Assembly (NCBI GenBank): GCA_028871055.1
Contig: JAGWON010000007.1
Span: forward strand, 62,001-126,000
Source of the DNA: Alphaproteobacteria bacterium
GTDB lineage: Bacteria > Pseudomonadota > Alphaproteobacteria > ATCC43930 > CGMCC-115725
Reading direction: 5' to 3'
DNA length: 64,000 bases
In this document: piece by piece, positions 1 through 64,000 of the stretch
Position numbering within the stretch: position 1 is the stretch's first letter
How the letters are laid out: each line of letters starts with the position of its first letter
Notes under the pieces: generated by a model
Told to the model about the DNA's origin: nothing
The model's database searches: none
Seen by the model: the letters and a program-made list of their open reading frames with translations, nothing else
Position numbers and translations under genes: made by a program

Positions 1-2
1 CC

Positions 3-1565
3 GAGCCGCCGGTCGTCGCCGTGGCCGAGGACGGCAGTGCAGTCGTGCCCTTGCTCGGCGGACATCGGGGCGCGAACGATCTGGCGCGGCGGATCGGCGC
101 CGTGCTCGGCGTTGCCGCCGCGATCACCACGGCAAGCGATTCCTGTTTCGGCATTGCACTCGACGAGCCGCCCACCGGTTATACCCTCGTCAATCCCGCT
201 GATCATAAGTCCTTCGTCGCCGCTCTTTTGGCCGGTGCCAAGCTACGCGTCGAAGGCGCAGCACCATGGCTCGCGGCGAGCCAGTTGCCGATCGATCCGA
301 CGGGCGCTCTGACCATTGCCATAACCCCTCGCCGTGAACCGGGGGGGCCGACGCGGCTCGTCTATCATCCGCGCGTACTGGCCGTGGGCGTCGGCTGCGA
401 ACGCGGCGCGGCGCCGGAAGAAATGCTCGCGCTTGCCAAGGCCGCCCTGGCGGATGCGGAGATGGCCGAGGCCGCGGTTGCTGGCGTCTATTCGCTCGAT
501 CTCAAGGCCGACGAGCCGTCGATACACGTCCTCGCCGCGGCGTTTGGCGTTCCGGCCCGCTTCTTCCCGGCTGCCGTCTTGGAGGCAGAGACGCCCCGCC
601 TGGCCAATCCGTCCGATCTGGTGTTTGCCGAAGTCGCTTGTCACGGCGTCGCCGAGGGCGCGGCCTTGGCCGCCGCCGGGCCGGATGCGCAATTGATCGT
701 GCCGAAACGGAAGTCAGCGCAGGCGACGGTTGCCGTCGCCGCCGCTCAAACACCCTTCGATGGGGCAATCATCGGACAAGCGCAGGGGCGACTCTACGTT
801 GTCGGTACCGGATCCGGCGATGGCGACCGGATGACTCCCGAAACCGCGACACTCATCGCCGAGGCAACTGATCTGATCGGCTATCGGCTCTATCTCGATC
901 TGCTTGGCCCATTGGCGGCAGGCAAGATACGGCACGATTTTGCGCTTGGCGACGAGATGGCGCGCGTCCAGGCAGCGCTGGCATTGGCGGCCGAAGGCCG
1001 GACGGTCGCCCTCGTCTCGTCCGGCGACCCCGGCATTTATGCGATGGCAAGTCTGGTATTCGAGGTCTTGGACGGGGCAGCTGATCCGGCGTGGCGACGG
1101 CTAGCTTTGCGCGTCGCTCCTGGCATTTCGGCGCTTCAGGCGGCGGCGGCGCGCATCGGCGCACCGCTTGGCCACGACTTCTGCGCCATATCGCTGTCCG
1201 ATCTTCTGACGCCGTGGTCCGTCATCGAACGTCGCATCCGTGCGGCGGCGGAAGGCGACTTCGTGATCGCCTTCTATAATCCCGCGTCGCAGCGTCGGAC
1301 TCATCAACTCGGCCGCGCCCGCGACCTTTTGCTCATGCAACGTCGTGGCGACACGCCCGTCGTGATTGCACGCAATCTTGGCCGTGTCGGCGAACAGGTA
1401 ACGGTTGCGACGCTCGAGACGTTCGATCCGGGCGCGATCGACATGCTGACGCTCGTGCTGGTTGGCTCGTCGTCGACGCGCACTGTGGTTCGGGGCGATG
1501 GCCGGCTCTGGGTCTATACGCCGCGCGGCTATGCGGCGAAGCACGTCATGGCGCAAGCGCGATGA
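3..1565 (+). CDS. cobJ: CbiG-CobJ fusion (cobalt-precorrin-5A hydrolase / precorrin-3B C17-methyltransferase), 5' partial
   Basis: The reading frame is open to the left edge (Glu-Pro-Pro-Val-Val precedes the first in-window GTG at 21), so the gene starts outside the window. The first ~240 visible residues resemble the middle and C-terminal parts of CbiG, which opens the delta-lactone ring of cobalt-precorrin-5A. The remaining ~265 residues are a SAM-dependent tetrapyrrole methylase of the CobJ/CbiH type, with GTGSGD near residue 255, [12 protein letters not shown] and an FYNPAS motif. CobJ methylates C17 and drives ring contraction. The two domains are continuous with no internal stop. The stop overlaps the cobM start by 4 bases, indicating translational coupling. 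Other corrin-ring genes are probably to the left. Domain identity is recognised by motif; the fusion itself is seen directly. Confidence 0.9.
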
Positions 1566-2326
1566 CCGTTCATATCATTGGCGCCGGGCCGGGCGCGCCC
1601 GATCTGATCACGATCCGCGGACGTGATCTGATCGCGCGGTGCCCGGTCTGCCTCTATGCCGGTTCGCTCGTCTCGCTCGAAGTCGTCGCCTATGCGCCGC
1701 CCGGTGCGCGCATCATCGATACCGCGCCGCTGACGCTGGACCAAATCATCCGGGAGATGCAGGTGGCCGATACGGCGAAGCTCGACGTTGCGCGTGTGCA
1801 CTCGGGAGACGCTTCGCTTTATGGCGCGATCGCGGAGCAGTGTCGTCGGCTCGATCGGCTCGGTATCGCCTATGACGTAACGCCGGGTGTTCCTGCTTTT
1901 GCCGCGGCGGCCGCGGCTCTCAAGTCCGAGCTTACCTTGCCGGGGGTCAGCCAGACGGTGATCCTGACCCGAACGGCGATGCAGGCGTCGCCCATGCCCG
2001 CTGGCGAGGATCTCGCCACGCTCGGACGGTCGAGAGCAACCCTGGCGATCCACCTCTCGGTGCGTAACCTGAAAAAAGTTGTCGATGACCTCGTTCCGTT
2101 CTATGGAGCCGATTGTCCCGTCGTCGTTGTCTACCGCGCAAGTTGGCCGGACGAGCGGGTCATCCATGGAACGCTGGCGACGATCGCAAAAGCGGTGCGC
2201 CAGGCGAAGATCACCCGTACGGCGTTGATCCTCGTCGGCCAAGCGCTGGCACAGGAAGGTTTTCGCGATAGTGCGCTCTATGATCCGGCGCATTCCCATA
2301 TCCTGCGGCCGTCGCGCACGCGTTAG
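1562..2326 (+). CDS. cobM: Precorrin-4 C11-methyltransferase CobM (CbiF-type)
   Basis: This 254-residue SAM-dependent tetrapyrrole methylase methylates C11 of (cobalt-)precorrin-4. It opens with the family glycine motif [16 protein letters not shown], followed by the YAGSLV segment characteristic of CobM/CbiF and the [12 protein letters not shown] motif near residue 80. Length is normal for the family. The ATG overlaps the preceding cobJ stop in an ATGA, so it is the distal gene of a plus-strand cob operon. Its 3' end overlaps the oppositely transcribed cobK by 4 bases. Soluble cytoplasmic enzyme; the assignment is firm. Confidence 0.95.
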
Positions 2327-3072
2327 ATCCGGCGGCGCACCCAATCGACCGCCGCCGCAACCGTCTTCGCGCGGTCGCCGGGCGGCAGAGGCGGCGGGCG
2401 CACCATGACGACCGGAAGATGCATCTCGCGCGCTGCTGCTATCTTGGCGTAAGTGGCCGTGCCGCCGCTGTTCCTCGCCACGATCGCCTCGATGCGATGC
2501 TGGTCGAGCAGACGGCGCTCGGATTCAATCGTAAAGGGCCCGCGACCCGTGATCACCGTATAGTCGCGAAGTGGCGGTGGCTGGACCAGCGGCTCGATGA
2601 GCCGGACCAGGAACCAGACGTTCTTCAGCGCGGCGAATGCATCGAGTTCCTGCCGACCGATGGCCAGGAAGATGCGTTGAGCCAGGTCGGATACGGCTCG
2701 GGCTGCTTGGTCGACGTCGTCGACCTCGATCCAGCGATCGCCGGAAGAGGTCGACCACGGATCGCGTGCCAGGATCAAACGTGGCACGTCAAGGGCGTCA
2801 CAGGCTGCTGCGGCATTGGCCGAGATCGTGGTCGCGAAAGGGTGCGTCGCATCGATCAACAGGTCCACGCGGCGATCGGCGAGGTAGCGCTTGAGGCCTT
2901 CGACGCCGCCAAAGCCTCCGATGCGGTATTCACCGCGAGGTCGCGTCGGCTTTGAGGTGCGGCCCGCCAGCGACGTGACAACCCGCATCCGTGGCTCGCC
3001 CGCGAGACGTTCGGCCAGTTCCACGGCTTCACCGGTGCCGCCGAGCATCAGAAGATTGGCCAAATCGCTCAT
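2323..3072 (-). CDS. cobK: Precorrin-6A (cobalt-precorrin-6A) reductase CobK
   Basis: A 249-residue CobK/CbiJ-family NAD(P)H-dependent reductase of the macrocycle. Family hallmarks are the N-terminal [17 protein letters not shown] dinucleotide motif, IGGFGG, DATHPFA near residue 95 and NSGG near residue 200. The start ATG overlaps the stop of cbiD, so cbiD-cobK form a coupled minus-strand pair convergent with cobJ-cobM. Length is typical. In this pathway variant it probably follows CbiD and CbiG action; whether the intermediate carries cobalt cannot be read from sequence. Confidence 0.93.
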
Positions 3073-4157
3073 CCAGCGCTTCGTCCGACGAGCCGCCCCT
3101 TACGGTCGAACACGAGTACCTCGACGGCAACGTCGGCGCCGGCGAGTGTCTTGATCGCGGTTTGTCGCGCCAAGCCGGCGACGGTTCCGGCGATGTCGAT
3201 ACCGGCGGCCGTAGCCTCATCCATGACTTCGAGCGCCGTGTTGGCGACGCGCGCCTTCTCGACGAGAGCCGGTGCGGCGCCAAGCTCGGAAAGCCGCTCG
3301 GCGAGCCAAGCCGTCTCGATGCGGCTCCGGCCCGAATGGAGGTCGAGGTGGCCCGCAGCGAGCTTCGACAGCTTGGCGAAGCCGCCGGCGATGGTCAGCT
3401 GCGGCAGCGGATGCGTGCGGAGGTATTTGAGCATTCCGCCGGCGAAGTCACCCATGTCGATCAGGGCGAGTGTGGGCAATCCATAGAGGCGCTGGACGCC
3501 GCGCTCGGAGGTGCTGCCCGTACAGCCGGCGACGTGCCGCATTCCGTTCGCGCGCGCCACATCGATGCCGCTGTGGATCGAATGGATCCAAGCCGAGCAG
3601 GAATAAGGAGTCACGATTCCGGTGGTGCCGAGGATGGATATGCCGCCGACAATGCCTAGCCGCGGGTTCCAGGTCCGCTTCGCCAGGGCTTCGCCCTCAG
3701 GCACTGAAATCTCCACGATCACGTCACCCGTGCTGCCATGCGCGCGTGCCGCCTCCAGGACGGCGTCACGCATCATTTGCCGCGGAACGGGATTGATCGC
3801 CGGTTCACCGACCGCGAGCAGCAGTCCGGCCTTGGTGACGGTACCGACCCCCGCACCGGCGCGAAAGATAATGCCGGAACCGGTCGGTCCACGCCGCACG
3901 GTGGCGACGATGAGTGCGCCATGCGTGACGTCGGGATCATCGCCCGCGTCTTTCACGACGGCGGCGCACGCAAAATCGGGACCGAGTTCTTCCTTGGTCA
4001 AAACGAATGTCGCCTTCCCGCCGCCGGGCAACCCAATGGTGACGGGATCGGGAAAATGGCCGGTCAGCAGAGCCGTGTATGCGGCTTGGGTCGCCGCCGT
4101 CGCGCAAGCGCCGGTGGTCCAACCTCGTCGCAAAGGTCCAGCCGGTATGCGGGCCAT
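3069..4157 (-). CDS. cbiD: Cobalt-precorrin-5B C1-methyltransferase CbiD
   Basis: A 362-residue CbiD. The ATG at 4157 was chosen because the protein then begins MARIPAGPLRRGWTTGACATAA, where RxGxTTGxCAxAA is the conserved CbiD opening; the open frame continues upstream without family similarity. Other features are the IGLPGGGK segment and GTTGIVTPYSC near residue 190. CbiD methylates C1 of cobalt-precorrin-5B in the oxygen-independent route, replacing CobF. Together with CbiG it points to the CbiG/CbiD branch rather than the CobG/CobF branch. It is divergent from cobB across ~147 bp and coupled to cobK downstream. Confidence 0.93.
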   Translation of the reverse strand: MARIPAGPLRRGWTTGACATAATQAAYTALLTGHFPDPVTIGLPGGGKATFVLTKEELGPDFACAAVVKDAGDDPDVTHGALIVATVRRGPTGSGIIFRAGAGVGTVTKAGLLLAVGEPAINPVPRQMMRDAVLEAARAHGSTGDVIVEISVPEGEALAKRTWNPRLGIVGGISILGTTGIVTPYSCSAWIHSIHSGIDVARANGMRHVAGCTGSTSERGVQRLYGLPTLALIDMGDFAGGMLKYLRTHPLPQLTIAGGFAKLSKLAAGHLDLHSGRSRIETAWLAERLSELGAAPALVEKARVANTALEVMDEATAAGIDIAGTVAGLARQTAIKTLAGADVAVEVLVFDRKGRLVGRSAG

Positions 4158-4304
4158 GATGGACTTATATCCATCGGTCTGTGGGTTGCCTAGGCGCGCG
4201 CAAGCCGTGTTTGGAGTAGAGTCAACGGCGATGAGCGATTTCTCGTTCGATTTATGGGCCTGCAAGATTGGGTGGAGGCGCGTCGCCGCATCTTGGCGGC
4301 CGCG
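4158..4304. promoter_or_regulatory. Divergent cbiD / cobB intergenic region
   Basis: These ~147 bases separate the divergent cbiD and cobB starts and should hold both promoters. I see no B12-box-like sequence or other riboswitch signature and no clear inverted repeat. An alternative cobB start at 4254 would shorten the region by 51 bases. Confidence 0.35.
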
Positions 4305-5612
4305 ATGATTGCGCCCGGTCTGATCATCGCTGCGCCGGCGACCGGCAGTGGCAAGACGACCGTAACCTTGGCACTGCTGCGCGCTTACCGCGACAGGGGC
4401 GAACGCGTCGCTTCGGCCAAGGCCGGACCCGATTATATCGATCCAGCCTTTCACGCCGCCGCGAGCGGCCGGCCTTGTCTCAATCTCGACCCTTGGGGGA
4501 TGCGCGAGACGACTTTGGTCGGATTGGCGCATTCGGCGGCGCGCGACGCCGATCTTCTGTTGATCGAAGGGGTGATGGGTCTCTTCGATGGCGCACGCGA
4601 CGGCACGGGTTCGACCGCCGATCTTGCCGCGCGGTTCGGCTGGCCTGTCGTTCTGGTGATCGATACCGATGGTCAAGGCGAATCGGTAGCGGCCGTCGTC
4701 GATGGTTTCCGCCGCTTCCGCAGCGATGTCGAGATCGCGGGCGTCATCTGCAACCGGGTGAGTGGCAAGCGGCACGCCGATATCCTCGCGCGGGCACTGA
4801 TGCCGCTCGCCTTGCCGCTTCTCGGCTATCTGCCGAAACAAGACGATTTGTTGCTCCCGAGCCGTCACCTCGGACTGGTACAGGCGCGCGAACGTCCAGA
4901 TCTGGAGGCGTTCCTTGGCGCCGCCGCCGCGTGGGTATCGAACCACGTCGATCTCAATGCAGTAGGCGCACTGGCACGACCAGCGCGTCCTGCCGCGGTA
5001 CCGGCTCCGGAGGCGCTGTGCCCGCTCGGCCAGCGCATTGCTGTTGCCAGCGACGACGCTTTCGCGTTCGTCTATCCGCATTTGTTGGACGCCTGGCGCG
5101 TTTCCGGAGCCGAGATCGTCCCGTTCTCGCCGCTCGCCGATGCGCCACCCGATCCTTTGGCCGATGCCGTTTATCTGCCGGGCGGGTATCCCGAACTCCA
5201 TGCCGGGCGGCTCGCTGGCAATGACCGCTTTCGCGACGGCTTGTATGCCGCCGCGGCGCGGGGCGCGGTGATCTACGGCGAGTGTGGCGGCTATATGGTC
5301 CTGGGCGCGGGACTAATCGACGCCGACGGGATACGCCATCGCATGGCCGGGCTATTGTCGCTCGAGACGAGTTTTGCCGCGCGCCGGCTGCATCTCGGCT
5401 ACCGCACAGCCGAGCTCTTGCGGGACACACCTTTCGGCGCAAGGGGCGCGCGTTTCCGCTGTCATGAGTTCCATTACGCAAGCCTCGTGAGCGAGGTTGG
5501 CATGACGCCGTTATTTGGCACCAGGGATTCCTCGGGCAACGACCTCGGCGCCGCCGGCGATCGTCGCGGAACCGTGATGGGCTCCTTCCTGCATCTCATT
5601 GATGCGGCGTAA
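4305..5612 (+). CDS. cobB: Cobyrinic / hydrogenobyrinic acid a,c-diamide synthase (CobB/CbiA)
   Basis: A 435-residue ATP- and glutamine-dependent amidase that amidates the a and c side chains of the corrin ring. The N-terminal half is a dethiobiotin-synthetase-like ATPase with the P-loop APATGSGKTT right after the start and a KAGPDYIDPAFH motif. The C-terminal half is a class-I glutamine amidotransferase with the nucleophile Cys327 in GECGGYM and a late HEFHYA segment. The ATG at 4305 puts the P-loop at residue ~9 as usual in the family; an in-frame ATG at 4254 would add 17 residues and is less likely. The name cobB or cbiA depends on when cobalt is inserted, which cannot be seen here. Confidence 0.92.
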   Translation: MIAPGLIIAAPATGSGKTTVTLALLRAYRDRGERVASAKAGPDYIDPAFHAAASGRPCLNLDPWGMRETTLVGLAHSAARDADLLLIEGVMGLFDGARDGTGSTADLAARFGWPVVLVIDTDGQGESVAAVVDGFRRFRSDVEIAGVICNRVSGKRHADILARALMPLALPLLGYLPKQDDLLLPSRHLGLVQARERPDLEAFLGAAAAWVSNHVDLNAVGALARPARPAAVPAPEALCPLGQRIAVASDDAFAFVYPHLLDAWRVSGAEIVPFSPLADAPPDPLADAVYLPGGYPELHAGRLAGNDRFRDGLYAAAARGAVIYGECGGYMVLGAGLIDADGIRHRMAGLLSLETSFAARRLHLGYRTAELLRDTPFGARGARFRCHEFHYASLVSEVGMTPLFGTRDSSGNDLGAAGDRRGTVMGSFLHLIDAA

Positions 5613-5668
5613 GGCCTTCGCACGCCGTCATCGCTCAAAAACCGTGCGATGTGCAGAATGTCCGACGT

Positions 5669-6196
5669 TCAGCCCACCGCCATAGCGAGACTGACGGGGA
5701 ATTCGACATAGCGATCAGCAAGATCGTGCGGCGGAGTCTCCTGCATCGATCGCGCGGCGGATGTTAGCCGATTTTGGCAGCCAAGCGCCCGATCGCCCAG
5801 TTCAATCAGACGCGGGTTCGGTCGAATATGAGGAGCGCGGCTACGAACCAACATCACCATATCCGCTTCCCGGCCGGGGTTCTTCTGCACCAGAAGGATC
5901 AGAAGCGCCGCCGGCGATCGGCTCACGCCGGCCCAGCAATGGATGAGCAGGCGCTCGCTCGGCGGCGTCCAGTTTTTTCCGAATGCCAGAAGTCGGTCGA
6001 CGTGCTCTTCGTTAGGCAGAATCAACCCTTCGGTTGGGTCTGAAATATCGTTCAGTTCCAATTTGAGATGATTCTCCTGCTTGATGAGGTCAGGCGTCGC
6101 CGGCATCAGCGGCGCGTCGAGCAGCGAGACGAGCTTGACGGGTTGAAAATCGCAAAGTGCGTTTTTGACACCGGCCAAACCGGAAAGGGCAATCAT
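5669..6196 (-). CDS. Small tyrosine / dual-specificity phosphatase-like protein
   Basis: 175 residues with the Cys-based phosphatase P-loop HCWAGVSRSP (Cys87-x5-Arg93) and an upstream LND segment (Asp50) that may supply the general acid. The start at 6196 gives the MIALSGL opening that matches short bacterial members of this family; an in-frame ATG at 6247 would overlap cbtA and adds a poorly matching stretch. No transmembrane segment or signal peptide. It lies 14 bases after the cbtA stop, as the last gene of a cobT-cbtB-cbtA-phosphatase run. The position suggests a link to cobalt or cobalamin metabolism, for example a phosphate ester intermediate or signalling. That is inference; the substrate is unknown. 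Confidence 0.8.
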   Translation of the reverse strand: MIALSGLAGVKNALCDFQPVKLVSLLDAPLMPATPDLIKQENHLKLELNDISDPTEGLILPNEEHVDRLLAFGKNWTPPSERLLIHCWAGVSRSPAALLILLVQKNPGREADMVMLVRSRAPHIRPNPRLIELGDRALGCQNRLTSAARSMQETPPHDLADRYVEFPVSLAMAVG

Positions 6197-6210
6197 TGGT
6201 GGCAGGCTGT

Positions 6211-6897
6211 TTATGCGTTCGGACCGAGCTTCGGCAGGACGAGCCATCGGAAAGTAGTTGCCGTCGTCAACCCGAGCACCAGCCAGAATACCAGATTGGT
6301 GACCAGGCTCGCCGTAATGAACGCGGTTTCCAAATCGGGCGGAACAGTCCCGGCGCCGGCACCCTGGGGCGCGCCGATCACGTGAGGCAAGGGAAGCAGA
6401 AGAATCCCGACAAACTTCCACCACCAGCGCGGCCCAAAGACGACCAATGCAAGCCCTCCAGCGGTGGCAGCGGCAGTAGCCACCCACCATAGCTGCCGCG
6501 GCACGAGGGGCGCCGGGTCGCCGCCGGGCAGCGCCGGCGGAAGGCCCAACGCTGGTGCCAATACAAACGTGACGAAGCCGCCAAGCCCCCACAGCAGGCC
6601 TCGCCGCCAATCGACTCCGCCGCACAGCACATAGGTTCCCGTCAGCAACAGAGCGAAACCTATCCCCGCCAAAACGTTGGCCAGGGTCGAGTAGGCGATG
6701 CGCTCGAAACCCTCGCTGGGTTGCCATTCCTTGGCTTGGGCAGCCGCGTGGCTGTCATGCGTCGCCGCCTCAGAGGCGTGTTCGTACAGTTCGGCCTTAT
6801 GGATGAGCGGCGTGACCCTGACAGCCTGAACGCCCGTCAGGACCAGTCCGGCACTCAAGCCGGCGATCAGCGTGGCGTAAATGATACGGGCGAACAC
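6211..6897 (-). CDS. cbtA: Cobalt transporter subunit CbtA
   Basis: A 228-residue integral membrane protein of the CbtA family (predicted B12-linked cobalt importers). An N-terminal hydrophobic segment, IIYATLIAGLSAGLVLTGVQ, is followed by a His/Glu-rich stretch that is a plausible metal-binding loop, then about four further hydrophobic segments. The start is a GTG at 6897, only 9 bases after the cbtB stop, so the two are one translational unit. Gene order cbtB-cbtA behind cobT agrees with the established association of CbtAB with cobalamin genes. Confidence 0.88.
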   Translation of the reverse strand: MFARIIYATLIAGLSAGLVLTGVQAVRVTPLIHKAELYEHASEAATHDSHAAAQAKEWQPSEGFERIAYSTLANVLAGIGFALLLTGTYVLCGGVDWRRGLLWGLGGFVTFVLAPALGLPPALPGGDPAPLVPRQLWWVATAAATAGGLALVVFGPRWWWKFVGILLLPLPHVIGAPQGAGAGTVPPDLETAFITASLVTNLVFWLVLGLTTATTFRWLVLPKLGPNA

Positions 6898-6906
6898 CGG
6901 CCAGCG

Positions 6907-7092
6907 TCAGTGGCAAGGAAAGGCCAGACCGTGACGCGAATCATGTGCGGCGTTATGCAATGCCGAAGGCGTGGCAAAGCCGACGCCCCATATCAGCATC
7001 AAACCGAGAAGGATCGCCCAAACCGCGGCCTGCTGGCTTGCGACCCGGGCAGGTGTGTGGACGATAATTCCCGTCGCGCCCATCTTAGTCAT
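6907..7092 (-). CDS. cbtB: Cobalt transporter subunit CbtB
   Basis: A 61-residue protein with one transmembrane segment (AAVWAILLGLMLIWGVGFA) and the diagnostic C-terminal CbtB histidine motif HNAAHDSRHGLAFPCH, thought to bind cobalt. The ATG at 7092 was chosen because GAGGG lies 8 bases upstream; in-frame TTG at 7113 and ATG at 7107 are alternatives adding 5-7 residues. It is immediately followed by cbtA. Too short for reliable family scoring by length alone, but the motif is decisive. Confidence 0.88.
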   Translation of the reverse strand: MTKMGATGIIVHTPARVASQQAAVWAILLGLMLIWGVGFATPSALHNAAHDSRHGLAFPCH

Positions 7093-7170
7093 ACCGGATG
7101 CCCTCATTTCCAACGAGAGCGGATTTTAGCCGAACCCGACGGCAAAATGCCACCGGGATGGCGCCTATCG

Positions 7171-8202
7171 TTAGGTCTTGCCGCTGACCCCAGCCTCGGA
7201 AAAGCTCGCCATACCGGTATGTGTGGCCAACGCTCCCCGCAAGATGCCGAGCGCCAGCGCCGCCCCGGAGGCCTCGCCGAGCCGCATGCCGAGATCAAGG
7301 AGCGGCCGCATGCCGAGATGACGCAACAGCCGCGCGTGGCTTAATTCCGCCGATACGTGTCCGGCGATACAATGGTCGAGCCCGGCGCGGTCGAGCCGCT
7401 GGAGGACCGCCGCGGCGGCGGTGGCGACAAAACCATCGAGTATGACCGGCACATGACGATGCCGGGCAGCGGCCACCGCACCGGTGATTGCTGCGAGCTC
7501 GCGACCGCCGACCCGGCGCAGCGCCTCAAGCGGATCGGCAAGCGCTGCACCGTGCAGCTTGAGCGCCGAATCGACCGCGGCGGTCTTGCGTCTCAAACCG
7601 GCATCATCGACGCCGGTCCCGCGTCCGACCCACTCCGCTGCTGTGCCGCCGAACAATGCTGCGGCAAGCGCGGCCGCCGACGTGGTGTTGCCAATGCCCA
7701 TCTCGCCGGCAATGAGCAGGTCGGCATCGGGCGCGAGCGCCGACCATCCAATCGACAGGGCAACTGCACACTCGCTCTCGCTCATCGCCGGCGCCTGGGT
7801 GAAATCGGCGGTTGGACGGTCGAGCTCGAGCGCGATGACTTCGAGTCGCGCCCCGTAAGCGGTGCAGAGCTGATTGATCGCCGCACCGCCAGCCTTGAAG
7901 TTCGCCACCATTTGCGCCGTCACTTCACCCGGATAGGCCGACACGCCTTGGGCGACAACGCCGTGATTGCCGGCAAAGACCAGCGCAAGCGGTCGCTCAA
8001 GAGTTGGCGGGTGGCGGCGCTGCCACGCGGCGAGCCAGATCGCCAGTTCTTCGAGGCGACCGAGCGCGCCCGGAGGCTTGGTGAGTTGAGCGTCGCGCGT
8101 TCGCGCCGCATGCGCCGTGGACGAATCGGGTCCCGGCAGCTCCTGTATCGACTGGCGAAAGACGTCGAGTGAGCGAAACTCAGTCGGTCGAGCCGTGGTC
8201 AT
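7171..8202 (-). CDS. cobT: Nicotinate-nucleotide:dimethylbenzimidazole phosphoribosyltransferase CobT
   Basis: A 343-residue enzyme that makes alpha-ribazole phosphate from nicotinate mononucleotide and 5,6-dimethylbenzimidazole. Motifs: [19 protein letters not shown] near the N-terminus, [30 protein letters not shown], and a C-terminal [12 protein letters not shown] whose Glu is the expected catalytic base. The ATG at 8202 gives normal family length; the open frame upstream overlaps cobS and is not family-like. Divergent from cobS across ~97 bp and first gene of the run leading to cbtB, cbtA and the phosphatase. The DMB substrate can be supplied by BluB encoded 1 kb away. Confidence 0.93.
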
Positions 8203-8225
8203 GCTGGCAATTGAATCCCTCGGAA

Positions 8226-8242
8226 GCGAGATTCCGTCTCGC
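8226..8242. repeat. Inverted repeat between divergent cobT and cobS
   Basis: GCGAGA-ttccg-TCTCGC is a perfect 6-5-6 inverted repeat inside the ~97-bp region between the cobT and cobS starts. Its position would suit an operator for the divergent promoters, but no promoter elements are clear and no regulator is identified. Confidence 0.4.
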
Positions 8243-8299
8243 GGTGCGGGCGGCGGCATCCTAACATCCGGGCTGCCGGTTGCAATTCCCGCGGGGACA

Positions 8300-9076
8300 A
8301 TGGCGCACGAATCGAAGGCGATCTTCAGGCCGTTGGCCGATTTGCAGGTGTGCTTCGCGATCTTGACGCGCATCCCGCTGCGGCACGTGTCCGTTGGCGC
8401 GACGCGAACGCTTGGCCAGGCTGCCTGGGCCTTCCCGCTCGTCGGTCTCGTTGTCGGATTGGTCGGCAGCGCGATTTATGCCGCGGCGTCGTTCGTTGGC
8501 TTGTCGTCGTGGATTGCCGCGACGCTGGCGGTTGGTGCCGAGATTCTGGCGACCGGTGGCTTCCATGAGGATGGTCTCGCCGATATTGCCGACGGATTCG
8601 GCGGCGGGCACGGTCGGGATGAGAAGCTCGCCATCATGCGCGACAGCCGCGTCGGCGTCTTCGGTGTGCTGGCATTGATCTTGGGGATCGCCCTCCGTCT
8701 CGGTGCGTTGGTCGTGATCGCGCGGCCGGTGATGGTCCTCGTTGCCTTGGTTGCCGCCGGAGCGCTCAGCCGAGCCGCCATCGTGTGGGCCATGGCCTTC
8801 GCCGGTCCGGCACGCAGTGACGGTCTTGGCGCCGCGGCGGGTCGCGCCGAACCAATGAGTGCGCTGGCTGCCACCGCGATTGCTTTGGTTGCAACAGTGG
8901 TCATCGCCGGCATCAATGCAGCATTCCTGGCCGGTGTCGCGGGATTTGGCGTGGGTCTCGCCGTCCTGTGGTTGGCTATACGTCAGATCGGCGGCACGAC
9001 GGGCGACGTCTACGGCGTGATACAGCAAGCGGCCGAAATCGCCGCATTGCTCGCCTTGTCGCGCGTTCTCGGTTAG
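8300..9076 (+). CDS. cobS: Adenosylcobinamide-GDP ribazoletransferase (cobalamin synthase) CobS
   Basis: A 258-residue integral membrane enzyme that joins AdoCbi-GDP with alpha-ribazole(-phosphate) in the last step of cobalamin assembly. It starts [20 protein letters not shown], has the family ILTRIPL segment, and carries the signature [18 protein letters not shown] followed by [14 protein letters not shown], whose acidic residues bind Mg2+. Several Ala/Val/Leu-rich transmembrane helices follow. The ATG at 8300 with GGGGA just upstream fits family length; the longer open frame from 8117 runs into cobT. The 3' end overlaps bluB by 4 bases on the opposite strand. Confidence 0.92.
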
Positions 9077-9723
9077 CGGCGGAGGATGAATTCCTCCGGC
9101 GTTCGACGATATTCCCAGCCGACGCGTTCGAGTTCCGGCACCGACGAACCTTCTTGCGGATAGCCGATGCAGAGATAGGCAATGAAGGACCAATCCTTCG
9201 GCACGTCCAAGGCGTCGTTGATCGCCGTCGGATCGAGGATCGACACCCAACCGATCCCGATGTCTTCGGCCCGCGCCGCGAGCCACAGCGTATGAATTGC
9301 AGCGACGACGGAGTAATCCGCCGTTTCAGGCATCGTGCGCCGACCGGCGCCATATCCCTGCTCGGTACCGTGATCGGCGAAGACGGCGACGTGCGCCGGC
9401 GCCTCGTCGAGGCCAGCGAGCTTGAGGGTGGCGTAGCGCTGCGCTCGTTCACCGTGGTACGCGGCCAACGCGTCGGCATTGCAGGCGCGGAAATTCTCGC
9501 GCACGGCGTTACGGCGACTCACATTGTCGACAACGACAAAGCGCCACGGTTGACTTAAGCCGACCGAAGGCGCCAGGCAGGCGAGGCCGATGAGCCGCTC
9601 GAGCGCTCCTGGCGGCAATGTGTCGGTCCGGAACCGGCGCACGTCGCGGCGCCAGGCCAAGAGGTCGGCGAGCCGGTCGCGGAAGCCGGTATCGAAATCC
9701 GGAGCGCCGCCCACCAAGCTCAC
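9073..9723 (-). CDS. bluB: 5,6-dimethylbenzimidazole synthase BluB
   Basis: A 216-residue nitroreductase-fold enzyme that uses O2 to fragment reduced FMN into 5,6-dimethylbenzimidazole, the lower ligand base of B12. Motifs: LLAWRRDVRRFR near the N-terminus (its Asp27 probably corresponds to the key Asp32 of the rhizobial enzyme), LACLAPSVGLSQPWRF, and the C-terminal GYPQEG...ELERVGWE. The start is a GTG at 9723 overlapping the cobC stop (GTGA), so cobC-bluB are translationally coupled. The enzyme needs oxygen, so the host makes DMB aerobically even though its ring enzymes are of the CbiD/CbiG type. Confidence 0.93.
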   Translation of the reverse strand: MSLVGGAPDFDTGFRDRLADLLAWRRDVRRFRTDTLPPGALERLIGLACLAPSVGLSQPWRFVVVDNVSRRNAVRENFRACNADALAAYHGERAQRYATLKLAGLDEAPAHVAVFADHGTEQGYGAGRRTMPETADYSVVAAIHTLWLAARAEDIGIGWVSILDPTAINDALDVPKDWSFIAYLCIGYPQEGSSVPELERVGWEYRRTPEEFILRR

Positions 9724-10772
9724 CGCTGTCCCTCGGCGCGCCACGCGAGAAGAACGCGGCGGAGGCGTTCGGTGGCGGCATCGTCCGGAGGTAGGCCGAA
9801 CCGCAGCCGCTCCGGCCGCTCGGGAAAGTGGCGGACGAAGATGCCATGTTGGCACAGCCTGTCGAACAGTTGCGCGGCCGCAGCCGATTCGGCCAAGCGG
9901 AACAGGGCAGTACCACCGAAAATCGCAAGGCCGGCGTCGTTGAACAGCGCATCGAGGTGCGCGCTTTCGACGCTCAGGCGTGCTTGCGTCGCCGCGATCC
10001 ACGTCGTGTCCGTGAGAGCTTTTGCACCGATCCAGCTGGCGGGACCCGAAACGGCCCAGGGGCCGAGAGCAGCCCGAAGCGCGCCGGCGAGCCGTGGCGT
10101 CGCCAGCGCGAAGCCGAGGCGCAAACCGGCAAGCCCGAAAAACTTACCGAAGGAGCGAAGGACGATCAAACCGGGTCGAACTGCGTAATCGGCAAGGCTT
10201 GTCTGTGGCGCGGTATCGGCAAAGCTCTCATCCACTACGAGCCAGCCGCCGCGGCGCGACAAGGTATCCGCGACGATGGCAAGGCGCTCGGGTGACACGA
10301 TGCGACCGTCTGGATTGTTCGGATTCGCGACAACCACCACGTCACACTCGGCGGGAACCGCATCAATCGTGGCGATTGGCACAACCGCGTGACCGCTCGC
10401 ATTCCAACAGGCGGCATATTCACCATAGGTCGGGACGACGATTGCGATATATCCGCGCGGCCGAAGCCGCGGCAACAATTGGATCAAGGCCTGGGAACCG
10501 GGCGCCGCGGCGATGGCGTTCGGATCACCAACGCCGTAATAGGCCGCCGCCGCGTGGCGGAGCTGCTGATCGAGCCTGACCGGTGGCAACCGGGTCCAGA
10601 TGTCGAGGGGCGGAGGAGTAAAAGGATAGGGCCACGGATTGATTCCCGTGCTGAGATCGATCCAGGGATGCTCCGCCTCGGGGTAATGTTCCGCCGCCCA
10701 GGCGAGGTCGCCGCCGTGGTAGAGGGGCTCGGATCGAATCGGAACGGTCACGTGAGCGGGAGCGCGTAACAT
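9720..10772 (-). CDS. cobC: Threonine-phosphate decarboxylase CobC
   Basis: A ~350-residue PLP-dependent class-I/II aminotransferase-fold enzyme (CobC in Pseudomonas, CobD in Salmonella) that provides (R)-1-aminopropan-2-ol phosphate for the nucleotide loop. Typical features: LYHGGDL near the start, DLSTGINPWPYP, VVVANPNNPDGR, and LRSFGKFFGLAGLRLGF, where the Lys of SFGK binds PLP. The ATG at 10772 was preferred; an in-frame ATG at 10811 would add 13 residues and cannot be excluded because neither has a strong ribosome site. Divergent from cobD and coupled to bluB. Confidence 0.9.
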   Translation of the reverse strand: MLRAPAHVTVPIRSEPLYHGGDLAWAAEHYPEAEHPWIDLSTGINPWPYPFTPPPLDIWTRLPPVRLDQQLRHAAAAYYGVGDPNAIAAAPGSQALIQLLPRLRPRGYIAIVVPTYGEYAACWNASGHAVVPIATIDAVPAECDVVVVANPNNPDGRIVSPERLAIVADTLSRRGGWLVVDESFADTAPQTSLADYAVRPGLIVLRSFGKFFGLAGLRLGFALATPRLAGALRAALGPWAVSGPASWIGAKALTDTTWIAATQARLSVESAHLDALFNDAGLAIFGGTALFRLAESAAAAQLFDRLCQHGIFVRHFPERPERLRFGLPPDDAATERLRRVLLAWRAEGQR

Positions 10773-10835
10773 GCCATTGGGGGGGTTCGGGACAGCCAGC
10801 GTCGATAGCATAAGCCGGTTCACGGTTGCGCATAA

Positions 10836-11813
10836 ATGACGTCGATTCCCGCGAATATCGACCTGCTCGCGCTCGCCTTGGCTCTCGAGGCGCTCGTCAG
10901 CTATCCGGATCCGGTATGGCGCCTCATCGGCCATCCCGTCGCTTGGATCGGTTGGCTCATCGGCAAGCTCGATGTGACACTGAACCGCGAGCAATTGGCG
11001 CCATGGCATCGTCGCGTGCACGGCGCAATGGCGCTGGTCGCTGTCATGGTGATTGCAGGTGGCGCCGCTTACTTAATGCAACGTGTAGTGCTGACATTTG
11101 CGGTTGGCTGGGTCGCCGTCGTTATCCTTGCGGCGAGCTTGATCGCTCAGCGAAGTTTGTATCGTCACGTCGCCGATGTGGCCGATGCGCTTGAGCGCGG
11201 CGGACTCGCAACGGGCAGAGTCGCCGTTGCAAAAGTGGTCGGACGCAATCCGGCAATGCTCGACGAGGCTGGAATCTGCCGCGCGGCGATCGAGACCCTG
11301 GCCGAGAACTTCTCCGACGGCGTGATTGCACCTGCATTTTGGTTTGTCATCGGCGGCCTGCCCGGAATGGTGGCTTACAAGGCAGCCAACACCGCCGACA
11401 GCATGATCGGCCATCGCACGCGACGCCATGAGGCTTTCGGCTGGGCAGCGGCACGGTTCGATGATCTTGTCAACTTGCCGGCGTCGCGCCTGGCGACTTG
11501 TCTTTTGATGGTGGCGGCGATGCTGAAACCCAATGCAGCGCCTTTGGCAGCCGTCCGCGCCGTGCGGCGCGATGCTTGGCGCCATCGCTCGCCCAATGCC
11601 GGCTGGTGCGAGGCGGCCATGGCCGGCGCGCTCGGCCTAAAACTCGCCGGCCCACGCATCTACGGCGACGTCAGCGTCGACGATGCGTGGATGGGCATTG
11701 GCCGCGCTGCCGCAACCGTCGTAGACATCAGAGCCGCATTGAATCTCTACCGGATCGCCTGCGGAATTTTCTGGTGCGTTACGGTCGTCATCGCGCTGGT
11801 GCTCACGCCGTGA
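10836..11813 (+). CDS. cobD: Adenosylcobinamide-phosphate synthase CobD/CbiB
   Basis: A 325-residue polytopic membrane protein of the CbiB family that attaches aminopropanol phosphate to adenosylcobyric acid. It contains HPVAWIGWLIG near the N-terminus, ETLAENFSDGVIAPAFW and KAANTADSMIGHRT, all diagnostic, plus four or five hydrophobic segments. Divergent from cobC, whose product supplies its substrate. The next ~168 bases up to lysR contain no gene. Confidence 0.93.
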   Translation: MTSIPANIDLLALALALEALVSYPDPVWRLIGHPVAWIGWLIGKLDVTLNREQLAPWHRRVHGAMALVAVMVIAGGAAYLMQRVVLTFAVGWVAVVILAASLIAQRSLYRHVADVADALERGGLATGRVAVAKVVGRNPAMLDEAGICRAAIETLAENFSDGVIAPAFWFVIGGLPGMVAYKAANTADSMIGHRTRRHEAFGWAAARFDDLVNLPASRLATCLLMVAAMLKPNAAPLAAVRAVRRDAWRHRSPNAGWCEAAMAGALGLKLAGPRIYGDVSVDDAWMGIGRAAATVVDIRAALNLYRIACGIFWCVTVVIALVLTP

Positions 11814-11981
11814 TGAATTTTGGCGGTTATGCCCCCAAGGTCGCGCGATAAGGGGCTGCGAACCCACGGAATCTGCGCCATTCGGGTTTGACCGTCGTCG
11901 ATCCACACAAGGATTTGACGCGTTATAGTAGAGCAGATCCGGGTACAGGGCTGCTCGTCGTCGCGCCAGTAAGGGGGCTGT

Positions 11982-12884
11982 TTGGAATTTCGCCAGATCC
12001 GCTATGCCTTGGCGGTTGCGAAGGAACGCAGCTTCACCAAAGCCGCAACGCGTCTCAATATTTCGCAGTCGGCGGTGAGCGAGCAGGTCAAGCAGCTCGA
12101 AAGCGAGACTGGGTTCGCGCTGTTCCGCCGCACTGGGCGCGGCGTCGAGCTGACCGAGACGGGAAGGACCTTCCTCTACGAGGCCGAACGGGTTGCGGGC
12201 GACCTGCTCAGCCTGATCGATACGGCGCGGCGGCTCAAAGGGGCGCCTTACGATACGTTGACGATCGGCATGGGCTCCGGCATGGCTCAAATCTTCATGC
12301 CGCGGCTGTTTCGCAATTTCAACGCCGGCTCGCCGCGCATGCGCCTCGAAATTCTGACCGCGCCGACGAAGAGCATCTTCAACGATCTACACGAGGAACG
12401 GATCGATGTCGGCATCGCGATCGAATCCGATCCCGAACGGATGCCGGTCGGCCTGATTTTCGAGCGCCTCACGGTAGTCGAGATGACACTCATCACGCAT
12501 CCCGCGCACCCCTTCGCACGTTCGCGGCGGCCGATCGACGTCGCGCGGCTGATGGCTGAGCCGCTGATCATGAGCGAGCTGACCGTCGGCTACGGCGCGA
12601 CCGTCCTCTCGCTGTTCACCGATCTCGGCATCCGCCCGAACATCCTTGCCATCGCGGACAACATTGAGACGATGAAAGCCATCGTCCAGTCAGGCAAGGC
12701 CGTCGCTATCGTGCCCGCCGCCTGCGTCGAGAACGAGGTGGCATTGGGCGTGCTCAAGGTCGTGGCGATCGCGCCAAGCTGTCGCGTCGCGTTCAGCCTG
12801 ATTCGGCGGCGACAACCCCTGCCTCGGCGCAAGGAGATGTACCTTACCGCGCTTCGCGACGCGCTCAAGGATCCGATGCCCTGA
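11982..12884 (+). CDS. LysR-family transcriptional regulator
   Basis: 300 residues. An N-terminal winged helix-turn-helix (MEFRQIRYALAVAKERSFTK, then AATRLNISQSAVSEQVKQLE) is followed by a periplasmic-binding-like effector domain. The start is a TTG at 11982, supported by AAGGGGG at 11971-11977 and by the family-typical first residues (MEFRQIRYA). It precedes hyuA in the same direction with 137 bp between them; that gap holds a LysR-type ATC-N9-GAT site and a promoter. It most likely controls the hydantoinase/amidohydrolase cluster, perhaps in response to the substrate or a ring-opened product. Confidence 0.9.
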   Translation: MEFRQIRYALAVAKERSFTKAATRLNISQSAVSEQVKQLESETGFALFRRTGRGVELTETGRTFLYEAERVAGDLLSLIDTARRLKGAPYDTLTIGMGSGMAQIFMPRLFRNFNAGSPRMRLEILTAPTKSIFNDLHEERIDVGIAIESDPERMPVGLIFERLTVVEMTLITHPAHPFARSRRPIDVARLMAEPLIMSELTVGYGATVLSLFTDLGIRPNILAIADNIETMKAIVQSGKAVAIVPAACVENEVALGVLKVVAIAPSCRVAFSLIRRRQPLPRRKEMYLTALRDALKDPMP

Positions 12885-12889
12885 CAATC

Positions 12890-12906
12890 TATCGGAAAAA
12901 CCGATA
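12890..12906. promoter_or_regulatory. LysR-type binding site (ATC-N9-GAT) upstream of hyuA
   Basis: TATCGG-AAAAA-CCGATA is a perfect 6-5-6 inverted repeat. It contains ATC-N9-GAT, a well-known form of the T-N11-A LysR recognition motif. Its centre (12898) is about 65 bases upstream of the transcription start predicted from the promoter at 12927-12956, which is the usual place of the LysR recognition site. The location and symmetry are seen directly; binding by the upstream LysR protein is inferred. Confidence 0.65.
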
Positions 12907-12926
12907 ACTATATCGCCAAACGCGTT

Positions 12927-12956
12927 TTGACTCGGCGTCAAGATCATACTCATACT
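12927..12956 (+). promoter_or_regulatory. Predicted sigma70-type promoter of hyuA operon
   Basis: A -35-like TTGACT (12927-12932) and a -10-like CATACT (12951-12956) are separated by 18 bases, with a transcription start expected near 12963. CATACT also occurs directly before it (12945-12950). The spacing relative to the LysR site supports the choice, but it is only a consensus match. Confidence 0.45.
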
Positions 12957-13021
12957 TTCAAACCAACGGACGATGCGTCGCGGTTTCGCGTGTTCACCGG
13001 CGCTTTTGGAGCAGTGGGGCG

Positions 13022-15112
13022 ATGCAGCGCGGACTGCGGATCGGGATCGACACCGGCGGCACCTTCACCGATATCGTCTGTGTCGATAGCACGACCGGCA
13101 CGATGCAAGTGACAAAGGTGGCGACCACGTCCGCTAATCCGGCCGTCGGTCTGGCGCACGGCGTGAGGGCCGTTTTGCAGCACATGGGCGCTTCGGTCGA
13201 CGATGTCGCCGGCCTTGCTCACGGGACGACAGTCGCGACGAACGCGCTGCTTCAGGGTGCAATCGACTCGCTCGGCCTCATCGTTACGACCGGGTTCCGA
13301 CATATTCTTGAGATTGCGCGGCAGTCGGTTCCGGATGGGTACGGTAATTCCTATTTTTGGGTGAAGCCGGAGCGGCTCGTGCCGCTTCATCTCGTTTGCG
13401 AGGTCGGTGGACGCCTCAATTTCAAGGGCGAGGAGCTGCGTCCATTGGATGACACGAGCGCGGTCGCAGCTGCGCGCTTTTTCAGGAGCCGCGGCATTCG
13501 CGCCGTTGGGGTCTGTTTGCTCCATTCCTATGCGGACGGCCGACACGAGCGGCGCGTGCGCGACATCTTGAATTCGGAGTACCCGGACTGCGTCGTATCG
13601 CTATCGTGCGAGGTGCTGCCCGAGTACCGAGAATATGAGCGGGCCGTTACCACGCTGGTCGATGCGTTCGTGAAGCCACACATGGCGTACTATCTGCGGC
13701 GCGTGAAGCGGGAACTCGGCGCCAGTCTGGGCGCCAAGCCATTCCTCGTCATGCAGTCGAGTGGCGGCGTGATGAGCGCGGAACAGGTCGTGCGCAAGCC
13801 GATCATGACGGCGCTCTCGGGTCCTGCTGCCGGCGCCCTCGGCAGCGCGGTCATCGCTGAGATCACCGGTTTCCGCGATCTCGTCACCCTCGATGCCGGA
13901 GGAACCTCGACCGATCTCTGTCTGATCGAGGACGGCAAACCGCACGTCACCAATTCCGGATCGGTCGGTCCATTTCCCGTCCGCATCCCGATGATCAACG
14001 TCGAGACCATCGGAACGGGAGGCGGCTCGATCGCCTGGATCAGTCGCGAGGGCCATCTCAAAGTCGGACCACGCAGCGCGGGCGCCGAACCCGGCCCAAT
14101 GTGCTACCCCAAAGGTGGTGACGAGCCGACTCTCACCGACGCCAACTTGGTGCTGGGCCGCATTCCTGCAGCACTGATCGGCGGCGGCATCGCCCTCAAC
14201 CTTCAGCGCGCACGTGACGGATTGGCGGCGCTGGCGATACGGCTCGGCCGGCATATGACGGTCGAGCAACTTGCCGAAGGCATCGTCGAGATCGCCAACT
14301 GGAATCAGGTCAATCGCATCCGGCAGATGACCATCCAGCGCGGCCTCGATCCGCGCACCTTCGCGTTGCTCTCGTTCGGCGGTGCCGGACCGGCGCAGTC
14401 GGCGGCGGTCATGGATCTGCTCGGCATGTCCGCCTGCCTGGTACCGCCCAATCCCGGCAATCTCTCGGCTTTCGGTCTTCTCGCCGTCGATTGGCGCACC
14501 GATCAGATCGTGACCAAGGTCATGCACCAAGACGCGATCGAGCTTGGCACCCTGGCGTCGCTTTACGCGCAGCTTGAGAATGAGGCGCTCGTGTCCTTGG
14601 AGCGCGACGGCATCGATCCGGGCCGTATCCGGCTCGTACGCGAGGCGGATATGCGTTATGCCGGTCAATCGATGGAAGTTCGCGTCGTGGCACCCGTGGG
14701 CACTGTCGATGCGCAGTTCCTCGCCCGGTTGATCGAAGAGTTTCATGCCGCGCATCTGCGGCTGTTCGGCTACAACTATACGGGCGAGCAGAAGATCGAG
14801 TTCGTCAATCTTTGCGTCTCCGGATTCGGCCTTATCGAGCATCCGCAGCTGCCCGAGCTCGAGCCGCGTCCGGGGATTACGCCGCTCCGCAAAGGGACGC
14901 GCCCCGTCTATTTCGGCGGTGCCTTCCGCGATACGCCTGTCTACGAGCGCAGCGCGCTGTCACGCGGTTTCGGTCTCGAAGGGCCAGCGGTCATCGAAGA
15001 ATACGGTTCGACGACTGTTGTTTTTCGGGACCAGCATCTCGAGGTCGACCGGCATGGCGTGCTCGTCATCCGGCGAAAGCGTTTGGCGGAAGTTGGGGAA
15101 GCGGCGCAATGA
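13022..15112 (+). CDS. hyuA: Hydantoinase/oxoprolinase subunit A (HyuA-like, ATP-binding)
   Basis: A 696-residue HyuA-type subunit. The N-terminal actin-like nucleotide-binding loop GIDTGGTFTD is at residues 8-17, GLAHGTTVATNALL near 65, and the second half carries VTLDAGGTSTDL and RNxLDPR-like RGLDPRTFALLSFGGAGPAQ. The family couples ATP hydrolysis to opening or carboxylation of cyclic amides and ketones (5-oxoprolinase, N-methylhydantoinase, caprolactamase, acetone/acetophenone carboxylases). The ATG overlaps with hyuB at its 3' end (ATGA), giving a coupled A-B pair as in known heteromers. The neighbouring ring-opening amidohydrolase and amidases favour a cyclic amide or imide substrate, but the exact one cannot be named. 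Confidence 0.88.
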   Translation: MQRGLRIGIDTGGTFTDIVCVDSTTGTMQVTKVATTSANPAVGLAHGVRAVLQHMGASVDDVAGLAHGTTVATNALLQGAIDSLGLIVTTGFRHILEIARQSVPDGYGNSYFWVKPERLVPLHLVCEVGGRLNFKGEELRPLDDTSAVAAARFFRSRGIRAVGVCLLHSYADGRHERRVRDILNSEYPDCVVSLSCEVLPEYREYERAVTTLVDAFVKPHMAYYLRRVKRELGASLGAKPFLVMQSSGGVMSAEQVVRKPIMTALSGPAAGALGSAVIAEITGFRDLVTLDAGGTSTDLCLIEDGKPHVTNSGSVGPFPVRIPMINVETIGTGGGSIAWISREGHLKVGPRSAGAEPGPMCYPKGGDEPTLTDANLVLGRIPAALIGGGIALNLQRARDGLAALAIRLGRHMTVEQLAEGIVEIANWNQVNRIRQMTIQRGLDPRTFALLSFGGAGPAQSAAVMDLLGMSACLVPPNPGNLSAFGLLAVDWRTDQIVTKVMHQDAIELGTLASLYAQLENEALVSLERDGIDPGRIRLVREADMRYAGQSMEVRVVAPVGTVDAQFLARLIEEFHAAHLRLFGYNYTGEQKIEFVNLCVSGFGLIEHPQLPELEPRPGITPLRKGTRPVYFGGAFRDTPVYERSALSRGFGLEGPAVIEEYGSTTVVFRDQHLEVDRHGVLVIRRKRLAEVGEAAQ

Positions 15113-16995
15113 CCGCGCGACGCGTTTCGAATGAGCGTCCTTGGCCGCGTCCACCGGAACATGCGCCACGGCGCGAAGTCGATCCCATCGTTTTACAGAT
15201 CGTCGAGGGAACGCTCAATTCGATCGAGCGCGAGATCGAATACGCGATCGAACGGACAGCACGAAGTCCGATGATCCGCGAGGCACACGATTACCGCGTC
15301 GGCCTATTCGACCGCTACTGCCGCAAGCTCACCGGCCGGTCTTATTCGGCGATGCCCAACGCGGTGGTGCGCGACTATCCGCCGGAAACGATGCGGCCCG
15401 GTGACGTCTTTCTCATGAACGACACCTATCTCACCGAAGGCAGTATCGGCCATCTCCCCGATATGTGCAGCACGGTGCCCGTCCTCCACGACGGCGCAGT
15501 CGTCGCCTATATCCAAGCCTTCGGGCATCATGACGATATCGGCGGACGCGTGCCGGGCTCGATGCCCGGGACGGCGATGACGGTGTTTGAGGAGGGCCTC
15601 GCCATCCCGCCCGTCAAGCTCTATAGCCAGGGCGTCCGTAACGATGAAGCGTTCAAGATCATCAAGCGCAATACGCGCGTGCCCGAGATGCTCGCGGCGG
15701 ATCTCGACAGCGAGGTACAGGCTTGCCTCATGGGCGCAAAGCGCATGGGCGAACTCTTCGAACGTTTCGGCACCGAGATGGTGGAAGCGTGCTTCCAGGC
15801 GATTCTCGACAAGTGCCGCGACATGTACCGGAACGAACTCCTGCCCAAGATCGCGGACGGCACCTATTCCTGGGAGGATTACGTCGAGCATGACGGCGTA
15901 AGCGATCCCAAGCTGCACAAGCTTGCGCTCACCATGACCAAACGCCGCGACAAGATCATTCTCGATTTCAGCGGTACCGATCCGCAATCGAGCGGGCCGA
16001 TCAACTGGCCGGCGGACTATGCCGATGGCGCCTTCCTGATCAAATGGATCGCGCCCGTGCTGCGCAATCTTGCCGAGACGCCGGAACGCGCGGCCGAAAT
16101 CGTGGTCAACGAAGGCGTATGCGACGTGTTCGAGATCATCTTTCCGCACAAGGGTACCTTGATCACGCCGGAATGGCCGGCGGCGACCAACGCGCGCTCG
16201 TTCGTTCTGTTGCGATCGCTCGGTCTGCTGGCGGGAGCGGTGGCGCAGGCTGTCGATGGCCGGATGCCAGCCGATCAGGAAACCATCCGCTATACCGGCT
16301 TTTTCGGCAAAGATCGGGATGGACGGTCGTTCCTGTCGCGCGAAGTCTTGGGAGGCGGCTCCGGTGGCCGTTATTATGCCGATGGCAGCGACGCGATCCA
16401 CATCGTCCCGGATTCGCGCAATCAGCCGGCGGAGTTCACCGAAACCCGTTTTCCGCTTTTGGTCGAGAAGCTCGCGCTACACACCAATTCCGGCGGCGCC
16501 GGAAGGCGCCGCGGCGGGCTCGGGTACGAGAAGCACTATCGCGCCCTGGTCGACTGCCACACGATCGTTACCGCCGATCGGGTTCGACTGGGCTGCTATG
16601 GCGTGGCGGGCGGCAAGGCGGGCAAGCCGTTCTGCGTGACCGTCGACGTCGAAGGATCGCCGCGCGATCTCGGCGGCTTGGTCGACGGCGAGCCGGTCAA
16701 GGCCGGCGAGGTCGTCCGGGTGGTGACCACCGGCGGCGGCGGCTGGGGCGATCCGCTCGAACGCGAGCCCGACCGCGTCAGGCTCGACGTCATCCAGGGC
16801 AAGGTGTCGCGCATCGCGGCGCGCGAAGATTATGGTGTCGTCATGGTCGAGACCGCCGGACCCGATGCATACGAGGTGAACGAAGCCGCCACTGTGGAGC
16901 TCCGGGCCGCGCTCAAGGCCCGACGATCCGAGCCGCTACCGGTAATCGACCGCGGTCCGGGTTACGATACGATGATGAGCGCCGGACGTTCGTAA
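15109..16995 (+). CDS. hyuB: Hydantoinase/oxoprolinase subunit B (HyuB-like)
   Basis: A 628-residue HyuB-type subunit, the usual partner of HyuA. Start ATG 15109 overlaps the hyuA stop. Family segments: [20 protein letters not shown] near residue 25, [36 protein letters not shown], and the C-terminal [20 protein letters not shown] and [14 protein letters not shown]. The His/Asp-rich HHDDIGG element belongs to the metal-containing site in this family. Cytoplasmic. The next gene starts 14 bases downstream. Confidence 0.9.
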
Positions 16996-17009
16996 ACGAG
17001 GCGCAGCCG

Positions 17010-18104
17010 ATGGCCGTTGTGGTTGCCAAGCTCGAACTCAGGAACGTGCAGGATGCTTCCGGCCTTGAGGCCTGCATCAAGGAAGGACGATTCACGGCGG
17101 ATCAGGTCGTGGCCGTGATCGGCAAGACCGAGGGTAATGGCGGCGTCAACGATTTCACCCGCATTCTCGCCGACCAGGCCTTCCGCCGCGTCCTGGAGAA
17201 ACGCGGCCGCCGCAGCACGGCAGAGATCGCGCATATCCCCATGGTTTGGTCGGGCGGATGCGATGGCGTCATCACGCCGCATGCGACCGTCTTCGCGAAA
17301 AACGATCAATCTGGCTCCTCCAACTCCAGTCGCCTGGTCATCGGCACGGCCGTCAGCGCCGCGCTCCTGCCGGAGGATATCGGTCGTCCGGCGATGATCG
17401 AAAAAGTCGCGGACGGCGTTCGTGCCGCGATGCGCGCTGCGGGTCTCGCTGACCCGGCCGACGTCCATTATGTGCAGACCAAGACCCCGCTTCTGACGAT
17501 TGATTCGATCCGTGACGCGGAGACCCGCGGCAAGACGGTTGCTTGCGAGGTTCACGATTCCATGGGCGTGTCGAACGGTACCGCGGCGCTTGGAATCGCC
17601 GTGGCGCTGGGCGAAATCCGGATGCCGAAATCCGAACAAATCTGCCAAGACTTCGACCTCTACTCGTCCGTCGCCTCGTGCTCGTCGGGCGTCGAGTTGA
17701 CGCACGCTCAGGTCGTCCTTTTGGGCAACAAGACGGGCGTTGGCGGGCGTTATCGCATCGGCCACAGTGTCATGAAAGACGCGCTCGACATCGACAGCAT
17801 CTACGAAGCGATCCGGAATGCCGGCCTCGAGTTGCCCGCACGGCCGCGCGCATCCGACCTCAACGGTCGCCTAGTCAACTGCTTCATCAAGTGCGAGGCG
17901 GACCGGCACGGCATGCTGCGCGGTCGTCGGCAGATCATGCTCGACGATTCCGACGTCCACCATCACCGTCACGCGAAGGCGGCCGTCGGCGCGGTCGCCG
18001 CGGCGGCGATCGGCGACCCGGCCGTCTTCGTTTCGGTCGATGCCATGCACCAGGGCCCGCAGGGCGGTGGCCCGGTTATCGCGATTGTTGATATGGGCAC
18101 GTGA
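17010..18104 (+). CDS. Ring-opening amidohydrolase (cyanuric acid amidohydrolase / barbiturase family)
   Basis: A 364-residue member of the AtzD/TrzD/barbiturase family, which hydrolyses s-triazine or pyrimidine cyclic imides. The internal threefold structure is visible as three Lys-Ser pairs: Lys39 ([14 protein letters not shown]) with Ser81 (WSGGCDG), Lys158 (YVQTK) with Ser226 (SCSSGVEL), and Lys294 ([10 protein letters not shown]) with Ser342 ([15 protein letters not shown]). All catalytic and C-terminal glycine-loop elements are present, so the enzyme should be active. GAGG precedes the ATG at 17010. Cyanurate versus barbiturate specificity, or a third substrate, cannot be decided from the motifs. 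In context it may open the ring before or after HyuAB action. Confidence 0.88.
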
Positions 18105-18128
18105 ACATCAGGAACGGGGAGAGGCATC

Positions 18129-19121
18129 ATGGATAAGAGCTTGTGTCGGGTGTCACGGTATCTTGTCGCCATTCTTGGCGCGCTTGGTTTGCTCGGCGGC
18201 CTGGCGGCATCGCCGGCCACCGCGGCGGACAAGGTGACGGTCGGAGTCTTTCCGGTGAGCTCGTCGCTTCCGTACTTCGTCGCGCGCGACCGCGGGTTCT
18301 TCAAGGAAGAAAACATCGATACCGATATGGTCAAGCTTATCGGCGGGCCGCCCAACGTCGCGGCGATGATCACCAATCAGATCGATGCTGCTGCGGTGCT
18401 GGTGACGATCGAGGGCATGAATGCGGACATCAAGAAGCCCGGTGTCGCAATGTACATCTCGCTCAACAGCCAAAATCGGAAATATCAGATGGAGCAGTTC
18501 GTCGTTCGTACCGGCTATAACGCAAAATCGCTCAAGGACCTCAAAGGCGCAAAAATCGTCTCGGCGCCGGGTCCCGCCAACGTGACGATGGCCAAAGCGG
18601 TGCTCGCGAAGGCCGGGCTCAAGCCGGGCGACTATACGCTCGATCAGCTCAATCCGCCGGATCAGATCGGGGCGTTGAAAGCGGGCACCTACGACGCCGC
18701 CTACACGCTTGAGCCTGCGGCTTCCACCATGCGTAAACTGGGCATCGCGCGCACGCTCGAGGCCGGCGTCATCGCGCATTACGTGCTCGGCAACCCCAAC
18801 GCGAATGCGTTCGTTGCCGGTTGCGCGCTCACCTCGGACTTCATCAAAAAGCGGCCCGACGTTGCGCGGCGGTTCGCGGCGGCCTGGGCGAAAGCGGTTC
18901 ATTTCATCAATGACGATCCGAAGGATGCGCGCCAGTATCTCGCCAAGAACACCTTCACGCCGGACGACGTCGTCGATACGGTGCCGATGATCCGCTACTA
19001 TATGGTCCGCGAGCTGAGCGCGAAGGACAAGGCGGATTTCAAGCGGTTCATCGACTTCTCGGTCAAGCTCGGGACGCTGACTCAGAAGGTCGACGCCAAT
19101 GCCTATCTGAAGGCGTATTGA
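18129..19121 (+). CDS. ABC transporter substrate-binding protein (NMT1/THI5, NitT/TauT type)
   Basis: 330 residues with a Sec signal peptide (RRYL-like basic start, hydrophobic core, cleavage expected after ATAA near residue 33). The mature part has the NMT1/SsuA fold: VGVFPVSSSLPYFVARDRGFF, ITNQIDAAAVL, and DLKGAKIVSAPGPAN. This family delivers small organic nitrogen or sulfur compounds (pyrimidines, taurine, riboflavin and others). It is followed directly by its ATPase and permease, completing an importer, and lies between the ring-opening amidohydrolase and two amidases, so its ligand is probably the cluster's substrate. Confidence 0.88.
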   Translation: MDKSLCRVSRYLVAILGALGLLGGLAASPATAADKVTVGVFPVSSSLPYFVARDRGFFKEENIDTDMVKLIGGPPNVAAMITNQIDAAAVLVTIEGMNADIKKPGVAMYISLNSQNRKYQMEQFVVRTGYNAKSLKDLKGAKIVSAPGPANVTMAKAVLAKAGLKPGDYTLDQLNPPDQIGALKAGTYDAAYTLEPAASTMRKLGIARTLEAGVIAHYVLGNPNANAFVAGCALTSDFIKKRPDVARRFAAAWAKAVHFINDDPKDARQYLAKNTFTPDDVVDTVPMIRYYMVRELSAKDKADFKRFIDFSVKLGTLTQKVDANAYLKAY

Positions 19122-19135
19122 TCCGGAGGCCTACG

Positions 19136-19963
19136 GTGCCTGTGCGGCCGCCTATCTTGCGCTCGTTGCCCGGCGGCCGCATGGACGCCGGCGCCGAGCG
19201 CGAGACCGCCGCTCACATCACGATCCGCAGTTTGTGCAAGCGTTTCGAGAACGAAGCTGTCTACGACAATTTCGATCTCGACATACCACGCGGCTTGCTG
19301 GTGTCCGTCTTTGGTCCGAACGGCTGCGGCAAGAGCACGCTCATCAACATGATCGCCGGGCTCACGCCCGTCGACGCCGGGCAGATACTGTTCGACGGCA
19401 AGACCATCGGCGAGATTCGCTTTGGCTATGTCTTCCAGAATTACCGCGAAGCGCTGTTTCCGTGGCTTCGTGCGTTCAGCAATATCGAATATCCGTTGAA
19501 GCTCTTGCGATTGCCCAAAGCGGAGCGAAAGGAGCGGGTGGAGCGTTTGGTGGCGCATCTGGGCGTCAAGATCGACCTCAATCGGTACCCGTACGAGCTC
19601 TCGGGTGGCCAACAGCAGCTGGTGTCAATCATGCGCGCGCTCATCGTCGAGCCCGAGGTTCTGTTTCTTGACGAGCCGTTTTCCGCACTGGATTACGAAA
19701 TGACGCTGTTCATGCGCGATCAGCTCCAACGGATTTTCGTCGAAACGAGGACGACCACCGTGTTCGTATCGCATGATCTCGAGGAGGCGGTTTATCTCGC
19801 CGATCGGGTGCTCCTCCTGTCGCGCCGTCCCGCCCAGGTCGCTGATTTTGTGACTTACGACGCGCCCCGGCCGCGTACTGCGGCGGCGCTTTCCGATGCG
19901 GAATTCGTAGGCGTGAAAGGGCACTGCCTCGAGGTCTTTCAGCGGGAAGTCCGTCGCGGATGA
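19136..19963 (+). CDS. ABC transporter ATP-binding protein (NitT/TauT type)
   Basis: 275 residues: Walker A GPNGCGKST, Q-loop FQNYREALFPW, signature LSGGQQQ, Walker B VLFLDEPF and the H-loop VSHDLEEA. A GTG at 19136 is chosen because GGAGG (19125-19129) sits 6 bases upstream; a TTG at 19118 and an ATG at 19181 are in frame. Coupled to the permease by an ATGA overlap. Energises import of the ligand captured by the upstream binding protein. Confidence 0.88.
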   Translation: MPVRPPILRSLPGGRMDAGAERETAAHITIRSLCKRFENEAVYDNFDLDIPRGLLVSVFGPNGCGKSTLINMIAGLTPVDAGQILFDGKTIGEIRFGYVFQNYREALFPWLRAFSNIEYPLKLLRLPKAERKERVERLVAHLGVKIDLNRYPYELSGGQQQLVSIMRALIVEPEVLFLDEPFSALDYEMTLFMRDQLQRIFVETRTTTVFVSHDLEEAVYLADRVLLLSRRPAQVADFVTYDAPRPRTAAALSDAEFVGVKGHCLEVFQREVRRG

Positions 19964-20721
19964 AACGCTTTAATTTCCATATGTTCATGCCCTTCGCCGG
20001 CGTCGCCGGCTTCATCGTCGTTTGGTATCTCGCCGTGTGGGCACAGGTCGTCGATCCGGTTCTCCTGCCTTCGCCGGGCCAGACATTCCATGCGCTGTGG
20101 ACCGGCATGGCCGGCGGGCAGCTTGGTGCCGACTTCCTTAAGACGGTGGAGCGCACGATTCTCTCGACGCTCATCGCCGCTGTCATCGCCATACCGCTCG
20201 GCATTTTTCTTGGCGCTTCGGAAAAACTCTATCGCTCGGTTGAGTTTGTCATCGATTTTTTCCGTTCGACGCCGGCGTCAGCCGTATTCCCGCTCTTTCT
20301 CGTGATTTTCGGCGTCGGCGAGAAGACGAAGATCTCGGTTGCGGCGTTCGGTGCTTCGCTGGTGATCTTGTTCAACGTCGCTTACGGTGTCATGAATGCC
20401 CGCAAGACCCGGCTCCTCGCCGCCAAGGTCATGGGCGCTTCGCGCTGGCGGGTGTTACGCGACGTACTCCTGCTGGAGTCACTGCCGCAAACCTTCGTCG
20501 GGCTGCGTAACGGCGTGTCGCTCGCGCTGGTCATCGTCGTCGTCGCTGAAATGTTCATCGGGTCGGCCGATGGCCTTGGGCATCGCGTGTTCGATGCGCA
20601 GCAGCTCTTTCAGATGCCGGACATGTATGCCGCAATCTTCGCGGCGGGCGCTCTCGGTTATGCGCTCAATCTCATTTTCCTGCTGATCGAAAAGCGGTTC
20701 GTGCATTGGGCGGGGAAGTAG
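19960..20721 (+). CDS. ABC transporter permease (NitT/TauT type)
   Basis: A 253-residue BPD-type inner membrane permease with about six hydrophobic segments. It carries the EAA-like ATPase-contact loop near AAKVMGASRWRVLRDVLLLES (residues ~147-166). A family-typical PSP/LPSPGQTFHALW stretch is seen near residue 35. Start ATG overlaps the ATPase stop; the following amidase begins at the next base after its stop, so all genes from hyuA to the second amidase appear to be one operon. Confidence 0.9.
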   Translation: MKRFNFHMFMPFAGVAGFIVVWYLAVWAQVVDPVLLPSPGQTFHALWTGMAGGQLGADFLKTVERTILSTLIAAVIAIPLGIFLGASEKLYRSVEFVIDFFRSTPASAVFPLFLVIFGVGEKTKISVAAFGASLVILFNVAYGVMNARKTRLLAAKVMGASRWRVLRDVLLLESLPQTFVGLRNGVSLALVIVVVAEMFIGSADGLGHRVFDAQQLFQMPDMYAAIFAAGALGYALNLIFLLIEKRFVHWAGK

Positions 20722-22152
20722 ATGCCCAAAGGCGACGCCGAACCGCTTCATCGCCGATCGGCGACCGAATTGGCGCGCCTTGTTCGCGCGAAAGCGGCAA
20801 GCCCTGTCGAAATCGTCAAAGCCCATCTCGCGGCGGTGGATCGTTACAATTCCAGTGTGAATGCAATCTGCACCGTGGCGGACTCTGCGCTCGTTGAGGC
20901 CAGGCGGGCGGAAGACGCCGTCATGCGAGGCGAACCGATCGGATCCCTTCATGGCGTTCCGGTTGGCATCAAGGACGTAACGCCGACGGCGGGTATTCGC
21001 ACCACCTACGGTTCGCCGCTCTTTGCCGAGCATGTGCCGCGGCAAGACGCGGTTGTGGTCACGCGGTTGAAGGCGGCAGGCGCCATCGTTCTCGGCAAGA
21101 CCAATACGCCGGAATTCGCGACCGGAGCCAATACGGTCAACCCTGTCTTCGGTGCGACGCGCAACCCGTGGAATCCGGCGCTCAGCGCTGGCGGCTCGAC
21201 CGGTGGCGGTGCGGCGGCGCTAGCATGCGGCATGATTGCGCTTGCCGAAGGCACCGACTTCGGCGGCTCGCTGCGGGTACCGGCGGCATTCTGTGGAACC
21301 GTCGGTCTGCGACCAACGGCCGGTCTGGTGCCGGGCCATCCCGTGCCGCTGCCCTGGGATCCGGGACGCGTTCACGGCCCGATGGCGCGCACGGCCATTG
21401 ACACCGCGCTCATGCTGGACGCGATGGTCGGGTTGAGCGATCTCTCGCCGATTTCGGTCGTGCCGCCATGGCAAGACGTCGCGGCGTCCGCCGCAGCGAC
21501 CGCAGATGCAAGCGGCGGCCGGTTGGCTTACGTCCCCGACATCGCTGGCGTCGGCATCGATCCGGAGATCGAGCGCATCTGTCGGACCACAGCATATGGA
21601 CTCGCCGATGCCGGTGCCCTCGTCGAGGAGCCGACGTTCGACCTTTCGGACGGGCGCGACGCCTACGTTACGCTTCGGGGCGCCTGGATGGCGGCGCAAT
21701 ATCATGAGCGCCTTTCGCTTTTGGATCGGTTCGGGCCCAACCTCCAGAGCAATATCAAGGCGGGGTTGGCGCTCACGGTCGAGAGGGTGGCCGCCGCCGA
21801 GACCAAGCGCGCCGAGCTATGGCATCGCTGCCGTGCGCTGTTCGAGCGCTTTGATCTCCTGTTGACTGCAACCGTGCCGGTGCCGCCGTTTCCGGTGGAG
21901 CAGAATTATCCCGACGTCATCGGCGGCAAGCCGATGGCGACTTATATCGACTGGATCGCGCCGACCTTCCTTGTGACCCTGTGCGGTCTGCCCGCGTGCT
22001 CGGTCCCCTGCGGCCGAACGTCGGGGGATATGCCGATCGGCCTTCAAATCGTCGGACCGCGCTTTTCCGAGCCCCGCATCCTCGGCCTCGCCAAACTGAT
22101 CCAGGACATGCGGCCACTCCGCTGGCCGCCGCTTCTTGACTCTCATGCGTGA
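20722..22152 (+). CDS. Amidase-signature enzyme 1
   Basis: 476 residues with the complete Ser-cisSer-Lys machinery: Lys84 in GIKDV, the GGST loop at residues 157-160, and the nucleophile Ser183 in GTDFGGSLR. GVPVGIKD and GKTNTPEFA are standard family stretches. Length is like AtzE, GatA or aryl-amidases; it lacks the C-terminal extension of allophanate hydrolase AtzF. In this operon it likely deamidates a linear product of ring opening (for example a biuret-, ureido- or carbamoyl-like compound), which is inference. Confidence 0.88.
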   Translation: MPKGDAEPLHRRSATELARLVRAKAASPVEIVKAHLAAVDRYNSSVNAICTVADSALVEARRAEDAVMRGEPIGSLHGVPVGIKDVTPTAGIRTTYGSPLFAEHVPRQDAVVVTRLKAAGAIVLGKTNTPEFATGANTVNPVFGATRNPWNPALSAGGSTGGGAAALACGMIALAEGTDFGGSLRVPAAFCGTVGLRPTAGLVPGHPVPLPWDPGRVHGPMARTAIDTALMLDAMVGLSDLSPISVVPPWQDVAASAAATADASGGRLAYVPDIAGVGIDPEIERICRTTAYGLADAGALVEEPTFDLSDGRDAYVTLRGAWMAAQYHERLSLLDRFGPNLQSNIKAGLALTVERVAAAETKRAELWHRCRALFERFDLLLTATVPVPPFPVEQNYPDVIGGKPMATYIDWIAPTFLVTLCGLPACSVPCGRTSGDMPIGLQIVGPRFSEPRILGLAKLIQDMRPLRWPPLLDSHA

Positions 22153-23323
22153 TCCGTTTGGCGCGTTTTGCGATTTTTCGACGGCACATCTTGAAGGCGC
22201 CGCCGGTGGACCGCTCGCCGGCCTGACCTTCGCGGCGAAAGACCTCTTTGATATCGCCGGTCATGTCACCGGTGGCGGCAATCCGGATTGGCTGGCTCGG
22301 CACCGTCCTGCAGTTCGCACGGCGACGGTCGTGGAACGGCTTACCGAGGCCGGCGCGAGCATGGTCGGCAAGACGCACACGGATGAGCTGTCAAAAGGCA
22401 TTTTCGGCGAGAATGCACATTATGGCACGCCGACCAATCCGCGTGCGCCGGGTCGTGTTCCGGGCGGTTCGTCGAGCGGCTCGGCCGTAGCGGTCGCCGG
22501 CGGGCTCGTCGATTTCGCGCTGGGCACCGACACCGGAGGATCGGTTCGCGTCCCTGCGAGCTTCTGCGGAATATATGGCATCCGACCGACCTATGGCCGG
22601 CTGCCGTTCGATGGAGTCATCACCCAGGCGCCGAGTTTCGATACCGTCGGATGGTTCGCCCGCGACCCGGATCTGCTGGCGCGGGTCGGAAGCGTGCTGC
22701 TGAGCTATGGCAAACCCAAGAGCCGCGCTCGGCTGCGGCGCCTCATCATCGCCGAGGACGCGTTCGCGGTGGCGGATGCCACCGCGGCGGCGGCGCTGAC
22801 GCCGGCGATCAGCCGTCTCAGTTCGATCTTCAGCCAGGTCGAAAGGCGCCGACTGTCCTCGGCGTCGCTCGCAGACTGGCTGCGTCATCAGACGTCGTTG
22901 CAAGGCCGTGAAGCCTGGGCGACCTTTGGCGATTGGATCGATCGCAACAATCCGCGGTTCGGCTTCGAGGTTGCCGACAATTTCCTCCGCGGTCTGACGG
23001 TCGACGACACCGCGCTCGCGTCGGCGCGCGCGTTCCAGTCGGCGCGAAAAGCCGAGCTTTCGACGCTTCTCGACGGCGAGACCGTCGTCTGCCTGCCGAC
23101 GACGCCGTTTCCCGCACCGCCGGCTGGCCAGCCGCGGTCGGTCATGTGGCGCCTTCGCGTTCCGGTCATCACGCTGACGTGTATTGCTGGCGTGCTCGGC
23201 GCGCCACAACTCAACCTACCGCTCGCCAAATGCGACGGCTTGCCGCTGGGGTGTTCGGTTCTTGCGCATCCGGGTGGAGACGAGCTGCTCCTGGACGTGG
23301 CGCGTCGCGTGGTCAGTGGGTAG
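22145..23323 (+). CDS. Amidase-signature enzyme 2 (AMI1-like short amidase)
   Basis: 392 residues from the ATG at 22145 (an in-frame TTG at 22136 is possible). Catalytic elements: Lys32 in FAAKDLFD, the GGSSSGS loop at residues 107-113 and the nucleophile Ser133 in GTDTGGSVR. It is ~80 residues shorter than its neighbour and resembles the short indole-acetamide-hydrolase-like (AMI1) amidases. It overlaps the first amidase by 8 bases. Two dissimilar amidases in one operon suggest two successive C-N cleavages. Confidence 0.87.
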   Translation: MRDPFGAFCDFSTAHLEGAAGGPLAGLTFAAKDLFDIAGHVTGGGNPDWLARHRPAVRTATVVERLTEAGASMVGKTHTDELSKGIFGENAHYGTPTNPRAPGRVPGGSSSGSAVAVAGGLVDFALGTDTGGSVRVPASFCGIYGIRPTYGRLPFDGVITQAPSFDTVGWFARDPDLLARVGSVLLSYGKPKSRARLRRLIIAEDAFAVADATAAAALTPAISRLSSIFSQVERRRLSSASLADWLRHQTSLQGREAWATFGDWIDRNNPRFGFEVADNFLRGLTVDDTALASARAFQSARKAELSTLLDGETVVCLPTTPFPAPPAGQPRSVMWRLRVPVITLTCIAGVLGAPQLNLPLAKCDGLPLGCSVLAHPGGDELLLDVARRVVSG

Positions 23324-23355
23324 GTTCTCACGCGCTCGGAGCTGGAGATCCGCTC

Positions 23356-23384
23356 TTGACGGCGTCCGCCAAAATGTATATCAG
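23356..23384 (+). promoter_or_regulatory. Predicted promoter of tetR-ybhGFSR-like operon
   Basis: TTGACG (23356-23361) and TATCAG (23379-23384) with a 17-base spacer form a reasonable sigma70-type promoter. The -10 element lies inside the 28-bp palindrome, so repressor binding would block the promoter. Confidence 0.5.
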
Positions 23385-23398
23385 GTGATATACATTTT
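23371..23398. promoter_or_regulatory. TetR-family operator, perfect 28-bp palindrome
   Basis: AAAATGTATATCA at 23371-23383 and its exact reverse complement at 23386-23398 flank a GG spacer. A perfect 13-2-13 palindrome just upstream of a tetR gene and over its predicted -10 region is a strong autoregulatory operator candidate. Confidence 0.8.
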
Positions 23399-23424
23399 CC
23401 GAGACCACGCAGAGGCGCTTCCGA

Positions 23425-24156
23425 GTGAACCGGGCTGAACTGCGAAGCGAAGACCGCCGCAAGCGGCACCACCCCGTCACCGGCGGCTATGCGCGCGGTC
23501 GGGCGACGCGCGCCAAGATCGTCGGTTCGGCGCTCGAGATTTTCGGCGCTTACGGCTTCGACGGCGCGTCGACCCGCATGATCGCCGACAAGGCACGCGT
23601 CAACCTGCCGGCGCTCGCCTATTATTTCGGCGACAAGCGGGGCGTCTATCGCGCCTGCGCCGAGCACATCGCAGCACGGCTCGAGGCGCATCTCGGTCCG
23701 ACGGTCGAGCGCATCCGCTTCGCGCTGGCGCAGGAGCATCCGTCGCGCGCGCGGCGCCTCGCGCTGCTGCAGGATTTCTTCGACACCTTCGCCGACCTGC
23801 TGATCGGCGGACGCGAGCCCGAGGCCTGGGTGCTGTTCATCATCCGCGAGCAGGCGCAGCCGACCGCGGCGTTCGACATCCTGTTCGAGCACGTGATGCG
23901 CCGCTTCGCGCGCACCGGCGCCGGACTTGTCGGCGGGCTCATGGAGCTGCCGCCGGACGATCCGCGCGTACTCGCACGCACCTTGATGCTGTTCGGCGGC
24001 GTGCTGTTCTTCCGCACCGCGCGCGAGGCGTCGCTGCGCGTGCTCGGCTGGCGCGATTTTCGCGGCCGGCGGCTCTCTTTTCTCAAGGACGCGCTGCACG
24101 ACCATGTGACCGCGTCGCTCGGTGGTCGGATCAGAAGCGGGGAGAATCACGCATGA
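23425..24156 (+). CDS. TetR-family regulator, CecR (YbiH)-like
   Basis: 243 residues starting at GTG 23425. The helix-turn-helix (ALEIFGAYGFDGASTRMIAD and VNLPALAYYFGDKRGVY) matches the CecR/YbiH subgroup, in Enterobacteria the repressor of the ybhGFSR exporter. The C-terminal ligand domain (residues ~90-225) is helical. It is the first gene of the exporter operon: its stop overlaps the next start (ATGA). It most likely represses itself and the exporter through the 28-bp palindrome upstream. The inducer is unknown. Confidence 0.87.
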   Translation: MNRAELRSEDRRKRHHPVTGGYARGRATRAKIVGSALEIFGAYGFDGASTRMIADKARVNLPALAYYFGDKRGVYRACAEHIAARLEAHLGPTVERIRFALAQEHPSRARRLALLQDFFDTFADLLIGGREPEAWVLFIIREQAQPTAAFDILFEHVMRRFARTGAGLVGGLMELPPDDPRVLARTLMLFGGVLFFRTAREASLRVLGWRDFRGRRLSFLKDALHDHVTASLGGRIRSGENHA

Positions 24157-25031
24157 AGCGGACACCGATTGTCGCCGCGCTTGTCGTCATCGCCGTCGCG
24201 GCCGCCGCGGGCTGGGCCTGGTGGCAATATCGCAGCGCACATGCGCCGCACGAGCTGACTCTCTACGGCAACGTCGATCTGCGCGAGGTCGATCTCGCCT
24301 TCAACAACAACGAGCGCATCAGCGAGGTGCTGGTCCAGGAGGGCGATCACGTCAAGAAAGGCCAGGTGTTGGCGCGCGTCGATACCAGCCGCCTCGAGCC
24401 TCAGGTCGCGCAGGCGAGCGCCAATCTCGAGCTCGCCAAGGTCGCCGCCGCGAACGACCGGGTGCAATTCAACCGTGTCAGCGCGGTGTGGAGTTCGACC
24501 CATGGCCGCGGCATCAGCCGCCAGGATGTTGACAACGCCCAGGCCACGCTCGACGGCGCGCTGGCGCAGGTGCAGGCGAACGCCGCCCAGCTCACGCTCT
24601 TGCGCCAGGAGCTCGCCGACGCCGTCCTGGTCGCGCCGATGGACGCGACGGTGCGTTCGCGCCTCATGGAGCCGGGCGATATGGCGTCGCCCAGCCGGCC
24701 GGTGCTCGATCTGGCGATCACCGATCCGAAATGGGTTCGCGTCTATGCCAACGAGACCGATCTCGGCAAGCTGCATCCCGGCATGACGGCGGCGGTCTCG
24801 GCCGACAGCTTTCCCGGCCGGCGCTTCGCCGGCTGGGTCGGGTTCATCTCGTCGGTCGCAGAGTTCACGCCCAAGGCGGTCGAGACCACCGATCTGCGGC
24901 CGAGCCTGGTCTACGAGGTCCGCGTCTTCGTCAAGGATCCGGGCGACGAATTGCGCCTCGGCATGCCGGCGACGGTGACCGTACCGCTCGAGCCGGCTCC
25001 GGCCGCCGCGCCGGCGAAGGCCGGCGGATGA
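24153..25031 (+). CDS. HlyD-family membrane fusion protein, YbhG-like
   Basis: 292 residues with an N-terminal membrane anchor (residues ~5-25), a biotinyl-lipoyl-like half (VDLAFNNNERISEVLVQEGD and VKKGQVLARVD), a coiled-coil hairpin (residues ~85-155) and the second lipoyl half (DAVLVAPMDATVRSRLMEPG) before beta-barrel domains. It links an inner-membrane ABC exporter to the periplasm or outer membrane. Coupled on both sides by ATGA overlaps. Confidence 0.88.
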   Translation: MKRTPIVAALVVIAVAAAAGWAWWQYRSAHAPHELTLYGNVDLREVDLAFNNNERISEVLVQEGDHVKKGQVLARVDTSRLEPQVAQASANLELAKVAAANDRVQFNRVSAVWSSTHGRGISRQDVDNAQATLDGALAQVQANAAQLTLLRQELADAVLVAPMDATVRSRLMEPGDMASPSRPVLDLAITDPKWVRVYANETDLGKLHPGMTAAVSADSFPGRRFAGWVGFISSVAEFTPKAVETTDLRPSLVYEVRVFVKDPGDELRLGMPATVTVPLEPAPAAAPAKAGG

Positions 25032-26797
25032 GCCCGCCGGGTGTTCGTGTGCCGGCGGTTGCGGCCGACGGCCTGCGCCGCACCTTCCGCCGCGATACCG
25101 GCGAGATCGTCGTCGCGCTCGATGGCGTCACGCTCCGCGCCGAGGCCGGCAGCCTGACCGCGCTGGTCGGTCCCGACGGCGCGGGCAAGACGACTTTCCT
25201 GCGGCTCGTCGCCGGCCTCATGGCGCCCGACGCCGGCACCATGACGGTGCTCGGCATCGACGTCGCGCGCGAGCCGCAGCGCATCCAGGACCGCATCGGC
25301 TACATGCCGCAGCGCTTCGGCCTCTACGAGGACCTGACGGTGCAGGAGAATCTCGATCTCTATGCCGATCTGCACGGCGTCTCGGCCGCGGACAAGCGGC
25401 GGCAATATCCGCGGCTGATGGAGATGACAGCGCTCGGTCCGTTCACCGGCCGGCTCTCCGGCAATCTCTCGGGCGGCATGAAGCAGAAACTCGGCCTCGC
25501 CTGCGCGCTGGTGCGGGAGCCGGAGCTGCTGCTGCTCGACGAGCCGACGGCCGGCGTCGATCCGCTGTCGCGTCAGGAGCTGTGGCAGATCATCCTCCAC
25601 CTCGTCGCCGAGCAGCGCACCACGGTCATGGTCAGCACCGCTTATCTCGACGAGGCGGAGCGCTGCGGCCGCGCCGTGGTCCTTCACCAGGGCAAGATCC
25701 TGACGCAGGGCGCACCGGACGAGATCGCCCGGCTCGCCGACGGCAAGGTCTTCCTGGCCGATCCGCCCGCCGGCCAGACCGCGCGCGGCCTGCAAGCGCA
25801 CTTGCTCGGTGCGCAGGCGATCGTCGATGCCGTGCCCGAAGGCGGCCGCGTCCGCTTCATTCGCGATGGTGCTGCGGACGCGCGCGTCGACGCGCTGGCG
25901 CAGGTTGCGGTCGCGCCGGCGCAGCCGCGCTTCGAGGACGGGTTCATGACGCTGCTGCGGCGCGCCGGCGACAGCCGGCCGGCGTCGGTCGTCACACTCG
26001 ACAAGCCGCCCGAACGGCAAGGCGACGGCGTCGTCGTCGAGGTCCGCGATCTGGTCCGCATGTTCGGCAATTTCGCTGCCGTCGATCACGTCAGCTTCGA
26101 GGTGCGCCGCGGCGAGCTGTTCGGCCTGCTCGGCCCCAACGGCGCCGGCAAGACGACGACCTTCCGCATGCTCTGCGGCTTGCTGCCGGTCACCGGCGGC
26201 ACGCTGCGCGTCGCCGGCGTCGATCTGCGCCGCGCGCGCGCCTCGGCGCGCCAGCGCATCGGCTATCTGGCGCAGCGCTTCTCGCTCTACGGCGACCTCA
26301 GTGTCGTCGAGAACCTCGAGTTCTTCGCCAGCGCCTACGGCCTGCGCGGCGGTCGCAAGCGTGCGCGCATCGACTGGGCGTTGCGGCAGTTCGAGCTCGG
26401 CGATCTCGCGCGCCTGCCAAGCCGGCATTTGCCCGGCGGCTACAAGCAACGCCTGGCGATGGCGGCCGCACTGCTGCACGAGCCGGCGTTGCTGTTCCTC
26501 GACGAGCCCACCAGCGGCGCCGATCCGCTGGCACGCCGCGAATTCTGGCAGCGCATCAACGCGCTCACCGAGCAGGGCGTGACCGCGATCGTGACGACGC
26601 ATTTCATGGAAGAGGCGGAATATTGCGACCGCGTCGCCATCCTCGATGCCGGCCGCATCCTGGCGCAAGGCACGCCAGCCGAGGTGCGCGCCCACGCCCG
26701 GCGGCAAGAGGGCCGTGAGGCGACGATGGAGGACGCCTTCATCGCCATCGTCGAGGAGGCGCGCGCCCACGGCCATCCGGAGGCGGGCGCGGCATGA
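25028..26797 (+). CDS. Tandem ABC ATPase, YbhF-like
   Basis: 589 residues with two complete nucleotide-binding domains. First: Walker A GPDGAGKTT (Asp replaces the usual Asn), signature LSGGMKQKL, Walker B LLLLDEPT. Second: Walker A GPNGAGKTTT, signature LPGGYKQRL (Pro in the LSGG serine position), Walker B LLFLDEPT. ATG 25028 overlaps the membrane-fusion-protein stop. The fused arrangement and neighbours match YbhF of the YbhGFSR multidrug/cation exporter. Confidence 0.9.
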   Translation: MSPPGVRVPAVAADGLRRTFRRDTGEIVVALDGVTLRAEAGSLTALVGPDGAGKTTFLRLVAGLMAPDAGTMTVLGIDVAREPQRIQDRIGYMPQRFGLYEDLTVQENLDLYADLHGVSAADKRRQYPRLMEMTALGPFTGRLSGNLSGGMKQKLGLACALVREPELLLLDEPTAGVDPLSRQELWQIILHLVAEQRTTVMVSTAYLDEAERCGRAVVLHQGKILTQGAPDEIARLADGKVFLADPPAGQTARGLQAHLLGAQAIVDAVPEGGRVRFIRDGAADARVDALAQVAVAPAQPRFEDGFMTLLRRAGDSRPASVVTLDKPPERQGDGVVVEVRDLVRMFGNFAAVDHVSFEVRRGELFGLLGPNGAGKTTTFRMLCGLLPVTGGTLRVAGVDLRRARASARQRIGYLAQRFSLYGDLSVVENLEFFASAYGLRGGRKRARIDWALRQFELGDLARLPSRHLPGGYKQRLAMAAALLHEPALLFLDEPTSGADPLARREFWQRINALTEQGVTAIVTTHFMEEAEYCDRVAILDAGRILAQGTPAEVRAHARRQEGREATMEDAFIAIVEEARAHGHPEAGAA

Positions 26798-27930
26798 ACG
26801 GCGCCGCCGGCCTCGCCGCGAAATTGCGCCGCATCCGCGCGCTGGTGCGCAAGGAGAGTTTCCAGATCGTGCGCGATCCCAGCAGCATGATCATCGGCGT
26901 GCTAATGCCCGTGATGCTGATCCTGCTCTTCGGCTTCGCATTGTCGCTCGACGTGACCAGCGTGCCCGTGGCCGTCGTGCTCGAGGACCCGTCGCCGGCC
27001 GCAACCGACCTCGCCGCCGGCTTCCGCCTGTCGCCCTATTTCAATGCGCATTACACGACGTCGATGGAGACGGCCCGCGCCATGATGCTCGACCTCAAGG
27101 TCGACGGCATCATCCGCATCCGGCCGGATTTCGCCCGTCAGCTCGCGCTCGGCGACGCCGAGGTGCAGATCGTCGTCCACGGCAGCGACGCCAACCGCGC
27201 CCGGCTGATCGAGGCCTATGCGCAAGGCGCCATCGCGCAGTGGAGCGCGCGCCGCGCCTCCGCCGGCCAACCGGTCACGACCGGTCCAGTCGCGGTCCAG
27301 AGCCGCATCTGGTTCAACGAGGCGAACGACAGCCACTGGTTCCTGGTGCCCGGCCTGATCGTGATGGTGATGACGCTGATCGGCGCCTTTCTCACTACCA
27401 TGGTGATGGCGCGCGAATGGGAGCGCGGCACGCTCGAGGCGCTCTTCGTTACGCCCGTGCGCGTCGACGAGATCCTGTGGAGCAAGACGCTGCCCTATTT
27501 CGCGCTCGGCATGGTCGGCCTCTCGCTCTGCTTCCTCGCCGCCAAGTTCCTGTTCTTCGTGCCGTTCCGCGGTTCGCTCTGGGTGCTGACCGGCGCCTCG
27601 ATGCTCTATCTGCTGGTTGCGCTGGGCATCGGTCTGTTCATCTCGTCGGCGGTCAAGAGCCAGCTGGCGGCGAGCCAGCTCACCCTGGTAGCCACATATC
27701 TGCCGGCGCTGATGCTGTCGGGCTTCATCTTCGACCTGCGCAGCACGCCGCTCGCGGTGCAGGCCATCGCCGACGTCTTTCCGGCGCGCTATTTCGTGTC
27801 GCTGCTCCAGACCGTGTTCCTGGCCGGCGACATCTGGCCCGTGGTGCTGCCGGAGGCGGGCATCCTGCTCGGCATGGTGGTGGCGCTCGTCGCCGCCAAC
27901 CGCTTCGTCACGCGGAAGACGCTCGCATGA
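26794..27930 (+). CDS. ABC-2 type permease, YbhS-like
   Basis: A 378-residue ABC-2 permease with an N-terminal transmembrane helix (MIIGVLMPVMLILLFGFALS), a ~150-residue extracytoplasmic domain and five C-terminal helices. The TTMVMAREWERGTLEALFVTP motif is the classic ABC-2 cytoplasmic loop. It overlaps the ATPase and the next permease by 4 bases each and should heterodimerise with the latter. Confidence 0.9.
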   Translation: MNGAAGLAAKLRRIRALVRKESFQIVRDPSSMIIGVLMPVMLILLFGFALSLDVTSVPVAVVLEDPSPAATDLAAGFRLSPYFNAHYTTSMETARAMMLDLKVDGIIRIRPDFARQLALGDAEVQIVVHGSDANRARLIEAYAQGAIAQWSARRASAGQPVTTGPVAVQSRIWFNEANDSHWFLVPGLIVMVMTLIGAFLTTMVMAREWERGTLEALFVTPVRVDEILWSKTLPYFALGMVGLSLCFLAAKFLFFVPFRGSLWVLTGASMLYLLVALGIGLFISSAVKSQLAASQLTLVATYLPALMLSGFIFDLRSTPLAVQAIADVFPARYFVSLLQTVFLAGDIWPVVLPEAGILLGMVVALVAANRFVTRKTLA

Positions 27931-29057
27931 GCCAGCCGCTCGTCGACAGCCTGTGGCGCATCCTCGCCCTGGTGCAGAAGGAGCTGCTCGCCGTCCTCAA
28001 GGACCGGAAGAGTCGTTTCAGCCTGATGGTGCCGCCGATCCTGCAAATCCTCATTTTCGGCTATGCCGCGACCTACGATCTCAATTACGTGCCCTATGCG
28101 GTGCTCGACCAGGATCGCGGCGCGGCGTCGCGTGAGCTGCTGGCGCAGTTCGACGGCACCGGCATCTTCCAACGCGTCGCCAATCTCGACAACGCGTCCG
28201 AGATCGGCAAGACGATCGACGATCAGACGGCGCTGGTCGTCATCCAGATCGGCCAGGATTTCAGCCGCAATCTGGCGCTCGGCCGGCCGGCGGATGTCCA
28301 GCTGATCGCCGACGGCCGCAACTCCAACACCGCGGCGATCGCCAGCGGCTACGTCGCCACCATCGTCGACGCCTTCAACGCCCAGTGGCCGGCCAACCAC
28401 GGTCAGACCGGTCCACCGGTCGCGACGGCGATGCGCGCCTGGTTCAATCCCGAGCTCGAGACGCGCTGGCACATGATCCCGAGCATCATCGGCACCATCG
28501 TGATGATGATGACGATGAATCTGTCGGCGATGTCGGTGGCGCGCGAGCGCGAGAACGGCACCTTCGACCAGCTGCTGGTGACGCCGTTCCGGCCGGCCGA
28601 GATCATGATCGGCAAGGCGGTGCCGGCGATGTTCCTCGGTTTGACCCAGTCGACTATGATCCTGCTAGTTGCGCAGCTCTGGTTCCGTATCCCGTTCCAG
28701 GGCTCGGTGCTGACGCTCTATGCCGGCCTGGCGCTGTTCCTGATCGCGGCGGTGGGCGTCGGCCTCTTCGTGTCGTCGATCGCCGCCACCATGCAGCAGG
28801 CGATGATCTACATCTTCGTCGTAATCATGCCATTCGCCCTGCTGTCGGGTCTCACCACGCCGATCGACAACATGCCGCTCGCCTTTCAGTACCTCACGTT
28901 GATCAATCCGCTGCGCTACGCCATCATCATCGCGCAGCGCGTCTATCTCGAAGGCGCGGGCATTGGCCTGTTGATTCCGGATTTATGGCCGATGGCGATC
29001 ATTGCCGCGGTCACGCTCAGCGCCGCGACCTGGATGTTCCGCCACAAGGTCGCGTGA
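27927..29057 (+). CDS. ABC-2 type permease, YbhR-like
   Basis: A 376-residue second ABC-2 permease, start ATG 27927 overlapping the upstream stop. Same architecture: N-terminal helix (residues ~25-45), extracytoplasmic domain, then helices and the ABC-2 loop MSVARERENGTFDQLLVTPF. Completes a TetR-MFP-ATPase-permease-permease operon. A dedicated outer-membrane partner is not encoded next to it. Confidence 0.9.
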   Translation: MSQPLVDSLWRILALVQKELLAVLKDRKSRFSLMVPPILQILIFGYAATYDLNYVPYAVLDQDRGAASRELLAQFDGTGIFQRVANLDNASEIGKTIDDQTALVVIQIGQDFSRNLALGRPADVQLIADGRNSNTAAIASGYVATIVDAFNAQWPANHGQTGPPVATAMRAWFNPELETRWHMIPSIIGTIVMMMTMNLSAMSVARERENGTFDQLLVTPFRPAEIMIGKAVPAMFLGLTQSTMILLVAQLWFRIPFQGSVLTLYAGLALFLIAAVGVGLFVSSIAATMQQAMIYIFVVIMPFALLSGLTTPIDNMPLAFQYLTLINPLRYAIIIAQRVYLEGAGIGLLIPDLWPMAIIAAVTLSAATWMFRHKVA

Positions 29058-29204
29058 GCGCACCGCGTTTCGCCCGCCGCTTTCTGGTCGCCGCCGCCTA
29101 GACGCCGCTTCTGTTCAGCGGCACGGTCGAGTCCGATTTCGTCGTGCCCCGGCCGAAAACGCCCGCCGGCTGGGCCGATCAAGCATTACGGCCCCCAACC
29201 TTCC

Positions 29205-29462
29205 GATGCGTCCTGTCGTGCGCTGCACCCATGGCGTTCCGCCGGCAATGCCGCCGGTGTCGAATCGTGCTTCCCAGCGGCAGCAGCCGGCGTCTCCGCA
29301 ATAACCGGCCGCGACGCCAGTGGCGCCGCAAATCCGGCAGGCCAGGCGGCGCCGCAGCCGGCAGTGACAAAATCGCTACGACAGCCGACCGCGGCGCAAT
29401 CGACGCCGCAACAGTCGCTGACGCGGGGTCCACCGGTCGATCGGAGATGTATCGATCGCTAA
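29205..29462 (+). pseudogene. Decayed copy of the twin-CX3C secreted protein (see 36263-36742)
   Basis: The end of the region (29328-29462) translates to NPAGQAAPQPAV, then RQPTAAQSTPQQS, then PPVDRRCIDR and a stop. The intact gene at 36263 has QPAGQSGSQPAV, PQPTAAQATPQQS and RPVNERCVLLCLDHG in the same order, so this is a related copy in which the last Cys module is lost after the first Cys. Upstream, in another frame, RCVLSC and QCRRC at 29205-29260 may be the decayed first Cys module, with stop codons and frame changes in between. No usable start or single open frame. The similarity of the last ~45 codons is clear; the 5' part is tentative. The remaining stretch 29058-29204 shows no gene. 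Confidence 0.65.
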
Positions 29463-29533
29463 GATGTGCGCGCTACCCCGCGGCCGGAGCAAGCCACTCC
29501 GCGCCGACGGCGCCGACAAGAGGCAACCGAGCT

Positions 29534-29574
29534 AAAAAAATCGGCGGGACGGGGCTTGTGGCCCCGCGCCCGCC
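29534..29574 (-). terminator. Rho-independent terminator of the oxlT-like gene
   Basis: On the minus strand a GC-rich stem (GGCGGG plus GGGGC paired with GCCCC plus CCCGCC around an ACAAG loop) is followed by a run of seven T. It lies 28 bases after the stop of the MFS gene. Confidence 0.85.
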
Positions 29575-29601
29575 GGTTGGTTTACGCCCGCTAGTGCGGG
29601 C

Positions 29602-30858
29602 TTACTCGGCCGGTGCCGCGCGGCCGACTGGTCCGGCGATCTGCCTCGAGCGCAGCGGCTTGAGGACGAAGAGAGCCAGAGCCACGGTAACGAAGTTCAT
29701 GATCGCGGTGATGACGAACACCATGTGCCAGCTGCCGGTCGCCGCCTTGATGACGTTGGCGAGCGGCACCAGGAACGCGGCGACGCCCTTGGCGGTGTAG
29801 AGGAAGCTCAGGTTAGTGGTGCCGTATTTCTGCCCGAAGCTGTCGGTGCATGTCGACGGAAACAGGCTGAAAATTTCGCCCCAGGTGAGGAAGATCAGCG
29901 CCGCGAAGATGACGAAGGCCCAGGGCGAGGTGCCGGCCGAGCCCAACAGCCAATAGCTGATGCCGCCCAGGCCGAAGGCGATCGCCATGGTGTTCTCGCG
30001 GCCGATGTGGTCCGAGATCCAGCCGAACAGAGGCCGCGCCGCGCCGTTGGCGACGTTGTCCACCAGCAGCGCCACGGTCAGCGTCGTGCCGCCCAGGAAG
30101 ACCACCGTGTTGGCGACGTTGTAGTCGCGCGCCACCAGCGCCACCTGCGCCGCCGCCATCAAGCCGCTCGCCGCCACAAGTATGAACATGACGTAGAGCA
30201 CCCAGAACACCGGCGTCACCAGCATCTGGCCCGGTGTGTAACTCTGCGCCGACTGGATGACCTTGACCGCCGTCGGTTTCGGAACCTCACCCGCCTCCGG
30301 ATTGCGCAGGAACCACGCCACCACAAACACCACCGCGCCCTGGATCAGGCCGAACCAGAAAAACGCCGCGGCATAGCCGCTCGAGGCAATCACCGCCCGG
30401 ATCGGAATCACGGTCAAAGCCGCTCCAGCGCCGAACCCCGCCGCCGTCAGGCCCACCGCCAGACCGCGCCGGTCGGGGAACCACTTCACCGCCGTGCCCA
30501 CGCAGCTCGCATAAACCGCGCCCGCGCCAATGCCCGTCAGCGCCGCACCCACGTACAGCATCGACAGGCTCGTGGCCCACGAGTTCACGATCCAGCCCAG
30601 CGCCACGCCCACGCCGCCAACCGCCACCACCAGCTTCGGACCGATCTTGTCCGCCAGCCAGCCGTCCAGCGGCGTCAGCCACGTCTCCAGCGCCACGAAG
30701 ATGCTGAACGCCACCTGAATGTCGGCGATGACCCACTTGTTCGCCGCCGCCATCGGGTGGACGAACAGGGTCCAGCCATATTGCAGATTGGCGATCATCA
30801 CCATGCAGATGATGGCGACGATCAATTGTCCCCAGCGATTAGATGAAGTTCCGGCCAT
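29602..30858 (-). CDS. MFS transporter, oxalate/formate antiporter (OxlT)-like
   Basis: A 418-residue major facilitator with twelve hydrophobic segments, the length of OxlT. WGQLIVAIICMVMIANLQYGWTLF opens the protein, and the fifth-helix region VYASCVGTAVKWFPDRRGLAVGLTAAGFGAGAAL is the OxlT-type motif. The ATG at 30858 was chosen because GGAGGGGAAGG directly precedes it; the open frame upstream is not family-like. Substrate is likely a small mono- or dicarboxylate; no oxalate-decarboxylating enzyme is nearby, so specificity stays open. A clear terminator follows. Confidence 0.82.
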   Translation of the reverse strand: MAGTSSNRWGQLIVAIICMVMIANLQYGWTLFVHPMAAANKWVIADIQVAFSIFVALETWLTPLDGWLADKIGPKLVVAVGGVGVALGWIVNSWATSLSMLYVGAALTGIGAGAVYASCVGTAVKWFPDRRGLAVGLTAAGFGAGAALTVIPIRAVIASSGYAAAFFWFGLIQGAVVFVVAWFLRNPEAGEVPKPTAVKVIQSAQSYTPGQMLVTPVFWVLYVMFILVAASGLMAAAQVALVARDYNVANTVVFLGGTTLTVALLVDNVANGAARPLFGWISDHIGRENTMAIAFGLGGISYWLLGSAGTSPWAFVIFAALIFLTWGEIFSLFPSTCTDSFGQKYGTTNLSFLYTAKGVAAFLVPLANVIKAATGSWHMVFVITAIMNFVTVALALFVLKPLRSRQIAGPVGRAAPAE

Positions 30859-31060
30859 TTCCTTCCCCTCCTTGATGACCCGTTCCGACCGAACGGAATT
30901 TTGTTCTTCTTGGTATGCCACTATTTGAACAGCCCAAACCCGCTAACGCAAGCGCCTTGTGTACCTCGTATTGCGATGCAGCAGTAAAAAGTTAGCCGAA
31001 TTCCTCATTGCGCCGGTGCCGGCCCGCGAGTTTTCCACAAACCTGAGGCGAAGCGCCGCA

Positions 31061-34000
31061 TCAATCGTGGGCCGCGGCGCTCAGCTGCTTGCGCCGCCCG
31101 TGCAGGTAGAGGGCGGGAAGTAAATTCGTGCTGAGGAGCGCGCTCCACAAAATTCCGCCGAGAATGACGATGGCCAAGCCTTGCTCTGGCGCGGCGCCTT
31201 GTCCCCAGCCGAGCGCAGTCGGCAGCATGCCGAGCACGGCCGTCAGGGTGGTCAACAGAATGGGACGAAAGCGCACCTGCACGGCTTCGCGCACCGCGTC
31301 TTCCGGCGCCCGGCCATCGGCCTCGCTGCGGCGCGCATAGTGAAGCAGCACGATGCCCTGTCTGAGGCTGAGACCGATGAGCGTGACGAAGGCGATGAGC
31401 CCCGACGCATTGAGGCCAACGCCGCTCAAGGTGAGCGCCAGCGCACCGCCGGCGAAGGCGAGGGGAATCTGCAGCAACAGCACACCGGGGACGAGCCAAC
31501 CGTCGAACTGCAGGGCGAGGATGCCGGCCATCAGGACGAACGCCGCGACGGCGGCGATGCCGAGCCGCAGTGCCGCGCTCTCGAGTTCGGGATAGAGGCC
31601 GCCGAAGGCGATGTGATAGCCGGGCGGAAAATGCAGACCGGCGAGCGACCGTCGCGCGGCGGCAATGGCCGAGCCGGGCGCGCCGGCCGGCGTCGCCAGG
31701 ATGTCGAGCGCCCGCGCGCCGTCGATGTGGCGGAGCTGGTCCGGCGTGGCGGCGAGATCAAGATTGGCGAGCTGGCCGAGCGGCGTCCAACCGGCGGTAC
31801 GGATCGGCAGCCGGCGCAGCGCGTCGAGCGACTGGTCGGGCGCGCCGGCCATGCGCACGTAAAGGTCGAGGGGATAGTTGCCCTCCGGTACCGTGGCGAC
31901 GACCTCGCCCGCGAGCAGCGGCCGTAGCTGGGCGTAGAGCGCGGCCGGAGTCAGCCCATAGGCGGCGAGCGCGTCGGGCTTCGGCTGAATCTTCAGCTCG
32001 GTCACCGGATAGGCGTCGTTGTTGAAGATGTCGGTCAGCGCCGAGACCTGCCGCAAGCGTTCGACGACCTGCTGCGACAGAGCGTGCAGCGTGTCGATGC
32101 GATTGCCGAAAAGGTGGATGACGAAAGGCTGCGGCAGGCCCGACAGGCTCTCGCCGACGCGCTCGACCGTCGGCGTGTCGAGCGCCATCTGCATGCCGGT
32201 CGCCCGGCTTTCGCGCAGCAGTCGCGCGCCGATAGCGTCGAGGCTGTTTGCATTGACGTCGGGCTTGAGGCCGATCTGGATCTCGCCGGCATAGGCGGGC
32301 TCGGTATAGGCCGTATTCGCCGGCGAACCGATGCGCGCGAAGATGTGCGCCACCGCCGGGTCGGCTTTCAGCCGCTGTGTGAGGCCGAAAACGGCGGCCT
32401 CGGTGTCGGCGAGTGCGCTTCCCGGCGGCAGCGTGAAGCTCTCGAGCAGGACTCCTTCGTTGGGCAGCGGCAGAAAATTGACCCGCACAAGCGCCAGCCC
32501 GGCGATGCCCGCGACCAGCACCAGCGCGCAAACCAGAACGCCGCGCCACGGAAAGCGCAGCGTCAGGTCGAGCAGCCGTTCGTTGAGCCGGCGCAGGCTT
32601 TCGACGGCGCGGCCGCCCGCCGTGGGGCGATGAGGGGGCAGCGCCTTCATGAATCCGAGCCCGAACGGGATAAAGGTCAGCGACACGAAGAGCGACATCA
32701 GCAAGGCGAACGACATGGCGAGCGCGAAGGGAACGAAGAACAGGCCGGCGAGACCGCCGACAAAAAGCAGCGGCACGAAGACGGCGACGACGGTGATGGT
32801 ACCGGTCACGTCCGGGCCGGCGATGCCGGCAAGGCCACTCCAGATTCCCGCCCAGCGATCGTCGCCCTGCTCCCAGCGATGATAGATGCTCTCGAGCACG
32901 ATGATCGCGTCGTCGGCGAGGATGCCGATGGCGACGGTCAGCGCGCCGAGCGTCATCAGGTCGAGGCTCTCGCCGACGGCATAGAGTCCGGCGATCCCCA
33001 GCAGCAACGACAGCGGGATGCTGAGCGCCAGCGTCCAGATGCCGCGTCCGGCGCCGAGGATCCAGAACAGCACGGCGACGGCGAGCACGGCGCCGATGAG
33101 CAGGTTGCGTCCGAGGTCCGCGCCGATGATGCCGACGAGATGACCCTGGTCGTACATCTTGATCCAGCGCACGCCCTTCGGCAGCTGTGCCAGCGTCACG
33201 GCGAGCGTGCGCTGGACCGCGCGCGTTACCGGGACGGTCGATGCTCCCGGTTGCTTGAAGACCGCGATCGCGACGCTGGGATTGCCATCGAGCAGGACGG
33301 CGTTGTGCGTCGGCACCGGGCCGCGCGACACTCGCGCGAGCGCGGCGAGCGGAATGGGCCCGTCGGTGCCCTTGACGGCGATACGGCCCAGCTCGGCCGC
33401 CTGCGTCGGCGCGCCGCGCGCCTCGGCGAGCACGTCCTGGTGGCCGAGCGACACGTAGCCGGCCGCGCCCAGCACGACATGCCGTTTCACGGCATCGACA
33501 ATGGCGCCGACGCCGACGCCGTAGCGGTTCATCGCCGCGAGATCGGGTGCGACGAGCAACGCCTCGTCGCCGGTGCCATAGACGTCGACCCGCTGCACGC
33601 CGGGCAGCGCCCGCAGCTGCGGCACGATGCGCGTGACGACGGCGCGCTGTACTTCGACCGGCGGAATGGCGCCGGGAATTTCCACCGTGTAGTCGGCGAC
33701 CTCGTTGATGGCGTTGCCCATGATCTCGGCATAGGGCTCGACGCCCGACGGCAGCCGGCCGCGGGCGCGGTCGATGGCGCCGTTGACCGCCTGAAGATCC
33801 AGCGACGGAACCGTGCCGGAGCGGAAGCGCACGTCGTTCTCGACGACGCCGTTGCCCATCGTCGAACGGATGCCGACCACGTCGGGAAGCGACAAGAGCT
33901 GACCTTCGAGCGGCCGGACGACCAGCGTCTCGAGCTCGCGCGCGGTTGCGCCCGACACATGCGTGACCACGCTGATCTGCGGGAAGTCGAAGCGCGGCAG

Positions 34001-34117
34001 CACCTCGACCGGGATGTTGAGGAACGCGTAGGCGCCATAACCAGCGAGCGCGCCGTAGACCATGATCCAGAGGAGCGGCCGGAAGGCAAGGCGTCTGACG
34101 CCGTCGAGTTGTGCCAT
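31061..34117 (-). CDS. RND efflux permease (inner membrane)
   Basis: A 1018-residue AcrB/CusA-superfamily pump: first helix near residues 15-30 (PLLWIMVYGALAGYGAYAF), large periplasmic loop, and the TM4 proton-relay Asp-Asp in GILADDAIIVLES near residue 398. Two duplicated halves are apparent. ATG at 34117 lies 5 bases after the membrane-fusion-protein stop, so the two form an operon. No outer-membrane factor is attached to this operon. A copper link is possible because a cupredoxin gene is divergent from it, but metal-binding residues cannot be confirmed by eye. Confidence 0.88.
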   Translation of the reverse strand: MAQLDGVRRLAFRPLLWIMVYGALAGYGAYAFLNIPVEVLPRFDFPQISVVTHVSGATARELETLVVRPLEGQLLSLPDVVGIRSTMGNGVVENDVRFRSGTVPSLDLQAVNGAIDRARGRLPSGVEPYAEIMGNAINEVADYTVEIPGAIPPVEVQRAVVTRIVPQLRALPGVQRVDVYGTGDEALLVAPDLAAMNRYGVGVGAIVDAVKRHVVLGAAGYVSLGHQDVLAEARGAPTQAAELGRIAVKGTDGPIPLAALARVSRGPVPTHNAVLLDGNPSVAIAVFKQPGASTVPVTRAVQRTLAVTLAQLPKGVRWIKMYDQGHLVGIIGADLGRNLLIGAVLAVAVLFWILGAGRGIWTLALSIPLSLLLGIAGLYAVGESLDLMTLGALTVAIGILADDAIIVLESIYHRWEQGDDRWAGIWSGLAGIAGPDVTGTITVVAVFVPLLFVGGLAGLFFVPFALAMSFALLMSLFVSLTFIPFGLGFMKALPPHRPTAGGRAVESLRRLNERLLDLTLRFPWRGVLVCALVLVAGIAGLALVRVNFLPLPNEGVLLESFTLPPGSALADTEAAVFGLTQRLKADPAVAHIFARIGSPANTAYTEPAYAGEIQIGLKPDVNANSLDAIGARLLRESRATGMQMALDTPTVERVGESLSGLPQPFVIHLFGNRIDTLHALSQQVVERLRQVSALTDIFNNDAYPVTELKIQPKPDALAAYGLTPAALYAQLRPLLAGEVVATVPEGNYPLDLYVRMAGAPDQSLDALRRLPIRTAGWTPLGQLANLDLAATPDQLRHIDGARALDILATPAGAPGSAIAAARRSLAGLHFPPGYHIAFGGLYPELESAALRLGIAAVAAFVLMAGILALQFDGWLVPGVLLLQIPLAFAGGALALTLSGVGLNASGLIAFVTLIGLSLRQGIVLLHYARRSEADGRAPEDAVREAVQVRFRPILLTTLTAVLGMLPTALGWGQGAAPEQGLAIVILGGILWSALLSTNLLPALYLHGRRKQLSAAAHD

Positions 34118-34122
34118 GGGCG

Positions 34123-35163
34123 TCAGTCGGGCGGCTGATAGCGCTCGCTGATGCCGCGATGGAACTCGAGATAGGCGTTGGCGACCACCACCGCGGTTCC
34201 CGGCGCGAGCCCGCTCTCGATCAGCGTCAGCGCGCCGCTTCTCGGACCCGGCGTGACCATCTGCGGCTTGTCCCCTTTGGCGGTGTGAACGACCACCCAC
34301 CAATGGGCCCGGTCGAGGATCAGGGCGCGCGTCGGCACCGCCACGCCGCTCACGGTTCCGGCATCGACCGTCACGGTGCCGGCTTCGCCGTCGAGCCAGC
34401 CGGGCGCGTCGTTGGCGGCGGTCAGGTTCACCGTCCGCCCGCCGTCGCGGTCCAGCGCACCGACCACCGCGCGCACTTTCACCGGAATGGCCGCGCCGCC
34501 GCTCGCCGGGACGAACTGTCCCGGCATGCCGGCGCGAACGATGTTGGCGTCGGCGCCATACAACGTGGCGCGCAGCCACAAATCTTTGGCCGACAACAAC
34601 GTCAACAACGTCTCGCCCACCGCGACGTGCTCGCCGGCGGCGGCGTTCAGCGTCAGCACGCGGCCGGCCTGCGGCGCGTGCAAGACCGCCATGTCTTCGG
34701 CGGCGCTCAGTTCGGCGCGGGCGCTGTCGCGATTCGCCCGCGCATTGCTCACGGCGGCCTCGGCCTTGTCGACCGCGCCGCGCGTGCTCAGCCGTGCGGC
34801 CAGCTTCTGGCGCTCGATCGCCAGCTCCTGCTGCGCCCCTTTGACGGTCGCCTCCGCGGCGGCGAGCGCGGCCCTGCGCGCGCCGAGCAACGCATCGATC
34901 GGCGGACCGGCGAGCCGGCCCAGCACCGCCCCGGCGGCGACGTCGTCACCGGGCTGGACCGACACGTCCCGCAACATACCGTCGACGCCGGCGCGGAGGC
35001 GCAGCACCGACCGCGGCTCGACGTCACCATAGGCGGTCACCCGCATGGCGATGGTTTGCGCTTTGGCGACCCAGAGCGCGTCCTCCGCGCCGGCCGGTCG
35101 CGCGGCGAACGTCAGAGCGGCGACCAGAGCGCCAACCGCCATGCATCCAGATGTGCGCGTCAC
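34123..35163 (-). CDS. RND periplasmic adaptor (membrane fusion protein)
   Basis: ~346 residues from GTG 35163 (an ATG at 35142 is also possible; a longer frame to 35217 is not). A signal peptide ends near AGAED. Then come a first lipoyl half (RAGVDGMLRDVSVQPGDDVAAG), an alpha-helical hairpin rich in Ala, Glu and Arg (residues ~85-155), a second lipoyl half (MAVLHAPQAGRVLTLNAAAGE) and beta-barrel domains. Acts with the RND permease 5 bases downstream. Divergent from the cupredoxin gene across ~217 bp. Confidence 0.85.
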   Translation of the reverse strand: MTRTSGCMAVGALVAALTFAARPAGAEDALWVAKAQTIAMRVTAYGDVEPRSVLRLRAGVDGMLRDVSVQPGDDVAAGAVLGRLAGPPIDALLGARRAALAAAEATVKGAQQELAIERQKLAARLSTRGAVDKAEAAVSNARANRDSARAELSAAEDMAVLHAPQAGRVLTLNAAAGEHVAVGETLLTLLSAKDLWLRATLYGADANIVRAGMPGQFVPASGGAAIPVKVRAVVGALDRDGGRTVNLTAANDAPGWLDGEAGTVTVDAGTVSGVAVPTRALILDRAHWWVVVHTAKGDKPQMVTPGPRSGALTLIESGLAPGTAVVVANAYLEFHRGISERYQPPD

Positions 35164-35266
35164 CGTTGTATTCCCGTGGGGCGAAACGCTGTTTTCGCCC
35201 GCGTTGTCTGGCGGCACGAAGGATAGCCGCCGCTGGGAAGCATGACCATCGTCGCGATATTACACG

Positions 35267-35289
35267 TTGTTCATCACGAATTGTTCATC
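35267..35289. repeat. Direct repeat TTGTTCATC in a divergent promoter region
   Basis: TTGTTCATC occurs at 35267-35275 and again at 35281-35289, a 14-base period, between the divergent RND adaptor and the cupredoxin gene. Spaced direct repeats in such a place can be regulator sites. No regulator gene is adjacent. Confidence 0.4.
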
Positions 35290-35380
35290 GGCGCGGTGGC
35301 GGAAAAATCCCCAGCCGTTCCAGCCTTCGATGTAGTTTGCCGCCGCTCGCATGTTCGCAATCCAACACAAGGGACCACCG

Positions 35381-35815
35381 ATGAATTCCCAAGCGCGTTT
35401 TTTCATTGCCACCGCCATTTTTCTTGCCGGCATACCGCTGGCGCTGGCGGGCGAGCCGACCTCGGTCAAGGTGACGTTGTCGGACCAGGCCGGGAAGAAC
35501 ATGGCCATCACTCTCAGCCGGGACAAGGTGAAGGCGGGACCGGTCGAGTTCGAGGTCACCAACACCTCGACCGACCTGATGCACGAATTCCTGATCGCGC
35601 CGTGGAAAGGCAAGATCACGAGCCTGCCCTATGACGCGAAAGCCAAGGCAGTGGCCGAGGATAAGTTGCCTCGGCTCGAGGGTGTCGAGGACATGAAGGC
35701 CGGCGCGAAAGCAACGATCCGCCTCGTGCTGGCGCCTGGCGACTACGTGGTCTTCTGCAATCAGCCGGGCCATTACAAAATGGGCATGGAGCGGCGGTTC
35801 ACCGTCACCAAGTGA
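35381..35815 (+). CDS. Secreted cupredoxin (blue copper protein)
   Basis: 144 residues with a signal peptide (cleavage near ALAGE, residue ~24) and a plastocyanin/azurin-like beta-sandwich. All copper ligands are present: His68 in LMHEF, Cys126 and His131 in CNQPGH, and Met136 (Met134 possible). AAGGGA upstream supports the ATG at 35381; an in-frame ATG at 35351 would add ten residues. Expected to be a periplasmic electron carrier or copper carrier. It is divergent from an RND efflux operon. Confidence 0.85.
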   Translation: MNSQARFFIATAIFLAGIPLALAGEPTSVKVTLSDQAGKNMAITLSRDKVKAGPVEFEVTNTSTDLMHEFLIAPWKGKITSLPYDAKAKAVAEDKLPRLEGVEDMKAGAKATIRLVLAPGDYVVFCNQPGHYKMGMERRFTVTK

Positions 35816-35860
35816 CTGGCGGGGGTCGTAAGTTGGTTTCACCGCCGGGATGAATGTTGT

Positions 35861-35957
35861 GCGTCCTTCGACTGCGCGCCTCCGGCGCGCGCTCAGGATG
35901 AGGCATTTCTTAATGCGATAAAGAAATGTCCTCATGCTGAGCCCGTCGAAGCACGCA
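35861..35957. repeat. Long imperfect palindrome, REP-like intergenic repeat
   Basis: CCTTCGAC, GCTCAG, ATGAGG and ATTTCTT on the left are mirrored by AAGAAAT, CCTCAT, CTGAGC and GTCGAAG on the right, forming a ~95-base hairpin. It occupies the gene-free region 35816-36262; I see nothing else in that stretch apart from the ribosome site of the next gene. Confidence 0.7.
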
Positions 35958-36262
35958 GGATGGTGGTGCAATTCTCAAACTGACTCATTATCGAGCAGCG
36001 GGGTCGTTCGTTCGGCTTTTGATCGCCGCGTCACCGTGAGCGCCGGCGCAGCAACCCAATCGACTTCATTGCAGTGTCGCCCGGTGCGCCGTCTCGCGAC
36101 TTCCGCAACGACCCTGCCGGCGCTGCCGTGCATGCGGCGCTTGAGGCCGTCCGGCATTCAGCGCAAGAATACGTGCCCTCTATGCCCTCGCCACGGACGC
36201 AGCTCCGTCAGGCACGGCGGGATCGGTTCTGCGTCATCCACGCAAGAAAAAAGGAAATTGCC

Positions 36263-36742
36263 ATGGGCCGGATCGTGCTTGCGGTGCTCGTCGCCGGGAT
36301 ATTCGGGTCGCTGGCGACGCCGGGCTTCGCCCAGACGAATGAAATGTGCGTGCTGAGATGCCTGGATCACGGCAACCTGGATCAAACTTGCCAAGCCCGC
36401 TGCACCAAACCGCAACCAGCGCCGCAAAACTCTTCCGCTCGTCAAGGTCTCCAACCTTCTCAAGGTCCGGCGGCGCCGTCGGGTCCGCCTCCGTCGGCCG
36501 CCGTGCCATCGGCGCCGCAACCGACCGCGACCCAATCGGCGCCGCCGCAACCGGCAGGTCAATCAGGGTCTCAGCCCGCGGTAAACCAGCCGCCGCCGCA
36601 ACCCACGGCCGCTCAGGCAACACCGCAGCAATCCGTGCGGCCGCCGGCACCGCCGCCGCGACCGGTCAACGAGCGGTGCGTGTTACTCTGCCTCGATCAC
36701 GGCCATCTGGATCAGTATTGCGAGCGGGTCTGTTCTCATTGA
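36263..36742 (+). CDS. Secreted twin-CX3C protein with Pro/Gln-rich linker
   Basis: 159 residues, preceded by AAGGAA. A signal peptide (residues 1-23, cleavage near GFAQ) is followed by two near-identical Cys modules at the ends: MCVLRCLDHGNLDQTCQARC (Cys29, 33, 43, 47) and RCVLLCLDHGHLDQYCERVC (Cys139, 143, 153, 157), each C-x3-C-x9-C-x3-C. Between them lie ~85 residues of Pro, Gln, Ala and Ser. Such twin CX3C modules can form disulfide-stapled helical hairpins. I do not recognise the family. The neighbours are a cupredoxin and transport genes, so a periplasmic metal-binding or wall-spanning role is possible but unproven. A decayed copy lies at 29205-29462. Confidence 0.75.
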   Translation: MGRIVLAVLVAGIFGSLATPGFAQTNEMCVLRCLDHGNLDQTCQARCTKPQPAPQNSSARQGLQPSQGPAAPSGPPPSAAVPSAPQPTATQSAPPQPAGQSGSQPAVNQPPPQPTAAQATPQQSVRPPAPPPRPVNERCVLLCLDHGHLDQYCERVCSH

Positions 36743-36795
36743 GGTCGAGACCGGCCTGATGGTCAGACTCCAACGGATGTTACCCGCTTTCACCC

Positions 36796-36890
36796 GTCAC
36801 CCCGGGCCAGCGGCGACGCCGCGCGACCCGGGGGTCCACCGCGCCGCTCAGCCATGGACCCCGGCTCGCGCTTCGCTCGGCCGGGGTGAC
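36796..36890. repeat. REP-like palindromic repeat
   Basis: GTCACCCCGG (36796-36805) pairs with CCGGGGTGAC (36881-36890), and an inner CCGGGGGTCCA pairs with TGGACCCCGG, giving a nested palindrome. It sits in the gene-free stretch 36743-37252; the rest of that stretch should hold the promoter of the next gene, but I could not define it. Confidence 0.7.
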
Positions 36891-37252
36891 AATTTAGAAA
36901 AGGGTCGGCTCACATATTTGCATCGGATCACCTGCGGGGTGGACCGGCGGCCAAAGACCCTTGCCGCGACGGGAATAGTCCACAGTCACGCCGTTCAAGA
37001 GCGTATATCGAGGGTGTCATAAGCCGTCTCCCACGCGACGCCGTAAGTCGTCAGTGACGCCCGTCGGATTGGTCAGCGCCGCTGCTGTAACATGATTGCC
37101 ACACCGGTCGGGAGTTTGTACCAATCCTAAAGATTCCGCCTTGCGGCGCGGCAATCGTTCGCCGACGATGGTATACCAATACGGTCCGGTCCGCCCGGGC
37201 CAATGGCGTCATAATCAAGGGCGAGCGAGCGGCTCGCGGAGGGGAGAGAAGC

Positions 37253-38752
37253 ATGAAAATCCAGACCCGGAATCTGCTTAGCGCCTTGTTGGGCACAAGC
37301 GCCCTTGTGCTGCTCGGCAGCGCGCCCAGCTTCGCGTTGGATCTTCCGACGCCGCTCCACTACGACATGGGCCCGCTCGGCGATTGGACTGTCGTCGGCG
37401 GCGTCGATGCTTTTGCCGCGGCATGGAACAACAGCCCTGCATCGGGACTGACGGGCGGCAATGGCGGCACGGCCACGCTCGGCAACGGCAGCAGCAAGTG
37501 GAATGGTGACATCAGCCTCGACAACGCGATGTTCATCATCAATTCGAAGGGGAACATGTTCGGCGACTTCCCCTTGCAATTCCATGCCTGGGTCGGCTGG
37601 CCGCCTCAATCGCCGGTCATCGGCTTAACCTCGCCCAACGTGGCTCCGAACCTGTACGCAACGATGGGCAAGGGTAAAAATGCCACGGGTTTCGCATCGC
37701 CCCTGTTCAAGGCGTGGGCCACGTATCAGCCGCTCGACTGGTTCAGCATCGAGGGCGGCCGCTTGCCGTCGGTCGATGGCACCGAGATCGGCGTCGATTT
37801 CCTCAACGCGACGCCCTTCCTCTCGGCGCTCAACAACATGCAAACGACGGTCGCGGACGGCGCCCAGATCAACCTGATCTCCGGACCCGACAAGGCGTTC
37901 TACTACGGCTTCCTGCCGGGTTACGGCTCGACCCTGACGATCCGCATCGCAGACGGCTACAAGACCGGCTTCGCGAACGAGCTCGGCTTCACCGGCTTGT
38001 GGAATCTGACGCCTGACGGCAGCGATTTCATCGTCGGCTACGGCCACACTCGTCTGAGCACGGTTGGCGGTGCAGCAACGATCGCGGCCGGCACGGGAGG
38101 TGGCGGAAATAACGTGAACCCCAACTCGCCTGTCGGCTTCGGCACCTTTAACTCCAATCTCATCGGCGTCGGCACCGTTTATAACTTGACGAATCGCTTG
38201 ATGTTGAACGCCGAGGTCGAGACCGCGTGGTTGCCGCAATCGGACATCCCCACCGCCGACCGTTGCGGCGTAACCGGCGGGGTGAGTTGCGGTCCCAATC
38301 ACCAGCAGGACTACTATCGCTGGTCGTCGCAGGTGACCCTCAATTACGACTTCGGCATCAAGCAGATGTTCGGCCAGCCGATCCGCTTCCAGTGGGCGGT
38401 CCAGCCGTCGTTTACCTATCAGCACGCCAACACCTCGGATCCGAACGCTAATCAGTTCGGCAACTTTTACGGCGAGAATCTGGGGGCGAGTGCTGTGACA
38501 AACGGCTTGGGAACGGCGGGTAATTTTGGGACCTTCGGCGCGGGTTCGAAGATCTACGCGATCCAGACCAACCCGACCTTCCAGTTCCACAACTTCTTCC
38601 TCCGGCCGTCTATCGCCTACACGCGCATCGCCAGCTTGAGCCCGGGCTTTGGCTACGGTGGCCGGGGCACAGAACACGATCAGGTCGTGTTTCTCGTGAA
38701 CTTCGGCTGGCTGCTCGGACAGCAGGAAGACACCAACTCCGGCCAGCACTGA
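37253..38752 (+). CDS. Outer-membrane beta-barrel protein (porin-like)
   Basis: 499 residues, preceded by GGAGGGGAGAG. A signal peptide ends near SFALD (residue ~29). The mature part alternates polar and aromatic residues in many short strands (for example WTVVGGVDAFAAAW, FQWAVQPSFTYQHA, HNFFLRPSIAYTRI) and ends VVFLVNFGWLLGQQ, typical of an outer-membrane barrel. It has no recognisable enzyme motif. The next gene (a propeller-OmpA fusion) follows 53 bases later and probably belongs to the same transcript. The transported solute is unknown. Confidence 0.7.
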   Translation: MKIQTRNLLSALLGTSALVLLGSAPSFALDLPTPLHYDMGPLGDWTVVGGVDAFAAAWNNSPASGLTGGNGGTATLGNGSSKWNGDISLDNAMFIINSKGNMFGDFPLQFHAWVGWPPQSPVIGLTSPNVAPNLYATMGKGKNATGFASPLFKAWATYQPLDWFSIEGGRLPSVDGTEIGVDFLNATPFLSALNNMQTTVADGAQINLISGPDKAFYYGFLPGYGSTLTIRIADGYKTGFANELGFTGLWNLTPDGSDFIVGYGHTRLSTVGGAATIAAGTGGGGNNVNPNSPVGFGTFNSNLIGVGTVYNLTNRLMLNAEVETAWLPQSDIPTADRCGVTGGVSCGPNHQQDYYRWSSQVTLNYDFGIKQMFGQPIRFQWAVQPSFTYQHANTSDPNANQFGNFYGENLGASAVTNGLGTAGNFGTFGAGSKIYAIQTNPTFQFHNFFLRPSIAYTRIASLSPGFGYGGRGTEHDQVVFLVNFGWLLGQQEDTNSGQH

Positions 38753-38805
38753 TCGGATCGAAGCGACCAGGACATAACTCAACACGACGAATCATGGAGG
38801 GGACA

Positions 38806-40284
38806 ATGCGCAGAGGACTGGTAGTGGCGCTGGTGGCGTCCGCCGCGTTGCTCGCGGTGCCGGCCTTGGCAGCCGAGTATCATTACGTGAAGGTCGCGGA
38901 CATCTATCTGCCGACCCCGCGAGGACATGGCGACATCGTCAGCTACGATCCGACGAACGGCATGGTCTATGTCTCGCTGAAGGACGACGGCTTGGCCGTC
39001 GTCGACACGCGGACCCAGAAGGTCGTGCACACGATCAAGGACATTCCGGATCCCAACGCCAACGCCTTTGACGCCAATTACGTCTATGTCGCCTCGGCCG
39101 AAGGTCTTCCCCAAGGCCAGAGCGGCGCCAACAACGGCACCGGCTTCGGCACCGTGAACCAGCTCGTCGTCATCGACAAGCACACGTGGCAGGTGGTCGA
39201 CCGGGTCGACACCAAAGGCACGTCGCCGGACGCTGTCACCGTCGGTGATGGCCACGTTTACGTGGTCAGCGACGATCACAACTGGATCGAGGCGTATTCC
39301 CAGGGCGCGCATCCGCAACTCCAGGGCGTATGGCATCTCTATCCGCAGAACATCAACCACTGGTGGCTCGATACCTCGGACTTCTGCGGGCCGGACGTGA
39401 ATTGGATCTCGGACAGCCGTCATGAGATCTACCAAACGGTCGATTCTTATATCGAGGTTGTCGACTCCAATAACGGCACAATCAAGCGCCACTTCGATAC
39501 CCACGTGAAGCTGACCGGGAAGTGCGGCACCAAGGGCACCTGGCTCGACGAAAAGAACAATCGCCTGTGGGTCGCCACGACCACCAAGGCCGGCGGCCTG
39601 TGGGTCATGAACCCGAACACGCTTCAGTTGATCAAGAAGCTTCCCGCGACGAACGGCAAGGACCAGATGTCGGTCGATCCGGGTCTTGGCTTGGTCTATA
39701 CGTTCGGGACCAACGGCTTCGATGCCTATGACCTCAACGCGATGCAGCACGTCGCATACGTGAACACCCATGTCGGCGTCACCCATACCGGCGACATCGA
39801 TACGAGGACGCATGCGGTCTATGTCTACGAAGGCAAGCGCGCGGCGCTCGGCGTGTTCTGTCCCGTTCCCGGACCTGGGCCGAACGGGGATTGGGCGGTG
39901 GGGATGACCGCCGCTTGCGGCGCGATGCCGGTTGCTTATGGATCGTCGAGCTATACCGTCTACTTCGAGTTCAATAAGGCGGACCTGACCGCCGACGCGC
40001 GCAAGATCGTCAATCAGGCCGCTGCCACGGCCAAGCACGGCACGGCACGGATCGTGGTCGACGGCTACACCGACCTCGCGGGTACGGCGCAGTACAACCT
40101 CGGCCTGTCGCAGCGGCGTGCCGCGGCGGTGCGCGCCGCGCTCGTCGCCGACGGTATCGCCGCACGGCGTATCACCATCCACGGCTACGGCAAGACCCAT
40201 CCGGCCGTGCCGACACCAGACGGCGTGCGTGAGCCGCGCAACCGTCGCGCCGTGGTCCTCATCGGGCCGGCGCCGACGACGTGA
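38806..40284 (+). CDS. YncE-like beta-propeller fused to an OmpA peptidoglycan-binding domain
   Basis: 492 residues from ATG 38806, with GGAGGGG 4 bases upstream. A signal peptide (cleavage near LAAE, residue 23) precedes a ~340-residue region of propeller repeats (GMVYVSLKDDGLAVVDTRTQ, VYVASAEGLPQGQ, YIEVVDSNNGTI, NRLWVATTTKAGGLWVMNPN). An OmpA-C domain follows at residues ~381-492 (VYFEFNKADLT, DGYTDLAGTAQYNLGLSQRRA, REPRNRRAVV) with the Asp and Arg residues that bind diaminopimelate. The protein should thus be a periplasmic propeller anchored to the cell wall. The partner may be the upstream barrel. The propeller's ligand or function is unknown. A terminator follows. Confidence 0.82.
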   Translation: MRRGLVVALVASAALLAVPALAAEYHYVKVADIYLPTPRGHGDIVSYDPTNGMVYVSLKDDGLAVVDTRTQKVVHTIKDIPDPNANAFDANYVYVASAEGLPQGQSGANNGTGFGTVNQLVVIDKHTWQVVDRVDTKGTSPDAVTVGDGHVYVVSDDHNWIEAYSQGAHPQLQGVWHLYPQNINHWWLDTSDFCGPDVNWISDSRHEIYQTVDSYIEVVDSNNGTIKRHFDTHVKLTGKCGTKGTWLDEKNNRLWVATTTKAGGLWVMNPNTLQLIKKLPATNGKDQMSVDPGLGLVYTFGTNGFDAYDLNAMQHVAYVNTHVGVTHTGDIDTRTHAVYVYEGKRAALGVFCPVPGPGPNGDWAVGMTAACGAMPVAYGSSSYTVYFEFNKADLTADARKIVNQAAATAKHGTARIVVDGYTDLAGTAQYNLGLSQRRAAAVRAALVADGIAARRITIHGYGKTHPAVPTPDGVREPRNRRAVVLIGPAPTT

Positions 40285-40308
40285 AATAAAGGCGATAAAC
40301 GACGATCA

Positions 40309-40342
40309 GCGGTCCGGCATCCTTTGCCGGACCGTTTTTCTT
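40309..40342 (+). terminator. Rho-independent terminator after the propeller-OmpA gene
   Basis: GGTCCGGC-atccttt-GCCGGACC (40311-40333) is a perfect 8-base stem followed by GTTTTTC, 26 bases after the stop. Confidence 0.9.
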
Positions 40343-40344
40343 TG

Positions 40345-40800
40345 GTGCGCGTGCCGGGACGGCGGACTGTTATTAGCCGGTGTGCTTCCCGCCGCGGTCC
40401 ATACCGGCGAAAGCGGGCACCCATGAGAAAAGTGGACCCCGGCCTTCGCCGGGGTGGCACTTTATTCGATGAATTTTCATATGCGATTCCTCCGCTCTCC
40501 GAGGGGTCCCGGCTTTCGCCGGGACGGCGGATCGTTATTCGGCGAATACTCGTATGCATTGCCCTGCGATGTGGTAGGTCGCGCAACGCATTTTCCGTGC
40601 GGGAATTTGGTTGCGCCGTCGGGCTACGGTGGGCTTTGGTCCTTTATGCTGGTACCGACTATTGCAAATGCGTGTTCATATCGCCCGCTCCAACCGTCAT
40701 GGCCGTGCTTGTCACGGCCATCCACGTCCTCTTGCTCCCGTCGCAAGATGTGGATGGTCGGGTCTCGGCCTGCGGCCGGCCCGGCCATGACGTTCAAGAG
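40345..40800. repeat. Cluster of REP-like palindromes in a 686-bp gene-free region
   Basis: Visible elements include hairpins CCCCGGC-cttc-GCCGGGG (40437-40454) and TCCCGGC-tttc-GCCGGGA (40507-40524). A near-direct repeat starts GCCGGGACGGCGGA at 40353 and 40518, each copy followed by GTTATT. An outer inverted pair CGTCATGGCCG / CGGCCATGACG (40696-40706, 40782-40792) encloses CCATCCAC / GTGGATGG. I see no gene between 40285 and 40970. Confidence 0.7.
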
Positions 40801-40970
40801 GGACGTATCACCCATTTACGATTCCAGGTACTAGACGCCATGCTGGCGCCGTGACCCGCGGTGAAAATGTTGCAACGAAACGGTCATCGCTTCATTGGCA
40901 AAGGCCGATGGCATAATGTATACCAGAGGCAATAAACGGGCCTGGATACACCAGGCCTACGGGAGGGAAC

Positions 40971-41096
40971 ATGGCCGTTCCATCGGCCGCAGCCGCCAAA
41001 ACTGGCGGGTGCGAAGAGGACTCGAATCAGATATCGCAGTCGCCGATAGGGGCGAGTGCGTGCCGGCGGCCGGCCGCGGATGGAGCGTGCCGATGA
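40971..41096 (+). CDS. Short leader ORF coupled to the outer-membrane factor gene
   Basis: An ATG preceded by GGGAGGGAAC (the best ribosome site in the region) opens a 41-codon frame that ends in TGA overlapping the ATG of the outer-membrane factor (ATGA). The peptide is Ala/Cys-rich (Cys14, 31, 40) with no similarity I recognise. It may be a leader that couples translation to the efflux operon, or the true start region of an uncharacterised small protein. The outer-membrane factor itself lacks a comparable ribosome site, which supports a coupling role. Confidence 0.45.
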   Translation: MAVPSAAAAKTGGCEEDSNQISQSPIGASACRRPAADGACR

Positions 41097-42478
41097 TCGC
41101 TTGCCGCTGGCTCCGCTGGGGTGCGGCCGGCCTCGTTTTCGGCCTGGCGGGCTGCTCCACCTATCATCCGCTTCCGCTTCCCGAGCGGCCGAATCTTGCG
41201 CCGAGCATCGCGCGGCTGAACCTCGCCGTACCGTCGGACAAGGATGCGACGGATCCGGTCAAGCTCGACGTCGCCAAGCCGCTGACGCCCGATCAGGTCG
41301 GCATGCTCGCGGTGCTCAACGATCCGGATCTGGCGTCGCAGCGCGGCAAGATCGCGGCCGCCAAGGCCGACGTGCTCGCCGCCAAAATCCTGCCGAACCC
41401 GTCGGTCGGGCTCGGCTATGCCTATCTGGTGAGCGCGCCGCCCGGGGCGGGCGCCGTGGCCGACGCGCTGACGGCGTCGATCTCGCAGGACATCCGTTCC
41501 ATCATCCAGTACGGACCGCACGTCGCCGCGGCCGAAGCCCGATTCCACCAGGTCGGCGCCGACGCGCTGTGGGCCGAATGGCAGGTCGCGCAAAAGGCGC
41601 GGCTGCTCGCCATCGGCATCAATAGCGAAGACCGCGAGATCGCGCTGCGCGAGCATGCGCTCGCCTTGTTGACTGCCGAGGTCAAGGACGTGCAGCGGGC
41701 GACCGCGGCCGGCAACCTCGACCTCACCGCCGAGGCCCCGCTCCTGGCGGCGCTCGCCGGCGCGCAGCGCGATCTTGCCACATTGGAGCTGCAGGAGCTC
41801 AAGGATTGGCAGGAGCTCGACTCGCTGCTGGGCCTGCAGCCGACTGCGCGCTTCGCCATCGCAGCGCCGGAGCCCGTGAAGCTGCCGGACTCGATCGATC
41901 CGCTGATCGTCTCGCTGCCGACGCGGCGTCCCGATCTGGTCGCGCTGAAGCTCGGCTATGACGCGGCCGAAGCCGACGTGCGCGCCGCCATTCTCGGCCA
42001 GTTCCCGGCTTTCAGCCTGGGCGCCGCCGGCGGCTCCGACACCTCGGAAGTCGTCTCGGTCGGACCGCAGATCACCTTCGACCTGCCGATCTTCGATCGC
42101 AACCAGGCCAAGATCGCCTCGACCCGGGCGACCCGCCTCCAGCTCCACGCCGAATATCAATCGCGGCTTGACGACGCGGAAGGAACCGCCCGCAGCCTGC
42201 TGCTTCGCGCCAAGACGGCCGCGGCCAATCTCGAGCGCGCACGCAAGGCGCTAGCTTCGGCCACCGCGGCGCTCGACGCCGCCGAGCGCGCCTACCATCA
42301 GGGCAATCTCGACCAACGCTCGCTTTCGGATTATCAATCCACCGCGCTCGACCGCCAGGTGGACGTCCTCGATTACGAACAAGCCCTGCAAGAGGATTCG
42401 CTCGCCCTGTCGGTCGAACTCGGCGTCGGCTTCCCGCCGACGATGATTGCGCCCCCGGATCGGGAGATACACTCATGA
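41093..42478 (+). CDS. RND outer-membrane factor lipoprotein (TolC/CusC-like)
   Basis: 461 residues. The start at 41093 gives a lipoprotein signal (MIACRWLRW, hydrophobic core, then LAGC with the lipidated Cys) as in CusC/OprM proteins. Two duplicated coiled-coil repeats (residues ~90-260 and ~300-450) with LPNPSVGLGYAY, LPTRRPDLVALK and VGPQITFDLPIFDRNQAKIA are standard OMF features. It overlaps the adaptor gene by 4 bases, so this is a full OMF-adaptor-pump operon. Confidence 0.87.
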   Translation: MIACRWLRWGAAGLVFGLAGCSTYHPLPLPERPNLAPSIARLNLAVPSDKDATDPVKLDVAKPLTPDQVGMLAVLNDPDLASQRGKIAAAKADVLAAKILPNPSVGLGYAYLVSAPPGAGAVADALTASISQDIRSIIQYGPHVAAAEARFHQVGADALWAEWQVAQKARLLAIGINSEDREIALREHALALLTAEVKDVQRATAAGNLDLTAEAPLLAALAGAQRDLATLELQELKDWQELDSLLGLQPTARFAIAAPEPVKLPDSIDPLIVSLPTRRPDLVALKLGYDAAEADVRAAILGQFPAFSLGAAGGSDTSEVVSVGPQITFDLPIFDRNQAKIASTRATRLQLHAEYQSRLDDAEGTARSLLLRAKTAAANLERARKALASATAALDAAERAYHQGNLDQRSLSDYQSTALDRQVDVLDYEQALQEDSLALSVELGVGFPPTMIAPPDREIHS

Positions 42479-43506
42479 CCTCCAAGAAGCTCGCTGCACT
42501 GGCTCTGGCGCTTTGTCTTGTGCTTCCCGCCGCCGCGGTGCGGGCCGATGACAGCGACAACGTCAGCGCGCTGGTCAAGGTGGCGCAAATGAAGCAGGGC
42601 AGCCTGCCGGTCACCGTCACCGCCTACGGTCAGGTGCAGCCGGCGGCATCGGCCAAAGAGTCGATGGCCGCTCTGCTGGGCGTGCGGGTCGCCAGCGTCA
42701 TGGTGCAGACAGGGCAGCAAGTCGCCAAGGGTGCGCCACTGCTGACGCTCATGCCGACGGCGCAAACGCGGGCGGATTATCTGCTGGCGAAGCAGCTTGC
42801 GGAGCGTACCCGCTCGCTGGCGAAGGCTCATCTGGCGACGGCCGCCGATTTGGCCAAGGCGGAATCCGATCTCTCGGTTCTGCAGGCGGGCGGCGCCGCC
42901 GGCCCGAACACCATCAAGGCGCCGTACGACGCCATCGTTCTCAAGGTGGATGCCGGTCAGGGCGCGGTGGTGTCGAAAGGCGATGCGCTGCTCGAGCTCG
43001 CGCGGCCCGACGGTCTCGTCGTCAACGCCGGCATCGATCCCGGCCAGGCGATGTCGGTGAAGGCGGGCGATGCCGTGGCGCTCACGCCGTTCAGCGTTAC
43101 GGCCGCGGCGGTCGAGGGCAAGGTCGTGCTGCGCTCCGCGGTGGTCAATGCCGACAGCGGCCAGGTCCCCGTCCAGATCGACTTCCCGGCCGGCAAGCTG
43201 CTCGTCGGCGAGATGGTACGCGCCGTCATCACCGCCGGGCAGAAGACCGGCTTCATCGTTCCGCACTCGGCGATCCTGGTCGACGACGACGGCACGATCT
43301 ATGTCGTCCAGGACGTCGACAACGCGGCGAAGAAGGTCGCGGTGCAGGTGCTTGCCGCGCACGGTGACCAGGATGTGATCTCGGGTGACGATCTCGATCC
43401 AAAGGCGCCAGTCGTGCTGGAAGGCAATCATCAGCTCGACGACGGCACCAAGCTGCGCCTCGCCGAAACGCAGGGGGCGAGCTCGAAGGGGGCCGGGAGC
43501 AAATGA
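42475..43506 (+). CDS. RND periplasmic adaptor protein
   Basis: 343 residues with a signal peptide (cleavage near VRADD, residue ~24), a first lipoyl half (GVRVASVMVQTGQQVAKGAPLL), a short helical hairpin, a second lipoyl half (IKAPYDAIVLKVDAGQGAVVSKGD) and beta-barrel regions. It overlaps the outer-membrane factor and the RND permease by 4 bases each. It should bridge the pump and the outer-membrane channel. Substrate unknown. Confidence 0.85.
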   Translation: MTSKKLAALALALCLVLPAAAVRADDSDNVSALVKVAQMKQGSLPVTVTAYGQVQPAASAKESMAALLGVRVASVMVQTGQQVAKGAPLLTLMPTAQTRADYLLAKQLAERTRSLAKAHLATAADLAKAESDLSVLQAGGAAGPNTIKAPYDAIVLKVDAGQGAVVSKGDALLELARPDGLVVNAGIDPGQAMSVKAGDAVALTPFSVTAAAVEGKVVLRSAVVNADSGQVPVQIDFPAGKLLVGEMVRAVITAGQKTGFIVPHSAILVDDDGTIYVVQDVDNAAKKVAVQVLAAHGDQDVISGDDLDPKAPVVLEGNHQLDDGTKLRLAETQGASSKGAGSK

Positions 43507-46500
43507 AATTCATCAATTGGGTTGAGAAGCATCGCCGCTCTCTGCTGTTCATCGCGTTCGCGCTGACGCTGGCGGGCCTTTTCGCCGGCGCGACGCTGCC
43601 GATCGGTCTGTTCCCGGTCGTCAGCTTCCCGCGCATCCGCATCGAGGTCGACGCCGGCCACATGCCGGCCGATCAGATGCTGATCGACGTGACCGAGCCG
43701 CTCGAAGAGGTCGGCCGTGCCATACCGGGCGCGGTCGATGTCGAGTCGACGACGTCGCGCGGCTCCGCCGAGATCTTCGTCGATTTCCCGTGGGGCTGGA
43801 ACATGTCGCGGGCGCTGCAGGCCGTTCAGGGCGCCTTCGCGCAGAAGCTGCCGGACCTGCCGCAAGGCACGACCTTCGACGTGCTGCAGATGAGCCCGAC
43901 GGCCATCATGCCGTTCGTCTCCTATGCGCTGATTTCCAAGACCGTATCGCCGGCCGAGTTGCGCCAGCTTGCGCAATTCCAGATCGCGCCGCTGCTCACT
44001 GGCATTCCGGGCATTCGCCGGGTCGGCGTGCTCGGCGGCGAGACGCCGGAGGTCCAGGTCTACGTCGATCCGCAGAAGCTGCGCGGCTACGGCATGACGA
44101 TGAAGGATGTCGAGGGCGCAATTAATGAGACCAACACGTTGAAGTCGGTCGGCCGGCTCGAAGACAACGACCTGATGTACCTGATGATCGCGAACAGCGC
44201 GTTCAAGGACATCAACTCGGTCAAGAACGTCACGCTGCGCACGCCGAAGGGCGGACTCGTCCGCCTCGGCGACATCGCCGACATCAAGATGGGCGCGGTG
44301 CCGCAGTGGCTTTTGGTCAACGACAACGGCCGTCCGGCGGTCACCTTCGACGTTTTCCAGCAGGACAGTGCCGACTCCATCGCACTTGCGAAGCAGGTCA
44401 AGGCGCGGCTGGACCAATTCATGAAGACCCAGCCGAAGGCGATCGAGCTCTACAAGTGGTACGATCAGACCGAGCTGGTCCACTCCTCGATCGACGCCTT
44501 GGAGGAGGCGATCCTGATCGGCCTGGTTTTCGCCGGTTTGGTCATCATGGCGTTCCTGCGCAACTGGCGCGCCACGTCGGTCGCCATGATCGTCGTGCCG
44601 ATGTCGGTCCTGGTCACCTGCATGCTGCTGTCCGCCCTCGGCATGACGTTCAATATCATGACGCTGGGCGGCATTGCCGCCGCGATCGGCCTGCTGATCG
44701 ACGACGTCATCGTCATGATCGAGCAGATCGCGCGGCGCGCCGGCATACCGGGCCATCCGGAGCCGAAACGCCTGGTGTTGGGTTCGGCGCGGGAATTCCT
44801 GGCGCCGCTGACCGGCTCGTCGCTGGCGACGATCATCATGTTCATCCCGTTGGGGTTTCTCTCCGGCGTGACCGGTGCCTTCTTCAAGTTCCTGTCGATC
44901 ACGATGGCGTCGTCGCTGATCATCTCCTACGGACTGACGGCGCTCATCGTGCCGCTGCTCTCGCACGGCATCATCGACTTCCAGAAGTGGCACGATCCCT
45001 CGCACGGCCGCGAGGACATCATCAAGCGAACCCACAAGCGGGCGCTCAGTGCGCTGTTCGCGCGGCCCTGGCTGATCGGCGTCGGCGTCGGCCTCTTCGT
45101 CGTTATCGGCTATTTCGGCTACGGCCATGTCGGCACCGGCTTCCTGCCGAAGATGGACGAGGGCGGCTTCGTGCTCGACTACGTCGCCGATCCGGGCACG
45201 TCGCTCCCCGAGACCAACCGCGAGCTCGGCGAGGTCGAGGCGATCCTCAAGAAGAATCCATATGTCTATACCTATTCACGCCGCACCGGCGCCGGCCTCG
45301 GCGGCGACCTCAACGAAGCGTTCATGGGCGACTTTTTCGTCCGGCTGGTGCCGGCGTCCAAGCGGCCGAACATCTGGAAGGTGATGGACAGCATCACCAA
45401 CGAGATCACCAACACGGTTCCGGGCATCGACTTCGACACCCATCTACTCCTGGGCGACATGATCGGCGACATGGTCGGCCGGCGCCAGCCGATCGTGATC
45501 AACCTGAGCGCCAAGGATCCGCGCGTCCTGCCGAAGATCGCCAATCGGGTGGCGAAGGCGGTCGCGAAGGTGCCGGGCATCGAGCCGGCATCGGTCAACA
45601 ACGGCATTCAGCCGGCCGGCGACGCGCTCGAGATCCGGGTCGATCCGGCCGCCGCCGCGGCCAACGGCGTCACGCCGGCCGACGTCATGAGTCAGGCGAG
45701 GCGGTATCTCAACGGCAGCGTCGTGAGCACCTACCTTGGCGACGTCCAGGACGTCGGCGTGCGGCTCTGGGCGCACGCGCCGGTCGGCAAGCTCTATCGC
45801 GACGACGTCAAGAACCTGCCGCTGAAGTCGCCCGACGATGGCCATCTGTTCACGCTGGGCTCGGTCGCCAAGGTCGAGTTCGTCGGCGGCCAACCCGAAC
45901 TCTTTCGCGAGAACTTGGCGCAGATCATTCCGGTCACCGCCGAAATCGGCGGTGGCCACGACCTCGGCTCGACGATTGCCGGCGTGAAGAAGATTCTCGA
46001 TCGGCCGGGCCTGCTGCCGCAGGGCGTGTATTACCATCTCGGCGGCGAATACAAACAGCAGCAGCTCGCGATCGACGGCATGATCAAGGTCGGCCTTGCC
46101 ACGGTCCTGGCCGAGATCATCCTGCTGCTTTTCCTCTACGAGCGCTTCTCGATCCCGATCCTCATCATCGTCAGCTCGCTGATCTCGACCGGCGCCGTGT
46201 TCACCGGCCTTTGGATCTCCGGCATCGAGTTCAACATCACGGCGATGATGGGCATGGTCATGATCATCGGCATCTCGACCGAAATGGCGATATTCCTCTT
46301 CTCGGAGTTCCAGATGCTCGAGAAGACCATGCCGCCGCGACAGGCGATCGTCGAAGCGGCGCTCAACCGCTTGCGCCCGATCGTGATGAGCACGCTGGCG
46401 ATGATCCTCGCGCTGCTGCCCTTGGGCGTGGCAATCAGCGGTTCGGGCGACCAGATGCTGCAGCCGCTGGCGATCGCAATCATCGCCGGCATCACCGTCC

Positions 46501-46631
46501 AGCTGCCGCTCGTTCTGCTCGCCATGCCGGTGCTGGTCGGATTGATGGTGCACAAGCGCGAGCGCGCGCCGATGATGCATCTGCTGAAAGCGGCGGCGCG
46601 GCGGCGCTGGCGGCCCGGCCCGGCCGAATAG
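43503..46631 (+). CDS. RND efflux permease (AcrB/CusA superfamily)
   Basis: A 1042-residue twelve-helix pump with duplicated halves. The TM4 motif GLLIDDVIVMIEQIARR near residue 400 has the proton-relay Asp pair; TM1 is LLFIAFALTLAGLFAG. The second half repeats the helix bundle (AEIILLLFLYERFSIPILIIV; MVMIIGISTEMAIFLFSEF). The TM4 sequence is not a clear match to the metal-type consensus, so drug-like or other substrates are as likely as metals. Third gene of the operon, followed by a PepSY-like secreted protein. Confidence 0.9.
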   Translation: MKFINWVEKHRRSLLFIAFALTLAGLFAGATLPIGLFPVVSFPRIRIEVDAGHMPADQMLIDVTEPLEEVGRAIPGAVDVESTTSRGSAEIFVDFPWGWNMSRALQAVQGAFAQKLPDLPQGTTFDVLQMSPTAIMPFVSYALISKTVSPAELRQLAQFQIAPLLTGIPGIRRVGVLGGETPEVQVYVDPQKLRGYGMTMKDVEGAINETNTLKSVGRLEDNDLMYLMIANSAFKDINSVKNVTLRTPKGGLVRLGDIADIKMGAVPQWLLVNDNGRPAVTFDVFQQDSADSIALAKQVKARLDQFMKTQPKAIELYKWYDQTELVHSSIDALEEAILIGLVFAGLVIMAFLRNWRATSVAMIVVPMSVLVTCMLLSALGMTFNIMTLGGIAAAIGLLIDDVIVMIEQIARRAGIPGHPEPKRLVLGSAREFLAPLTGSSLATIIMFIPLGFLSGVTGAFFKFLSITMASSLIISYGLTALIVPLLSHGIIDFQKWHDPSHGREDIIKRTHKRALSALFARPWLIGVGVGLFVVIGYFGYGHVGTGFLPKMDEGGFVLDYVADPGTSLPETNRELGEVEAILKKNPYVYTYSRRTGAGLGGDLNEAFMGDFFVRLVPASKRPNIWKVMDSITNEITNTVPGIDFDTHLLLGDMIGDMVGRRQPIVINLSAKDPRVLPKIANRVAKAVAKVPGIEPASVNNGIQPAGDALEIRVDPAAAAANGVTPADVMSQARRYLNGSVVSTYLGDVQDVGVRLWAHAPVGKLYRDDVKNLPLKSPDDGHLFTLGSVAKVEFVGGQPELFRENLAQIIPVTAEIGGGHDLGSTIAGVKKILDRPGLLPQGVYYHLGGEYKQQQLAIDGMIKVGLATVLAEIILLLFLYERFSIPILIIVSSLISTGAVFTGLWISGIEFNITAMMGMVMIIGISTEMAIFLFSEFQMLEKTMPPRQAIVEAALNRLRPIVMSTLAMILALLPLGVAISGSGDQMLQPLAIAIIAGITVQLPLVLLAMPVLVGLMVHKRERAPMMHLLKAAARRRWRPGPAE

Positions 46632-46675
46632 GAGGGGCGCGTCGCTCGGCCCGTCGTCGATTTACGGAAACGGAT

Positions 46676-46693
46676 AACGCGGTTAGCCGCGTT
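46676..46693. repeat. Inverted repeat between the RND permease and PepSY-like gene
   Basis: AACGCGG-ttag-CCGCGTT is a perfect 7-4-7 palindrome, 45 bases after the pump stop and 36 bases before the next start. It has no T-run, so it is either an operator or an RNA hairpin rather than a standard terminator. Confidence 0.5.
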
Positions 46694-46728
46694 GGGGAAG
46701 TGTGTCACAGATCCAGGGAGGATGTCTT

Positions 46729-47265
46729 ATGACGAAGCATGTGGTGTTGGGGTTGTTGGCCGTCGGGTTGCTGGCGTTCACGACGACGCTGGCTCTGGCG
46801 GATTCGGACTACGAGTACGGCAAGCAGATGGCGAAGCTGGTCAAGGCGATGCCGCAGGCGAAGGTGACGCTCGACCAGGGCATAAAGACCGCGGCAGCCG
46901 GCGGCAAGGCGATCTCGGCGCAATACGAGGTCGACGAGGATGCCGGCTTCCAGCTCTCGGTCTTCGTGAGCAAGGGCGGCGGCGCGGCCGACGTCCACGA
47001 GGTCATCGTCAATTACACCACCGGCGCGATCAAGAGCGACGATAAGCTGACGGATCCCGACGACGTCACGGACGCCGGCCATCAGCTCGCCGCCCTGGCC
47101 AAGGCCAAGACCTCGCTGGAGCAGGCGGTGGAAGCGGTGCTGAAGGCCAATCCAGGCTACACGGCGATCCGCGTCTATCCGAAGCTGAGCGGCGGCTCGG
47201 CCGTCGCCGCGATCACGCTGCTCAAGGACGGCAAGACCAAGAAGCTCACGCAAAAGCTCGATTGA
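46729..47265 (+). CDS. Secreted PepSY-like domain protein
   Basis: 178 residues from ATG 46729 (AGGGAGGA upstream). A signal peptide (MTKHVVLGLLAVGLLAFTTT, cleavage near ALAD) precedes two related alpha-beta modules, TLDQGIKTAA...GAADVHEVIVNYTTGAI and SLEQAVEAVLKANPG...AAITLLKDGKTKKL. The VHEVIVNYTTGAI strand-loop is PepSY-like. PepSY proteins are periplasmic and often accompany transport or redox systems. It probably works with the upstream RND operon, but no direct role can be read. Confidence 0.72.
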   Translation: MTKHVVLGLLAVGLLAFTTTLALADSDYEYGKQMAKLVKAMPQAKVTLDQGIKTAAAGGKAISAQYEVDEDAGFQLSVFVSKGGGAADVHEVIVNYTTGAIKSDDKLTDPDDVTDAGHQLAALAKAKTSLEQAVEAVLKANPGYTAIRVYPKLSGGSAVAAITLLKDGKTKKLTQKLD

Positions 47266-47308
47266 CGAAAGCGGCCGGGCGCCGCGCCGGCGAATTGACC
47301 GCAGGAAA

Positions 47309-47342
47309 CCTCGCTGTCTTCAGGATATCGAAGACGGCGAGG
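47309..47342. repeat. Hairpin downstream of the PepSY-like gene
   Basis: CCTCGCTGTCTTC pairs with GAAGACGGCGAGG around an 8-base loop with a single mismatch. No T-run follows on the plus strand, so it may be a weak terminator or a transcript-stabilising stem. The rest of 47266-47505 shows nothing else. Confidence 0.45.
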
Positions 47343-47505
47343 CTGCCCGCTGCGGCAACACGAAATCGGCGGCCGATGCCGTAGCGCCGGCGCGAGCCAG
47401 GTTGAAATTGTTTTCATCGCCGGTTTGATCTCGATCAACGCCCCGTGCCGGGCCGATGGGCGAGCATGACCGCCGTCTGGCGCTGTAGCGACTTCGAGGC
47501 TTGAC

Positions 47506-47835
47506 ATGAAAGAACACGGCTTGCATCGGGGACTGGAGCTTCGGTTGGAGGCGTTGGCGGCACGCATCGCGGCGCTCGAGCAGAAGATGAAGCGTGCCAC
47601 GGGTTTCACGAGGATCGAGGATTTCGGCGAGGTCGCGGAACTCGAGCAACGGCACAAGGCGCTTGCCGGCCGGTTGCAGGAGCTGGCTCGTGAAGGGCCG
47701 GGCTTCCGGCAGGACGTGAAGGCGGAAATCGAAAACCTGACCGACGATCTTACGAACACTGTCGACGACTTCGTCATGTGGATCGACTCCGACTTCCGGC
47801 CAGACCGACGCCCGGCGGCGCGCGGCAAGCCCTAG
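47506..47835 (+). CDS. Small hypothetical coiled-coil protein
   Basis: 109 residues, cytoplasmic, no signal peptide. Heptad-like Leu spacing in residues 8-65 (LELRLEALAARIAALEQKM; ELEQRHKALAGRLQELA) suggests a coiled coil. The rest is acidic (AEIENLTDDLTNTVDDFVMWIDSD) and ends in a basic tail. Function not recognised. GAGG lies near the start. It stands alone between the PepSY-like gene and a decayed monooxygenase gene. Confidence 0.65.
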   Translation: MKEHGLHRGLELRLEALAARIAALEQKMKRATGFTRIEDFGEVAELEQRHKALAGRLQELAREGPGFRQDVKAEIENLTDDLTNTVDDFVMWIDSDFRPDRRPAARGKP

Positions 47836-48005
47836 CGCGGCCTTGCGACGCTTCGGTGAAGCGATTGATCGGCCTGTTCATCGGTGCCCGCAAATCGCCC
47901 CGCTATTGACCCGATCCTCTGCGCGGCATCATTCTTTCTTCGGTCGAGCGAGGGCGTGTCACGTGGCGCGGTTTTCCGAGGCGATTTCAACAAGAACATC
48001 GAGGC

Positions 48006-49255
48006 ATGACGCAGCACAAGAGCACACGGGTGGCGATCATCGGCGGCGGCATTGCCGGACTCGGGCTCGCCTTGAACCTGCATCGGCGCGGCATTGCCTG
48101 CACGGTTTACGAAAGCGCGCCGGAGATCAAGGAACTCGGCGTCGGCATCACCCTGCTGCCACATGCGATGCGGGAGCTGACCGCGCTCGGACTTCAGGAC
48201 GCGCTGCGTGCGGTGGCGATCGAGAATGCCGAGAGCCGGTTCTTCAACCGTTTCGGCCAGCTCATCTAAAGAGAGCCGCGCGGACTCGCGGCCGGCTACC
48301 GCTATCCGGAATTCGGCATCCACCGCGGCCGGCTCCATCTGGTCATGTACAATGCGGCGGTCGCGGCGCTCGGTCGCGACCGGGTTCTCGTGGACCGGCA
48401 GTGCCTTGGCGTCGAGCAGGACGACGATGGCGTGACCGTTCGCTTACGCAAGACATCGACCGGCGCAACTGCGGCGGCGGCGAGGACCGAGGTGGCGATC
48501 GCCTGCGACGGCGTCAACTCGACGGTGCGGCGCCAGTTCTATCCGGACGAACGCATCGCCTTCGCCGGCATCAACACCCGGCGCGGCGTGACGCGGCATC
48601 CGCCGATCCTCGGCGGCCGCACCTACATGCGGATCGGCTCGATCCGGACCGGAAAGCTGGTCGTCTATCCGATCGTCGACGATGTCGACGGCAAAGGCAA
48701 CCAGCTCATCAACTGGATGGCCGAGATCCAGGTGACCGGCCTACCGTCAACGACTGGAACAAACCGGGCAAGCTGGCGGATTTCTTTCCGATCTATCGGG
48801 ATTGGAGATTCGACTGGCTCGACGTCGACTCGATGATCAGCAGCGCCGACACGATCCTGGAATATCCGATGGTCGACAAAGATCCGGTCGCGCGCTGGAC
48901 CGTTGGCCGCGTCACGCTGGCCGGCGATGCCGCGCATCCGATGTATCCACGCGGCTCGAACGGCGCGGTGCAGGCGCTGATCGACGTGCGGACCCTGGCG
49001 GACCAGCTGGCGTCGTCGGCCGATCCGGTCGCGGCGCTCAAGGCCTATGAATCCGCGCGGCTCGAGCCGGCGGCGCGCGTCGTCCGCACCAACCGCGAGC
49101 ATCCGCCCGATTTCATCAATATCCGGGTCGAAGAGCTGACCGGCGACCGGCCGTTCGCCAATCTCGACGATTTCATCACCCAGGACGAATTGCGGGCGCT
49201 GTCCGAGAGCTACAAGCGCGCCGCCGGCTTCGCCATCGCGGCGGTGGCGCGCTGA
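48006..49255 (+). pseudogene. FAD-dependent aromatic-ring monooxygenase, disrupted
   Basis: A flavoprotein hydroxylase-like gene (salicylate / 3-hydroxybenzoate hydroxylase type): AIIGGGIAGLGLALNLHRRG at the start, GDAAHPMYPRGSNGAVQALID near the end. Two lesions are visible. The first is an in-frame TAA at 48267-48269 between GQLI and REPRGLAAGYRYPEF, probably where a Tyr codon belongs. The second is a frameshift near 48735: AEIQV continues as DRPTVNDWNKPG only if one base is added. Each part matches the family in order, so the gene was intact recently. It encodes no full-length protein unless these are sequencing errors. Confidence 0.85.
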
Positions 49256-49556
49256 CGCGCGCGGATCATCGCGTGCCTTCTCCGGCCGCCTAGTCACTGT
49301 CGTCGTTCCCGGACGAGGGCCCGATTTCGCCTTCAATTCGCATCATCGCGGCGGCAAAATTTAAGACAGAATCGGCGTAAGTTGTCGAACGCGGACGTCG
49401 AAAAGATACCGTAGAATCAATGTTATATGGACAAGCGTCGGCGATTCTGGCTCGCGTATGTTCAGGGCCGATCGAGCGGAGGAATTATTCGCGCAGGTGC
49501 GCTGCGAGGCGAGCGGCTAGCGACCAACGAGGCTGGTAGCGGAGTGCGCGCGGCGC

Positions 49557-50435
49557 TCATTCCGCCTCGCGCGCAAGGTGCTTGCGGATCGCCAGCAACT
49601 CGCGCCGACGCTCGCGGTCCGTCTTTGGATAGGCGAGGCGCAGGCCGTCGAGCGTGTCGAGCAGGACCTGTGAGACGATCAGGCGCGCGTTCTCCTTGTC
49701 GTCGGCGGGCACGACGTACCACGGCGCGATCTCGGTGCTGGTCGCCGCAAGGCATTTTTCGTAGGCCTTCATGTAGTGCTTCCAGTATTTCCGCTCCTCG
49801 ATGTCGGCGAGGCTGAATTTCCAGTTCTTCTCCGGCTCGTCGATCCGCGCCAGGAAACGCTGGCGCTGTTCTTCCTTTGACAGATGCAGGAAGAACTTGA
49901 CGATGCGAGTGTCGTTGCGGTGCAGATGGCGCTCGAGCTCCACGATCGAGCGATAGCGGCCCTGCCAGAGTGCGTCGTCGCCCCCGTCGTCCGCGTCGAT
50001 GCCTTCGCCACGCAGGATTTGGGGATGAACGCGCACGATCAGGACTTCCTCGTAATAGGAGCGGTTGAAGATCCCGATGCGGCCGCGTTCGGGCAACGTG
50101 CGGGTGGTGCGCCAGAGGAAATCGTGCTCGAGCTCCGTCGCGCTCGGGTGCTTGAAGCTGAACACTTGGCAGCCCTGCGGATTGATTCCCGACATCACGT
50201 GCTTAATGGCGCCGTCCTTGCCGGCGGCATCCATCGCCTGGAAGATCATCAGCACGGCATAGTGGTTGGTGGCGTAGAGCTTTGCCTGCAGCACGCTCAG
50301 CCGCTCGACGTGGTCGCGCAGGATGCTTTCGTATTGCGCCTTGGACCTGTAGACCGGCGCGACTCGCGTCGGCCATTTGCGCAGCCTGACTTTGTGACCC
50401 TCGCGCACGCGGAAATCGTCGGAATCGATCTTCAT
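49557..50435 (-). CDS. ppk2: Polyphosphate kinase 2 family protein
   Basis: A 292-residue PPK2. Family marks: the P-loop-like [19 protein letters not shown] near residue 68, [29 protein letters not shown], and [15 protein letters not shown]. The enzyme transfers phosphate between polyphosphate and nucleoside di- or monophosphates. The ATG at 50435 fits family length. Divergent from a small lipoprotein gene. The 301 bases downstream (49256-49556) hold no gene I can support. Confidence 0.9.
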
Positions 50436-50709
50436 GCTTGGATCGCCTGGCTCGGCGCCGGTGCCGTCCCACGGCGCCGTGCCATCGTACGGGGCGCGGG
50501 CGATGGTGGTAAATGCCCTTCCGCGCCGGCCCGTCGATCTGATAAACAAGGGGCCCGCTTTCGGATCGGACTCTTTGCCAGAGATCATGGAGCATTCGCC
50601 GTCCAGCGCCGCACGCGTGGCGCCTCCGCGGGGTGAGCGCGATCGCGCGATCGACCGGCGTTTGCCGCCCCAGGATTGCGTTCCAGGTGAGAAGTGGTTC
50701 CGCCGCGCC

Positions 50710-51045
50710 GTGCTGCGTGCCGCTTGCCTGGTGCTGGCGTTCGCCGCCGCGGGGTGCGGGCGCACCGATTTTTATCCGTCGTCGACCGCCTACTACAGAC
50801 CGTGGACCGGCGTCATACAGGTCGTCGACCGGCCGCCCGCCCAATACGTCCAACTCGGCGTTGTCGTCGCGCACGGCGGTACGGCGGCTACCGAGGAGAG
50901 CCTGATCGAACAGCTCAAGGAGCGCGCCGCCGGCATGGGCGCGAACGTCATCGTGGTGACCCAGCGCAAGGCGCCGGTCGGGCACAACGTGTTCGGAATG
51001 CCGGATTACGAGATGAGCGCGCTCGCCGTTCGCACCGTGCGCTGA
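50710..51045 (+). CDS. Small lipoprotein (heavy start uncertainty)
   Basis: A lipobox LAFAAAGC is preceded by VLRAACLV, so a start close to it is expected. The GTG at 50710 gives a 111-residue protein with a normal lipoprotein signal. In-frame ATGs at 50434 and 50587 extend the frame but would leave 40-90 residues in front of the signal sequence. The mature part ([28 protein letters not shown] and [11 protein letters not shown]) resembles small YgdR/DUF4156-like lipoproteins with a Met-Gly-Ala-Asn turn. Function unknown. Confidence 0.65.
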
Positions 51046-51178
51046 CGAGCCGACGGCGAAGGGCCGCGGCCATGGCGGTCTTAACAGTTTATTACCTATA
51101 TCGGGCTAATCTTGCCGCGCTGGCCGCCTGGGGCCATCCGGCCCGCATCCCTGCCAGCAGCTCGAGCCCGGACAGCGC

Positions 51179-52417
51179 ATGCCCAGTTTCGCAACGGTGT
51201 TCGCGCAAATGCGGAGCGGCGAATGGCTCGATCGCACGCGCGTCGCAGCCTATGGGCGCATCCTGCTCGCGATCGAGGTGGCGGTTTTCCTGTTCCTGAT
51301 CGCCGGGACGCATGGCTGGGTCGTGCCGCTCGATCATCCGCTGACCACCGATTTTGCCAGTTTCTATGCTGCCGGCGATCTCGCCAATTCCGATGCGCCG
51401 GCGCTCGCCTACAACCAAGCCGCGCACTTCGCCGCGGAGCAGCGGGTGACCGAGCCCGGGATCCAATATCAATTCTTCTATTATCCGCCCGTCTTCCTGT
51501 TGATCTGCTCGCTGCTGGCGCGCATGCCCTATCTCGTCGCCTTCATCGTCTTCGAGGGGGTGAGTCTCGCCCTCTATCTGCTGGTGGCGCGCCGCATTCT
51601 CGGCGAAAGCGGCCATGCCATGCTCGCGCCGTTGCTAGCCTTTCCATCGGTGCTGTGGACGCTCGGTCTCGGCCAGAATGCGCTGCTCACCGCGACATTG
51701 TTCGGAGCCGGGACCTTGCTTGTCGACCGGCGGCCCGGTTGGGCCGGCATTATGTTCGGCGCCATCTGTTACAAGCCGCATCTTGGGCTCCTTATTCCGG
51801 TCGCGCTGATCGCCGGACGCCGGTGGCGGACATTCGCTACGGCTGCCGCCACGGTGGCGGCGCTTGTCGCGGCTTCGATCGGCCTGTTCGGTTGGGAAAC
51901 CTGGCAAGCCTATCTGACCGCCGCCATCGATTCGCATTCGACCTACGAGCTGGGCCGCATCAATCTTGCCTTCATGATCAGCCCGTTCGGCGCGTTGCGC
52001 GTGCTGGGCGGCGATGTCGGGCCCGCCTATGCCGTCCAGGGCTTGGCGACGCTGACGGCGGTCGCGCTGGTCGGCTTCGTCTGGTGGCGCAATATGAGCC
52101 GCGAGATTCGCTGTGCGGTGCTGGCTGCGACGACGATAGTTGCCGTGCCCGTCATCCTCCTATACGACCTCATGCTGGGAGCGGTCGCAGCGGCATGGCT
52201 CATTCGTGCCGCGCGCCAGACCGGATTCCTGCCATGGGAGAAAACGGCGCTCGTCGCCGCCTATACGATTCCGCTCGTGGCGCTCACCGCCGGCCAACGC
52301 GGGCACGTACCCCTAGCGCCGCTGGCTGCAATTCTGCTACTAGCGATGATCATGGCGCGCGCGAACCAAGCTCCCGCTGGCAGACGCCAGACAGTGGCGG
52401 GCACGACCGGCGCTTAG
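51179..52417 (+). CDS. GT87-like (DUF2029) polytopic glycosyltransferase
   Basis: 412 residues with about ten transmembrane helices and an early extracytoplasmic acidic motif TTDFASFYAAGDLAN, as in polyprenyl-phosphate-mannose-dependent GT87 enzymes; FYYPPVFLL and GLGQNALLTA are further family segments. Presumably transfers a sugar on the periplasmic side of the membrane. Convergent with a GT22-like gene (25 bases between stops). The acceptor is unknown. Confidence 0.72.
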   Translation: MPSFATVFAQMRSGEWLDRTRVAAYGRILLAIEVAVFLFLIAGTHGWVVPLDHPLTTDFASFYAAGDLANSDAPALAYNQAAHFAAEQRVTEPGIQYQFFYYPPVFLLICSLLARMPYLVAFIVFEGVSLALYLLVARRILGESGHAMLAPLLAFPSVLWTLGLGQNALLTATLFGAGTLLVDRRPGWAGIMFGAICYKPHLGLLIPVALIAGRRWRTFATAAATVAALVAASIGLFGWETWQAYLTAAIDSHSTYELGRINLAFMISPFGALRVLGGDVGPAYAVQGLATLTAVALVGFVWWRNMSREIRCAVLAATTIVAVPVILLYDLMLGAVAAAWLIRAARQTGFLPWEKTALVAAYTIPLVALTAGQRGHVPLAPLAAILLLAMIMARANQAPAGRRQTVAGTTGA

Positions 52418-52442
52418 CGCGTCGCCGTCTTTTTTCGACCGA

Positions 52443-53975
52443 TCAGCCCGGGGAGGCGCCAGCTAGCGGCGCCGGAATTTGCGTTTTCGGCATCGGGGTC
52501 GCTTCGCATGGTCCCGTCCGTTGTGCGACGCAAATCTTGCCGAAGCACCGCGACACCGTATAGCCGACGGCCGTTGGCGCGGGCCCCTCGGCAATCATCG
52601 TATTAAAACCGGGCAGATAGCTTTCGAACTTCATCGGATTGTCGGTCCAGTAATACGGCACCGGGCGGTGGAAATAGGTATAGGCGGCGAGGCTGCGCCA
52701 GACGCCGATGCCGCACACGGAATCGAGCCGCGAAACATAGAGAGCGGCCTCGACCATGTCATGTCCCCGTTGCCAAAGCTCCCGATAGGGTGCCGAGACC
52801 GCTAGTGCGCCCGACGACAGAACCGTAAATGACACGAATATGACGATGCAACGCCGCAAGCTCGAGTGCCGCGTTTGGGCAATGCGCGTGACGAGCCACG
52901 CCATGCCCAGGCCGGCTGCGACAATCAGCAGCAGGATCGCAGGATAGATGAAACGCGGCTCCTTATGCGCGATGACCGAATGCGCGACGAGCAGGGTGAC
53001 AGCCGAAAAAACGAGCGTCGGAACGCGACTTGCACCGATCACTGCAAGCAACGGAATGATGACGACGAAGGGGCGCCAGTATTGCAACAGCAGCTCGCCA
53101 TAGAAGTACCACGGCTCGGTGCCGAAATACGCGCTGACGCCGTAATTAGTGTTGTAAACGATATTCCGCCATACCGATTCGAACGGATAACTCCAGGTCA
53201 CCGCGTCAAGACCGCCGGCGAATGCGAGCGTCACGCCGAGGCCAACCGCGATTGCCAGCAGACGTTGGCGCCGCGCGTCGAGCGCCGTCCATAGCATGAT
53301 GACGGCCGCCGCGGGCGCGAGTTGAAGGCGCAGCGCGATCGCCAACCCCAGCAACGCGCCGGCCACCATCAGGCGCCGGCGCGAGTCGATGCGATAGCCC
53401 GGTTCGATGAGATAGGCGGCGATCACCAGCAGCGGCGCCGCGACGCATTCGTTCAGCGTACGTCCAGCGAAATAGACGGCGTCGGGCCATAGCGCCGGTA
53501 GCGCGGCAGCGACGACGCCACCCCAGCTGCCGAAGAAGCGCTGCCCCCAAAGATAAGAGCAGATGCAGACGCTCGCGGCTATGGCGGCCAGCGTCAGATG
53601 GATGAAGTTCAGGTAATAGGTGGGGTCACTGCCGAACCAGCTACCCACCTTCATCAGGCCGGCGAGGAACCCAGGCAGCAGCCAGGAGCGCGCGCCGAAT
53701 TCGAATTCCCAAGGCAGCGCGCCATAGCCGAATACGAGCCGGTGCGCCTGCTCCACCGTCTGATAGATTTCGTCGAGATAGTTGATGCTGGGGAAAAGGA
53801 TCAGCGGGATCAGCCGGAGAGCAAGCGCGACCAAATAGATGGTGGCCAGCGTCATGACGGTGGTCTGGCGTCCGAATCTGACGACTCCCGCGGCATTTGG
53901 CACTGTCGCAGGCGTCTTTTCCATGCGGAGGGCAGAAACATCCGCGGGCGAAAACCAGGCGCGTTCGTCGGCCAT
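52443..53975 (-). CDS. GT22-like (Alg9/PIG-B type) polytopic mannosyltransferase
   Basis: 510 residues, about ten hydrophobic segments. The first loop has NYLDEIYQTVEQAHRLVFG (GT-C acidic motif), and AHKEPRFIYP near residue 340 matches the HKExRF signature of the GT22 family. GT22 enzymes use dolichyl- or polyprenyl-phosphate mannose. Bacterial members are scattered; the acceptor (lipid, protein or polysaccharide) is not indicated by the surroundings, except that a second GT-C enzyme is adjacent. Confidence 0.78.
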   Translation of the reverse strand: MADERAWFSPADVSALRMEKTPATVPNAAGVVRFGRQTTVMTLATIYLVALALRLIPLILFPSINYLDEIYQTVEQAHRLVFGYGALPWEFEFGARSWLLPGFLAGLMKVGSWFGSDPTYYLNFIHLTLAAIAASVCICSYLWGQRFFGSWGGVVAAALPALWPDAVYFAGRTLNECVAAPLLVIAAYLIEPGYRIDSRRRLMVAGALLGLAIALRLQLAPAAAVIMLWTALDARRQRLLAIAVGLGVTLAFAGGLDAVTWSYPFESVWRNIVYNTNYGVSAYFGTEPWYFYGELLLQYWRPFVVIIPLLAVIGASRVPTLVFSAVTLLVAHSVIAHKEPRFIYPAILLLIVAAGLGMAWLVTRIAQTRHSSLRRCIVIFVSFTVLSSGALAVSAPYRELWQRGHDMVEAALYVSRLDSVCGIGVWRSLAAYTYFHRPVPYYWTDNPMKFESYLPGFNTMIAEGPAPTAVGYTVSRCFGKICVAQRTGPCEATPMPKTQIPAPLAGASPG

Positions 53976-54082
53976 AGAATGTGGGAATCAGCTGTTTGGG
54001 ACGGGAATTCCGACCCGTGCAGCCTACCGAACAAGCCTATATGAAAAATTAACGATCCAGACGCGACCCGCCGCGCCAGGGC

Positions 54083-54400
54083 TCAGTCGAGCTTGACCTG
54101 GATGTCCTCGCCGACCACCCGCACCGGATAGGTCTTGAGGTCGTCGTTGATCGGCGGGCCCAATCCCTTGCCGGTCTTGACCTCGAAGCGGCCGCCATGC
54201 AGCGGACATTCGATGATCTCGCCGTCGAGCCAGCCCTGGCTCAGCAGCGCGAAGGCATGGGTGCAGAGATTGTCGGTGGCGTAGATCGCGCCGTCGAGGT
54301 CATAGAGGGCGATCTCGCGCTCGCCCAGCGTCACGCCGAGCACGTCGCCCGGATTGATCGCCGAGCGCTTCGCCACCGTCACCCAGTTTTCGTCCGCCAC
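54083..54400 (-). CDS. Rieske-type [2Fe-2S] ferredoxin
   Basis: A 105-residue bacterial Rieske ferredoxin with cluster ligands Cys46-x-His48 and Cys65-x2-His68 (CTHAF and ECPLHGG). The GTG at 54400 has GGAGA upstream. It starts 2 bases after the stop of the reductase gene, so the two form an electron-transfer pair as used by ring-hydroxylating dioxygenases; no oxygenase gene is present in the window. Confidence 0.9.
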   Translation of the reverse strand: MADENWVTVAKRSAINPGDVLGVTLGEREIALYDLDGAIYATDNLCTHAFALLSQGWLDGEIIECPLHGGRFEVKTGKGLGPPINDDLKTYPVRVVGEDIQVKLD

Positions 54401-54402
54401 GT

Positions 54403-55635
54403 TCAGGTCTCCCTGGCCAAATCCTGCAATTTCACCTTGGCATCCGCAAGCCGCGCCGGGTCGACGGCGCGCCCGCGTGCGATCATCTCGCGCGCCGGGC
54501 GCATCTCGCGCCCGTTGTTCATGGTGGTCGCCGCGACCGGTTTCCCGTCCTGCATGGCGAAAACCGTGAAGGCCTTGTCGTCCGGACCGCCGCGCCACAC
54601 CAGATCGTCCCAACGCTTGGGCGCGCCTGCGATCTGCAGATTGACGTCGTACTGGTCGGTCCAGAACCACGGTACTTCGGCATGGGGCCGATCGCCACCG
54701 GCCATCACCTTGGCGACGGCCATTGCCTGGTTCTGCGCGTTCTGCCACGCCTCGAGCCGGAGCTTGCGGCCGAGCAGCGGGTTGAAATGCCGCGTCACGT
54801 CGCCGGCGGCGAAGACGTTCGGATCGCTGGTGCGGCCGAACTCGTCGGTGACGATGCCGTCCTCGACCGCGAGCCCGGCGGCATGGGCGAGCTCGACGTT
54901 GGGCTGGGCGCCGATGCCGGCGAGGACGATGTCGGCGGCGACAGTCTCGCCGTCGGCGGTCCTGATCTCCAGCGCGCCGCCTTTCTCTTCGATCGCCACC
55001 ACGGCGACGCCGGTCCGCAGGTTCACGCCGTTGCGTCGGTGCAGAGTCGCCATGAAGCGGCCGATCTCGGGGGCGCAGACGCGCTGCAGCGGCTCGCGCT
55101 GGACCTCGAGCACGGTCACCGCCGCGCCGTGCTTGCGCGCCACCGCCGCGGCCTCGAGCCCGATGAAGCCGGCGCCGATCACGGCGATCCGCGCGCCCGT
55201 GTTCAAGTGTTCGCGCAAGGCGAGCGAATCCACGATGTCGCGCAGATAGAGCACGCGCGGATGGTCGGCGCCCGGCAGCGCCAGCCGCCGCGCCCGCGCG
55301 CCCAGCGTCAGCAGCAGCGCGTCGTACGGCACGGTATCGCCATTCGCGAGTTCGACCCGCTGCGCCGCGCGGTCGATCGCCACCGCAGTCTCGCCGGGGC
55401 GGAAGGCGATGCCGTTCTCGGTATAGAAGGCGAGGGGGCGAAGATAGGTCTTCTCGACCGGAATGGCGCCGGCGAGCAGTTCTTTCGACAGCGGCGGACG
55501 CTCGTAAGGCGGATGCGCCTCGCCGCCGATCAGCGTGATCGCGCCGGTGAATCCGGTCTGGCGCAGCGTCGCCGCCGCCACGCCGCCGGCATGGCCGGCG
55601 CCGACGATCAGGATGTGCCGCGCCGCTACGTTCAC
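54403..55635 (-). CDS. NAD(P)H-dependent FAD ferredoxin reductase
   Basis: 410 residues (GTG start at 55635). The FAD motif ILIVGAGHAGGVAAATLRQTG begins at residue 8, the NAD motif IAVIGAGFIGLEAAAVARKHG near residue 149, and DPNVFAAGDVTRHFN near residue 280. The C-terminal WFWTDQYDVNLQIAG stretch is typical of the putidaredoxin-reductase / BphA4 group. It passes electrons to the Rieske ferredoxin encoded directly downstream. Confidence 0.9.
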   Translation of the reverse strand: MNVAARHILIVGAGHAGGVAAATLRQTGFTGAITLIGGEAHPPYERPPLSKELLAGAIPVEKTYLRPLAFYTENGIAFRPGETAVAIDRAAQRVELANGDTVPYDALLLTLGARARRLALPGADHPRVLYLRDIVDSLALREHLNTGARIAVIGAGFIGLEAAAVARKHGAAVTVLEVQREPLQRVCAPEIGRFMATLHRRNGVNLRTGVAVVAIEEKGGALEIRTADGETVAADIVLAGIGAQPNVELAHAAGLAVEDGIVTDEFGRTSDPNVFAAGDVTRHFNPLLGRKLRLEAWQNAQNQAMAVAKVMAGGDRPHAEVPWFWTDQYDVNLQIAGAPKRWDDLVWRGGPDDKAFTVFAMQDGKPVAATTMNNGREMRPAREMIARGRAVDPARLADAKVKLQDLARET

Positions 55636-55672
55636 GCCGACCTCGCGCGCGGACTCATGCCGCCGGAAAACC

Positions 55673-55930
55673 TCAGGACGATTTGTCGGGGGAAAAGGCC
55701 TTGTAGGCCATAGTGGTGAAGGTGTCCTTCACCCCGGGCAGGCGCTGGAGATGCTCGACGACAAAATGGCCGATATCCATCTCGTCGGGGAGATAGCATT
55801 TCATCAGCAGGTCGTATTGCCCGGACACCGAAAACACCTCCGAAACCTCGGGAATGGTCTCGACCGCCTCCTCGGCGACCTTGTAAGCGCGCCCGAGCTC
55901 GCACTTGACGTTGACGAAGATCGTCTTCAT
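55673..55930 (-). CDS. Stand-alone AsnC/Lrp ligand-binding (RAM) domain protein
   Basis: 85 residues comprising only the alpha-beta ligand-sensing domain of Lrp/AsnC proteins (GQYDLLMKCYLPDEMDIGHFV, LPGVKDTFTTMAYKAF). There is no DNA-binding domain. Such stand-alone domains form oligomers and bind amino acids. It precedes the reductase-ferredoxin pair on the same strand with 37 bases between, so it could be co-transcribed. Confidence 0.85.
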   Translation of the reverse strand: MKTIFVNVKCELGRAYKVAEEAVETIPEVSEVFSVSGQYDLLMKCYLPDEMDIGHFVVEHLQRLPGVKDTFTTMAYKAFSPDKSS

Positions 55931-55950
55931 CGACCTCCCCCTCGCGGTGT

Positions 55951-57438
<1,488 letters not shown>

Positions 57439-57581
57439 TGAACGGTAAACGTCTTTCTGCGATTTTCGCGTTGGAGGATGTCCTTTAATTGGGGTTGTAT
57501 CCCCGAAAGTCAAATTATTTCTTAGCGTTGCAGCGATTCGGCGGCGTGGCGTGGCTTGCGGGCTTCACTTAACCTCGCGCC

Positions 57582-58283
57582 ATGCCGCAAAAAGCACCAC
57601 TCGTGCTGCTGCCCGGCCTGCTTTGCGACCGGGCGCTTTGGCGCGGCCAGATCGAGGCCTTGGCCGATATCGCCGAGCCTTGGGTCGCCGATTTGACGCA
57701 CGACGACACGGTGGCGGCGATGGCGCAACGCGTGCTCGCGGGAGCGCCGCCCCGCTTCGCACTTGCCGGACTGTCGATGGGCGGTTATTGCGCGCTCGAG
57801 GTGATGCGCCAGGCGCCGGAGCGCGTCGAGCGCCTCGCCCTGCTCGATACCAGCGCGCGCGCCGATACGCCCGAGCAGACGTCGCGCCGCCGCGGCCTGA
57901 TCGAGCTGGCCGAGAAGGGTGAGTTCAAGGGCGTGACGCCGCGGTTGCTGCCGCTGTTCCTGCATCCGGCGCGACTTAAAGACACCGCTTTGACGGGCGC
58001 GGTCACGGCGATGGCCGAGCGCGTCGGCAAGGATGCGTTCCTGCGCCAGCAAAAGGCGATCATGAGCCGGATCGACAGTCGCGCCTCGCTCGGCCGCATC
58101 GCGTGCCCAACGCTGGTGCTGTGCGGCCGCGAGGACCAGCTGACGCCGCCGACGCTACACGAGTAGCTGGCGTCGCTCATCGCGGGCGCGCGGCTCGCGG
58201 TGGTGCCCGATTGCGGTCATCTCTCGACCATGGAGCGGCCGGAGGCCGTCAATACCGCCTTGCGTGCCTGGCTCGCGGGTTAG
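57582..58283 (+). pseudogene. Alpha/beta hydrolase interrupted by an in-frame TAG
   Basis: An alpha/beta hydrolase frame (LVLLPGLLCDRALW, nucleophile Ser65 in GLSMGG, LVLCGREDQLTPP) reaches a TAG at 58164-58166 and continues in the same frame for 38 more codons: LASLIAGARLAVVPDCGHLSTMERPE and a final TAG at 58281. The His of DCGHLS is the expected third catalytic residue, so the stop removes it. The product up to the first stop (194 residues) should be inactive. Alternatively a sequencing error; the code is not reassigned, because other genes end normally at TAG. Confidence 0.8.
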
Positions 58284-59287
58284 GGCGATTTCCGCGCTCG
58301 CCGCGCCGCCGCATCGATCAGACTCAGATCGACGTATTTCCTCACGTCGAGCGCAGTTTTCAGGAATCCGAACTTGACCTCGGTCGCCATATCGCGCTGC
58401 ATCGCTGCGATGTCTGGCCTACCGTCCGGCGCATGATAATAGTCGGCGCTCGTGTAGAGGTATTTGAGCCGCGCGACCGGTAACTTGGTCGCGCGCGCGA
58501 CGTTCTCGCGCGCCGCCGCCCGGTTGGCGGGATCGAGCAGCCAGCGCTCGCCGCGCAGCATGTCCTCGAAGAAATCGGTCAGCGCGGCGCGATGCGCGCT
58601 GATGAATCGCTTGCGCATTGCCAGCACGATCATCTGCGAGCGGCCGACTGCGTCCTTCATGCGGGCGAGCGGATGCGCGTTAGTCGCGATCTGCGGCGCA
58701 AAAATGAAAGGCGGCACGTCGGCGATCAGATCGACTTTTTTCTCGAGCAGCATCGCGTTCATGTTCGGGAATGCGGCTTCGACCAGGGTATAGTCGCGCT
58801 TGTCCTCGAGACCGTGCTGCCGCAACAGCGCGCGCAGCGCGACATCGAGCGCGCCGCCAATCGCATTCGAAGCCAGCACTTTGCCCTTGAGGTCCTCTAT
58901 GCGCCGGATGCCGCTGTCGTTACGCACCAGGAACGGGCTCGACAAATAGCCCGGCGCGCCGTCCTGGAAGCCGTCGGCAACGACGCGCAGGTCGAGATGC
59001 GCATTCTGCACGCCCGCCGCGAGAGTCGAAAACGCCAGCGTGATGACATCGACGTCGTCGGCCGCGATCGCCTGGATCTCGGGCGAGGTGCCGGCGAAAT
59101 GCATCGGCACCACGACATAGGATTTGCCGTAGTGGCGCAGGATGTCACGGTGCTCGAAGACCAGCGGCGACAGCACGTTGGTCATGCTGACCCAGCCATG
59201 GCGGATGACGAGGGGATCGGCGTTTGCGGCGCTGCCGAGACAAAGCATCAGCGCCGCGATCGTTCCGACGATGGCGCGGAAAAGCAT
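58280..59287 (-). CDS. Orphan substrate-binding protein (NMT1/NitT type)
   Basis: 335 residues, start ATG 59287 with GGAGGA upstream. A signal peptide (cleavage near SAANAD, residue ~23) precedes a periplasmic binding fold (GTSPEIQAIAADDVDVITLAFSTLA; IRRIEDLKGKVLASNAIGGALD). No ATPase or permease is adjacent, so it may serve a transporter elsewhere or act as a sensor. Overlaps the hydrolase pseudogene by 4 bases at its 3' end. Confidence 0.82.
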   Translation of the reverse strand: MLFRAIVGTIAALMLCLGSAANADPLVIRHGWVSMTNVLSPLVFEHRDILRHYGKSYVVVPMHFAGTSPEIQAIAADDVDVITLAFSTLAAGVQNAHLDLRVVADGFQDGAPGYLSSPFLVRNDSGIRRIEDLKGKVLASNAIGGALDVALRALLRQHGLEDKRDYTLVEAAFPNMNAMLLEKKVDLIADVPPFIFAPQIATNAHPLARMKDAVGRSQMIVLAMRKRFISAHRAALTDFFEDMLRGERWLLDPANRAAARENVARATKLPVARLKYLYTSADYYHAPDGRPDIAAMQRDMATEVKFGFLKTALDVRKYVDLSLIDAAARRARKSP

Positions 59288-59383
59288 GGCTCCTCCAGAA
59301 TTTTTCGTCTGTCTTTTGCGCCAGCTTAGCATGTTCGGATTCGCGGCGCAGGCGCAAGCCCGTTCAATAGTTGCCGCCGTGCG

Positions 59384-59577
59384 ATGGAGGGTGTCTTAGC
59401 CGGCGTCGTCGATGATTTGCTGGCGCGGCTCTATCGCTTCGACGGCGTTGCCGCGCCGCACCGGGCCTATGTCGGCAAGATCATGGCGCAGGCGTACGAT
59501 ACGGCAGCGTTCAAGCTCGCCGCGGGCGAACTGCTACAATCCGTCGGGGTGAAGATTCTGTTTCACGCACTGGCGGT
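59384..59577 (+). pseudogene. Fragment of an FAD-dependent oxidoreductase (FAD_oxidored-like)
   Basis: About 65 codons (MEGVLAGVVDDLLARLYRFDG, then DTAAFKLAAGELLQSVGVKILFH) resemble an internal segment of FAD-dependent oxidoreductases, just after the FAD-binding start and around the pattern DxxxxKLxxxxLLxxxGVxxLxH. No FAD-binding start and no C-terminal part remain; the right side continues in the antisense of the PAS gene. Probably a gene remnant. Confidence 0.45.
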
Positions 59578-60113
59578 CAGGCGGCGCGGCGAACGATTTC
59601 GCGCCGCAACTCGTGCCGCTCGGCGGTGCTCAACGCGACGCTCGCATCGCCGAGGCCGCTGTCGGCGCCGTCGAGCACCTGGCCGACCAGCGCGATCGTC
59701 GCCCGCTTGGAGCCGTTGGCGAGCGGCAGGCTCAGCCGCCGCAGGATCATGCGCTTCGCATCGCGCCGGAACAGGGTCTCAGTATAGATCGGCATGCCGC
59801 TCTCGTAGATCTCGCGGCACAGGCCACGGACGTATTCGAGATAAGTGCCGGACAGCACGTCGTCGATGAAGCGGCCGGTATGGTCCCCGCCGGCCAACGC
59901 GGTGAGGCCGGTGCCGATCAGGCGATAACGGGCGCGCGCGCCGCGATCGAGCAGATCGAGCATCATCATGTTCGGCAAGACAAAAGCAGGGATATCCACA
60001 GGGTCGATGTCGCGCCGGTCGGGCATGCCCGCGCTGCCGCGCCGCAGTCGCCAGTAGCCGTACAGCGCCCGCAGAACCGGATCGTTGGTGACGAGGTCGA
60101 TCACGTGCTGCAC
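59577..60113 (-). CDS. PAS-domain protein (PAS_5-like)
   Basis: 178 residues, no signal peptide. The N-terminal DPVLRALYGYWRLRRG and DIPAFVLPNMMMLDLLDRGARARYRLIGTGLTAL segments are typical of the small alphaproteobacterial PAS_5 proteins. Ligand and partner unknown; no output domain is fused. Confidence 0.8.
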   Translation of the reverse strand: MQHVIDLVTNDPVLRALYGYWRLRRGSAGMPDRRDIDPVDIPAFVLPNMMMLDLLDRGARARYRLIGTGLTALAGGDHTGRFIDDVLSGTYLEYVRGLCREIYESGMPIYTETLFRRDAKRMILRRLSLPLANGSKRATIALVGQVLDGADSGLGDASVALSTAERHELRREIVRRAA

Positions 60114-60197
60114 CCCTTTACCGTGCGGGATGCATTCTTGCGGCGATCCAATAATCAGCGGTAAATGCAGACGCGCGCGTGCCGAGTTATACCCAGG

Positions 60198-62210
60198 TTA
60201 AACATCGAGATCGCGCGCAAATTTCGCCTTTTCCTGAATAAATGCATAGCGCAGCTCGGGCTTGCGGCCCATCAGGCTCTCGACCAACTTCACCACCGGC
60301 TTGAAGCCGCGCTCGCCCTTCGGCGGCAGCGTCACCCGCAGCAGTATGCGCTTGGCCGGATCCATCGTCGTGTCCTTGAGGAAGCGCGGCGGCATTTCGC
60401 CCAGGCCCTTGAAGCGGCTGATCTCGACCTTGGCCCTGCTCTTGCCGAAGGCGGTCTTCATCAGCTTGTCCTTGTCCGCGTCGTCGCGCGCATAGAGCGT
60501 CGTATCGCCCTGCTGCAGACGATAGAGCGGCGGCACTGCCAGGAACAGCTTGCCGCGCTCGACCAGCTCGGGCATCTCGCGGAAGAAGAAAGTCATCAGC
60601 AACGACGCGATGTGGGCGCCGTCGACGTCCGCGTCGGTCATGATGATGACCCGCTCGTAGCGCAGCTTCGCCTCCTGGTAGCGCTCGCCGCTGCCGCAAC
60701 CCAATGCCAGGATCAGGTCGGAAAGCTCCTGGTTCTGCCTGAGGCGTTCTGCGCCGGCCGAGGCGACGTTCAGGATCTTGCCACGGAGCGGCAGGATGGC
60801 CTGGGTTTCGCGCGCGCGCGCCTGCTTGGCCGAGCCGCCGGCGCTGTCGCCCTCGACGATGAAGATTTCGGTGCCGACCGGCGACGAGCGCGAGCAGTCG
60901 GCAAGCTTGCCGGGCAGGCGCAGCTTGCGCGTCGCCGACTTGCGGTCGAGCTCCTTCTCCTGCCGCCGGCGCAGGCGCTCCTCGGCGCGCTCGACGATGG
61001 TCTCGAGCAGCGCGCGCGCCGCCGTCGGATCGTCCGACAGCCAGTGGTCGAAATGGTCCTTGAGTGCGGTCTCGATGAGGCGCTGCGCCTCGGGCGAGGC
61101 GAGCCTCTCCTTGGTCTGGCCCTGGAACTGCGGGTTCTTGAGGAACAACGACAGGATGACGACGGCGCCGCTCATCGCGTCGTCGCCGGTAATCTGCGCC
61201 GCGCGGCGGTTGTTGGCGAGTTCGCCATAGGCCTTGAAGCCGCGGGTCAGTGCCGTGCGCAGGCCTTGCTCGTGGGTGCCGCCGTCGGGGGTCGGCACGG
61301 TGTTGCAGAACGAGGCGACGGTGCCGTCGTCGGCATCCTCGGTCCAGGCGATCGCCCATTCGACCCGGCCGCTGCCGTCGAGCTCGGCCTCGCCGGTGAA
61401 GGCGCGCGGCGTCACCGTCTCGCGCTTGTCGAGCAGCGCGGCGAGGTAATCGGTGAGGCCACCGGGAAAATGAAGCGTGTCCTCCTGCGGCACGTCCTCG
61501 GGCCGTGGCAGCTTCGGATCGCACCACCAGCGGATCTCGACGCCGCGGAAGAGATAGGCCTTGGAGCGCGCCAGGCGGTAGACGTTGACGGGGCGGAAAT
61601 GCGCGCTGGCGCCGAAGATCTCGGGATCGGGATGGAAGCGCACCAGGGTGCCGCGCCGGTTGACCGCGCCGCCGGACTTGAGCTTGGTCTTGGGCTTGCC
61701 GCGGCTGTAGTCCTGCGTCCACAGCTTGCGGTCGCGCGCCACCTCGACGGTGAGTTTGTCCGAGAGCGCGTTGACCACGGAAATGCCGACGCCGTGCAGG
61801 CCGCCCGACGTCTTGTAGACGCTGCCGCCGAATTTGCCGCCCGAATGCAGCATGGTGAGGATGACCTCGAGCGCCGACTTGGTGCGAAATTTTGGATGAG
61901 GGTCAACGGGTATGCCGCGGCCGTTGTCGCGCACGGCGCAGCTGCCGTCGGCATGCAGCTCGATCTCGATGCGGCTGGCGTGACCGGCCACCGCCTCGTC
62001 CATGGCGTTGTCGAGCGCCTCGGCGACGAGGTGGTGCATCGCGCGCTCGTCGGTGCCGCCGATATACATGCCGGGGCGGCGCCGCACGGGCTCGAGGCCT
62101 TCGAGCACCTCGATGTCCTTGGCGGAATAGGAGCCGGAGCGTTTGGCCGGCGCGTTCGCGAACAGATCGGATGTGTCGCGCGTTTTGCGGGCGGCGTGCG
62201 CGGGCGGCAT
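60198..62210 (-). CDS. parE: DNA topoisomerase IV subunit B (ParE)
   Basis: 670 residues from ATG 62210 (a TTG at 62222 is possible). GHKL ATPase motifs: EALDNAMDEAVAGHA, VRDNGRGIPVD, and TSGGLHGVGISVVNALS. TOPRIM: IVEGDSAGGSAKQAR and TDADVDGAHI. The ParE-type C-terminus (FKGLGEMPPRFLKDTTMDP) is complete. It decatenates chromosomes together with ParC, which is elsewhere. No ORF antisense to it should be annotated. Confidence 0.95.
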   Translation of the reverse strand: MPPAHAARKTRDTSDLFANAPAKRSGSYSAKDIEVLEGLEPVRRRPGMYIGGTDERAMHHLVAEALDNAMDEAVAGHASRIEIELHADGSCAVRDNGRGIPVDPHPKFRTKSALEVILTMLHSGGKFGGSVYKTSGGLHGVGISVVNALSDKLTVEVARDRKLWTQDYSRGKPKTKLKSGGAVNRRGTLVRFHPDPEIFGASAHFRPVNVYRLARSKAYLFRGVEIRWWCDPKLPRPEDVPQEDTLHFPGGLTDYLAALLDKRETVTPRAFTGEAELDGSGRVEWAIAWTEDADDGTVASFCNTVPTPDGGTHEQGLRTALTRGFKAYGELANNRRAAQITGDDAMSGAVVILSLFLKNPQFQGQTKERLASPEAQRLIETALKDHFDHWLSDDPTAARALLETIVERAEERLRRRQEKELDRKSATRKLRLPGKLADCSRSSPVGTEIFIVEGDSAGGSAKQARARETQAILPLRGKILNVASAGAERLRQNQELSDLILALGCGSGERYQEAKLRYERVIIMTDADVDGAHIASLLMTFFFREMPELVERGKLFLAVPPLYRLQQGDTTLYARDDADKDKLMKTAFGKSRAKVEISRFKGLGEMPPRFLKDTTMDPAKRILLRVTLPPKGERGFKPVVKLVESLMGRKPELRYAFIQEKAKFARDLDV

Positions 62211-62333
62211 GGCGCTATGCAAATACCGGTGGGCGAATCACGCGCGGATAACAACATCTGGTGACGGTCGAAGCAAGAGCCGTCTGGCCGAATCGGCTAT
62301 GATCGCGGCGCAAGAAAAGGAGACAGCCGGCCC

Positions 62334-62735
62334 ATGACTGCTGACGACACGCCAGAATCGCCGCCGGCGCGCGAACCGACGCTGCGCGCCATCGCCATGC
62401 CAGCCGATTCGAATGCGCGCGGCGACATCTTCGGTGGCTGGCTGCTGTCGCAGATGGACCTGGCCGGCGGCTCGGCGGCGATGCGCCGGACCAAGGGCCG
62501 CGTCGCCACCGTCGCGATCACGTCGATGACCTTCCACAAGCCGGTGTTCATCGGCGACGAGGTCAGCGCCTATACCGAGGTGGTCAAGATCGGGCGCACC
62601 TCGCTCGCCATCAGGATCGAGGCCTGGGCGCGCCGTTTCGCCGCCGAGGAGACGGTCAAAGTCACCGAGGGCCTGTTCACCTACGTCGCGATCGACGCCG
62701 ATCGCAAGCCGCGCCCGGTGCCGCCGGAAGCCTGA
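62334..62735 (+). CDS. Acyl-CoA thioesterase, YciA-type hotdog
   Basis: 133 residues, single hotdog domain. PADSNARGDIFGGWLLSQMD (Asn27, Asp31, Gly-Gly-Trp) is the YciA/acyl-CoA-hydrolase catalytic segment; FHKPVFIGDEVSAYTEV follows. AAGGAGA precedes the ATG. Hydrolyses medium- or long-chain acyl-CoA; exact chain length unknown. Confidence 0.9.
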   Translation: MTADDTPESPPAREPTLRAIAMPADSNARGDIFGGWLLSQMDLAGGSAAMRRTKGRVATVAITSMTFHKPVFIGDEVSAYTEVVKIGRTSLAIRIEAWARRFAAEETVKVTEGLFTYVAIDADRKPRPVPPEA

Positions 62736-62944
62736 CCGCCGGCGATGTTGCCACGGCGGGCGCCTTCCACGGGCGGTGGCGGCACGTCGAATGGCGGCGG
62801 CGAAATCGGCACTGGCGGCTCCTCGACCGGTGGCGGCACGTCCGGCGTCTCGCCGGGCTCGGGCCCCGGCGGCGCCGGCGGGTTGCCCGGCGGTTTCGGC
62901 TTGCCCGGCTGTTGCGCCCAATGCGTTCCTGGCATCCGGTTCAT
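62681..62944 (-). CDS. Small proline-rich hypothetical protein (doubtful)
   Basis: An 87-codon frame starting MNRMPGTHWAQQPGKPKPPG, then rich in Pro and Glu (PPVEEPPVP type repeats). No signal peptide. The end overlaps the thioesterase gene by ~55 bases. Proline-rich small proteins of this look occur in proteobacteria. The opposite strand also has a Gly-rich frame, so composition alone could explain the opening. Function unknown. Confidence 0.4.
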   Translation of the reverse strand: MNRMPGTHWAQQPGKPKPPGNPPAPPGPEPGETPDVPPPVEEPPVPISPPPFDVPPPPVEGARRGNIAGGQASGGTGRGLRSASIAT

Positions 62945-63000
62945 GTCCGGATAACGACCGCGGCGCGCGCCCGTTCCGTATTCATGAGGGCAATCGCCCC

Positions 63001-64000
63001 TCAGCTTCGGTAGACGCGACCCATGCTGAACACCGCGACGGTGGCACAGAGTGGCGCCAGCGCGCCGAGCAGGAACAGCGCACCGTAGCCCATGTGGCCG
63101 GCGAGGAGCACGCCGGCGATCAGCGGACCGAGGATGCCGCCGATGCGGCCGACGCCGAGCGCCCAGCCGACGCCGGTCGCGCGCATCGCCGTCGGATAGA
63201 AAATCGCCGCCAGCGCATTGGCGCTGTTCTGGCCGCCGACGATGCAGAACCCGGCGCCGAAGGTGACCGCCATCAGCGCCGCCGCCGAGCCGACCGACAC
63301 GCCGATCAGCGCCACGAACACGACGGCGAAAGCGAACAGCAGTGGGATCACCGCATAGGGACCGAACTTGTCGATCGGCCAGCCGATCAGCAGCGAGCCG
63401 AGCACGCCGCCGATCTGGAACATGGTGCCGATGATCACCGCGGTGCGGATCGCCAGGCCGGTGTCGTGCGCCATGGTCGGGATCCAGTTCTGCAGGAAGA
63501 AGATCGACAGCAGGTTGGTGAAGAACATGATCCAAAGCATGAAGGTGCCGAAGGCGCGGCGCTGGCGGAACAGATGCGCCACCGGCACGCCGTGCGCATG
63601 CATCTCGTCGACCTCGTAGCGCGCGCCGCGCGGCGGCGCGAAGGCACGATCGATGCGCCGCAGCAACGGGCCGATGCGTGCGCCCTCCGCGTCAGTGACG
63701 ATCAGGAAGCGGATCGACTCCGGCAGGGCGAAGTACTGGATCGGCACCAGCAGCAGTGGCAGGATTCCGCCGACGTACCACACCGAGCGCCAGCCGTAGG
63801 TCGGAATCAGCGTGGCGGCGATCGCGCCGCCGAACGCCGCGCCGAGCGAAAAGCCGGTGAACATGATCATTACTACCGTGGCGCGCCGTCGCTCGGGCGC
63901 GTACTCGGCGGTGAGCGCGATGCCGTTCGGCATGGCGCCGCCGAGGCCGAGGCCGGCGATGAAGCGGAAGATCAGCAGCCCGCCCAGGCTGGTTGCGGTC
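63001..64000 (-). CDS. MFS transporter, aromatic-acid/H+ symporter-like (partial, runs off the window)
   Basis: The frame stays open to the right edge (codons upstream of the in-window ATG at 63933 read FRFIAGLGLGGA), so the start is outside. FRFIAGLGLGGAMPNG and the following AEYAPERRRATVVMIMFTGFSLGAAFGG are classic AAHS-family helix-4/5 sequences, and the last six helices are present. Exports or imports an organic acid across the inner membrane; substrate unknown. Confidence 0.85.
   Translation of the reverse strand, partial: TATSLGGLLIFRFIAGLGLGGAMPNGIALTAEYAPERRRATVVMIMFTGFSLGAAFGGAIAATLIPTYGWRSVWYVGGILPLLLVPIQYFALPESIRFLIVTDAEGARIGPLLRRIDRAFAPPRGARYEVDEMHAHGVPVAHLFRQRRAFGTFMLWIMFFTNLLSIFFLQNWIPTMAHDTGLAIRTAVIIGTMFQIGGVLGSLLIGWPIDKFGPYAVIPLLFAFAVVFVALIGVSVGSAAALMAVTFGAGFCIVGGQNSANALAAIFYPTAMRATGVGWALGVGRIGGILGPLIAGVLLAGHMGYGALFLLGALAPLCATVAVFSMGRVYRS

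Follow-up and report, generated by a model that had tools for sequence, protein, structure and literature searches.

What kind of protein is encoded by a short gene that lies between a cupredoxin gene and a gene for a porin-like protein in an uncultured alphaproteobacterium? The gene occupies positions 36263..36742 (+ strand) of the window, by which we mean the whole stretch of 64,000 nucleotides that was analysed, and specifies 159 amino acids. A sequence-only reading of this DNA had described a secreted protein in which two modules with the shared core CLDHGxLDQxC are joined by a Pro/Gln-rich linker. On re-reading the sequence, we found the ORF, its coordinates, the signal sequence, both modules with this core and the linker to be as described. 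Specifically, a purine-rich ribosome-binding site region (AAAAAAGGAAATTGCC; 36246..36262, +) lies ahead of the ATG, and the coding sequence opens with a predicted Sec-type signal peptide (MGRIVLAVLVAGIFGSLATPGFA; 36263..36331, +) that runs to about A23; as read from the sequence, this N-terminus is hydrophobic, ends in GFA followed by Q, with cleavage expected before Q24, and has no lipobox. The N-terminal module (CVLRCLDHGNLDQTCQARC, residues 29-47; 36347..36403, +) and the C-terminal module (CVLLCLDHGHLDQYCERVC, residues 139-157; 36677..36733, +) flank a Pro/Gln/Ala/Ser-rich linker of 84 residues (residues 50-133; 36410..36661, +) that consists of 31% Pro, 18% Gln and 18% Ala and has no cysteine.

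A selected gene with orthologs in two other species

A search of the genus identified orthologs with 69% and 57% identity in two of three further species, at loci corresponding to the records REEB95 (L006, the reverse complement of a G001 contig) and REEB225 (L007). The third congeneric genome, which is 85% complete, gave no match to the module protein; its contig with the next downstream gene breaks inside that gene. Both orthologs keep the signal sequence and both modules; their mature parts contain exactly eight cysteines, and their linkers are cysteine-free and drift in length and sequence between species. The type of signal peptide is conserved in the orthologs, and export to the periplasm or to the extracellular space is predicted.

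All three sequences start with MGRI and have a purine-rich ribosome site upstream. Comparing the window with L006 (NG86), we obtained dN/dS values of 0.12/1.65 for the N-terminal module, 0.10/0.70 for the C-terminal module and 0.26/0.88 for the whole gene. As judged from these values, the modules are under purifying selection. The linker, by comparison, varies in both sequence and length, which is what one would expect if it is the spacer that it had been suggested to be. Absence of the modules from close relatives would have pointed to a spurious ORF; both modules are present in two other species, and the orthologs, the conserved start and ribosome site and a dN far below dS rule out a spurious ORF and document a real, selected gene.

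An internal duplication of the module

Each module has the cysteine pattern C-x3-C-x9-C-x3-C, and identity between the two copies amounts to 60% along 25 residues (15/25; 11/21 without the four cysteines). Because none of 200,000 shuffles, in which the cysteines were fixed and the other residues shuffled, reached the observed score or identity of the module pair, the internal duplication proposed from the sequence is well supported. At the DNA level, 45 of 75 positions are identical and the longest exact run is 9, suggesting that the duplication is probably old.

Across the three species, the E, the four cysteines and the L-D-H after the second cysteine are invariant in six of six modules, giving a core that we write, by eye and with spacing counts that differ by one between its two forms, as E-x-C-x3-C-L-D-H-x6/7-C-x3-C. 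The C-terminal module of L007 has x8 between the cysteine pairs, one residue fewer, and therefore the x9 spacing is not absolute. At pH 7, the two modules carry charges of about -0.2 and -2.0, i.e. they are neutral to acidic.

A family apparently restricted to one genus

A profile (A2) was built from the six modules, on all of which it scores about 56-64 bits by construction. Among 43 genomes of the order, no other genus gave a match comparable to these, and outside the genus the family and order yielded only four partial matches (E 0.017-0.035). No module genes were detected in a sample of the class (385 genomes, E up to 0.001) or in 398 genomes of the phylum, where the best other match scored 20.9 bits and was partial; the phylum matches were weak and mostly partial, and four that were inspected lacked the module. 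Searching 39 family genomes with the whole protein, we rejected a match in another genus (G013, E 6.5e-4) that spans query residues 43-130, mainly the linker. No second module gene was found in the genome of the window itself, the second match there (E 1.5e-4, query residues 52-140) being mainly to the Pro-rich linker. A genome-wide search with the CX3C pattern was swamped by chance (134 matches versus 113 in a reversed control), and one in-frame match among those listed was a different Cys-rich protein. Viral contigs contained no module genes, and plasmids gave five chance-level matches only (E 5-10), in transposase and other unrelated genes. As far as sampled, the family thus appears to be confined to one genus of uncultured Alphaproteobacteria.

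The suggestion that no described family accounts for the protein held up: Pfam, NCBIfam, PHROGs and the PDB sequences gave no match over threshold. A promoter scan and an Rfam search also found nothing. We note separately that a Cys-rich protein containing a number of CX3C pairs, for example CGAECARCVDEDEADACISAC, is encoded near G000:C14:75819-75881 (-) within locus L048 (G000:C14:74800-76900); it is copper storage protein-like in outline and has no Pfam or NCBIfam match.

The modules are predicted to be helical hairpins

AlphaFold was run on the full-length protein with three sequences and on the module with all six modules aligned, such that the models rest on 3-6 sequences. In the full-length model, helices are predicted at residues 26-35 and 40-48 in the N-terminal module and at residues 137-145 and 150-158 in the C-terminal module, plus one in the signal peptide; the mean pLDDT is 59, low owing to the linker, which has no secondary structure. 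The C-terminal module alone reached a mean pLDDT of 85.6 and about 93-95 across the hairpin, with helices at module positions 11-19 and 24-31. The helical hairpin that the sequence-only reading had considered is thus predicted with good confidence: two helices are joined by a short turn and each bears one cysteine pair at i,i+4. In this model, the conserved Asn/Asp before helix 1 and the conserved Gly in the turn would fit a hairpin.

Hairpins of this architecture are known from plants and scorpions. The plant alpha-hairpinins and the kappa-hefutoxins of scorpion venom have disulfides that link C1 to C4 and C2 to C3 (PMC7191063), and the 4C alpha-hairpinin pattern is CX3CX4-20CX3C (PMC11591084), a pattern that the bacterial protein contains twice, with x9 between the pairs (x8 in one L007 module). 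As is predicted for the modules here, plant alpha-hairpinins are secreted antiparallel helix pairs with a turn; they share the 4C cysteine pattern, and their precursors can likewise be modular (PMC7191063, PMC11591084). Unlike them, the protein is bacterial, has no significant profile or structure match to members and combines two copies at the chain ends with a Pro/Gln strap, non-cationic modules and an L-D-H core. The kappa-hefutoxin family (PF08095), with a similar cysteine pattern and hairpin scaffold, was the best sub-threshold profile match of the N-terminal module (E 0.061, 14.1 bits, below the Pfam cut-off of 25), but its members are single-domain scorpion venom peptides and we take the likeness as convergence. 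Similarly, when the full protein was compared with Pfam, the best match below threshold was the pollen allergen Ole e 6 (PF09253; 10.2 bits, cut-off 27.7), to which the C-terminal module aligned. Ole e 6 (PDB 1ss3) consists of two antiparallel helices and a short loop, as here, but differs in being a single-domain plant protein with six cysteines and an unstructured tail. It was also the only hairpin peptide among ten Foldseek matches against the PDB (rmsd 1.5 over 23 columns), the other nine being one kinase (MELK), and none of the ten was significant.

The hefutoxin and Ole e 6 matches are no evidence of homology, but each belongs to the same architectural class; the shared architecture of alpha-hairpinins, kappa-hefutoxins and Ole e 6 with the modules is likely convergence. 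With respect to the earlier view that the layout itself is undescribed, the lack of a family match stands, whereas the architecture predicted for one module alone is shared by several cystine-stabilised helical hairpins that are unrelated to one another. The protein would best be described as a genus-restricted orphan in which a scaffold of known kind occurs in a new duplicated, strapped arrangement.

The genome encodes DsbA-family and DsbB proteins, and the envelope can consequently form disulfides. Because the modules fall in the same architectural class as disulfide-paired hairpins and DsbA/DsbB are encoded, a disulfide-stapled helical hairpin is the most likely state of each module. Against this stand the non-significant similarities in Foldseek (E 4.6) and Pfam (E 0.79) and a VIA-align comparison with the PDB in which no Z of 2 or more was obtained.

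The resemblance to alpha-hairpinins raises the question of whether the protein is a precursor from which cutting of the linker releases two hairpin peptides acting on other cells, as in the modular plant precursors. The fit of the module to CX3CX4-20CX3C and the described modular precursors (PMC11591084), the sub-threshold likeness of the N-terminal module to the hefutoxin profile (E 0.06) and an exposed linker that would be a likely protease target are consistent with this. However, the neutral to acidic modules are unlike cationic antimicrobial peptides, the linker shows no conserved cleavage motif, both heads are kept in one chain in the orthologs and we recognised no immunity, dedicated exporter or processing gene beside the module gene. 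We therefore consider release of peptides less likely and, overall, quite improbable.

A second, also less likely, reading starts from the mitochondrial small Tim proteins, which likewise are twin CX3C hairpins in an oxidising compartment. Small Tims have longer helices, form hexameric chaperone rings and have neither a duplication nor a Pro-rich strap. A role as a small chaperone or adaptor that serves outer-membrane or efflux proteins in the periplasm would agree with the twin CX3C hairpin, the disulfide-forming compartment and the porin-like, OmpA-domain and RND genes nearby. Nevertheless, the predicted helices here span only 8-10 residues, whereas small Tims bind their clients with far longer ones, and a genus-restricted distribution is odd for a general chaperone. 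PDB sequences gave no small Tim match, and with E values of up to 5 accepted, PF09253 and PF03153 were the only profiles that the full protein matched. We regard a chaperone as very unlikely.

A hypothetical model of a bivalent hairpin protein

Our working hypothesis is that the gene encodes a lineage-restricted secreted protein in which two disulfide-stapled hairpins form paired binding heads on an extended flexible tether, an account to which we give an even chance of being correct. In this model, each 25-residue module would form a small hairpin of two antiparallel helices once in the oxidising envelope, where two disulfides would staple it, presumably in the order C1-C4 and C2-C3. The hairpin pair, born of the internal duplication, would present the same conserved E-x-C-x3-C-L-D-H surface twice, and the extended, flexible Pro/Gln-rich strap would keep the two hairpins apart. 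Because the arrangement combines two copies, conserved heads and a drifting strap, we infer bivalent binding, i.e. the protein may bridge two copies of one partner or bind a repeated surface with avidity. The staple would explain the cysteines, which leaves the conserved L-D-H, predicted to lie at the end of helix 1, as the best candidate contact surface.

It is conceivable, though less likely than not, that the protein stands for a hitherto undescribed bacterial family of bivalent envelope proteins. In such a family, the cystine-stabilised helical hairpin, a scaffold known from plant defence peptides and animal venoms, would have been independently invented, duplicated and placed on both ends of a Pro-rich strap, either to bridge two sites in the envelope or to carry two redox-switchable metal sites there. 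If true, this would add a two-headed bacterial version to a scaffold that plants and venomous animals seem to have reinvented, and it would provide a naturally occurring bivalent binder of very small size with a flexible strap. The small phylogenetic range moderates this interest; the module gene also illustrates clearly how selection can act on a gene of lineage-restricted distribution.

Gene neighbourhood and a possible metal role

A metal site would likewise be compatible with the His and Asp that are conserved next to the cysteines, and the gene neighbourhood bears on this. The upstream neighbour encodes an exported cupredoxin-like protein (35351..35815, +; PF00127, 22.2 bits, cut-off 21.2). 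Downstream of the module gene lie genes for a porin-like exported protein (37253-38752; no Pfam or NCBIfam match, 60% identity in L007), for a protein with a YncE-like beta-propeller and an OmpA domain (38794..40284, +; PF00691, 7e-22) and for an outer-membrane factor, an adaptor and an RND pump (40895-46631). Upstream, the opposite strand encodes another RND-type pump with an adaptor. The gene order of L007 is as in the window, including a syntenic cupredoxin, and additionally has a heavy-metal response regulator (TIGR01387) and sensor kinase (TIGR01386), both over the family cut-offs, between the adaptor and the cupredoxin; this two-component system is absent at the equivalent spot in the window. 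At L006, one flank of the module gene is formed by a tRNA-Phe gene together with his/maf-type genes, and the beta-propeller/OmpA gene is near the module ortholog in both L006 and L007.

The main rival to a bivalent hairpin protein is a carrier or buffer for metal, most likely Cu(I), in which the thiolates of the two CX3C pairs of each module, together with the conserved His, would bind the metal and the strap-joined heads would pass it to the neighbouring cupredoxin or efflux proteins. The cupredoxin encoded beside the gene in both the window and L007, the heavy-metal regulators beside the L007 copy and the His conserved in six of six modules argue for such a role, as does the binding of Cu(I) by CXXXC-bearing, Cys-lined helices of Csp copper storage proteins (PMC5519932, PMC5171941). 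The likeness to Csp lies in cysteine pairs on helices and in the heavy-metal regulators beside the gene in one relative; yet Csp are Cys-lined four-helix bundles (PMC5171941), as opposed to two small, separate predicted hairpins with four cysteines each, and there was no profile match.

Several observations argue against the metal role. The envelope is disulfide-forming, with DsbA/DsbB encoded, and the two-component system occurs in L007 but not at the window locus. The RND pump at 43503-46631 scores 370 bits with the CusA/CzcA model, below the metal-efflux cut-off of 701 bits. RND and adaptor queries gave no matches on the short L006 contig, where no efflux gene was found. At L006, only a decayed fragment of the adjacent cupredoxin gene is left next to an intact module gene; as read from this contig, the module gene is present without a functional adjacent cupredoxin. 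Of the neighbourhood noted earlier, the cupredoxin and the pumps are there; the link to copper through these neighbours is weak, and we regard a metal role as possible but weak, and on balance unlikely.

The cupredoxin remnant in L006 (L006:6693-6815) lies directly after the module gene, on the side away from the tRNA-Phe gene, with the beta-propeller gene beyond it; the remnant comprises 41 residues with an in-frame stop, and the His of LMHEFL is changed to Asn. In the genome of the window, a YncE paralog is encoded at a further locus, where no module gene accompanies it. In G003, a second copy of a YncE-like beta-propeller gene (L065, G003:C20, ~4461-5477) has two in-frame TAA codons. Finally, in the window itself, an exported 187-aa protein with no Pfam match is encoded after the RND operon (46702-47265), and an oxalate/formate MFS antiporter is encoded at 29602-30921 (539 bits, NCBIfam cut-off 335 bits).
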